This document shows, piece after piece, positions 1 through 31,731 of a stretch of 31,731 bases of DNA (position 1 is the stretch's first letter; each line of letters opens with the position of its first letter). The DNA is from a virus, in the IMG/VR virus record IMGVR_UViG_3300047551_002345, positions 1 through 31,731 of that record; one strand, written 5' to 3'. The translations under genes and the position numbers were made by a program. The notes under the pieces were generated by a model. The model made no database searches. It worked only from the letters and a program-made list of their open reading frames with translations, and had not been told where the DNA came from.

Positions 1-1
1 G

Positions 2-26
2 TATTGCTCCGTGTGTCAGGATATCA
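2..26. repeat. 25-bp direct repeat, copy 1
   Basis: This 25-nt stretch is identical to 3384..3408. The two copies flank the fibre cassette at 83..3213. Read on the minus strand, copy 1 follows a short Lys-rich open frame (27..74, ending in AAAKKKK and a TAG). Copy 2 begins at the stop codon of the Lys-rich gene 3406..3609. So both copies lie directly after a basic C-terminus, as if the 3' end of that gene had been duplicated. The window starts inside the element, so the inverted half seen at copy 2 cannot be checked here. Confidence 0.85.
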
Positions 27-82
27 CTATTTTTTCTTCTTGGCGGCAGCTTCTTTTTTGCAATCATCTAGTGCTCATTGAT

Positions 83-1099
83 CTACTGCGTCACGCCGTT
101 GAGGACGATAATCCAGCCGCGAGACTTGAGAGTGCTTACTGCTGAGCTGATGCTTGGCGTGCCGCTACTGGCGTTGTAGTCGATGGTGATGGTGGCGCTA
201 GAGCCGGTACCAGATGGAGACCTGCCAGAGGTAGCGATGCTGTTGAGGATATTCTTTACGCTCGTAGCAGACAGCGAAGTACAGCCATACCAAGTATAAT
301 AAAAACAATTGTTCGCGGGTGTTGCGGTCCAGTTATCAAAGAAATTAGCAGGGAAGTTTACTAAGTTTGAGCAGCCAAACCAAGCAAAACCAAAGTTGGT
401 GACGCTGTTTGTCCCCAAAAGTGGAAAACTGGTTAGCCCGGTACAGTTTAACCAAGCTGAGTTTACGGCAGTTGCACTTGACATATTAAGCGCGGGAAAG
501 CTGGTTAAGCTCGTGCAATCCTGCCAAGTACCAGCAAAACTGGTTCCGCTAGATACATCAATCAAAGGAAAACTGGTAAGACCTGAACAGTTGCGCCAAG
601 CAGTGCCAAAATTCGTGCCGCTAGATGTATTAAGCAACGGAAAACTGGTAAGACTTGTGCAACCATACCAAGCAGAAGAATAATCCGTAACTGCTGAGGT
701 ATCCATGCTCGCCGACACCGAAGACAGCGAAGATAAAGTATAAAATGCCTGGCCAAGGTTTGTGCCAAAGGACCACCCCGGCGGCGTGGCGCCAAGAGAT
801 ACGACTTCTGTGTTTGAACTACCTGTTGTGTAATCAAAGCGCGGCCAGAAAACACCGCTGTTTAGCTTGACTTTAACCGTGTAGCTTCCGCTTGATGCGT
901 AGATGTGTGATTGTACAAATGTGCCCGTTGCTGAGACATTTGCATTCGTCTGACCGTCGCCCCAGTCCACGTCGTAATTACAGGTGGAGGCTGTTCTAAG
1001 TGACCAGTTACCATCACTCGTTGTGATGCCAATGTCCCACGTCGTCAGAGTGGGTCCAGTGATAGCAAACTGATAGCTATTGATGTAGGCGACGCTCAT
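83..1099 (-). CDS. BspA-like leucine-rich-repeat adhesin, probable tail fibre tip
   Basis: This 338-aa protein is probably a receptor-binding or tail-fibre component. The ATG at 1099 overlaps the previous stop as ATGA and gives MSVAYINSY; a longer frame upstream merely overlaps the preceding gene. The N-terminus holds a PKD-like segment around the motif DVDWGDGQ. The middle has about five tandem repeats of 24 residues with the core CTSLTSFP, beginning at a conserved Trp and ending in S/T-rich segments such as SSGTNF, the pattern of BspA/DUF285-type LRRs. The C-terminus (KSRGWIIVLNGVTQ) also resembles BspA-like phage proteins. It is the last gene of the fibre cassette. The call as an LRR surface protein is good; the role in host binding is inferred from the neighbours. 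Confidence 0.8.
   Translation of the reverse strand: MSVAYINSYQFAITGPTLTTWDIGITTSDGNWSLRTASTCNYDVDWGDGQTNANVSATGTFVQSHIYASSGSYTVKVKLNSGVFWPRFDYTTGSSNTEVVSLGATPPGWSFGTNLGQAFYTLSSLSSVSASMDTSAVTDYSSAWYGCTSLTSFPLLNTSSGTNFGTAWRNCSGLTSFPLIDVSSGTSFAGTWQDCTSLTSFPALNMSSATAVNSAWLNCTGLTSFPLLGTNSVTNFGFAWFGCSNLVNFPANFFDNWTATPANNCFYYTWYGCTSLSATSVKNILNSIATSGRSPSGTGSSATITIDYNASSGTPSISSAVSTLKSRGWIIVLNGVTQ
310..700 (-). repeat. 72-bp tandem coding repeats of the LRR protein
   Basis: The 24-residue LRRs are also visible as DNA repeats with a 72-bp period. For example ggaaaactggtaag occurs at 567 and again at 639. The copies have diverged but share long blocks. Such repeats could expand or contract by recombination and change the length of the solenoid. 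The limits given are approximate. Confidence 0.75.
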
Positions 1100-1602
1100 G
1101 GTTGCAAGCGGTAGATCGTGTTTAATTTGTACTGTTGCATCAGCTCTCCTAGCTCCGTCAACTGAGCATCGCTCAAAGTCATCTGCCTCAGCAAAAGCCA
1201 GATAGCGTTCTGCATCGCATCTTGGTTCTCGCGGTAGTTCATGCAATCTTGGATTGCAGAAACAAACACCGCCAATGCACGAGCTAACTCTGCTGTTGCA
1301 GGTGCCGCCAGCAAGCCTTGATACACATTGCTGCTGAGCAACGCAAAATAGAAACTTTGGTAATCGAGCGGAGGCGGTGGTAATTCAACGACTTCCCAAG
1401 TCCACTGCCACTCACCAGCAGCAAGATCGACTGCGCGAATCTCACGGAGGAAGTAGGTGCTCTTGTCGTAATCAGGACGTTCTTGCCGCACAACACGCAG
1501 CACCTGATAGCGCGGATCCAGCCCCTGCACAGGCTCATTATCAGCCCGTGGGTAATCGAGCACCTTGCTGGTCTCGAAATCATAAAGGACAAAATTCTTC
1601 AT
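1096..1602 (-). CDS. Unrecognised protein, possible fibre assembly or accessory protein
   Basis: A 168-aa protein lying between the collagen-like fibre and the LRR protein, overlapping the latter as ATGA. I chose the ATG at 1602 because AAGGGG lies eight bases upstream and the previous stop ends at 1607; an earlier ATG at 1623 overlaps the preceding gene. The N-terminal half (MKNFVLYDFET, then YPRADNEPVQGLDPRYQVL) is rich in aromatic and charged residues and ends in a PPPP hinge. The C-terminal half looks helical (residues about 95-160). Small proteins beside phage fibres are often fibre chaperones or attachment proteins. That is context only; I recognise no domain. Confidence 0.75.
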   Translation of the reverse strand: MKNFVLYDFETSKVLDYPRADNEPVQGLDPRYQVLRVVRQERPDYDKSTYFLREIRAVDLAAGEWQWTWEVVELPPPPLDYQSFYFALLSSNVYQGLLAAPATAELARALAVFVSAIQDCMNYRENQDAMQNAIWLLLRQMTLSDAQLTELGELMQQYKLNTIYRLQP

Positions 1603-1606
1603 TATC

Positions 1607-2938
1607 TCAGCCCCTTGTGACATAGAGAGTCACCTTGAGACCAGCTCCGGCGACCGTAGAACCGATCTGATCAATGTCGATGCTGATTACTGCGCCTGAT
1701 GCCAGCGCTGAATCGCTGATCACTGGAGGTGTTGCAGCGGTTGAGCTGCTGCTTTCACCTGCATCAATCGAGAGCTTGGTACTCAGCACCGAAACGCCGG
1801 CCTCGTTAATGTCCACCACCAGCGTGCTGCCTGTGGGAGCGGTGTTCACATCAGCCTTCACCGCAGTCAGTGTCCCAGCATAGGGCATCGTGAAGCGTGC
1901 TTTATTAGTGCCGGCTGTCAGATTCGATGTTTCATCGCTACAGGCAATGATGAATACATCGCTGACAGTGAGTGTCTGCCAGGAGGCGTCGTAGTTAGTG
2001 CCACTATTCTTCGTGTAAACTTGACCGCTAGCTCCGCCACTAGTAATAAAACGATTATCATTGCCTGCGGCAACAGTGCCTGATACTGTACCAACATTTA
2101 ACGTTGCACTGTTGCCAAGCCCAAGATTAGTGCGGCCAGAAATAGCGTTAAGGCCGCTCGATCCACCGTCCCAGGATAAACGTTCGCTATAAGCTGTATC
2201 CCATTGAGACTGCTTAGCATCAGTCGGCAAAGAATAACCGCTTACAAATGTAATAGCAAAAGTACCACTTGTTGTGACTGGCGATCCAGAAACGTTAAAA
2301 CCTAAAGGAACTGATAACGCAACACTTGTAACAGTTCCACTAGAAAGTCCGCCACCACTAGGAGTTACCCAAACAGCGTCATAGTCTGCATTACTATTTT
2401 TGGCAAGGTACTGGCCAGTGACGCCGCCAGTGGGTACGCCAACACCTGGTGCGCCAGATGCTCCGGGCGCTCCAGATGGTCCAGTAGCACCAGTAGCACC
2501 TGATGCACCAGAAGGACCAACAAGAGAAGCTAACCATGCAGTCTGATCTCCTACAAATCCTTGGGCAACAGCAATCTGATAAGCACTGCTTCCACTAGGA
2601 CCAGTAGCACCTGATGGTCCAGTAGCACCAGTAGCACCTGATGGCCCAGTAGCACCAGTAGCACCTGATGGTCCAGTAGCACCAGTAGCACCAGTAGCAC
2701 CTGATGGCCCAGTAGCACCTGATGGCCCCGCTGGTCCTTGAAGGGTGCCTAAACTTTTCCAAATAGCGCTATCCCAAACAAAGAAAACTTGCAGATCTTC
2801 TGTTTGGTAAACATCACCAGGTGTTGCACCGCTAGGTAAACTGCCTGAAGATGCAACAGTACCTTTGACATTAAGCGCAGAATAACTTGGTGCGCTTCCT
2901 TCAAAAGTACTTGTGAACGGGTTAAATTGATATCCCAT
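1607..2938 (-). CDS. Collagen-like tail fibre protein
   Basis: A 443-aa fibre protein. Residues 1-67 form a short N-terminal domain ([14 protein letters not shown]) of the kind that attaches fibres. Residues 68-118 are 17 uninterrupted Gly-X-Y triplets dominated by GPS and GAT, and residues 141-167 hold nine more. A linker between them ([21 protein letters not shown]) matches a motif often seen beside phage collagen-like stretches. The C-terminal part (about 200-443) is Ser/Thr/Gly-rich beta structure, ending [10 protein letters not shown], and would trimerise the fibre. It starts at ATG 2938, three bases after the previous stop. The collagen-like trimeric stalk is well supported; the receptor is unknown. 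Confidence 0.88.
2438..2737 (-). repeat. Collagen-like Gly-X-Y repeat tracts
   Basis: Two runs of Gly-X-Y coding triplets, 2585..2737 (17 triplets) and 2438..2518 (9 triplets), are built from near-identical 9- and 18-bp units such as ccagtagcacctgatgg on the plus strand. The DNA similarity makes this tract prone to slippage and to assembly collapse. Confidence 0.85.
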
Positions 2939-2940
2939 AA

Positions 2941-3213
2941 TTAACTCTTGGTTACACTGACAAGATTGTTGCTTCCGTCATAGGCAAGCGCAAGAGTAGC
3001 AACAGTAGTACCACCAGATCCACCTAGCTTGTATGTCACTCCCGTCAAGGTTGTGCCACTATACGCCAGAGCAATATGATCGTGCTTTGGCACAGAAAGA
3101 CCTTCTACCGTCTCAAGGGGAGTGCCGCTAACAGTACTGATTTGAATAGTTTCGTAATTTACGTAACCAGAAAAACCGTTCCCTAGATCGTTTGTATATC
3201 TAATCTGTGCCAT
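2941..3213 (-). CDS. Small beta-rich virion or fibre-associated protein
   Basis: A 90-aa protein that opens the fibre cassette. The chosen ATG at 3213 ([18 protein letters not shown]) lies about 25 bases after a TATAAT box and downstream of a terminator, so the longer frame to 3306 would run back through both and is rejected. The sequence alternates polar and hydrophobic residues with GGSGG and NNLV turns, as expected of a small beta domain. Its stop is two bases before the collagen-like fibre start, so the genes are probably translated from one transcript. Function is unknown. Confidence 0.75.
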
Positions 3214-3237
3214 TTGCAGGACTTCTTTGTTAAAACT

Positions 3238-3243
3238 ATTATA
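3238..3243 (-). promoter_or_regulatory. -10-like TATAAT box ahead of the fibre cassette
   Basis: A perfect TATAAT on the minus strand, about 25 bases upstream of ATG 3213 and just after the terminator at 3257..3286. No good -35 is seen at 17 bases (the hexamer there is GTTTTT). A phage late promoter that needs only the -10 region would fit structural genes, but this is inference. Confidence 0.5.
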
Positions 3244-3256
3244 ACAAAATACGCAT

Positions 3257-3286
3257 AAAGAAAAACCCCGGTGTATCAAGCCGGGG
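3257..3286 (-). terminator. Rho-independent terminator
   Basis: On the minus strand CCCCGG, a 9-base loop and CCGGGG are followed by TTTTTCTTT. It ends transcription coming from the DUF5872-like pair (3406..3893) and separates it from the fibre cassette, which has its own -10 box directly after. Confidence 0.8.
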
Positions 3287-3383
3287 GCAAGTTCCTTCCT
3301 TCTCAAACGTTAAACCTTCGGTTCTAAACCGTGAGTTACGTACGTTACTTGAAGGAGTATTTCGACTATTTACTCCAGAGCAA

Positions 3384-3408
3384 TATTGCTCCGTGTGTCA
3401 GGATATCA
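3384..3408. repeat. 25-bp direct repeat, copy 2, with palindrome
   Basis: Identical to 2..26. Its left end falls in the middle of a perfect 14-bp palindrome, gagcaatattgctc (3378..3391), so the repeat contains one palindrome arm. Its last three bases are the TGA stop of gene 3406..3609. It could be a recombination boundary of the fibre cassette or a conserved regulatory site downstream of genes. Confidence 0.85.
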
Positions 3409-3609
3409 TGACTTCGACTGTTTATAACGCCTGGCTGCACGTCCTGCTTTCTTGGCAGCATCAGTGTTCGCAACAAACTGTTTACCTTCGCGACTGGCAG
3501 CGCGTTTCTTTTGGTCTGTCTCCTGGCGTTCTTCTTTAGACAGTGAGGCCCAGGCGCTCTCTGGTAGATACCGTTTGGTATATCCCTTCTGTATCGCTTT
3601 GTCTGCCAT
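3406..3609 (-). CDS. DUF5872-like protein, C-terminal half as a separate gene
   Basis: A 67-aa strongly basic protein (MADKAIQKGYTKRYLPESAW at the start). As I recall the DUF5872 family, one chain carries an N-terminal part with GGKPGQWSARK and a C-terminal part with KRYLP..AW, ETD.KK and KQFVANT. Here the C-terminal part stands alone and the N-terminal part is the gene just upstream (3609..3893). They overlap by one base as TAATG, so translation is coupled. Both end in similar tails (KKYKDSK and RRYKQSKS). Function of the family is unknown; small size and charge suggest nucleic-acid or virion binding. No Cys or enzyme motif is seen. Confidence 0.8.
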   Translation of the reverse strand: MADKAIQKGYTKRYLPESAWASLSKEERQETDQKKRAASREGKQFVANTDAAKKAGRAARRYKQSKS

Positions 3610-3893
3610 TACTTAGAGTCCTTATATTTCTTGGCAGCAGCTTTAGCTTTACTACGCTTTTCATATTCATCCTTCGTCATCCACTTCTCTTTACCCCACT
3701 TCTCCAAAGACTTCTGCTTCTCTCCCTTACCTCCCCTATATCCCCCTCCCTCCTTCTCGTATTCCTGCGCCACAAGTTGTGCCTTGCGTGCAGACCACTG
3801 CCCAGGCTTACCACCTTTGGAGCCAGCCATCACGCGATCTTTAATGTTCTCGCGTAACTCTGGTTTGGTGTACTTGCTATCATCCTGGGCCAT
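3609..3893 (-). CDS. DUF5872-like protein, N-terminal half as a separate gene
   Basis: A 94-aa basic protein with the DUF5872 signature: YTKPELRE near residue 8, KGGKPGQWSARKAQLVAQEY in the first half, then GGGYRGGK and LEKWGKEKW. It ends in a Lys-rich tail (KAAAKKYKDSK) where the family normally continues into a second conserved block, here supplied by 3406..3609. Its ATG at 3893 lies inside the end of the preceding gene (14-base overlap). The family assignment is from memory of its motifs and is fairly firm; the role is unknown. Confidence 0.82.
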   Translation of the reverse strand: MAQDDSKYTKPELRENIKDRVMAGSKGGKPGQWSARKAQLVAQEYEKEGGGYRGGKGEKQKSLEKWGKEKWMTKDEYEKRSKAKAAAKKYKDSK

Positions 3894-4083
3894 CAGGATT
3901 ATTTTTCTTTTCTTCTAATATTTTAGCCCACTTACATGGACGAGCAGACTTAGCCCAATCCTTGGGTGGATTAGGAATAAGCCGCTCTAGTTGCCAGAAG
4001 TATTCTTCTAACCGTTCTTGTTCGGTCGGAATCCTAAACTTCCTTTCGGACTGCTTGGCCACCAAAGCGCTCCATGATTTCAT
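3880..4083 (-). CDS. Small basic protein of unknown function
   Basis: A 67-aa product if started at ATG 4083 (MKSWSALVAKQSERKF). The longer frame to 4104 would need a TTG and overlaps the previous gene further. It contains PTEQERLEEYFWQLERLIP and PKDWAKSARPCKWAKILEE, Trp- and Lys-rich helices. It overlaps both the upstream gene (50 bases) and the downstream DUF5872-like gene (14 bases). No family recognised. Confidence 0.6.
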   Translation of the reverse strand: MKSWSALVAKQSERKFRIPTEQERLEEYFWQLERLIPNPPKDWAKSARPCKWAKILEEKKNNPDGPG

Positions 4084-4234
4084 CCATGTGTTCCAGGGAT
4101 TCAAGCCTGGTCAACATCTCTGCAATCATATTGATCGTGATGGGATGTTCGGCCCTAGCTGCAAATGCCAATGCATCACGCAACGCTTCCGTCGCCTGCT
4201 TCACTGACTCCTTCACTTGATTCGACAGGGCCAT
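4034..4234 (-). CDS. Small helical protein of unknown function
   Basis: A 66-aa product starting at ATG 4234 (MALSNQVKESVKQ), chosen because AAGGA lies seven bases upstream. It is almost entirely predicted helix, with acidic and amide residues and no Cys (ESVKQATEALRDALAFAAR; later MLTRLESLEHMDEIMERFG). Amphipathic spacing suggests a small coiled-coil or dimer. It sits between two other small genes that overlap it. Function unknown. Confidence 0.65.
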   Translation of the reverse strand: MALSNQVKESVKQATEALRDALAFAARAEHPITINMIAEMLTRLESLEHMDEIMERFGGQAVRKEV

Positions 4235-4376
4235 TTCCGATTCCTTGGGTTCTCTCAGTATAGGTGCGATTATCAGCATGGAGTTTGGAAATCTTCAAAC
4301 TATGGAGCAACTGATTATGGTTATCGAGAAATTCGTAACCTTGGCTCAGTGCATTCTCATATTCTGGCAGTGCCAT
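4176..4376 (-). CDS. Small hypothetical protein after the GDPD-like gene
   Basis: A 66-aa frame beginning at ATG 4376, seven bases after the stop of 4384..4878. The first 50 residues (MALPEYENALSQGYEFLDNH, then QLLHSLKISKL) look like real protein. The last part runs through the start of 4034..4234 in another frame for 59 bases, which is long for this genome. No Shine-Dalgarno is evident. I keep it because otherwise about 140 bases of a packed operon would be empty. Confidence 0.45.
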   Translation of the reverse strand: MALPEYENALSQGYEFLDNHNQLLHSLKISKLHADNRTYTERTQGIGNGPVESSEGVSEAGDGSVA

Positions 4377-4383
4377 AACTAAA

Positions 4384-4878
4384 TCAAAGTTGGGTTAACT
4401 CAATCTTACTGGTTGGAAAGTCCGAACAGATTACATCTGCATAATCTGAACAGATCGAATAGATATTTTTGCTCCTCCATTCCTTTACCTTCTCTGCAGT
4501 CGGTGGCTCCAGGTCCACCAGGATGCAGTCGGGGCCAGCATGACAGTTGGGATATGTCCAGATCTTGCCCTTGCTGGTGAGCGTATAGGTATCGGTATCA
4601 TGCCAGAAGCAGTGATGTTGGTCCTTAAGCAGGTACAAGGCAGGAAGGTTCTTGCAATGGAAGATCAGATAGTCATTTCGTTCTTTGATCCAATGCAGAT
4701 CAACAAAGTGCTCTGGCTTGTCATGGCCTAGGTAGAAGCATCCTTCGACAAACCGAATGTCAACCTCTACCTCGTACAACTCATCAATTGCTTTATCGAT
4801 ATAGCCAGGAGTATTTTCTAGTTCAGGCTTCCTTCCCCGTAGGTTGCCACGGTGGGAGATCGCACTTAAGAACGACAT
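4384..4878 (-). CDS. Short GDPD-like (glycerophosphodiester phosphodiesterase-related) protein
   Basis: A 164-aa protein resembling the start of the GDPD/PI-PLC-like TIM-barrel: SHRGN near residue 8, then PELENTP, YEVEVDIRF and LGHDKPE, which match the family's catalytic His, Glu/Asp pair and second His. It is much shorter than ordinary GDPD enzymes (about 240 or more residues) but resembles a compact group I recall near surface-polysaccharide genes, with CFWHDTDTYTLTSKGKIWTY and a C-terminal CSDF. The gene overlaps the nucleotidyltransferase gene as TAATG. In this setting it may cut or transfer a glycerol-phosphate or other phosphodiester group on a glycan. Fold call is good; substrate is unknown. 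Confidence 0.75.
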   Translation of the reverse strand: MSFLSAISHRGNLRGRKPELENTPGYIDKAIDELYEVEVDIRFVEGCFYLGHDKPEHFVDLHWIKERNDYLIFHCKNLPALYLLKDQHHCFWHDTDTYTLTSKGKIWTYPNCHAGPDCILVDLEPPTAEKVKEWRSKNIYSICSDYADVICSDFPTSKIELTQL

Positions 4879-6248
4879 TACGCAAACTCTTTCAGGAATA
4901 CATCAAGGTCTTCTGGTGTACCAAGCCCGTGCATAGCTCGAACTGGGACTGCAGAAATTTTTTTGCCTTCCTTGATGGCGTAATTATATGCAGGACAAAT
5001 GTAAAACTCGCCAAGTGTGCGGTCATCCGCCGCAATCATTTGGTCAACGTACTTAACGAAGTCGCTGCCCTTACGCCACCAGTACACACCGCAGGTAGCG
5101 TCATGACTGATGGGTTTCTTCTCGGCAACCTCAATGATATCTGTGCTGCCAGGTGCACGCTTGACATAGCTCCACTTCGGGTGGGTGCTATAGAACGTAA
5201 AGATCGCACCATCAGCATCCGTATTCTCCAGCTGGTACAGGCTGTGGATCGGATCCCACTCCAGGTACTGGTCGCTGTTGAGGATCAGCAGGGGCTTGTC
5301 GTTATCGATCAGCTCACGCGCCAACATCGCTGTGCATGCGGCACCCTCGGTCACGCCATCGACTGGGACCACATTGGAACCAGGGGAGATCAGGTTCATC
5401 AAGCTGGGCAGGCTGTACTGCTCGATGTGTTCCTGCTGGGCAATGAACGTATAGTTTGCCTTGATGCCAACGTTCTCAACCACCCACTGGATCATGGGTT
5501 TGCCACGTACATCAATCAACGGTTTAGGGAACGTATAGCCAGCAGCTGCAAACCGTGACCCACGGCCTGCCATTGGGATCAGTACGTTGAGATCATTCAT
5601 GTGCGGCTTTGCCTTGACAATCACTTCTTCTGTAAGGATGTTAATACCTTTCTGAATCTTTTCGGCAGTCAGGTCTAGACGATTCTTAACGCAGATCACA
5701 TGGGCACCGGAGTCCAGCGCAGCTTGCTGGCCAACATGTGAATCCTCGAACACCAACGTATTAGAAGGTGTTGCATTGCACTGGATCATGCACTGCCAAT
5801 ACAAATCAGGGGCTGGCTTCTTCCGTGACACCTCATCCGCACTGACGAAATAATCAATGAAGGGAAACAGGTGTAAAGAGTAGAGCGCATTCTGCACTGA
5901 CTTCCGGATGCAGTTAGATGCAACAGCAACCTTGATGCCTGCACTCTTGATTTGGATCAACAGCTCGATCAGCTGTGTATCCATCTCAAACTCATTAAAG
6001 TATTCAGTGGTTAACTTTTGTTTTAATTCCCACACATTCTTATGGCGTTCGATTGGTAGTCCACGCTCACGCGTCAACATCTCCAGCTTCACGCTGGTAG
6101 GTAAGCCGTCATACGTGCGAAGATGCTCCTCGCGGCTAATCACATATTTCGGATCAATCTCTGCCAGGGCCTCATTAAGGGCTTGGTAATGGATGTCCTT
6201 GCTGTCAACAAGAACACCGTCAAGGTCAAAGCAGATCAGCTTATTCAT
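4878..6248 (-). CDS. HAD phosphatase fused to a sugar nucleotidyltransferase
   Basis: A 456-aa two-domain enzyme. Residues 1 to about 210 are a HAD hydrolase of the beta-phosphoglucomutase/phosphatase type: DLDGVLVDS at 8-16 with the two catalytic Asp, SN in VAVASNC, the KKP lysine and FEDSHVG. Residues about 217-456 are an NDP-sugar pyrophosphorylase-like domain opening LIPMAGRGSRF with FPKPLIDVRGKPMI, followed by the LNSDQY metal site. Together they could dephosphorylate and activate a sugar or polyol phosphate. An internal Met (MNDLNVLIPMAG) could in principle start the second domain alone. ATGA overlap with the glycosyltransferase before it and TAATG with the GDPD-like gene after it make one coupled operon. 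Confidence 0.88.
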   Translation of the reverse strand: MNKLICFDLDGVLVDSKDIHYQALNEALAEIDPKYVISREEHLRTYDGLPTSVKLEMLTRERGLPIERHKNVWELKQKLTTEYFNEFEMDTQLIELLIQIKSAGIKVAVASNCIRKSVQNALYSLHLFPFIDYFVSADEVSRKKPAPDLYWQCMIQCNATPSNTLVFEDSHVGQQAALDSGAHVICVKNRLDLTAEKIQKGINILTEEVIVKAKPHMNDLNVLIPMAGRGSRFAAAGYTFPKPLIDVRGKPMIQWVVENVGIKANYTFIAQQEHIEQYSLPSLMNLISPGSNVVPVDGVTEGAACTAMLARELIDNDKPLLILNSDQYLEWDPIHSLYQLENTDADGAIFTFYSTHPKWSYVKRAPGSTDIIEVAEKKPISHDATCGVYWWRKGSDFVKYVDQMIAADDRTLGEFYICPAYNYAIKEGKKISAVPVRAMHGLGTPEDLDVFLKEFA

Positions 6249-7789
6249 TTTGAATCAACCTCTAGGAAATACTGTTGGTCGCGATGCTCTTTCTGGTGGC
6301 ACACCAGTGAGTTGTAAGCGCATTTGAAGTGGACATAAGGCGCAACACGCCGTGTCCATTCCAGGTCTTCTTCCTGCATATGGCCCAGGCGTTCATCAAA
6401 GGGGTGGTCAAGCAGGAGACCACGGTGCACGCAGAAGATATTGCCGGAGATATAAACCTCATCATTGTGATCCCAATCCTTGTAGTCATAGAACTGGCGA
6501 TCATCTAACTCACGTGGTCCACAGAAGCCGCTCCAGTCATACCAAAACCTGCCGCCGTCGCTCCGTTGTTGCGGGAACGCAAGTATGTTCCAGCTATTCC
6601 AGCACTCAAACTCCCACAGCTTCTTGGCCCAGTCCGGGGTCAGCCACAAGTAGTCGTGCAGGAGGCACAGGCGATCAAAGTCTGCCTTCTGCGCCAGGAT
6701 GTTTTTCTTCTTGGTGATCCACAGGGGACGGACCGATTCATCAAATTCGATGTACTGGATGTCAGGGTGTTCCAGCTCCTTAACAATTTCCTCCGGAGGC
6801 TCTGGGCCAATCACCAAGATCTGGTAGTCATCAAGATGTGTGGCTTGCTTGCGGATGGAATCAACACACTTGATCAGGTGCTCGGCATTGTCATAGCCAG
6901 TGCAAATGCCAAAGGTGATAGTGAAATCCTTGGATTCTTTGTCGCCATGAATGATGTTGATCGTGTGCTGACGCAGCCGGTCTTTATGGAACGCAACAAC
7001 ATCTGGGTTGGGAACCACGGGCTCCTTGTGTTTGATCTCGGCATGGAGTTCGGGGTCCACAAGAATTGCGTAGCCCGCATCACGGATGCTCTTGCAGAAT
7101 CCCCAGTGCTCACAACCTTTGTCGCCATCCCAACTGATGTCACCGTCTTCAAAAACTGCACCATGGACTAGGGCAATGGAGCCAAAGGCACTCTGAACTT
7201 CGACAGGAAAGTCGTCATCCCAGAGGCGACGATCATCAGGATCAACAAATGGATTGGCAGCAAACGTCATGCCCTGGTTCCCATCCATGTCAATGAGAGC
7301 CCAGCTGTCGTAATAAGACGGTAAGCCGGTGTCACCGATGGCGTCCGTAACATCCTGCACCGTGTTGGGTGTGATCATGCCAATGGTGGGGTCCGCTTCC
7401 AGCTCCTCGACCATCCGCTCAATCAGATCAGGACGGAAGTGGACATCACTGTCGGCAACCAACAGGTAATCAAAGGCCCAGAAGTCCAGGACACTCAGGC
7501 ACACGTTGCGATAACGGGCCAACCACTTAGTACGTTCGGTGGATTGGACACTGCCCCACTTGCGAGAACCAGTCTTCTCGCTCAACAAAAAACCTTTGCG
7601 ATCATCCAGCCAGCGCATCAGTATGCCAGCCGTCATGTCCTTGGAATCGTTCTCCAGGAATGAGTAGATGAACCGATATCCCTTGGGGATCAGTTCATTT
7701 TCCATCCATTCGTACTGAGCAAGCGCATGCCCAATGTGCTCACTACTATCTCGCCACAGTGTCAACACTGCGATGCGCTTGCCAGCCAT
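6245..7789 (-). CDS. Double-domain GT-A glycosyltransferase
   Basis: A 514-aa protein with two glycosyltransferase-like halves. The N-terminal half (about 1-275) opens RIAVLTLWRDSSEHIG and has YRN, then DYLLVADSDVHF as DxD motif and a later EHWGFCKSIRDAGY; this resembles the CAP59/GT69-like mannosyltransferases. The C-terminal half (about 285-500) begins FTITFGICTGYDNAEHLIK and IRKQ, the start of a GT2-like GT-A fold, with HDYLWL where the metal-binding motif would lie. It heads the sugar operon, overlapping the HAD fusion as ATGA. It would transfer two sugars, or one domain may be structural. Donor and acceptor are unknown. Confidence 0.82.
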   Translation of the reverse strand: MAGKRIAVLTLWRDSSEHIGHALAQYEWMENELIPKGYRFIYSFLENDSKDMTAGILMRWLDDRKGFLLSEKTGSRKWGSVQSTERTKWLARYRNVCLSVLDFWAFDYLLVADSDVHFRPDLIERMVEELEADPTIGMITPNTVQDVTDAIGDTGLPSYYDSWALIDMDGNQGMTFAANPFVDPDDRRLWDDDFPVEVQSAFGSIALVHGAVFEDGDISWDGDKGCEHWGFCKSIRDAGYAILVDPELHAEIKHKEPVVPNPDVVAFHKDRLRQHTINIIHGDKESKDFTITFGICTGYDNAEHLIKCVDSIRKQATHLDDYQILVIGPEPPEEIVKELEHPDIQYIEFDESVRPLWITKKKNILAQKADFDRLCLLHDYLWLTPDWAKKLWEFECWNSWNILAFPQQRSDGGRFWYDWSGFCGPRELDDRQFYDYKDWDHNDEVYISGNIFCVHRGLLLDHPFDERLGHMQEEDLEWTRRVAPYVHFKCAYNSLVCHQKEHRDQQYFLEVDSK

Positions 7790-7796
7790 GAATGGG

Positions 7797-7958
7797 TTAC
7801 AGATCTACCCGAATATAAGAGATTTCTTGCTCCTGTAAACGTTTCTCTAATTCATCGGCTTCAATTGTTTCAACATCTTCAAACGCTTTGCCATTTAGGC
7901 AACCGGTTCTGCAATCCTCATCTGTATCAAGGTAGAACCGCGTGAGATTTGATCCCAT
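7797..7958 (-). CDS. Small acidic protein between HLIP and glycosyltransferase
   Basis: A 53-aa frame starting at ATG 7958 inside the 3' end of the HLIP gene (32-base overlap in another frame) and stopping seven bases before the glycosyltransferase ATG. It reads MGSNLTRFYLDTDEDCRTGC, then NGKAFEDVETIEADELEKRL and ends YIRVDL. Composition is protein-like and it exactly fills an otherwise empty gap. The start is uncertain and no family is recognised. Confidence 0.5.
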   Translation of the reverse strand: MGSNLTRFYLDTDEDCRTGCLNGKAFEDVETIEADELEKRLQEQEISYIRVDL

Positions 7959-8196
7959 CGATCAGGCTCCAAAGGCTGGTATGAGTTGTGAATTCGTACA
8001 GCAACACAACCGTCAACGCCAACATCGCAATACGTCCGTTCACCCGCTCGGCGTACCAGATGTGATCGTCAAAGTTTGTATGGCCTTCCCAGAATTTTAA
8101 GTCAGGGCATTCTTCCAGGAGCCACTTCAGTAGCGCAGGAAACAACCAACCAAGGCAAGACCAGTATCCCTTGACCGTCAGCAGGATCTTTTCCAT
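7927..8196 (-). CDS. hli: High-light-inducible protein (HLIP)
   Basis: An 89-aa protein with the chlorophyll-binding helix signature of HLIPs: AERVNGRIAMLAL at residues 49-61, with E50, N53 and R55 at the usual pigment-ligand and helix-pairing sites, followed by hydrophobic VVLLYEF. HLIPs bind chlorophyll and carotenoid at photosystem assembly sites and quench excess light; cyanophages use them to keep photosynthesis running. Unusually for the family it has a long N-terminal extension with a second hydrophobic stretch (YWSCLGWLFPALLKWLL, residues 11-27). It overlaps the 33-aa membrane peptide gene upstream by one base (TGATG), so the two are probably made together. Confidence 0.9.
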   Translation of the reverse strand: MEKILLTVKGYWSCLGWLFPALLKWLLEECPDLKFWEGHTNFDDHIWYAERVNGRIAMLALTVVLLYEFTTHTSLWSLIDGIKSHAVLP

Positions 8197-8297
8197 CAGT
8201 GGATCAGGTGTCCGGTGAAAAACAGGTAAGCATCAATGCCTACGACAACAACAATAGCTCCTAAAACGGCAATGATCGCGTACGTGAAGTCTTTCAT
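8196..8297 (-). CDS. 33-residue single-span membrane peptide coupled to HLIP
   Basis: A very short gene: MKDFTYAIIAVLGAIVVVVG then IDAYLFFTGHLIH. Nearly the whole chain is one transmembrane helix. GGAG lies six bases before ATG 8297, and its TGA overlaps the HLIP ATG (TGATG), which argues strongly that it is translated. It does not match the small photosystem subunits I can recall (PsbT, PsbM, PsaM, PetL, PetN). It could be a partner for the HLIP or simply a leader for coupled translation. A longer frame running back to 8459 is antisense to the nuclease gene and is not used. Confidence 0.65.
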   Translation of the reverse strand: MKDFTYAIIAVLGAIVVVVGIDAYLFFTGHLIH

Positions 8298-8307
8298 TCG
8301 CACTCCG

Positions 8308-8337
8308 TTGACAACCCAGGTAAGCTGAAAATAATAT
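8308..8337 (+). promoter_or_regulatory. Sigma70-type promoter for the nuclease operon
   Basis: A perfect TTGACA at 8308-8313, an 18-base spacer and TAATAT at 8332-8337, ending 12 bases before ATG 8350. This is the best consensus promoter in the window and lies in the divergent gap between the HLIP operon and the plus-strand replication genes, as expected for an early promoter read by host polymerase. The initiation point would be very close to the start codon, so the leader would be very short. Confidence 0.65.
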
Positions 8338-8349
8338 ACAAAACCTTCA

Positions 8350-9204
8350 ATGGTTGCTAAAGTTAACGCAGCAGATCCTTGGATCAAAGCCAAGGATGAG
8401 CAACCAGAAGTTATGCGGGACCTCAACCGGACCGCAGCCAGAATTACGCTTAACGGCAAGCGGCATTACACCACCCCGTTACCCACTGGACCTGCACCGT
8501 CCGTAACCACAATCATTAGCGAAACAGCTTCCGAAGCAAACAAGCGGAAGCTCGAAATGTGGTCAAAAGCTAACCCAGGTGTAAAAGAAGCAGCTGCTGA
8601 GCGCGGTACTGCCATCCACTACGGCATGGAGCAGTATCTTAAGGGGAACAAATCACCGGAAATTCCCAATGACTATAAGGACTTTTGGGCGGGCATGCCT
8701 TCGATCCTTGATCAATTTCAAGAGGTCCTGTGGGCGGAATCTCCTGTTCTTGAAAAGTTTAATTTTACTATCGGTAGCGATGACGTTGCTCGCGTGTGGG
8801 GTTGCGATAACGACGGGCGAAGTTGGGCTGGTGCTCCCGACATTATTGCTGTGGCTAATAATAAGCTCACTCTCGCTGACTTAAAGACCAGCGTCAAACC
8901 CTATAGCCGCAAGTGGCCTAAAGATCTGGATAAGGGATCGCCGGAATGGCGAGACCTCCTGGGTGGCCACATGAAGTTCAAGAAGACCTGTAAGCAGCTG
9001 GCGGCCTATGATATTGCCATCCAGCAGACCTTGGGCATCAAGGTCCAACAGGCGGCCATCCTGGTTTCAACGCCTGTCCGCACTCAGGTCTTCAAGATCT
9101 CCAGGCGATTCCTGGATGTGTTGCACGACGACTGGTACAAGATCGTGGCCGAATACTACGAGCAGGTCGAGAATTGCAATGTGTATGACCCTGATTTGAT
9201 TTGA
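8350..9204 (+). CDS. PD-(D/E)XK exonuclease (RecB/Cas4-like)
   Basis: A 284-aa nuclease. The motifs follow the RecB-nuclease order: ERGTAIHYGMEQYL (about residues 84-97), then GAPDIIAV with the metal-binding Asp and LTLADLKTS giving the D-x-K of the active site (about 159-180), and QLAAYDIAIQQ as the helical QxxxY motif (about 216). Phages use such enzymes for recombination, replication fork processing or host DNA breakdown. No Cys cluster for an iron-sulfur centre is apparent, so it is closer to phage exonucleases than to true Cas4. First gene behind the TTGACA promoter; followed by small genes and the primase-helicase. Confidence 0.85.
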   Translation: MVAKVNAADPWIKAKDEQPEVMRDLNRTAARITLNGKRHYTTPLPTGPAPSVTTIISETASEANKRKLEMWSKANPGVKEAAAERGTAIHYGMEQYLKGNKSPEIPNDYKDFWAGMPSILDQFQEVLWAESPVLEKFNFTIGSDDVARVWGCDNDGRSWAGAPDIIAVANNKLTLADLKTSVKPYSRKWPKDLDKGSPEWRDLLGGHMKFKKTCKQLAAYDIAIQQTLGIKVQQAAILVSTPVRTQVFKISRRFLDVLHDDWYKIVAEYYEQVENCNVYDPDLI

Positions 9205-9205
9205 G

Positions 9206-9429
9206 ATGCCAGAAGAAAAACCCACTATCAAAGTGAGTCTCACTCAAGAAGAATAGAGAGGGAAAAGGCCGCCAGGCCGATTTACACCGAACACCCTATC
9301 AATCCTGTGTTGCAGACAGGGGAATCCCAAAAGTTGGGCGGGGCCATGCAACTCACCGCACCTTGGTACAAAAATGACGCAATGGACGCCGGACAATCAG
9401 AACGTTCCCTGGAGCAAGACGGACCCTGA
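9206..9429 (+). pseudogene. Small gene apparently broken by a -1 frameshift
   Basis: ATG 9206 opens MPEEKPTIKVSLTQEE and stops at TAG 9254-9256. In the -1 frame the sequence goes on without a break as IEREKAARPIYTEHPINPVL and further to TGA 9427-9429, with no start codon before 9352. Joined near 9250 the two halves make a natural-looking protein of about 74 residues. The second half is also in the nuclease frame, directly after the nuclease TGA. No canonical slippery heptamer is seen at the junction, so an indel mutation or sequencing error is more likely than programmed frameshifting. The 3' end overlaps 9374..9586. Confidence 0.5.
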
Positions 9430-9586
9430 GGAGCAGCGCCGCCGGGTTGCCTGGTCTGTCGCAACGTCGTGTGCAATTGAGACAGGTGAGTCACCAGTTG
9501 ACATCTACGAGCGCATGCTGAAGAAGCTTCAGGACGTAGATGCCTACGGACATATGGCTCTAGATGAGTCTAATGAGTCTACCTAA
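9374..9586 (+). CDS. Small hypothetical protein
   Basis: A 70-aa protein starting MTQWTPDNQNVPWSKTDPEE. It has a helical middle (RRRVAWSVATSCAIE; then VDIYERMLKKLQDVDAYGHM) and a polar tail. It looks like a small soluble helical protein; no family recognised. It lies in the early operon between the nuclease and the primase-helicase. The next 70 bases to 9656 hold no gene or clear promoter. Confidence 0.65.
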   Translation: MTQWTPDNQNVPWSKTDPEEQRRRVAWSVATSCAIETGESPVDIYERMLKKLQDVDAYGHMALDESNEST

Positions 9587-9656
9587 TTCCCGAAAATCGT
9601 AAGGGTCCGGCTGGATTGGTCGCCGTAGGATAAGAAAACACTCAGCTCCACCCCAG

Positions 9657-9842
9657 ATGGAAATTCACATTTCCCTGGGAGAGTGGATAAATACTCTCCA
9701 GATCCGCATGGGCAATGCGGTGGATGGGGATTGTTTTTATCTACCCTCCCTGATGCATCTTCATGCATTTCAACTGGTCAAGGAAGCTTCTTTTCCGGAG
9801 CGAAACTTTAAAGTGGCACTTGAAGAAGAAAGAAAAGTATGA
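9657..9842 (+). CDS. Small hypothetical protein coupled to the primase-helicase
   Basis: A 61-aa protein (MEIHISLGEWINTLQIRMGN, then FYLPSLMHLHAFQLVKE). Its TGA at 9840-9842 overlaps the primase-helicase ATG at 9839 as ATGA, so translation is probably coupled and a role in replication is possible. The start has no strong Shine-Dalgarno. Family unknown. Confidence 0.65.
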   Translation: MEIHISLGEWINTLQIRMGNAVDGDCFYLPSLMHLHAFQLVKEASFPERNFKVALEEERKV

Positions 9843-12478
9843 CCAGCCGTAATCAGCAGGCCCTCCGTCCAGGGGAGATCAATCTTGGTTTCATCCCCAT
9901 GGATTGGCCCCTCACCCCACTGGGTGCCAAGAAGGATCCGTATGTCAACGGCTGGCAAAACAAACCGTTTAGCGTCCGCGAGATCGAGGAAGAAATCGTA
10001 GCAGGCAAGTGCCGTGCCATCGGCTTGCTTGGTGGTCCTGTCTACAACCATCCCTACGGATTGGTCTGGGTCGATATCGACGGTCCAAGCGTTTACCAGC
10101 TGGTGGAGGGGATCTCTGACCTTCCCTTATCCGAAGCGCTGCCGCCAACTCTGACCATCATGAGCGGCAAGATTGGCCGCGAACGCAAGCTTTACAAGCT
10201 CAGCCGCGAGAAACACAAGCACTTCGCTCGGAACAAGTACACCTGGCACGCAGAGGAAGATAAGGAAAAGCTTGAAATCCTTTGGCAGCGGCACCAAGGT
10301 GTGCTCATGGGTCTGCACCCTGAGACCGATGGCTACTTCACCGCTGAGGGTCAGGGCTTTGAGTGGGTGGATGAGCTGCCGGAATTTCCGGAATGGCTGT
10401 TGAACGCCATCATCAATAAGAACGTCAGGCAGGGAACTCCCGCTAAAGAACGCACTCGCATCGTTGGCCCTGGCTTTGCCATCAACGCTGAGGTGTCCTT
10501 AGAGCGGGACATGAAACTGGCGACAGAAGCGATGTGGGCTCTGCCGCCGGAAGCTGCCGATGACTACGACATCTGGATCACGATTGGCCAGACGCTTCAC
10601 AGCTTGGATGAATCCCTGCTCGACAACTGGGATGAATGGTCCAAGCAATCAGAGAAGTACCGGGACGGTGAGTGCCACAGGCGCTGGCGTTCCTTCTCAA
10701 AAGATGGGGGCCGTGGCTTGGGCTCTCTCATTCATATCGCACAGGAGCATGGGTGGAAGCCTTCCCAGGAACACCGTGCGATGAATGTGGACGATGACAC
10801 GCTAGAGCACGTATCAAAACTGCTGGCTGAACTTGAACAGGATTTACAGATGGCACCAGAAATTCTTGAGGAAACCACTGCTCCCACTGCTGCTCCACCG
10901 ATGTGGAAGAAGCGGCAAAAGCAGGTGTCACAAGACAAGTCAGGCAAAGACCAACGGACGCGAAACCCTTCATCAAACGTAGTTACTGACGTTGTTCTGG
11001 ACCTGTATAAAGGCAATCTGCTTTTCAGTCAACCGCACAACCAGTTCTTCCTGTATGAAAAGGAGGCCCGTGGACTCTGGTCACCCCTGACCAAGATCTC
11101 AATCTTGGGGGACATCCGCTCCAAGCTTCAGTCGCTGGGTGACTTCCTGCCGAATGGCTTCAGCACCAACTTGATGAACGATGTCTGCACGCAGCTGCAG
11201 TCAGTGCTGGCCTTCGATGAGTGGTATGACAGCTCTGAGTACCTGCTGTTTACCAACGGTGTGCTGAATGTAGAGACCAGGGAGCTGCTTCCGTTCAGCC
11301 GGGAAATGCACCTGGTGCAACAGATGCCTTATCCCTACAATCCTGCTGCCACCTGTGAAGAAATCATTAAGTGGCTGAAGAATACGCAGCATGACAGCTG
11401 GGAACGCACTCAAGTTCTGCGGGCCTGGCTGCGGGCAACACTGCTCGGGCGCTACGAGATTCAGAAGTTTGTAGAAATTGTCGGCCCTGGTAAGTCGGGT
11501 AAGTCCACCTACGCCAACCTGGCTGTGGCACTGGTGGGTAAGAGCAATACCTACTCCACGGACTTTGAGAACATGGAGAAGAACCGCTTTGAAGCAGCGG
11601 CCTACATGGGTAAGAAACTCTTACTTTTCCAAGATGCTGACCGTTGGGGTGGTTCTGTTTCCAGGTTGAAAGCCATCACTGGTAGTGACTGGATTCGTAG
11701 CGAACGCAAGTATCAAGGCGAAGGATTGGATCCTTTCCAGTACCACGGCGTTGTGATGATTACGGCCAACGAAGCCATTCAGTCCACCGACTACACCTCT
11801 GGTCTGGCACGTCGTCGTCTCACCATTCCCTTCGACCGTCCGTTCACGGGCGGCCCGAACGAACAGAAGGAACTGATCAAGTTCAATCCCAAGGGTGAAC
11901 CGCAAGGTGTGTTCGCACCGCTGTTGCCTGGGTTGGTGAACTGGCTCCTCGACATGACGGAAGAGGAGATGCGTGAGTACCTGATGGAGACTGCCAAGAA
12001 GGTGAAGTTCTTCCAGAAGTACGAGAAGATGCAGAACCTTCGCTCTAACCCACTGCTGGATTGGATGGAGCACAAGGTCATCTATGACCCAGGCGTCAGT
12101 TCTGCTGTTGGCTTTACCAAAAATGCACCGATGGGCTCATCCCATATTTACGCCAACCAGGACAAGTGGCTGTATGCCAGCTACGCCGAGTTCTGCCGTC
12201 AGTGCAACGTGGGTATCATGTCGCGTAACCGATTTGAACCCCTATTTATTGACATCTGTAAGCACCAGCTCAAGATCAATGCCTTTCCCATGCGTAATAC
12301 CAGGGGTATGCGGGTCGTGAACGTAGCGGTTAGGGAGTCCAGCCCGAAGTACGAAGGTTGGCCTTCCATTGTTGAGGTGTCGTCCGATAAGGAAAAGTAC
12401 AAAGAGTTTTATGGGATGTCGCTAGAAGCAACCTCTGATGCGACAATGGAGGATGAACTAGAAATTACAGATGTCTAA
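9839..12478 (+). CDS. Primase-polymerase/SF3 helicase fusion (D5-like)
   Basis: An 879-aa replication protein. The N-terminal third resembles a bifunctional prim-pol domain: IPMDWPLTPLGAKK at the start, VWVDIDG near residues 77-83 with paired Asp for metal binding, and GVLMGLHPETDGY near 155-168. A middle region with WITIGQTLHSL and W.SFSKDGGRGLGSLIHIA (about 245-300) is the PriCT/D5-N-like part. The C-terminal SF3 helicase has Walker A GPGKSGKST (about 548), Walker B LLLFQDAD (about 595) and motif C GVVMITANE (about 637) with an arginine-rich ARRRLTIPF after it. Such proteins prime and unwind phage DNA. Overlaps speD by eight bases. Confidence 0.9.
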   Translation: MTSRNQQALRPGEINLGFIPMDWPLTPLGAKKDPYVNGWQNKPFSVREIEEEIVAGKCRAIGLLGGPVYNHPYGLVWVDIDGPSVYQLVEGISDLPLSEALPPTLTIMSGKIGRERKLYKLSREKHKHFARNKYTWHAEEDKEKLEILWQRHQGVLMGLHPETDGYFTAEGQGFEWVDELPEFPEWLLNAIINKNVRQGTPAKERTRIVGPGFAINAEVSLERDMKLATEAMWALPPEAADDYDIWITIGQTLHSLDESLLDNWDEWSKQSEKYRDGECHRRWRSFSKDGGRGLGSLIHIAQEHGWKPSQEHRAMNVDDDTLEHVSKLLAELEQDLQMAPEILEETTAPTAAPPMWKKRQKQVSQDKSGKDQRTRNPSSNVVTDVVLDLYKGNLLFSQPHNQFFLYEKEARGLWSPLTKISILGDIRSKLQSLGDFLPNGFSTNLMNDVCTQLQSVLAFDEWYDSSEYLLFTNGVLNVETRELLPFSREMHLVQQMPYPYNPAATCEEIIKWLKNTQHDSWERTQVLRAWLRATLLGRYEIQKFVEIVGPGKSGKSTYANLAVALVGKSNTYSTDFENMEKNRFEAAAYMGKKLLLFQDADRWGGSVSRLKAITGSDWIRSERKYQGEGLDPFQYHGVVMITANEAIQSTDYTSGLARRRLTIPFDRPFTGGPNEQKELIKFNPKGEPQGVFAPLLPGLVNWLLDMTEEEMREYLMETAKKVKFFQKYEKMQNLRSNPLLDWMEHKVIYDPGVSSAVGFTKNAPMGSSHIYANQDKWLYASYAEFCRQCNVGIMSRNRFEPLFIDICKHQLKINAFPMRNTRGMRVVNVAVRESSPKYEGWPSIVEVSSDKEKYKEFYGMSLEATSDATMEDELEITDV

Positions 12479-12896
12479 TGGGCGTCACCTGATTCTGGAT
12501 CTGTATGACTGCGATCCAGGGGCATTAGATAACTACGACCTGCTGGAAGAGTGGCTTAGGACCGCTCTTCTGATGTCGAAGGCAACGATCCTCAGGATCA
12601 TCGGTGAGAAATTTGAGCCGCAGGGTGTAACACTACTGGCCCTACTGGCTGAATCTCACGCCTCTATTCATACCTGGCCGGAGATGGGGTACGCCGCTGT
12701 TGATCTATACACCTGCGGGGATACCACCAACACGCACAAGGCTGCTGAGTTTATGAAGTACAAACTCAAGGCGCAAACATCGGAGGAGCGGGAACTGACA
12801 CGTTCTGTCACCCCTGGTGAAGCAGGAGCTATTGCTGCACTTGAGAATCTGTACGAAACAAATAGCGAAGGAATGGAGCAGCTTGCTAATACGTAA
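12471..12896 (+). CDS. speD: S-adenosylmethionine decarboxylase
   Basis: A 141-aa prokaryotic-type AdoMetDC that makes decarboxylated SAM for spermidine synthesis. The self-cleavage motif ESHASIHTWPE begins at E61, so S62 would become the pyruvoyl group; H67 is the conserved processing His, and C82 in LYTCGD matches the catalytic Cys. Length fits the short bacterial class. SpeD is a known cyanophage auxiliary gene; polyamines may support DNA packaging or photosystem stability. The ATG at 12471 lies within the end of the primase-helicase gene. The C-terminal 20 residues after VTPGEAGA are polar and may be disordered. Confidence 0.9.
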   Translation: MSNGRHLILDLYDCDPGALDNYDLLEEWLRTALLMSKATILRIIGEKFEPQGVTLLALLAESHASIHTWPEMGYAAVDLYTCGDTTNTHKAAEFMKYKLKAQTSEERELTRSVTPGEAGAIAALENLYETNSEGMEQLANT

Positions 12897-12902
12897 TTGC
12901 CG

Positions 12903-12933
12903 TTGGCATTCGTATCATCAATTTGTGTATAGT
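12903..12933 (+). promoter_or_regulatory. Possible promoter before the GT4 glycosyltransferase
   Basis: In the 59-base gap between speD and 12956..14212 there is TATAGT at 12928-12933 and TTGGCA at 12903-12908, a 19-base spacer. The spacing is longer than ideal, so this is tentative. Confidence 0.4.
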
Positions 12934-12955
12934 AAATCGAGAATAATCCGATTTA

Positions 12956-14212
12956 ATGGCTAAAAAACCGAAGCTTCTTTGGATTGGTGACGTAATTGCC
13001 ACCACTGGTTTTGCACGCGTCACGCACAACGTCGTAGATCGGTTGAAAGATAAATACGAGATCGTAATCCTGGGTTGTAACTGGCATGGTGACCCAGATC
13101 CCATGCAGCACACCTACAAGATGTATCCGGCATCTAACCGTTTTCAGCAAGGTGCTTTTGGGGAGGAACGCATTCGGGAAGTTGTTGAGATCGAGAAGCC
13201 TGACGTGGTGTTCTCTATCAATGACTGCTGGATTATTAATGAACAGTACCGCCGGGTGCATGACCTCCACCAGCCACTGGGCTTTAAGTTCGTGGGGTAC
13301 ATGCCCATGGATTCCTACAACTGGGTTGGTTGCCTCAACGAAACCGCCAACGCATGGGACGCCATCGTTTCCTATACAGAATTTGGGGCACACGAATTCA
13401 TCAAAGGTGGGATTGAGAAGCCCATCACGGTGATTCCCCACGGCGTCACGGCTGGTCAGTTCAAGCCTGGTGACAAGATTGAGGCACGCAAGAAGCTGGG
13501 CCTGAAGGAGGATTCCTTTATTGTCTTCAACGGCAACCGCAACCAGTTCCGTAAACGGATTGATATCACGATTGACGCTTTTGCTGATTTTGCAATCGAT
13601 AAGCCGGAAGCTCAGCTGTACCTACATATGGGAACTAAGGACCAGGGCTGGGATGTGATGGCTGTGTTTGCACGGGAGATGCAGAAGCGTGGGCTTGATC
13701 CCAACGGTCGCATCATCATGACTTCCAATACGGCCAATCCACCATCGGTATCGGTGGACATGCTGGAAACGATCTATCAGGCGGCTGACGTGGGCGTCAA
13801 TACCTGCAAAGGTGAGGGCTGGGGACTGGTGAACTTTGAGCATGCGGCCTGCCGTGTGGCCCAGGTGGTGCCAGATCACACCTCCTGCAAGGAGATCTTC
13901 GAGGACTACGGCCGTCTCATCCGCTGCGACCACGTTGATGTGGATACCAACTTCGCCCGCGAGATGCCTTGCCCCTCCTCCGTCCACTTGACCGAGATCC
14001 TCAACGAACTGTACGCCGACCGCGCCCAGCTCGATGCCGTGGCTGAAGCGTGTTACCTGCGGGCTACCGACGAGATGTTCAGCTGGGACACGATTGCTGC
14101 TCAGTTTGACGGGGTGTTCCAGGAGGCACTCAACCCTGTACTGGAGCCGGAGGCGCTGGTCAAACCTAAGAAGAAAGGGAAGAAAGCTGAGAAGGAGCTG
14201 GTGCCCGCCTAA
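12956..14212 (+). CDS. GT4-family (GT-B fold) glycosyltransferase
   Basis: A 418-aa retaining glycosyltransferase. N-terminal Rossmann domain opens KLLWIGDVIATTGFARV; the linker has ITVIPHGVTAGQFKP, typical of GT4; the C-terminal domain has FIVFNGNRNQFRKRIDI and the nucleotide-sugar motif GEGWGLVNFEHAA near residues 286-298 (E-x7-E). The last 20 residues are Lys-rich (PKKKGKKAEKELVPA). It probably adds a sugar to phage DNA, virion or host surface, alone or with the minus-strand sugar operon. It stands as its own transcription unit with a possible promoter before it and a strong terminator after it. Confidence 0.87.
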   Translation: MAKKPKLLWIGDVIATTGFARVTHNVVDRLKDKYEIVILGCNWHGDPDPMQHTYKMYPASNRFQQGAFGEERIREVVEIEKPDVVFSINDCWIINEQYRRVHDLHQPLGFKFVGYMPMDSYNWVGCLNETANAWDAIVSYTEFGAHEFIKGGIEKPITVIPHGVTAGQFKPGDKIEARKKLGLKEDSFIVFNGNRNQFRKRIDITIDAFADFAIDKPEAQLYLHMGTKDQGWDVMAVFAREMQKRGLDPNGRIIMTSNTANPPSVSVDMLETIYQAADVGVNTCKGEGWGLVNFEHAACRVAQVVPDHTSCKEIFEDYGRLIRCDHVDVDTNFAREMPCPSSVHLTEILNELYADRAQLDAVAEACYLRATDEMFSWDTIAAQFDGVFQEALNPVLEPEALVKPKKKGKKAEKELVPA

Positions 14213-14248
14213 CGTCAGACGGGACGAAGATCCTGTGGGGAACCGAGG

Positions 14249-14274
14249 GCCTCTGCTACGGCAGGGGCTTTTTT
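14249..14274 (+). terminator. Strong Rho-independent terminator with UACG tetraloop
   Basis: GCCTCTGC, loop TACG, GCAGGGGC (8-bp stem with one G-T pair), then six T. The closing C(UACG)G is the very stable UNCG tetraloop. It lies 36 bases after the GT4 stop and ends that transcript. Confidence 0.9.
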
Positions 14275-14521
14275 CATGCGTTGGTGCGGCACGAAGGCAC
14301 GAAAGTACAGATGTATCAAAATCTCAGGGTGGGACTCGAATGTCGGTGCAGAGATGCAGACTTTGGGGGTGTTTTAACCCTTACGCGACGTAAATGACAC
14401 TGTGAGTAAAAGTGTTATTTAGCTTTAATAAAGGTAAAAATGGGGTCAAAGTCTGCAAGTCTGCACGGGCAAATGACAAAACGACCCCCTACAATGTCAT
14501 GGCTCACCCGAAGAACCCGTC
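14275..14521. other. Non-coding gap with inverted repeats
   Basis: No convincing gene on either strand. An 11-bp inverted repeat pairs tgcagactttg (14355-14365) with caaagtctgca (14447-14457), and a second partial copy agtctgca follows at 14459. Between the arms there is an AT-rich stretch with acact...agtgt (about 14397-14415) and ttatttagctttaataaagg. This could hold an operator, a promoter for the following HNH-like gene, or a replication origin. Confidence 0.45.
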
Positions 14522-15214
14522 ATGGCAAGCGTTGTAAGGAAGCTCCAGCAGATCGAGAAGGAGTTTGGGCAGCCCAATTTCCGTCATGTCCAGGGCATCG
14601 AGAACATGGAGGAGGAAAACCTGAACAAACTTGGCTACTACCGGGGGTTTGCTTGTGCTCACGGCCATCTCATTCGGGACTCAGAACGACATTGGTGCTA
14701 TGAGTGCGCCAAAAAAATCCTGAGTAACGTCTGCGGTTTCGATATCAACTACCTACACAAGGACTACAAACACAAATACGCCAAGCTCTGGAAGAAAATC
14801 AAAATCTCATTCCCAGAGGAGTGCTGGGAGATGGAGATGCCTGGTGGTGGTACGCCCAAGAGGGTGTGCCTGCCGTCGTACCGGTCGGGCTACAGCAAGC
14901 AGAAATCCGAGAACGTGAACATCCACAAGGCGGTGTACCAGTGTGCGTGGGGGGATGTGGGGGCGCTGGTGGTGACCAGGCTGTGCAGCAACCCCAAGTG
15001 CGCCAACCCCTTGCATATGGTGTCCAGCTTTAACCGCAACTACCCGCCCGCAAGCGTCACACCGCTGGAAGTTGACTTCAAGGCAGAGAAGCTTATGCTC
15101 TTCAACCGCCAGTCTCAACGTGAGTCTGGTATTCAACCAGTGGTACAACAAGAGTTCAAGAATATGATTACTCACCCGGAATATGTGAAAGATCGCCCCG
15201 AGTACAATGAATAA
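14522..15214 (+). CDS. HNH-like zinc protein, catalytic His possibly replaced
   Basis: A 230-aa protein with two Cys/His clusters. The first, residues about 41-61, has CAHGH and CYECAKK. The second (about 156-170) is CSNPKCANPLHM, the zinc-binding core seen in phage HNH endonucleases, preceded by VYQCAWGDVGALVVTR. In typical members a His lies two residues before the first Cys (HxC); here the tripeptide is RLC, so the metal-binding His may be lost and the enzyme inactive or altered. It could be a homing-type endonuclease or a DNA-binding zinc protein. Start ATG 14522 has no strong Shine-Dalgarno; TAA ends at 15214. Confidence 0.65.
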   Translation: MASVVRKLQQIEKEFGQPNFRHVQGIENMEEENLNKLGYYRGFACAHGHLIRDSERHWCYECAKKILSNVCGFDINYLHKDYKHKYAKLWKKIKISFPEECWEMEMPGGGTPKRVCLPSYRSGYSKQKSENVNIHKAVYQCAWGDVGALVVTRLCSNPKCANPLHMVSSFNRNYPPASVTPLEVDFKAEKLMLFNRQSQRESGIQPVVQQEFKNMITHPEYVKDRPEYNE

Positions 15215-15232
15215 TAAAAAGAATAATAAGCA

Positions 15233-16168
15233 GTGGCCAGAAGTAATCAGACGCAACAACGTCAGAGAACCAGGCAGAACCCGTTAGTTTTAGGCACGTT
15301 CTCCAGTCTTGCCTTGCGTTATTTGCATGGCACGCTGGGTCCTAAAAATGAGTTAGTTGGATCCAGGGATACGTGGGATACCTCGAATGGTGGTTTTGGT
15401 GGCGGTGCTTACAACCATTGGTTCCAGGTCAATATCACCAGCGATGCATGGATCATCCTTGCAAAAGGTGGGCCGCGTCCAAATTACATCGAGGTTTCTG
15501 CTTATGACATGAACCTGGTTCAGATTCCTGCCCGTAGCGTGTGGGAAGCTGACAGCGTTGTGTTTGGCAGTAACAATCTCAATGGTGTTTATTATCCATA
15601 CCTTGATCAGGTGATGGGTGCAGGCTCTGATCTGTATAACACCTATAACCCAAACAGTCTGGATAAAGGGAACGAACTGTATTATCCCCTTGGTCCAGGT
15701 TCATACTTAATTTGCATCTCTACAACACGCAACGAACTCCTTGAGTACAACGTTGGTGTTGTTATTGAATTTCCCAGCACGGAACTATTCATTGAACTGG
15801 AAGATGGAGATGGTGGTCTCTTTATTCAAGAGAGTGAAATTGACCCGTTAAACACGGTTGATATTGATTCTCCTGTCACAGTAAATTACACAATTCCTAC
15901 AAACTTCAACGCATTTACAGAAAGGGAATGTGTTATTAACTCAGGTGTTACTGTCACGATTCCAACATTTTCCACTTGGATGATTGGATTTGAGATCCCA
16001 AGGAATGAAGCTGATAACAGTAAATTTATTATTGAAGTCAGCCCAACGTTTGATTACAACTCCATTCACGACCACTCCCTTTCGGAATGGGAAGCCGCCT
16101 GGGAAGCAACACACCAAGATACGGATAAATTCCCGTCCGTCTTTATACCTTTGACGAACAGGTCATGA
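15233..16168 (+). CDS. Probable virion/tail-associated protein, unknown function
   Basis: A 311-aa beta-rich protein with many Asn, Tyr, Asp and Gly residues. It begins basic (MARSNQTQQRQRTRQNPLVL) from a GTG at 15233; no upstream in-frame ATG is evident. Segments such as WFQVNITSDAWIILAKGG and GPGSYLICISTTRNEL resemble beta-sandwich domains with a lectin-like look. The C-terminus HDHSLSEWEAAWEATHQDTD is strikingly Trp- and His-rich. It overlaps the following small gene as ATGA. I recognise no named family, and a structural role is inferred only from composition. Confidence 0.7.
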   Translation: MARSNQTQQRQRTRQNPLVLGTFSSLALRYLHGTLGPKNELVGSRDTWDTSNGGFGGGAYNHWFQVNITSDAWIILAKGGPRPNYIEVSAYDMNLVQIPARSVWEADSVVFGSNNLNGVYYPYLDQVMGAGSDLYNTYNPNSLDKGNELYYPLGPGSYLICISTTRNELLEYNVGVVIEFPSTELFIELEDGDGGLFIQESEIDPLNTVDIDSPVTVNYTIPTNFNAFTERECVINSGVTVTIPTFSTWMIGFEIPRNEADNSKFIIEVSPTFDYNSIHDHSLSEWEAAWEATHQDTDKFPSVFIPLTNRS

Positions 16169-16302
16169 TGGGTTTCTACAACTGGCTCATTTGCAAACTG
16201 TTTAAACGCTGTGCTATTTACAGTGAAACTCCCACTGAACGTTTTAAGCGTTATTGTGAGGAAAACCCTGGCGCCGTACAGTGTCGGATCTACGAGGATT
16301 GA
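16165..16302 (+). CDS. 45-aa Cys-containing small protein
   Basis: ATG 16165 overlaps the previous stop as ATGA and gives MMGFYNWLICKLFKRCAIYS followed by ETPTERFKRYCEENPGAVQC. Four Cys in 45 residues, basic and aromatic N-terminal half. The tight junctions on both sides support translation. A second ATG follows directly at 16168. Function unknown. Confidence 0.65.
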   Translation: MMGFYNWLICKLFKRCAIYSETPTERFKRYCEENPGAVQCRIYED

Positions 16303-16775
16303 ACTTTAGTTCACTGTTAAAGCGAAGAAAGAAATGCAAGAGGATCAAACGGAAGAAGCTGGTTCACACCATTGTTCTACAGAACGGTGCTCTGGCGGTG
16401 ACACGCTTGATCCCTTGGATCCGTATTGGGAAAAACTACGCGTGGATGGCCAGTTTAGCCGTTGGCAAAAGCCGGCGACAGATTAACGATTGGTTGATGC
16501 GTCGCTCCAAGCGCAGTCGTGTTCAGAAATTAAATGTCAACTTGACAGGACTAGGTGGCAATAGTGGTCATGCCATTGCATTGCGTCAGTTGTACGTATG
16601 GCTTGATGTTGTACCAGAGGGTGACATCATCATGTTCTACTGTGAATCAGCTGATGCAGAACGTCAGATGAAGATTTGGAAGAAGTGGATTCTGCGTCAT
16701 AATCCAGATCTGTTGTATTCCATTGATGAAGAAACTAAATCTTTCTATATCTACAAACCCATGAGTTTAGAATGA
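16281..16775 (+). CDS. Basic protein of unknown function
   Basis: A 164-aa frame from GTG 16281; a TTG at 16299 overlapping the previous stop as TTGA is an equally good start. The first 30 residues are extremely basic (LLKRRKKCKRIKRKKL). The rest mixes beta strands and helices (VHTIVLQNGALAVTRLIPWI; later RQMKIWKKWILRHNPDLLYS). The basic N-terminus suggests nucleic-acid binding. No motif recognised. Confidence 0.65.
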   Translation: MSDLRGLNFSSLLKRRKKCKRIKRKKLVHTIVLQNGALAVTRLIPWIRIGKNYAWMASLAVGKSRRQINDWLMRRSKRSRVQKLNVNLTGLGGNSGHAIALRQLYVWLDVVPEGDIIMFYCESADAERQMKIWKKWILRHNPDLLYSIDEETKSFYIYKPMSLE

Positions 16776-16793
16776 AAGAAACGGGATATACCC

Positions 16794-16958
16794 ATGCACA
16801 AACTCAACGAATACTTGGAAGTTGCGCTGGCTATTCATGCCGCCTGCTCTGCTATCACTGCACTGACCCCAACCCCAAAGGATGACGCTCTAGTGCGTAA
16901 GCTCTATCGCGTGATTGAGATTGGTGCTCTGGTTATTGGTCGCGCCAAGCAACGCTGA
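16794..16958 (+). CDS. 54-aa small protein, possibly holin-like
   Basis: Reads MHKLNEYLEVALAIHAACSA, then ITALTPTPKDDALVRKLYRV, and ends IGALVIGRAKQR. Two moderately hydrophobic helices flank a TPTPKDD turn. Small proteins of this shape occur near phage lysis genes, and the convergent neighbour is an endolysin, but the helices are short and a holin role is only a guess. Its TGA at 16956-16958 directly abuts the stop of the minus-strand gene. Confidence 0.6.
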   Translation: MHKLNEYLEVALAIHAACSAITALTPTPKDDALVRKLYRVIEIGALVIGRAKQR

Positions 16959-17120
16959 TCAGTCGGGCAACGCCTGAAACCAATACACGCAGCCACCTTG
17001 TTTTTCAACCCATTCACGGGTTGCATATGCGTCACTCTTGTCTAGGGTGACGCATTTTCTTTCATCACCTACTTCCCAGCAGATGTTCACGCGGATGCGT
17101 GGTTCTTTATATTTTTTCAC
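16959..17120 (-). CDS. 53-aa small protein coupled to the endolysin
   Basis: GTG at 17120 overlaps the endolysin TGA as GTGA, the usual coupled junction here; a longer frame to 17168 is not needed. The product is MKKYKEPRIRVNICWEVGDE followed by LDKSDAYATREWVEKQGGCV and WFQALPD. Conserved-looking Trp and Cys residues suggest a compact domain. It might be a lysis accessory factor by position only. Confidence 0.65.
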   Translation of the reverse strand: MKKYKEPRIRVNICWEVGDERKCVTLDKSDAYATREWVEKQGGCVYWFQALPD

Positions 17121-18238
17121 TTGCTGATCAGAATTGCCCAGCCTGTGTTGTTTCCGTCGCACTCCCATCGGCGTAACCAGTTTTTCCTGCTGTACTCTAC
17201 ATTTTTACCTTTGGCGGCATTGTTGTTGACATACCCGCCATTGATCATGTCTGCTTCTCCGTTGGGATCGTTGAACACAAACGATGTTGGCGTAAAACCT
17301 ATGCAACAGGTCCAATGTCCACCGCCAGTGGGGTAGCTGACGGTACCTTTATGTAACCAACCAACAGCAACTGGCCTGCCGTTACGGATCTCGTTTTCCA
17401 GTAACGCAGTATTCCCATTGGTGACAAACTTGGCAGTAAGTCCCAGGAATTTCAAGGCTGCGAGTTGAGCGTTGCGATCCGTTGTGTCCCCGTATTTGCT
17501 ACGGATTTTGTTGTACTCATCATCGCTTTTAACCTTGCCGTAATATTCGGCAATCATGGCGCAAGTGGACGAGAAGCACTCCCTGTAACCTTTGCCGGAT
17601 TGGTTATCCAGCTGGTACTCATAGGGAACAGACAGGATCTTTCGATCAATCACACCTGGTTCAGCAGGATCAGGCTTTTGCATTTGCCGATCCATGATCT
17701 GAATTAATTTGGTCACATATCCGGGATCAGTAGCGTAACCTTCCTCTTTAAGAAGTTGAGCGCACTCATTCCTGGTTGCTGCTCGATTGACGCCTTTGTA
17801 TCCATTGAAATCTTTGTACCAACGTGTAACTAGATAATCAACACATTCGTACAGGCTGCCAAACTTCTTAAACCAATCTTTGATCTGAATTTCTTTGCCA
17901 CCAATGAATTCGCTGGTGGTGACGTAGCATCCTTCTCCGTCTTTGGATTTAATGCCAAAGTAATTGTGCGTGCAGGAGGTGTGCTGACCCTGAGCACTCT
18001 CTAAAAACCACTGCGCTGCAACGCATTCCGGAAATTTAGCACCTGCTTTTTTGGCGGCTGCCAGGACGCCATCCCAGGTGTTCGGGAACTCTTCCGTTGG
18101 TTTAGGTGCATTGCGATACTTCAGCGCAAATGACTCCAAAACATCAGGTGTGACCTGAGCCTGGAGCCAGTTCCACGCATCAATCTGATGAGGTTCTTTC
18201 TTAAAGAACTCAACAGCATCAGTCAGCTTTATTGACAT
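17117..18238 (-). CDS. Two-domain endolysin: GH73 glucosaminidase + C39-like peptidase
   Basis: A 373-aa lysis enzyme. Residues about 50-185 resemble GH73 (FlgJ/LytD-type) glucosaminidase: AAQWFLESAQGQHTS with probable catalytic E80, HNYFGIKSKDGEGC, then WFKKFGSLYECVDYLVTRWY and a late GYATDPGYVTKLIQIM. Residues about 200-373 resemble a papain-fold C39-like peptidase: VPYEYQLDNQ, a Cys at 221 in RECFSSTCAM as nucleophile, H308 in GGGHWT and D324 in NDPNG completing a triad. It would cut both glycan strands and peptide bridges. No signal peptide, so it needs a holin. A hairpin abuts its start codon (18240..18268). Confidence 0.85.
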   Translation of the reverse strand: MSIKLTDAVEFFKKEPHQIDAWNWLQAQVTPDVLESFALKYRNAPKPTEEFPNTWDGVLAAAKKAGAKFPECVAAQWFLESAQGQHTSCTHNYFGIKSKDGEGCYVTTSEFIGGKEIQIKDWFKKFGSLYECVDYLVTRWYKDFNGYKGVNRAATRNECAQLLKEEGYATDPGYVTKLIQIMDRQMQKPDPAEPGVIDRKILSVPYEYQLDNQSGKGYRECFSSTCAMIAEYYGKVKSDDEYNKIRSKYGDTTDRNAQLAALKFLGLTAKFVTNGNTALLENEIRNGRPVAVGWLHKGTVSYPTGGGHWTCCIGFTPTSFVFNDPNGEADMINGGYVNNNAAKGKNVEYSRKNWLRRWECDGNNTGWAILISK

Positions 18239-18239
18239 C

Positions 18240-18268
18240 GACCTAAAGCTTTTTCTTAACTTTAGGTC
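18240..18268 (-). promoter_or_regulatory. Hairpin directly before the endolysin start codon
   Basis: On the minus strand GACCTAAAG, an 11-base loop and CTTTAGGTC form a 9-bp stem that ends one base before ATG 18238. The only purine-rich stretch that could act as ribosome binding site (AAGAAAAAG) lies mostly in the loop. There is no U-tract, so this is not a terminator. A translational control hairpin, as known for T4 lysozyme, is plausible. Confidence 0.6.
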
Positions 18269-18278
18269 AGGTCAATAA

Positions 18279-18464
18279 TCACACAACTTCTGCTTCTTTG
18301 GTTTCTACTTCTTCTGCACCGTCTTCTTCCGGCGCAAACTCCAGGGTTTCAACCAACTGACCGATGAGGTTTGCAGCAAATTGAATCAGGTTACCGTCGC
18401 CAGTGGCACGGGCAGAACCAAATGAATTAATGGCGGAAACCAGTTCAGACTTTTTGCAAGCCAT
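18279..18464 (-). CDS. Small acidic-tailed protein
   Basis: A 61-aa protein from ATG 18464 (MACKKSELVSAINSFGSARA). The first 45 residues form an amphipathic helical unit (NLIQFAANLIGQLVETLEFA) and the last 17 are nearly all Glu/Ala. The extended frame to 18473 needs a TTG and is not used. It resembles small structural-region proteins I associate with cyanophages, but I know no function. Confidence 0.65.
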   Translation of the reverse strand: MACKKSELVSAINSFGSARATGDGNLIQFAANLIGQLVETLEFAPEEDGAEEVETKEAEVV

Positions 18465-18499
18465 GATAAACAAATGACTTTAAAAAGTATAGCAATGAA

Positions 18500-18823
18500 T
18501 CACCAAGGCAGCCCAGTGGCAGAGGTCGGATTCAGTTCTTGTTGAATTTGCTGCTCCAAGGCAGCTTCGATGGCTGCGACCTGTTCAGAGCCAAGTGTTG
18601 TTTTAACCCAGTCAACAACTTGATCTTTGGTTAATGAATTAAACGGAGTAAAGCTAGAAGGATCTGGATCTCCAAGACCAATGCTTCCATAGGCTCCGGA
18701 AGTTTTACCATATTCTTCACAAGAAACTGTGTAATGCACTGTATAAACAGCGCCATCAGGACAAACGTTGCCATCGGGAAGATGACGCTCAAGCTGAGCA
18801 ATATCCCAGGTAATAACGGCCAT
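18500..18823 (-). CDS. DUF7936-like small phage protein
   Basis: A 107-aa protein opening MAVITWDIAQLERHLPDG, with YTVHYTVSC, a GSIGLGDPDPSSFTPFNSL segment and a final helix VDWVKTTLGSEQVAAIEAAL. The W-x-I-x-Q-L-x-R start, the paired beta strands and the LT..QV..WV helix match, from memory, the DUF7936 family found among phage structural genes. Such proteins are thought to be virion or tail accessory proteins; no activity is known. The 166 bases between it and the S74 fibre gene (18824..18989) hold no gene. Confidence 0.65.
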   Translation of the reverse strand: MAVITWDIAQLERHLPDGNVCPDGAVYTVHYTVSCEEYGKTSGAYGSIGLGDPDPSSFTPFNSLTKDQVVDWVKTTLGSEQVAAIEAALEQQIQQELNPTSATGLPW

Positions 18824-18989
18824 TGTTAAAACATTTTTACATATTCTAACAATTAAAGCTCAGGCATTTCATATTCCTTTGTGCTGTTGCAATAGTGTTT
18901 AAAAATAATTTCACTTGTATTTCCGGCCCACTGTGCAACCACTACTGGTTATCCGTGCTCCTGTCAAGCAAACCTAGAAACGACGTGGG

Positions 18990-21377
18990 CTAAGACGCCT
19001 TGAGAGTTGCTACTTCAGCCTGCAGCTCAGCAATCATTACCTGCTGTTCTTGTATGGCTTTGACTAAAACCGGAATTAAGTCTTGGCGCACTGACTTGTA
19101 AGGCTCCTCTCCCTCCGGGTGGTTTTCGCCTTTTTCCCATTCGTCAATCAGATCAGGGAATACCTCTTCGACTTCTTGCGCGATGAATCCCCTGACGCTT
19201 TTGCCGGTGTTGCCAAAGCCTTCTTTCCAGTCAAACCTACGAGGCTTAAGCGCGAGAATCGCATTGAGTCCTACATCAAGATCTTTGATATTTTCTTTCA
19301 GCCGACGATCTGAAATTGCACTGATAGTTGTACTGGTTGCATAGATGGTTCCACCAAAGCCGACGTAAAACCTATAAGCAGCTGCACCGGTTGAGTACAT
19401 TGAGTATCCAATCGAGCTATCTGTTGTGTCGGCTGCGCCGAGTTGCATCCTGGCCGAACTAAGTATTTTGATTCCTGTACCAGATCCAACATTGGCATCG
19501 GTTGCGCCACCGGCCAGTATGTTCCTTTGGTTGTCAATGCGCATTGCCTCCGTCGGAGAACTCGCCCCATCCGCAGTAGTCGAAAACACTAAACGCCCTG
19601 GGCAGTCACCCGAAGCCCATGCTCCTGCTTGATCATTTTCAGCAGCAATAAATGCGGCACTGCGGAAATTAGTTCCGTCATTGCCAACAAAGTTGATGCC
19701 GCCAATTTGATAACCGCCTGGCGTAGCTGTGTTGGTCCCTAAAGTATTGCTTCCAGAAGATCCGATTGAAAGCCATGGTGCATAACCACTGGCTGTGTAG
19801 TTAATAAGAGCAAGGCCATTGTCATAATTATTTGTTGCCGTGTTTACTTGTGCAAAAGGAGTAGAAGCTGTACTGCCGACATAAATGTTGCTACGCGCTG
19901 TAGACGTGCCCACTAAGAGCCTACGACTTGAGTCGATTCGCGCTGCTTCACTGCCATTTTGATACCAAATGTGATAACCACTGGCTCCCCCAAAATATTC
20001 ATGAACATTTTGATTGTTTGTTCTGTCATAAGTCAGGAGAGTGTTGGTTGCAGCACCTGACATGCCGATTGACATGCTGCCGCTTGTATTGACAAAGCGA
20101 ACGAATCCGTTTGTGGAGGTTGTCGATTGAACCCTGAGTTCTGTATCTGCGGAGGAAACGTGCAACGCAGTGGCTGGAGTAGTACCAATCCCTAGACTGC
20201 CGAAGCTATCAAACCGAGCAATCTCCGTAGCTTTATTGTTTTTGGTAAATCTAATTACCCCGCCAGTGCCAGGGGCATCAATAACTACTGAACTTCCAAT
20301 ACCGATTTCTTCGCCGCCGCCAATAGAACCATAATAAGAGTTTGCTACGTCAAACCTAATAGTTGCTCTTGTGCCTACTCCAGCTCCTTGGTTGGAAACC
20401 CACAAGGGAAATGTTTCAACACCGTTACTTTGATCGTTGATTTCAAGGCGGCCATCAGGCGAACTCGTCCCAATCCCTACGTTGCCTGCGGAGGTGATGC
20501 GCAGTTTTTCGGTTTGAGATCCTGCAACGGCGTCCCCTGTGTAGAAGTAATGGCCACCAACATTTGTAGTTCCTTGGGCAAAGTATCCAATACCACCAGC
20601 GCCAGCAGTATTAGAGCCACCGTTCCATCGTGCAATGCCAACGTTGAATAACGTGCTACCACCATCTCCAAGAACAATGCTGCCTTGAGATTGCGACGAA
20701 TTGCTGATTCTTACCTGATCAAGGACTTGCAGTTGCGACTGAGGGCTCGAAACCCCTATGCCTAAACGCCCTGAGGAGTCAATTACCGCATGTGCGGTAG
20801 TGCCAGAATCAGTGCTAAGAAGAATCTTGCCGCCATCGTTTCGGATGACGGTATCACCTAGAGTACTGTTGGCGATAATATTTCCTGCACTATTTGCTAC
20901 ACCAATCCAGGATTCTGCTGTTATTCCAAGACCAAACCGAATAACGCTGGTTTGTCCACCAGCTCCAGCGGTTGCTGTTAAATCTAAAACAGCATTGGGC
21001 GAATTCGTCCCTATGCCGACATTTGTTCCTGAAACCGTTAATACAGCTGAGCCATTTGCGGCAATACCAACCGTATTAGCTGCACCTGTAAATAGACCAG
21101 TATCTAAATCACCAGCAAAAGCAATGGATGGCGCAGCAGCAGTGCCCGATGCAAATACGCCAGAAGTAATCGTTGCAGTTGTAAATTGTCCTGCAGTACC
21201 AGTTACAGTTGCGCCAGATACAGTACCACCTCTGACAACACCGCCAGAAATGGTGCCAGTTACTGTGATATTTCCACTAAAGGTCGGGTTCTGAACCAGA
21301 CCAGAAATCGAGACACTCTTATCAACGCCAGCATCCGTAAAGGTGACCGTATCAACCTTGATAGTTCCGTATGGCAT
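18990..21377 (-). CDS. Tail fibre/spike with C-terminal S74 chaperone
   Basis: A 795-aa fibre. The N-terminal part begins MPYGTIKVDTVTFTDAG and then repeats VTGTISGGVV-type units. The body (about 90-680) is Ser/Gly/Asn-rich beta-helical sequence in which the unit VGIGTSSP or LGIGTTPA recurs (at least five times), each starting a new layer. From about residue 690 there is a Peptidase_S74 intramolecular chaperone: SDRRLKENIKDLDVGL with the catalytic Ser-Asp, LALKPRRFDWK and GFIAQEVEEVFPDL, followed by a coiled coil. The chaperone trimerises the fibre and then cleaves itself off. It is the longest receptor-binding candidate here. Confidence 0.9.
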   Translation of the reverse strand: MPYGTIKVDTVTFTDAGVDKSVSISGLVQNPTFSGNITVTGTISGGVVRGGTVSGATVTGTAGQFTTATITSGVFASGTAAAPSIAFAGDLDTGLFTGAANTVGIAANGSAVLTVSGTNVGIGTNSPNAVLDLTATAGAGGQTSVIRFGLGITAESWIGVANSAGNIIANSTLGDTVIRNDGGKILLSTDSGTTAHAVIDSSGRLGIGVSSPQSQLQVLDQVRISNSSQSQGSIVLGDGGSTLFNVGIARWNGGSNTAGAGGIGYFAQGTTNVGGHYFYTGDAVAGSQTEKLRITSAGNVGIGTSSPDGRLEINDQSNGVETFPLWVSNQGAGVGTRATIRFDVANSYYGSIGGGEEIGIGSSVVIDAPGTGGVIRFTKNNKATEIARFDSFGSLGIGTTPATALHVSSADTELRVQSTTSTNGFVRFVNTSGSMSIGMSGAATNTLLTYDRTNNQNVHEYFGGASGYHIWYQNGSEAARIDSSRRLLVGTSTARSNIYVGSTASTPFAQVNTATNNYDNGLALINYTASGYAPWLSIGSSGSNTLGTNTATPGGYQIGGINFVGNDGTNFRSAAFIAAENDQAGAWASGDCPGRLVFSTTADGASSPTEAMRIDNQRNILAGGATDANVGSGTGIKILSSARMQLGAADTTDSSIGYSMYSTGAAAYRFYVGFGGTIYATSTTISAISDRRLKENIKDLDVGLNAILALKPRRFDWKEGFGNTGKSVRGFIAQEVEEVFPDLIDEWEKGENHPEGEEPYKSVRQDLIPVLVKAIQEQQVMIAELQAEVATLKAS

Positions 21378-21413
21378 TTGTCTGTAACTTTTTTCTTATT
21401 TTAACTGAAGGAA

Positions 21414-22592
21414 TTAAGGCAGGATGATTAACGGACCTTGGATCACAAATCCGTTCACGCCACCAGAAACAACACCAGAACACACAATGGCAGCAGTCGC
21501 ACCTGATGGAGTTGTTATTGCAAGAGTGCTGCCTGTGATGTTAGTAAATCTACCGGTATTGCCGGTGATAGTTGCACCTGAAACTTGACTGGTAAAAACA
21601 CCACTGCTGAAGTTTGCCGTAGCACCAGTGACAGTAGTACCAGAAATTTGAGCCGTGAAAACACCACTATTAAAGTTGGCTGTTCCACCGGTAACAGTTG
21701 TACCAGTAACGGTGGTAAAACCTGCCGTGCTGCCAGTAAGGGTGGTGAATTGTGCAATGTTGCCGGTAACGGTAGCCCCGGAAACACTGGTGGTACCAAC
21801 AATATTGACACCGGTAATACTTGTGGCCTGAACTGCAGATCCGGTAATGATCTGACCGCTGATGTTTCCAGTGACCGTTAGGTTGTTGTTAAGGAATGTC
21901 TGACCAGATACAAATAAACCAGACAGGATGGTGAAGTTACCACTGATGGCTTGGTCACCAGCAAAGGTTTGGTTAATAGTAATAAGATTGACAAATTCAC
22001 CAGATAAGAACCTGGCCATCTGACCGGTCACTGTGGCCCCAGAAACCTGGCTGGTGAATACACCGGAAACACCTGTCAATGTCGTAAAACTAGCTGCATC
22101 TCCAGTAACTACAGCACCAGAAACCTGAGACGTGAACGTTCCGGAAACACCAGTCAAATTGGTTACTTGAACCGTGTTGCCGGTAATCGTTGCGCCAGAG
22201 AGTTGACTGGTGAAGACGCCACTAATGCCAGTAAGGGTACTGAACTGGCCTGCATTACCAGTAATGACAGCTCCACTGATGGTACCGGTGGTTGTCAGGT
22301 TGTTCTGGACGATAACACCACTAAAAGTGGCAAGACCAGAGCTGGTAATTGTATTGACGCTTGTAGCACCATTAACCGTAAGGTTTCCGGTGACGGTGAC
22401 GTTACCTACAAACGTCTCACCAGTGATGGTTGCGTAGTATTTATCTAAATAATCCCGGAAACCCGAGAACGTAATTTTTTTATTTTTTAAAACGGGGTCA
22501 ACTTCAAATACGTGAACAAGAGTCAGCAGGTCCTGCTCGTCAATAGCAAGACCTGCAATCTCAGGAAATTCCGATATCCGTCTGTTGGCCAC
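21414..22592 (-). CDS. Repeat-built fibre or tail protein
   Basis: A 392-aa protein. Residues 1-55 form a compact head (MANRRISEFPEIAGLAIDEQ, then DYLDKYY), probably the attachment domain. The remainder is made of about eleven degenerate units of roughly 25 residues with the pattern SGATITGN, a hydrophobic LTGVSG and FTSQ, giving a long beta-prism or beta-helix shaft. No S74 domain or collagen is present. The start is GTG at 22592; no in-frame ATG is available nearby. It precedes the S74 fibre by 36 bases, and both begin with related VTGTISG repeats, so the two may form proximal and distal parts of one fibre. Confidence 0.78.
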   Translation of the reverse strand: MANRRISEFPEIAGLAIDEQDLLTLVHVFEVDPVLKNKKITFSGFRDYLDKYYATITGETFVGNVTVTGNLTVNGATSVNTITSSGLATFSGVIVQNNLTTTGTISGAVITGNAGQFSTLTGISGVFTSQLSGATITGNTVQVTNLTGVSGTFTSQVSGAVVTGDAASFTTLTGVSGVFTSQVSGATVTGQMARFLSGEFVNLITINQTFAGDQAISGNFTILSGLFVSGQTFLNNNLTVTGNISGQIITGSAVQATSITGVNIVGTTSVSGATVTGNIAQFTTLTGSTAGFTTVTGTTVTGGTANFNSGVFTAQISGTTVTGATANFSSGVFTSQVSGATITGNTGRFTNITGSTLAITTPSGATAAIVCSGVVSGGVNGFVIQGPLIILP

Positions 22593-22622
22593 CTATTAAA
22601 TCACATAAACCCTATAAAATGA

Positions 22623-22628
22623 ATTATA
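22623..22628 (-). promoter_or_regulatory. -10-like TATAAT box before the fibre genes
   Basis: TATAAT on the minus strand 30 bases upstream of the GTG start at 22592, without a recognisable -35. This matches the pattern at 3238..3243 before the other fibre cassette, so both may be phage late promoters. Confidence 0.45.
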
Positions 22629-22646
22629 GTCGCAGTGTGTTCAACC

Positions 22647-23021
22647 TCACCGGGCTTTAATTTCAATCCTGGGAAGGTTATTGGACACAAAATTCCAGCC
22701 AGCTTGGATGCCTGTAACCAAACCACAGGCAATTGCAAACACCACAATTAGCTCGGCAACCGTCAGGTTCCGGCGCACATACACAACTTGAGGTTGGGAA
22801 AATGGAACCGCAAACTTGGCTGGAAGCTCTGGCTGACCAATGGGATAGTCCGCTGTTTCTTGAGCTGCAGCCTGCTGCTGAAGAATGGTCATCCGAATGG
22901 CTTCTTCCCGCGCACGCGCTTTCATCTGCTCTAGAAGTTCAGGCGTTATCCCGCCAGGGATCGGCTGCTCTTTCAGCTGAGAAAATTGGGGAGGAGTACT
23001 GGAAGGAACCTGATCTTCCAT
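22647..23021 (-). CDS. Single-span membrane protein with disordered N-terminus
   Basis: A 124-aa protein from ATG 23021 (MEDQVPSSTPP); an alternative ATG at 23054 adds 11 residues. The first half is Pro/Gln-rich with a helical segment (TPELLEQMKARAREEAIRM). A transmembrane helix lies at about residues 90-112 (AELIVVFAIACGLVTGIQAG), and the tail NNLPRIEIKAR is basic. Topology suggests an anchored protein with a long soluble N-terminal part. It may be a lysis factor, a superinfection-exclusion protein or a minor virion protein. No family recognised. Confidence 0.65.
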   Translation of the reverse strand: MEDQVPSSTPPQFSQLKEQPIPGGITPELLEQMKARAREEAIRMTILQQQAAAQETADYPIGQPELPAKFAVPFSQPQVVYVRRNLTVAELIVVFAIACGLVTGIQAGWNFVSNNLPRIEIKAR

Positions 23022-23075
23022 GGTGATGCAAATTGTTTTCCCACACACTAGCATCTAAACAAAACGTTTGACACG

Positions 23076-23483
23076 ATGGCAACATTCGGACTCCGAAAGG
23101 GTTTAGAAGATATTGCACATGAGCTAAAAGGTGTGCGAAACATCTTGGCTTCCATGTGGCACAGCCGGTATCAAACGCAGGAAACAGATCGGATGAATCC
23201 CCAGGCGTTTACCGATGAGTACATCTCAACCGAAGAATGCGCCAAACGCCTTTCGGTATCTGATCAAACCATTAGGAACTGGATTGCCATTGGCAAAAAA
23301 CAGCCAGAGAAAGGCTGGACTGAAGGTTTGCATTACGTCAACGTGGCACCTGACCCCAGCAAGAAAGCAGTGATCAGAATCCCATGGAACTTTTTGGTCA
23401 TGTCTTTTTCTCGAAACAAAGAAATTGACCTGTCGGATTTCTACGGGAATAAATACAAGTCCACCCAGGAGAAACTTGAATGA
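23076..23483 (+). CDS. Helix-turn-helix DNA-binding protein
   Basis: A 135-aa protein. After an N-terminal helical region (MATFGLRKGLEDIAHELKGV), residues about 48-66 hold a helix-turn-helix of the excisionase/MerR-like type: YISTEECAKRLSVSDQTIRN followed by W, with a wing up to WTEGLHYV and RIPWNFLVMSF. This makes it a likely transcription regulator or small-terminase-like DNA-binding protein. It is the first gene of a plus-strand operon that overlaps the next gene as ATGA. No good Shine-Dalgarno lies before ATG 23076; the internal ATG (MNPQAF, residue 40) is an alternative. Confidence 0.7.
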   Translation: MATFGLRKGLEDIAHELKGVRNILASMWHSRYQTQETDRMNPQAFTDEYISTEECAKRLSVSDQTIRNWIAIGKKQPEKGWTEGLHYVNVAPDPSKKAVIRIPWNFLVMSFSRNKEIDLSDFYGNKYKSTQEKLE

Positions 23484-23980
23484 TTCCAAATCGTTTCCAG
23501 GGTGTGGACCTGCTTTCCGTCACTGTTGAGAACTGCTCTCAAGAACTACCTGAGTCCTTGTTTCGGCAGGTGGAAGAGTTCCTTCCTCCTTCTGGCTCAT
23601 TTGATGACGGATGCCTGCGTCGCTACCTGGAAAACGTACGAAATTACGAAGAAGAGGACGCTAATTCGGGCATGACCTTGGCCAATCGCCTGCGTCTTGC
23701 CTTTGTTGATATGCAACCGGACACAATTTGTGGGAAATTTCCCCAGGCAGAGCTACCCCTTAAGCGCCGTCTCCGTTGCGTAGCTGAGTACCTGATTCGT
23801 TCTGGTGAATTTGACAAACTCCGAGACGAAACCGGTAAGCTTGTTAAGAAACGCGGCAACCTTGGCAAATTAGTTGTCATCTATAAACCGCTTCCTAAGC
23901 TCCTAGAGTCCCTTGTCCGCCAGGGGTTAATCGAACATGAACCGTCGCGAGAAGCTGATCCACTCTGCACTGCAGGGTGA
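23480..23980 (+). CDS. Hypothetical protein
   Basis: A 166-aa protein that starts MIPNRFQGVDLLSVTVENCS within the stop of the HTH gene. The middle is helical and charged (LANRLRLAFVDMQPDTICGK; KRRLRCVAEYLIRSGEFDKL) and the C-terminal third carries LVKKRGNLGKLVVIYKPLPK, followed by a helix. The layout resembles a winged-helix protein, but no motif is decisive. Its end overlaps the next start by 44 bases. Part of the plus-strand operon leading to dCTP deaminase. Confidence 0.65.
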   Translation: MIPNRFQGVDLLSVTVENCSQELPESLFRQVEEFLPPSGSFDDGCLRRYLENVRNYEEEDANSGMTLANRLRLAFVDMQPDTICGKFPQAELPLKRRLRCVAEYLIRSGEFDKLRDETGKLVKKRGNLGKLVVIYKPLPKLLESLVRQGLIEHEPSREADPLCTAG

Positions 23981-24320
23981 TGTGAACGAAACCAAAGCCA
24001 AGATGCTCAACCAAACGGTTGATTTCATCCTGGGCGATATGGGTGAAATGTACTACCGGTTTTGGCAGGCGGAAGGTCCTGGGGTGATGTGCTTCCAGCC
24101 TAAACAGGAGCAAGGTGTGGTTTACATGACGCTTGAAGAGCTAAATAGCGCAAAAGAAGCATTTGAACGGGATAATAACCATGATTTAGTAGAGACCTTC
24201 CGACGAATCCTGGAAGCTGCTCAAAAGATTGATCCAGAAGAAAAGGCTGGCTATCTCATCAATGATGAGGAAGGCATCCGTTATTTGGAAATTGATTACA
24301 ACAAAATGGTGGACGCATGA
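23937..24320 (+). CDS. Hypothetical protein
   Basis: A 127-aa acidic protein (MNRREKLIHSALQGDVNETK start) with helices (VDFILGDMGEMYYRFWQAEG; NHDLVETFRRILEAAQKIDP) around a short beta segment (PGVMCFQPKQEQGVVYMTLE). It ends in MVDA, overlapping the Dam-like gene as ATGA. No family recognised. Confidence 0.65.
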   Translation: MNRREKLIHSALQGDVNETKAKMLNQTVDFILGDMGEMYYRFWQAEGPGVMCFQPKQEQGVVYMTLEELNSAKEAFERDNNHDLVETFRRILEAAQKIDPEEKAGYLINDEEGIRYLEIDYNKMVDA

Positions 24321-24904
24321 GCATCCGTCGCGTTACCGGTCGGCGTGAAGATCTAGAACTTATCACGCCTACGGAACTGGTGCAGGCTGCCAACATCGTA
24401 ATGAGCGGGATCAACTTAGATCCTGCCAGTTCCAAGGTTGCTCAGGATTTTGTGCAGGCTGATGAATTCTTCAGTCCACAGCAGGATGGGCTCAACATGC
24501 AGCAGTGGTTTGGACGGGTGTACCTGTTTCCGCCCAGTGGCTGCTACTACTTTGATAAACGTCTAGATAAATGGAAGATGACCAGGGCTTCTTCTCCGAC
24601 CCTGGTGTCATCTCATGCAGTGTGGTTTCGTCAGCTGTACCGGAAGTGGCTGGCAGATGAGGTAGAGCAAGCCATCTACTTTACCAACTGTCCTGACATG
24701 ATCCGTTACGAGCAGAAAATTTTTGATTTCCCAATCTGTTTCTTGAAGACAGTACCAATGTTGATTAAAAACACCAGTGAAGGGATTGGGCAGCATAAGA
24801 CCTGCAGCTCATTTGTGGTGTATTTGCAACCAAAAAATAATTCCGGTGCGGCCACAATGAAATTCATCGAGACATACGAGCAATTCGGTCGCGTTATTTA
24901 CTGA
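24317..24904 (+). CDS. Dam-like DNA adenine methyltransferase relative, altered motif
   Basis: A 195-aa protein following the layout of phage Dam N6-adenine methyltransferases: TPTELVQAANIVMSGINLDP with the Asp-Pro motif, AS...A..FVQADEFFSPQQDGL, and W-x-G-R-V-Y-L before the catalytic tetrad. In the family that tetrad is NPPY or DPPY; here residues 71-74 read FPPS, so both the amino-group-binding Asn/Asp and the stacking Tyr are missing. The later parts (YFTNCPDMIRYEQKIFDFPI; FVVYLQPKN) still fit the Dam-like fold. It may be a catalytically dead or re-purposed protein, or bind DNA or nucleotides. Located between an unknown gene and dCTP deaminase. Confidence 0.7.
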   Translation: MSIRRVTGRREDLELITPTELVQAANIVMSGINLDPASSKVAQDFVQADEFFSPQQDGLNMQQWFGRVYLFPPSGCYYFDKRLDKWKMTRASSPTLVSSHAVWFRQLYRKWLADEVEQAIYFTNCPDMIRYEQKIFDFPICFLKTVPMLIKNTSEGIGQHKTCSSFVVYLQPKNNSGAATMKFIETYEQFGRVIY

Positions 24905-24937
24905 ATTCGGTATAGTTAAGGACGATTACTGGGATCT

Positions 24938-25525
24938 ATGGGAATCCTTTGCGACGCTGAAATCAAGACCTTTGCTCTGGAACAAGGGATGATCGAACCG
25001 TTCACCGATCATCTGGTGAATGAAGAAGATGGACGCCGCATCTTGAGCTATGGACTTAGTTCGTATGGATACGACATCCGTCTTTCGCCTAAGCAATGCT
25101 TGATTTTTGGCCGCATCCAAGAGGGTGTGTCGGATCCCAAGGATTTCAATCCCAAGATCCTGTCAGATTCTGAACTGCTGGAGGATGAGAAAGGTCAGTA
25201 TTTCCTGCTGCCTCCCTACGGCTACTGTCTGGCGGTTGCAGAAGAACGTCTCAAGCTGCCTCAGGATGTGACCGTAATTGCCATGGGCAAGAGCAGTTAC
25301 GCACGCTCCGGCATCATTGCCAACATCACCCCGGCAGAGGCTGGCTGGGAGGGCTACCTGACCCTGGAGATCAGTAATGCCACCGGCCAGTTCAACCGCA
25401 TCTACGCCAACGAGGGTATCATTCAGCTGCTGTTCCTCCGTGGCACGCCCTGCGAGGTGTCGTACCAGGATCGAAAGGGTAAGTACCAGAACCAGGCTCA
25501 AGAAGTCGTTTACTCGAAGGCCTGA
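24938..25525 (+). CDS. dcd: dCTP deaminase
   Basis: A 195-aa enzyme that converts dCTP to dUTP to feed thymidylate synthesis. Family features in order: LSYGLSSYGYDIRLSPK, LAVAEERLKLPQDV, MGKSSYARSGI (phosphate-binding) and ITPAEAGWEGYLTLEISNAT with the catalytic Glu, then a C-terminal region QLLFLRGTPCEVSYQDRKGK. Length equals the bacterial enzyme. No separate dUTPase gene is visible in the window, so it could be the mono- or the bifunctional (dCTP to dUMP) type; the sequence alone does not decide. A TATAGT lies 21 bases before the start with no good -35. Confidence 0.92.
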   Translation: MGILCDAEIKTFALEQGMIEPFTDHLVNEEDGRRILSYGLSSYGYDIRLSPKQCLIFGRIQEGVSDPKDFNPKILSDSELLEDEKGQYFLLPPYGYCLAVAEERLKLPQDVTVIAMGKSSYARSGIIANITPAEAGWEGYLTLEISNATGQFNRIYANEGIIQLLFLRGTPCEVSYQDRKGKYQNQAQEVVYSKA

Positions 25526-25527
25526 TC

Positions 25528-25734
25528 ATGGATCGCGACAATCTTGAGCAGAGGATGGACATCCTCGAAATCCTGGAGAGACAAGTTGTGTTCCTAGAGA
25601 ACCAAGAGCTGTCCGATGCTTTGAGCCGCTTCCGTTCTGAAAACACCCAGTGGATCCTGAACATGATTCAGGACATGCTGGGCCAGATGCAGGATGCCTT
25701 GGATGCTGAGGATTTCAGTCAGACCTGGGGCTAA
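25528..25734 (+). CDS. Small coiled-coil protein
   Basis: A 68-aa acidic protein starting two bases after the dcd stop (MDRDNLEQRMDILEILERQV). It is predicted to be helical nearly throughout with heptad-spaced Leu, Ile and Val (LERQVVFLENQELSDALSRF; WILNMIQDMLGQMQDALDAE). Probably a dimeric coiled coil; role unknown. Its stop overlaps the convergent gene by four bases. Confidence 0.7.
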   Translation: MDRDNLEQRMDILEILERQVVFLENQELSDALSRFRSENTQWILNMIQDMLGQMQDALDAEDFSQTWG

Positions 25735-26111
25735 CTGAAACCGTAGAAGGTGCCTGACTGGGGCTTCGGTTTTTTAGCGTAACCAACGCTGCCAACCGTC
25801 CCGTATTCATCGCCCAGACTGGGCACCTCTACGCCACCAATCGTTGCCTCTGAACGGGGCGTTTCACCACGGAGGGTGGGTTCGTCAATCGATGCCTTCT
25901 GACGGAACTTATTAGCTGTCTTAGCTGCAGTGATGAAGCGTTTAACCCTGGCTTGATTGTCGTTAATCGCTTCAATATCAGGACGCTCTTGTTCCGGAAT
26001 ACGACGTAAGTCCGTGTCGTAATTACGTTCCGGATTAAGGTCCGTTACTTCCGAACCAGAACTACCGGAGTCCTGCCTGGGATCGTAAGTGGGGTCAAAG
26101 AATCTTGGCAT
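25731..26111 (-). CDS. Disordered hypothetical protein, possible virion component
   Basis: A 126-aa protein from ATG 26111 (MPRFFDPTYDPRQDSGSSGS); the longer frame to 26156 runs into the divergent gene. It is polar and Pro/Arg/Asp/Ser-rich with one likely helix (QARVKRFITAAKTANKFRQK) and a C-terminal YAKKPKPQSGTFYGFS. Low complexity suggests a tail, capsid decoration or scaffold-type protein, but this is only composition. Single minus-strand gene between two plus-strand units. Confidence 0.6.
   Translation of the reverse strand: MPRFFDPTYDPRQDSGSSGSEVTDLNPERNYDTDLRRIPEQERPDIEAINDNQARVKRFITAAKTANKFRQKASIDEPTLRGETPRSEATIGGVEVPSLGDEYGTVGSVGYAKKPKPQSGTFYGFS
25738..25775 (+). terminator. Probable terminator of the dcd operon
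   Basis: AAACCG (25738-25743) pairs with CGGTTT (25767-25772), with an inner AAG/CTT pairing and a bulge, followed by a run of T (25770-25775). It sits four bases after the coiled-coil gene stop, inside the 3' end of the convergent minus-strand gene. Confidence 0.5.
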
Positions 26112-26150
26112 AGTATCATTGTAAGAGGAGTAACTTAAGTACTGAATACA

Positions 26151-26495
26151 ATGCACAACGCAGCAGGGTTTTTAGATGCGTTTGTTCAAGACGAAGTGAA
26201 GTGCCGCTGTCTTACAGAAGAAGACTTCGGTCAACCACTCGATAACGAAGAAAATGATGTACCCTTATATGACATGTACAACCGTGGGTTAGCGGCATGT
26301 CAAGAAGGGAACGAGAGACAGAACCTGTCGTTAGCGGAGGGTCGTCGGCCGGGTCTGACGGGTTACATCCCATCGGCGGAGGAGGGAGTGGCAATGGGAG
26401 CAACCCCGAAACCAAAGGCCCTGGTGCTGGAGCTGGAGGGTCCCTCGGAGGAGATGCTAGAGATGTCACGAAAGCGCCGTGGTTTAACCCGGTAG
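26151..26495 (+). CDS. Hypothetical protein overlapping the DUF3310 gene
   Basis: A 114-aa frame from ATG 26151. The first 55 residues (MHNAAGFLDAFVQDEVKCRC, then LTEEDFGQPLDNEENDVPLY) look like real protein. The remainder runs in a different frame through the start of the DUF3310 gene for 199 bases, where the other frame is the more convincing Gly-rich linker. Either this is a short gene whose 3' half is overprinted, or its N-terminal part belongs to the DUF3310 protein by a -1 frameshift. No canonical slippery site is seen. Confidence 0.45.
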   Translation: MHNAAGFLDAFVQDEVKCRCLTEEDFGQPLDNEENDVPLYDMYNRGLAACQEGNERQNLSLAEGRRPGLTGYIPSAEEGVAMGATPKPKALVLELEGPSEEMLEMSRKRRGLTR

Positions 26496-26824
26496 ATTCA
26501 ACCGACGATTTCATTAGTGATTGCCCAGGGGGAGTTTGTCCTGTTCCCTGGGCAAGTAAGGAAAATCCGGTATTTACAATCGAGGCGCCTCCCAAGATTG
26601 CGGAGGATACTGTAAACCACCCATCGCATTACACCGATGGGGGCATTGAATGCATCGAAGCCATTGAGGCGGCTTTAACCATCGAAGAATTCCGTGGTTA
26701 CTGCAAGGCAAACTGCATGAAATATATTTGGCGTGAGCGCCATAAAGGCGGGACAGAATCACTGAAGAAGGCACGGTGGTATCTAGATCGCCTTATTGAT
26801 CTGGATGAAGTTCAGAACGGCTGA
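26297..26824 (+). CDS. DUF3310 protein with Gly-rich N-terminus
   Basis: A 175-aa protein. The C-terminal 65 residues are a clear DUF3310 domain: VNHPSHYTDGGIECIEAIEA, then CKANCMKYIWRERHKGG and LKKARWYLDRLIDL. The family includes the T7 gene 1.7 nucleotide kinase and is linked with phage nucleotide metabolism. Residues 12-60 are a flexible Gly/Ser linker, and a second polar segment (DDFISDCPGGVCPVPWA) links it to the domain. The ATG at 26297 lies inside the previous frame and has no Shine-Dalgarno, so the true start or a frameshift is open. The end overlaps the convergent NblA-like gene by 13 bases. Confidence 0.78.
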   Translation: MSRRERETEPVVSGGSSAGSDGLHPIGGGGSGNGSNPETKGPGAGAGGSLGGDARDVTKAPWFNPVDSTDDFISDCPGGVCPVPWASKENPVFTIEAPPKIAEDTVNHPSHYTDGGIECIEAIEAALTIEEFRGYCKANCMKYIWRERHKGGTESLKKARWYLDRLIDLDEVQNG

Positions 26825-27117
26825 AGCTCATCTTCATCTTCGTCGCCGTCTTCGTAAAACGCGCAGGCGGCGGCCAGTTCTTCTAGCTCAATGTCGGTTG
26901 GAACATCAAAGTCCAGCTGAATGTTTTCATCCGCAAGGATTTCTTTGACAGCCTGCCATTCCATCAAGCGTTGATGATAGAGATTCAACAGAGCTGAGTA
27001 CAGCTCATCCCAGGTCATTTCCCTGGCGACCATCTCAGCTTTACGCATGGAGAATTGGAGTTCCAGGGGTAACTCAAACTCCCGTGGTTCTACTGATCTC
27101 TCCATTGCGTTTTCCAT
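26812..27117 (-). CDS. nblA: NblA-like phycobilisome degradation protein
   Basis: A 101-aa protein whose first 60 residues resemble NblA: FELPLELQFSMRKAEMVARE, then MTWDELYSALLNLYHQRLM. The FELxLExxF start, the M-R-x-x-E and A-[KR]-x-M positions and the L-M-x-x helix match the NblA pattern as I remember it from cyanobacteria and the Microcystis phage Ma-LMM01. NblA bridges phycobilisomes to the Clp protease. The acidic C-terminal extension (DFDVPTDIELEELAAACAF and a D/E-rich tail) is not part of usual NblA, which is about 60 residues. The start may be ATG 27117 or 27105. It ends convergently on the DUF3310 gene. Confidence 0.6.
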   Translation of the reverse strand: MENAMERSVEPREFELPLELQFSMRKAEMVAREMTWDELYSALLNLYHQRLMEWQAVKEILADENIQLDFDVPTDIELEELAAACAFYEDGDEDEDELQPF

Positions 27118-27141
27118 GGCTTCGATGAAACTATTTTAAGG

Positions 27142-27795
27142 CTAGCTGGCAAATACAGATTCAACTTGCTCAAGTTCCCCAAATGCCCAGGGATCTTCGT
27201 CAATCGCGAATGAATTGGCAAACTCTGCCAAAACGTAGGGATTGATGTTCTCCTCCAGCTGGCGAATGGCCCTCACCTGATGTGGGGCTGCAGTGTAATT
27301 ACGGAACGCCTTAAGAAGAACTTCTGTCGAGGACCAAGGGCTATCGTCAATTTCTCGCAGCAACAGCTCAACCTCTTCCCTGCGTCGATCAATGAGTCCA
27401 CCAATGACCCTGTGGTTCTCATCAAAAATCCAATGGGTCATTTCCTCAGCCACACCAGCCCAGTCGTCGTGTTGAATGCAGTCAACGATGGTGCTGTAGA
27501 GGAAGGGCTTCCAGCCTACCGAATGGATGAACGAAATCAGAGCTTGTTCTGCGCATCCGTACAGATGAATATCAATATCAGCCAGGAGGCCCCGAATGGC
27601 TTTGACCTCGCAAAACAAATATTCCAGTGCTTTCTCCTTGGTGCACCATTGCCCCTGCTTAACGGGAGAACCGTCTGGATAAAATTGGGTACCGTATCCA
27701 ATGGAGTAGGTACCCTCTTCATCTGCGGGAAATGCTTTTTCGTTGAAGCCTTCGTACTTACGAATTAAAGCAACGGCTTCCCGCAAATCGGACAT
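27142..27795 (-). CDS. GH24 (T4-type) lysozyme
   Basis: A 217-aa muramidase cleaving MurNAc-GlcNAc bonds. The catalytic Glu is E15 (IRKYEGF), the Asp counterpart D25 (ADEEGTYSIGYGT), and the third T4 triad position is Ser31 instead of Thr26. GH24 spans about residues 1-150 (ALISFIHSVGWKPF; VIGGLIDRRREEVELLL). The last 65 residues (after DDSPWSSTEV) form an acidic helical extension not found in T4 lysozyme. No signal peptide. It is a second cell-wall hydrolase besides 17117..18238 and could act as a lysin or as a virion entry enzyme. A 10-bp hairpin covers its start codon. Confidence 0.88.
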   Translation of the reverse strand: MSDLREAVALIRKYEGFNEKAFPADEEGTYSIGYGTQFYPDGSPVKQGQWCTKEKALEYLFCEVKAIRGLLADIDIHLYGCAEQALISFIHSVGWKPFLYSTIVDCIQHDDWAGVAEEMTHWIFDENHRVIGGLIDRRREEVELLLREIDDSPWSSTEVLLKAFRNYTAAPHQVRAIRQLEENINPYVLAEFANSFAIDEDPWAFGELEQVESVFAS

Positions 27796-27818
27796 GGGAG
27801 TACAACAAGTACTCCCAT
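27794..27818 (-). promoter_or_regulatory. Hairpin occluding the lysozyme start codon
   Basis: A perfect 10-bp inverted repeat, atgggagtac (27794-27803) and gtactcccat (27809-27818), with a 5-base loop. On the minus strand the downstream arm ends in the AT of ATG 27795, and a GGGAG Shine-Dalgarno-like stretch lies in the other arm, so folding hides both. No T-tract follows. A translation switch is more likely than a terminator. Confidence 0.65.
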
Positions 27819-27842
27819 ATTACACATATAAAAATGCGGGTG

Positions 27843-27968
27843 TTATTTACCTTGGCCGCGCATCTTTTTCCGTCCATGATTAGGCAAACTATTTTGCCCC
27901 TGTCCCTGACGAGTTTTCTTGGGCTTGGACTCAAGCTTGAGGGATGCAGATGACTTGGGCTTGGCCAT
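27843..27968 (-). CDS. 41-aa strongly basic protein
   Basis: MAKPKSSASLKLESKPKKTR, then QGQGQNSLPNHGRKKMRGQG and a final Lys. Lys, Arg, Gly and Gln make up most of it. Very similar small proteins, as I recall, accompany structural genes in cyanophages. It is likely a DNA- or RNA-binding or virion protein. The longer frame 27758..27973 on the same strand is only an out-of-frame shadow. Confidence 0.7.
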   Translation of the reverse strand: MAKPKSSASLKLESKPKKTRQGQGQNSLPNHGRKKMRGQGK

Positions 27969-27994
27969 GACAAAACTGAGTTGGCGCTACCACT

Positions 27995-28462
27995 TTAGTC
28001 GTTTTTGGGCTTGTGTCTCCTCTTGTTGTTGCATTGCTCGACATGAGTTGCCCAACGCACATTTCCAGGTTCGTAGTGGCCCCATGGATCTATCCGATCT
28101 AGGCTCTTGCCTTCAGGGCGTTCTCCTAACTCCATCCAAAACTGCTCAAAACTTTCAAACTTAAACAGTACATCTCCATATACACCGCAATGATTGTCAT
28201 CAACCCGTTTTTTTGCTCTCCAATAACTCTTCCAAGCTCCTACTTTTTGAGGATCGTGCCTAGCGGAAGGGTTTTTTATATTTAATTTTCGTCCGGAAAA
28301 AGCGCATGAACGACAGGTCCACTGTTTTCCTTTGCGGTTGTATTGATCAATACGGATGCGGCCTTCTGCATGACAATCTGTACAACTTACGTCAACGTAG
28401 TTCCAACGTGAAGACATGTGTGAAGTAACTCTGGAATTATCATACCACTTAAGATCATCCAC
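27995..28462 (-). CDS. HNH homing-type endonuclease with zinc ribbon
   Basis: A 155-aa enzyme from GTG 28462, which has AAGG upstream; ATG 28417 would give 140 aa. N-terminal zinc ribbon: CTDC and CRSC (about residues 26-54). C-terminal HNH: SLDRIDPWGHYEPGNVRWAT then EQCNNKR, the usual core of phage HNH endonucleases, here with Asp in the place of the first His (DRID). It nicks or cuts DNA and could spread itself. It starts inside the end of 28387..28755, suggesting it was inserted there. Confidence 0.8.
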   Translation of the reverse strand: MDDLKWYDNSRVTSHMSSRWNYVDVSCTDCHAEGRIRIDQYNRKGKQWTCRSCAFSGRKLNIKNPSARHDPQKVGAWKSYWRAKKRVDDNHCGVYGDVLFKFESFEQFWMELGERPEGKSLDRIDPWGHYEPGNVRWATHVEQCNNKRRHKPKND

Positions 28463-28755
28463 TTTACCTTGTGCGACCAATATCTGGCAGACATTATGTC
28501 CGGATTTGGATCTTGAGCATTGTGTCTTGCGTAATATGACTTCTTTCTTGCTTTTTCCTTTTCAGTTGTGGGGTGTTTACCGGCGCCTTCTACACCTTGC
28601 TGGCCAAAGCGGATGATCTTCTCCTCGCCCCCCTTACAAGCTTTGACCACATGGGATTTGGTGGGGTGCCCAGGGGTGCGGCGTGGTTTGTTGCACGCCA
28701 TTTTGTCCTTGGCAATCTTGGCAGCCGCTGCTGCTTTTCTTCGTTTATCCGACAT
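28387..28755 (-). CDS. Basic DUF protein with 3' end rewritten by the HNH insertion
   Basis: A 122-aa protein rich in Lys and Arg (MSDKRRKAAAAAKIAKDKMA, then IIRFGQQGVEGAGKHP, KARKKSYYARHN and MSARYWSHKVKW). From memory, homologues in cyanophages and cyanobacteria end at about this last motif (DUF6321-like, family name uncertain). Here 22 extra residues follow (MILSGMIIPELLHTCLHVGT), read from the HNH gene in another frame. This fits an insertion that removed the original stop. The start overlaps the stop of the big virion gene by one base (TGATG). Confidence 0.72.
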   Translation of the reverse strand: MSDKRRKAAAAAKIAKDKMACNKPRRTPGHPTKSHVVKACKGGEEKIIRFGQQGVEGAGKHPTTEKEKARKKSYYARHNAQDPNPDIMSARYWSHKVKWMILSGMIIPELLHTCLHVGTTLT

Positions 28756-31731
28756 CAGATACCCTTAAACAAAGATGTGAATTCACCAAGGAATGCTTGA
28801 CCAGAAGGAGATTTGCTATCTTCTTCCTCATCGTCTTCACCAATTCTAAAGTAGTTTGTATAAAATTCTTTCGGAGATTCCTTCTCTGCTTCTTTAAGCG
28901 TTTCCGCTTGATCTTCTGGGAAGAAGCTTTCAATTGTTCCAAGGGATGAGAACGGATCTTGAAAGTCAAGCCCGTATGTTTTAAGCGCTGTATCTTTGCC
29001 TGCTTTCGTTAACAGGGTTTGTTCGCTTCGATCAAGATCAGGGAACATATTTTCGTAGAACTCATCTTCCGTTCCTTGGTAACCAGCCCCTTGAAAAATG
29101 GCGTATAGCTGTGTTGTGGGCTTGGCCATCTCATCTTTATAGTCCTCTGGCTTTTCGATATAGGTAACGCCCAGGATTTCTTGAGTTGGGCGCTGACGTT
29201 TCTCATTGAGGTATTTGATTTGTTCTCGAATTTCTTGTGCAGAACCACCACGTAAGGTCTCCACAATGTACTGCTTTAATTCATCAACGGTACCAGCAAA
29301 CTCAGAGATGCCGTAACGCTGGAGCACTTCTTTCCAGGTGTCTGGTGTTTTGGCTGGATCTAGGCCACGCAGCATTTCATCGGCAAATTCTTCCGGTGTA
29401 ATGAAGGTACCAAACACCACCTGAGCCTTGTCAGCTTCCTTCTGAAGCTGGGGCATCACGTTTAAGGAGATGAAATCTTGCACCTTACTGGCGTTGGTGA
29501 TGTCATCAGCAGCGTCGTAACCCTGGCCCTGGCCCTTCACCTCAAAGTGCATGCGTGCAAAAGCGGCCTTATTGTTGACATCAATACCAAAACGATAGAC
29601 CTGTACAGCCCAGTACGGATCTCCAGCTTTAGCTTTTTCCCAGTCTTCCTCTACTGTTTTCTTTTGCGTTTCATACTGTGCAGCGCGGCTGCGGTCACCA
29701 GTTGGATTAAAGTAAAACTCTGGATTGAATGAACGTGGGCCTTGCTGTTTTACCTGATCCAGATAAACCTGGCTCTGTAACTGACCAAGCTTCTTCAGAG
29801 ATTGATCAATATCTGTAATTTCAAACGGGTTTCGCTCTTCTTGTCTGATATCAAGGTATTCAATAAATTCATCCATTGATTTGGATGTATTAAAACGCGG
29901 GATTAAGTATTCATCCAGATAATTACGTGCAAACTGAGCTTCAATATTCATCATCTCAGTTCTACCAGCTGCGTCATATGACAAAGCAAGGCCTCTATTT
30001 TTGGCGTCATCAAGTGTTTTGATGTCTGCCTCCAAACGTGAGTTAATCGGCTGCAACGTTAGTTTTGCACTTTCGTTGGGATCACCTTTAATCGTGTTAA
30101 GGATTGTTTCCCCTTCTGTTCCTTGTTTACCAAGGAAAGCAATCAACTCTTCTGTTGATTTAAATCCAGATTCTTCTAGGAACTTAGGCGTAAATTGGTT
30201 CTTATTAGCGTCAAAAGGTTTCTCTGTTGAATCTAGGAAAGCTGTGATGATATCTTTCTTCTCCTCTAAAGGTTCAAACATGGAGTAGTCAATACCGTAC
30301 TTATCTTTAATGGCTTGATCAAACCACTGTTGCCAGTTATAAACAACATTGTTTTGCATCCCAGTAACGTTCTGGAGTGCGCTCATCAGATCTTCTTCTC
30401 CCTTGCCACCAGAGGTAAAAGCCAGTACACCACCGACTCCAGAATCTCCAAGGATTGAATTGGATAGCTCCCGGTTGATATCAACCACCTCTGCAAAACC
30501 GCTGAAGCCACGGAAGAAGCTCATCATCTCCTGACGACCCTTCTGTTTCTTCATCTCAGCAATGGTGTCCTTAAGAATTGTTTGGTTCAATGCCGCAAAC
30601 TTCTTAACGTCCACCGTCTTCTTTGTGTTAATGGCGGTATTGATTGCATCTTCTAATTCAGTAATGCCGCTACCGGCATTGATGTTGTAGCTCAGGATGA
30701 TCTGTTTATCTTCCGGTCGCTCGGACAAACGGAAGAGCACTGCAAATTCTTCTGGCTTATCAACGTCCAGGTACTTTTCTTTGGCTAGTTGCTTCCAGTA
30801 AGGATCGCCCTGTCTTGCTTTTGTCCACTCATTAGAAACTTCCGGAACATTCAACAAACGTTGCGTAATTGTTTCTGTGTCAACACCTAGTTGTAAATCA
30901 CGAATGTCTTGAAGCTCTTTGTCTGTTAAAGCTTTTTCTTCATATTTTTGAGCAGCGGCAAGATCTTCTTCTTTATTACCCCGCAAGCCCTGACCTTTGC
31001 CTGTGGTGGTGTAATGCTGCCAATAGTAGTTATTCTCACCGTAACGTTCAGTGATATCAATATCATCATTGGCAACCGCCTGGTTCCAGGCTGCATTGAC
31101 CGTTGGGTTCTGTGCCTTGTAGTAGGCAGGATCAAACGTACCGTACGGTGGCTGTGCTCCAAGGGAGGCATCCCACGGTACGAGCTTTTCCGTTTGATAG
31201 AACAGCTTGAACTGGGGTTTGATGTTGTCAATGATCTGCTGCGCATTGGCAGGGCTCATGCCCGCAGCGATCAAGCCGTCATAAGTGATCTGATCACGCT
31301 GGGCAACGTAATCACCACCTTTGGTTGTGGAGGCAAGAGAAACAGTTCTGGAATACAGCTGGTTTGTTGCCGTATTCTCCCTGTTAATTTGAGTATTTTC
31401 AGCGTTTAATTGAGTGTTCTGTTGATTTAATTCTGCAGCTTCTTTATTAAGGCGAGCGTTTGTATTGTTTAGCTGTGTATTGGTGGCATTCGTTCGAGCG
31501 TTTTGTGTATTGAGAAGCGTATTAGTTTCTCTAACCTTCTGAATATTTACATTGTGCTCAGCATTTCTAAGGTTTGCCGCATAATTATTGGCATTGATGT
31601 TGGCATTGTCAATATTTGCTACTCTGTTGGCCTCGTTCAGGGCGGCGTTGTCTTGATTTAATTTTCTATTGGCATTATTTGCGTCTGTATCATCTACCCA
31701 TCTTTCTTTGGTTACGTTGTCACCATAAAGA
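28755..31731 (-). CDS. Large virion protein (partial, runs off the window)
   Basis: The frame stays open to the window edge: at least 991 residues, so the gene begins beyond 31731. The visible N-terminal 115 residues are an Asn-rich heptad coiled coil (31362..31679). Then follow repeated modules with FDPAYYKAQNPTVNAAWNQA, YYWQHYTTTGKGQGLRGN and, further on, FNPEFYFNPTG, GDPYWAVQVYRFGID and HFEVKGQGQGYD, at least two copies of a roughly 70-residue unit. The rest is mostly helical with acidic and amide residues, ending in an acidic ESPKEFYTNYF...FLGEFTSLFKGI. Size and composition fit a tail, ejection or scaffold-type virion protein; no enzyme motif is seen. The internal TTG at 31274 is not a start. 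Confidence 0.75.
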   Translation of the reverse strand, partial: LYGDNVTKERWVDDTDANNANRKLNQDNAALNEANRVANIDNANINANNYAANLRNAEHNVNIQKVRETNTLLNTQNARTNATNTQLNNTNARLNKEAAELNQQNTQLNAENTQINRENTATNQLYSRTVSLASTTKGGDYVAQRDQITYDGLIAAGMSPANAQQIIDNIKPQFKLFYQTEKLVPWDASLGAQPPYGTFDPAYYKAQNPTVNAAWNQAVANDDIDITERYGENNYYWQHYTTTGKGQGLRGNKEEDLAAAQKYEEKALTDKELQDIRDLQLGVDTETITQRLLNVPEVSNEWTKARQGDPYWKQLAKEKYLDVDKPEEFAVLFRLSERPEDKQIILSYNINAGSGITELEDAINTAINTKKTVDVKKFAALNQTILKDTIAEMKKQKGRQEMMSFFRGFSGFAEVVDINRELSNSILGDSGVGGVLAFTSGGKGEEDLMSALQNVTGMQNNVVYNWQQWFDQAIKDKYGIDYSMFEPLEEKKDIITAFLDSTEKPFDANKNQFTPKFLEESGFKSTEELIAFLGKQGTEGETILNTIKGDPNESAKLTLQPINSRLEADIKTLDDAKNRGLALSYDAAGRTEMMNIEAQFARNYLDEYLIPRFNTSKSMDEFIEYLDIRQEERNPFEITDIDQSLKKLGQLQSQVYLDQVKQQGPRSFNPEFYFNPTGDRSRAAQYETQKKTVEEDWEKAKAGDPYWAVQVYRFGIDVNNKAAFARMHFEVKGQGQGYDAADDITNASKVQDFISLNVMPQLQKEADKAQVVFGTFITPEEFADEMLRGLDPAKTPDTWKEVLQRYGISEFAGTVDELKQYIVETLRGGSAQEIREQIKYLNEKRQRPTQEILGVTYIEKPEDYKDEMAKPTTQLYAIFQGAGYQGTEDEFYENMFPDLDRSEQTLLTKAGKDTALKTYGLDFQDPFSSLGTIESFFPEDQAETLKEAEKESPKEFYTNYFRIGEDDEEEDSKSPSGQAFLGEFTSLFKGI
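31362..31679 (-). repeat. Asparagine heptad repeat (polar-core coiled coil)
   Basis: About 105 residues in which Asn recurs every three or four positions, best seen as heptads such as QLNNTNA, RLNKEAA, ELNQQNT, QLNAENT and QINRENT. In most heptads a Leu or Ile precedes one Asn and another Asn follows three positions later. The spacing is that of a trimeric coiled coil with polar (Asn) core layers. Confidence 0.8.

Follow-up and report, generated by a model that had tools for sequence, protein, structure and literature searches.

Cyanophages are known to carry clusters of LPS or capsule genes, for which the proposed function is a change of the host surface that works against rival phages (PMC7824862); phosphodiesterases of the GDPD type are not mentioned in that review of the clusters. 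Homologues of genes described here lie in large clusters of this sort in the Kyanoviridae (phages S-CAM9, B23, DSL-LC03, S-SM2 and Bellamy), where they are accompanied by GT11 and GT25 glycosyltransferases, epimerases, heptose isomerases and heptose kinases. These clusters encode full-length homologues of a HAD-nucleotidyltransferase fusion protein (51–55% identity to ours) and/or of a small GDPD-like protein, here called mini-GDPD (33–45% identity). The locus analyzed here differs from them in that it has only three genes and lies in an S-EIV1-like phage, while the Kyanoviridae clusters are larger, lie in genomes of 144–244 kb and include sugar-making enzymes; in addition, its tandem glycosyltransferase is absent from those clusters. 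Cyanophage LPS/capsule clusters are recognized by several glycosyltransferases together with nucleotide-sugar-making enzymes, a combination that the three-gene cassette does not have. It encodes no isomerase, kinase, epimerase or dehydratase, and no such sugar-making enzymes are present among the scanned proteins of the surrounding, incomplete contig. The initial annotation's idea that the phage carries an "entire mini-pathway" is therefore not supported, and the cassette must draw on host sugar phosphates. Surface-sugar clusters themselves are thus already known in cyanophages; what is new here is the compact form, the site at which it is swapped, and the partnership of a GDPD with a nucleotidyltransferase.

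A three-gene cassette in an S-EIV1-like phage

The window (the whole stretch of DNA analyzed, 31,731 bases) is an incomplete virus record. Genes matching those of Synechococcus phage S-EIV1 span nearly its full length (the primase, exonuclease and dCTP deaminase are 57, 64 and 73% identical to their S-EIV1 counterparts, respectively), so it is a fragment of an S-EIV1-like cyanophage; its source is a freshwater cyanobacterial virus. The cassette, its domains and its immediate neighbours are as follows:

4176..4376, minus strand: 66-aa ORF, downstream edge of the cassette (S-EIV1 14686–14874, 48% identity, E 2.4e-7)
4384..4878, minus strand: mini-GDPD, predicted phosphodiesterase, 164 aa (residue pattern, profile, fold)
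4878..6248, minus strand: fusion of a probable HAD phosphatase and a nucleotidyltransferase, 456 aa (Pfam HAD_2 4.1e-28, NTP_transferase 1.1e-7)
4881..5594, minus strand: nucleotidyltransferase domain, aa 219–456, with MAGxGSRF...PKPLI, D326 and GTPED (alignment, PDB profile)
5625..6248, minus strand: HAD domain, aa 1–208, with D8, D10, S111, K144 and E168/D169 (motif alignment, PDB profile)
6245..7789, minus strand: tandem glycosyltransferase, 514 aa (ORF; two predicted GT-A domains)
6248..6928, minus strand: GT-A domain 2, about aa 288–514, with WITKKKN...HDY...EEDLEW (stand-alone homologues)
6935..7789, minus strand: GT-A domain 1, about aa 1–285, with the DxD motif D113–D115 (stand-alone homologues)
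7797..7958, minus strand: 53-aa ORF, upstream edge of the cassette (S-EIV1 13902–14054, 47% identity, E 1.8e-12)
7927..8196, minus strand: high-light-inducible-like protein, upstream neighbour (S-EIV1 13732–13887, 56% identity; Pfam Chloroa_b-bind 9e-4, below the cut-off)

The three genes overlap as was first described, with both junctions on the minus strand: ATGA (6248–6245) joins the glycosyltransferase and fusion genes, and TAATG (4880–4876) joins the fusion and mini-GDPD genes. Four further contigs of this phage clade (L002–L005) have the three genes arranged identically. L002 and L003 both retain ATGA at the first junction; the second reads TAATG in L002 and TGATG in L003. The trio is intact in three of the four; in L005 the glycosyltransferase and fusion frames are broken, but other genes of that contig are broken as well, so an assembly error is likely there. 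Among the relatives the dN/dS values of the trio genes are 0.01–0.11 where they can be computed (window versus L002: glycosyltransferase 0.06, fusion 0.05, mini-GDPD 0.01), and the cassette in the intact relatives is under purifying selection.

The cassette is flanked in the window by genes that are shared with S-EIV1. One flank has the exonuclease, the high-light-inducible-like ORF and the 53-aa ORF, and the opposite flank has ORFs of 66 and 81 aa. At this site S-EIV1 has, in place of the trio, a single 196-aa gene (14057–14647) whose sole Pfam match, to Methyltransf_24, is below the cut-off. The presence of one methyltransferase-like gene at the same position indicates that the trio is accessory and can be swapped as a cassette. 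In the 31.7 kb fragment we recognized no gene for a lipid carrier, a flippase or export. Scans found 12 promoter-like sites (6.7 expected) and 10 terminator-like sites (5.6 expected), no single one of which is decisive.

The cassette lies 1.4 kb upstream of, and on the same strand as, a gene for a collagen-repeat fibre protein (1607–2938), and this location could be taken to mean that its product is a glycan placed on capsid or fibre proteins, where it would serve as a shield or in binding to the host. Several small genes separate the two, however, S-EIV1 makes virions without the cassette, no protein-glycosylation family was matched among the window proteins scanned, and two of the three enzymes are encoded together on SAR11 chromosomes (below). 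Decoration of the virion, which the initial annotation had raised, gains no support from the analysis, and we consider it unlikely.

Domains of the glycosyltransferase and the fusion protein

The 514-aa glycosyltransferase matches Pfam families CAP59_mtransfer (9e-8) and Glycos_transf_2 (1e-7), both in its first domain. Its AlphaFold (AF2) model has a pLDDT of 79.9, with poor regions near residues 145–179, and firmly predicts two GT-A domains in one chain. The best PDB fold match of the model is K4 chondroitin polymerase (E 7.5e-17), and further top matches are also tandem GT-A enzymes (COLGALT1, heparosan synthase and LARGE1). K4 chondroitin polymerase (2z86) and heparosan synthase (8vh7) resemble the window protein in having two GT-A domains per chain, but they are only 11–13% identical to it, and since the two domains are not arranged in a matching way the whole-chain TM-score is only about 0.3; a polymerising activity of the window enzyme is putative, and we do not regard its assignment as a polymerase as firm.

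Each of the two domains also occurs by itself. Domain 1 alone, as proteins of about 275 aa with 59–62% identity, is present in loci L199–L203, and 47 of the 97 mini-GDPD loci encode domain 2 as a stand-alone protein. D113 of the DxD motif of domain 1 is invariant in the alignment, and D115 is replaced by N in L004. There is no homologue of the double protein among the 50,697 records of a phage isolate collection, so its association with the other two genes is seen in five contigs of one clade and through the homologues of its domains. In L012-type phages (24 of the 97 loci) the GDPD is itself fused to another domain; this C-terminal domain has a DSD motif, but when its profile was compared with that of glycosyltransferase domain 1 the probability was just 5%, and we make no claim that the two are homologous.

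In the HAD domain D8, D10, S111, K144, E168 and D169 are invariant in nine fusion proteins, and across 15 sequences all of these are invariant except position 111, which is Ser or Thr. Its profile is nearest, among PDB entries, to β-phosphoglucomutase (1.8e-25). The two have the HAD core and cap in common, with H20 and K76 kept, but unlike 1lvh the window domain lacks the phosphate-binding Arg of GVSRED and the Lys-Asn of ASASKN: Arg49 of β-phosphoglucomutase aligns with T or K, and the Lys117/Asn118 loop is changed. We take these to be the residues that bind the distal phosphate. A phosphomutase that feeds the adjoining nucleotidyltransferase is an attractive notion, but the residues that mark β-phosphoglucomutase are missing, and for this reason we class the domain as phosphatase-like; judged from these positions, it is more likely a phosphatase than a mutase.

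The nucleotidyltransferase domain has the signature (GxGxR...PK) and the metal-binding Asp of RmlA/GlmU-like sugar-1-phosphate nucleotidyltransferases, and the G, G, R, F, P and K of the signature, like the Asp, are invariant in 18 sequences. Its best PDB profile match, 4evw (E 9.3e-35), is named "nucleoside-diphosphate-sugar pyrophosphorylase", a generic name without stated specificity, and sugar-1-phosphate nucleotidyltransferases rank below it.

The mini-GDPD and its nucleotidyltransferase partner

Nine residues of the mini-GDPD (H9, R10, N22, E38, D40, H52, D53, H74 and K76) are invariant in an alignment of 97 sequences. These include the HR, N, ExD and HD catalytic set of GlpQ, UgpQ and other GDPDs, and the likeness extends to profile and fold. 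A mini-GDPD profile finds solved GDPDs (PDB 3i10, 6.5e-5), and the AF2 model (pLDDT 91.1, pTM 0.86) has nearly all GDPDs as its best PDB matches in Foldseek (1v8e, E 6e-4, probability 1.00); it superimposes on the GDPD fold with a TM-score of about 0.5 with gaps, as a reduced TIM barrel. It differs from those enzymes in its length (about 150 aa rather than about 220–280), in its genomic partners and in the failure of all 97 members to match Pfam GDPD families at E ≤ 0.01. It matches phrog_34507 (7e-31), whose function is unassigned in PHROG. By the measure of its sequence it is a distinct mini family, encoded by at least 593 IMG/VR contigs, and we consider its prediction as a GDPD-type phosphodiesterase to be right. 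Its best match in a viral structure library is a Homavirus protein that also bears the name FkbM methyltransferase.

The domain calls of the initial annotation have thus held up. Remote-homology and structure searches recovered the GT-A, HAD, nucleotidyltransferase and GDPD families, the GT-A domains by Pfam and fold, the HAD and nucleotidyltransferase domains by Pfam, residues and PDB profiles, and the GDPD by its invariant residues and the 3i10 and 1v8e matches. The annotation had named missing active-site residues as evidence that would count against it, and in the HAD, nucleotidyltransferase and GDPD alignments these residues are conserved.

The mini-GDPD is a near-constant partner of a nucleotidyltransferase, with or without the HAD domain. 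Among loci chosen by their mini-GDPD, 88 of 93 also encode the nucleotidyltransferase domain and 68 of 93 the HAD domain as well; conversely, 71 of 79 viral loci chosen by their fusion protein encode a mini-GDPD, mostly within 1.5 kb (39 of 41 after dereplication at 85% identity), where both samples are of closest relatives and the fusion query was built from GDPD-bearing loci. At least 593 mini-GDPD and at least 547 fusion matches are present in 2.9 million contigs, numbers at which chance co-occurrence would be expected in far fewer than one case. The two domains of the fusion are in the reverse order, nucleotidyltransferase-HAD, in L021–L023, and are separate genes in L019. Cupin and methyltransferase genes also recur beside the mini-GDPD. 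In a limited search of the open-access literature on capsules and phages we found no description of a partnership between a GDPD and a nucleotidyltransferase.

The same pair is present in SAR11/alphaproteobacterial chromosomes. A scan of genome contigs, whose query was an alignment of closer mini-GDPD relatives only and which used strict patterns, found 13 loci, mostly in single-cell genomes of Pelagibacteraceae, and no cyanobacterial homologues. The mini-GDPD gene directly abuts a fusion gene of the same length in seven of these; in four others a nucleotidyltransferase gene without HAD is nearby, in one about 2 kb separates it from the fusion gene, and one is at a contig end. A strong match was found in 14 of 247 genomes of the SAR11 order, so there the mini-GDPD is an accessory trait. 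The SAR11 pair is like that of the window in its domain order, in the size of the fusion (456–457 aa in most) and in the abutment of the genes, and is unlike it in that the GDPD gene comes first and there is no tandem glycosyltransferase. In a tree of the fusion proteins the cellular ones form one clade (support 100/98), and those of the window and L004 form a separate long branch. L113, the sole annotated locus of the 13 and hence the one that gives the glycan context in SAR11, has in its neighbourhood two Wzy_C O-antigen ligase/polymerase proteins, two NAD-dependent epimerases and a group-1 glycosyltransferase.

These neighbourhoods bear on the main rival explanation for the GDPD, in which phospholipid head groups would yield glycerol-3-phosphate through a UgpQ-like enzyme, and phage DNA synthesis would use phosphate that the HAD domain helps to liberate. 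Viral ugpQ has been listed among phosphorus-acquisition genes (PMC10987575), the DSL-LC03 copy is annotated as a glycerophosphoryl diester phosphodiesterase, and the catalytic residues of the mini-GDPD are intact. But its near-constant partner is a nucleotidyltransferase rather than pstS, phoA or transport genes; the pstS and phoA genes of S-SM2 lie about 6 kb further on, beyond glycan genes; the annotated SAR11 pair adjoins polysaccharide genes; and the idea leaves the glycosyltransferase and nucleotidyltransferase of the same operon without a role. Phosphorus scavenging fits the neighbourhoods poorly and seems to us improbable.

A similarly low probability attaches to the synthesis of a soluble small molecule or secondary metabolite derived from a nucleotide sugar. 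A second class of cyanophage cluster, with HAD, cupin and methyltransferase genes, has been proposed in jumbo cyanophages (PMC7824862), and the cupin and methyltransferase genes near the mini-GDPD recall it; on the other hand, the tandem GT-A protein is closest in fold to polysaccharide polymerases, and the context is rich in glycosyltransferases and includes O-antigen polymerase neighbours. Modification of phage DNA, also raised by the initial annotation, finds no support, and we reject it in view of the cellular polysaccharide context of the enzyme pair and the polysaccharide-type GT-A glycosyltransferases.

Proposed role of the cassette

The conserved neighbourhood, the fusion of domains in both orders and the adjacent pair in SAR11 argue that the glycosyltransferase, HAD, nucleotidyltransferase and GDPD functions belong together. 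Our favoured reading, to which we give a probability of about 0.6, is that the trio is an accessory cassette that remodels a host surface glycan, of LPS or capsule type, during infection. The HAD domain would dephosphorylate a sugar or polyol (bis)phosphate of the host, and the nucleotidyltransferase fused to it would couple the sugar or polyol phosphate that remains to a nucleotide. Through the tandem GT-A enzyme an acceptor might gain a short repeat, or just one or two residues, and the mini-GDPD, as a phosphodiesterase, could supply, trim or edit an intermediate or branch of the glycerophospho- or sugar-phosphodiester type. The likely benefit would be that competing phages, faced with an altered receptor surface, are kept from the infected cell; such a block to superinfection is plausible by analogy with what has been proposed for other cyanophage clusters (PMC7824862). 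The initial annotation had seen in these genes a module for a surface phosphoglycan. A surface-glycan module is well supported, but the phosphoglycan is just one reading of the GDPD.

A broader and distinctly more tentative possibility is that the mini-GDPD and the (HAD-)nucleotidyltransferase form the core of an undescribed pathway for a surface decoration that contains phosphodiesters, exchanged among SAR11, cyanobacterial hosts and their phages, in which the GDPD would serve synthesis or editing and not phosphate scavenging.

With its four or five domains, the cassette is a small unit in which to consider how aquatic phages rewrite the surfaces of their hosts. In most of the phage loci examined, a gene that may be annotated as a "glycerophosphodiester phosphodiesterase", and so be counted as phosphorus acquisition, has a gene for a sugar-activating enzyme beside it. 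If the pair does make a phosphodiester-type decoration, it would link phage cargo to the surface loci of SAR11, which are among the most abundant bacteria of the ocean.

Cassette domains in other viruses

The mini-GDPD is fused to an additional domain in another viral contig, L012:
L012:5992-7239, mini-GDPD with an additional domain of about 260 amino acids containing a DSD motif

There are 23 further loci similar to this fusion; no family was found for the additional domain. In the giant virus Homavirus sp., a 523-amino-acid protein that bears the name FkbM methyltransferase (BFVD A0A3G5A5B5) includes a domain resembling the mini-GDPD, at 32% identity (E 3.6e-14). GT domain 1 stands alone in viral contigs L199-L203, where the rest of the module is absent.

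Genes with homologous frames in S-EIV1

7927-8196, minus, high-light-inducible-like protein (motif AERVNGRIAML)
12471-12896, plus, S-adenosylmethionine decarboxylase, 141 amino acids
12956-14212, plus, second glycosyltransferase, group 1 (phrog_2170)

The group 1 glycosyltransferase is also present in Synechococcus phage S-EIV1, whose copy is 65% identical, and it is therefore common to the clade, whereas the cassette is not. The S-EIV1 frame homologous to the decarboxylase appears to be split, and that homologous to the high-light-inducible-like gene (S-EIV1 13732-13887) is unannotated there.

Lysis-type enzymes and tail fibre

17117-18238, minus, glucosaminidase plus C39-like peptidase, lysis-type
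18990-21377, minus, tail fibre with an S74 intramolecular chaperone at its end
27142-27795, minus, phage lysozyme, lysis-type

The two lysis-type enzymes lie on the minus strand. The tail fibre matches S-EIV1 only in short stretches, and so is probably host-range variable.
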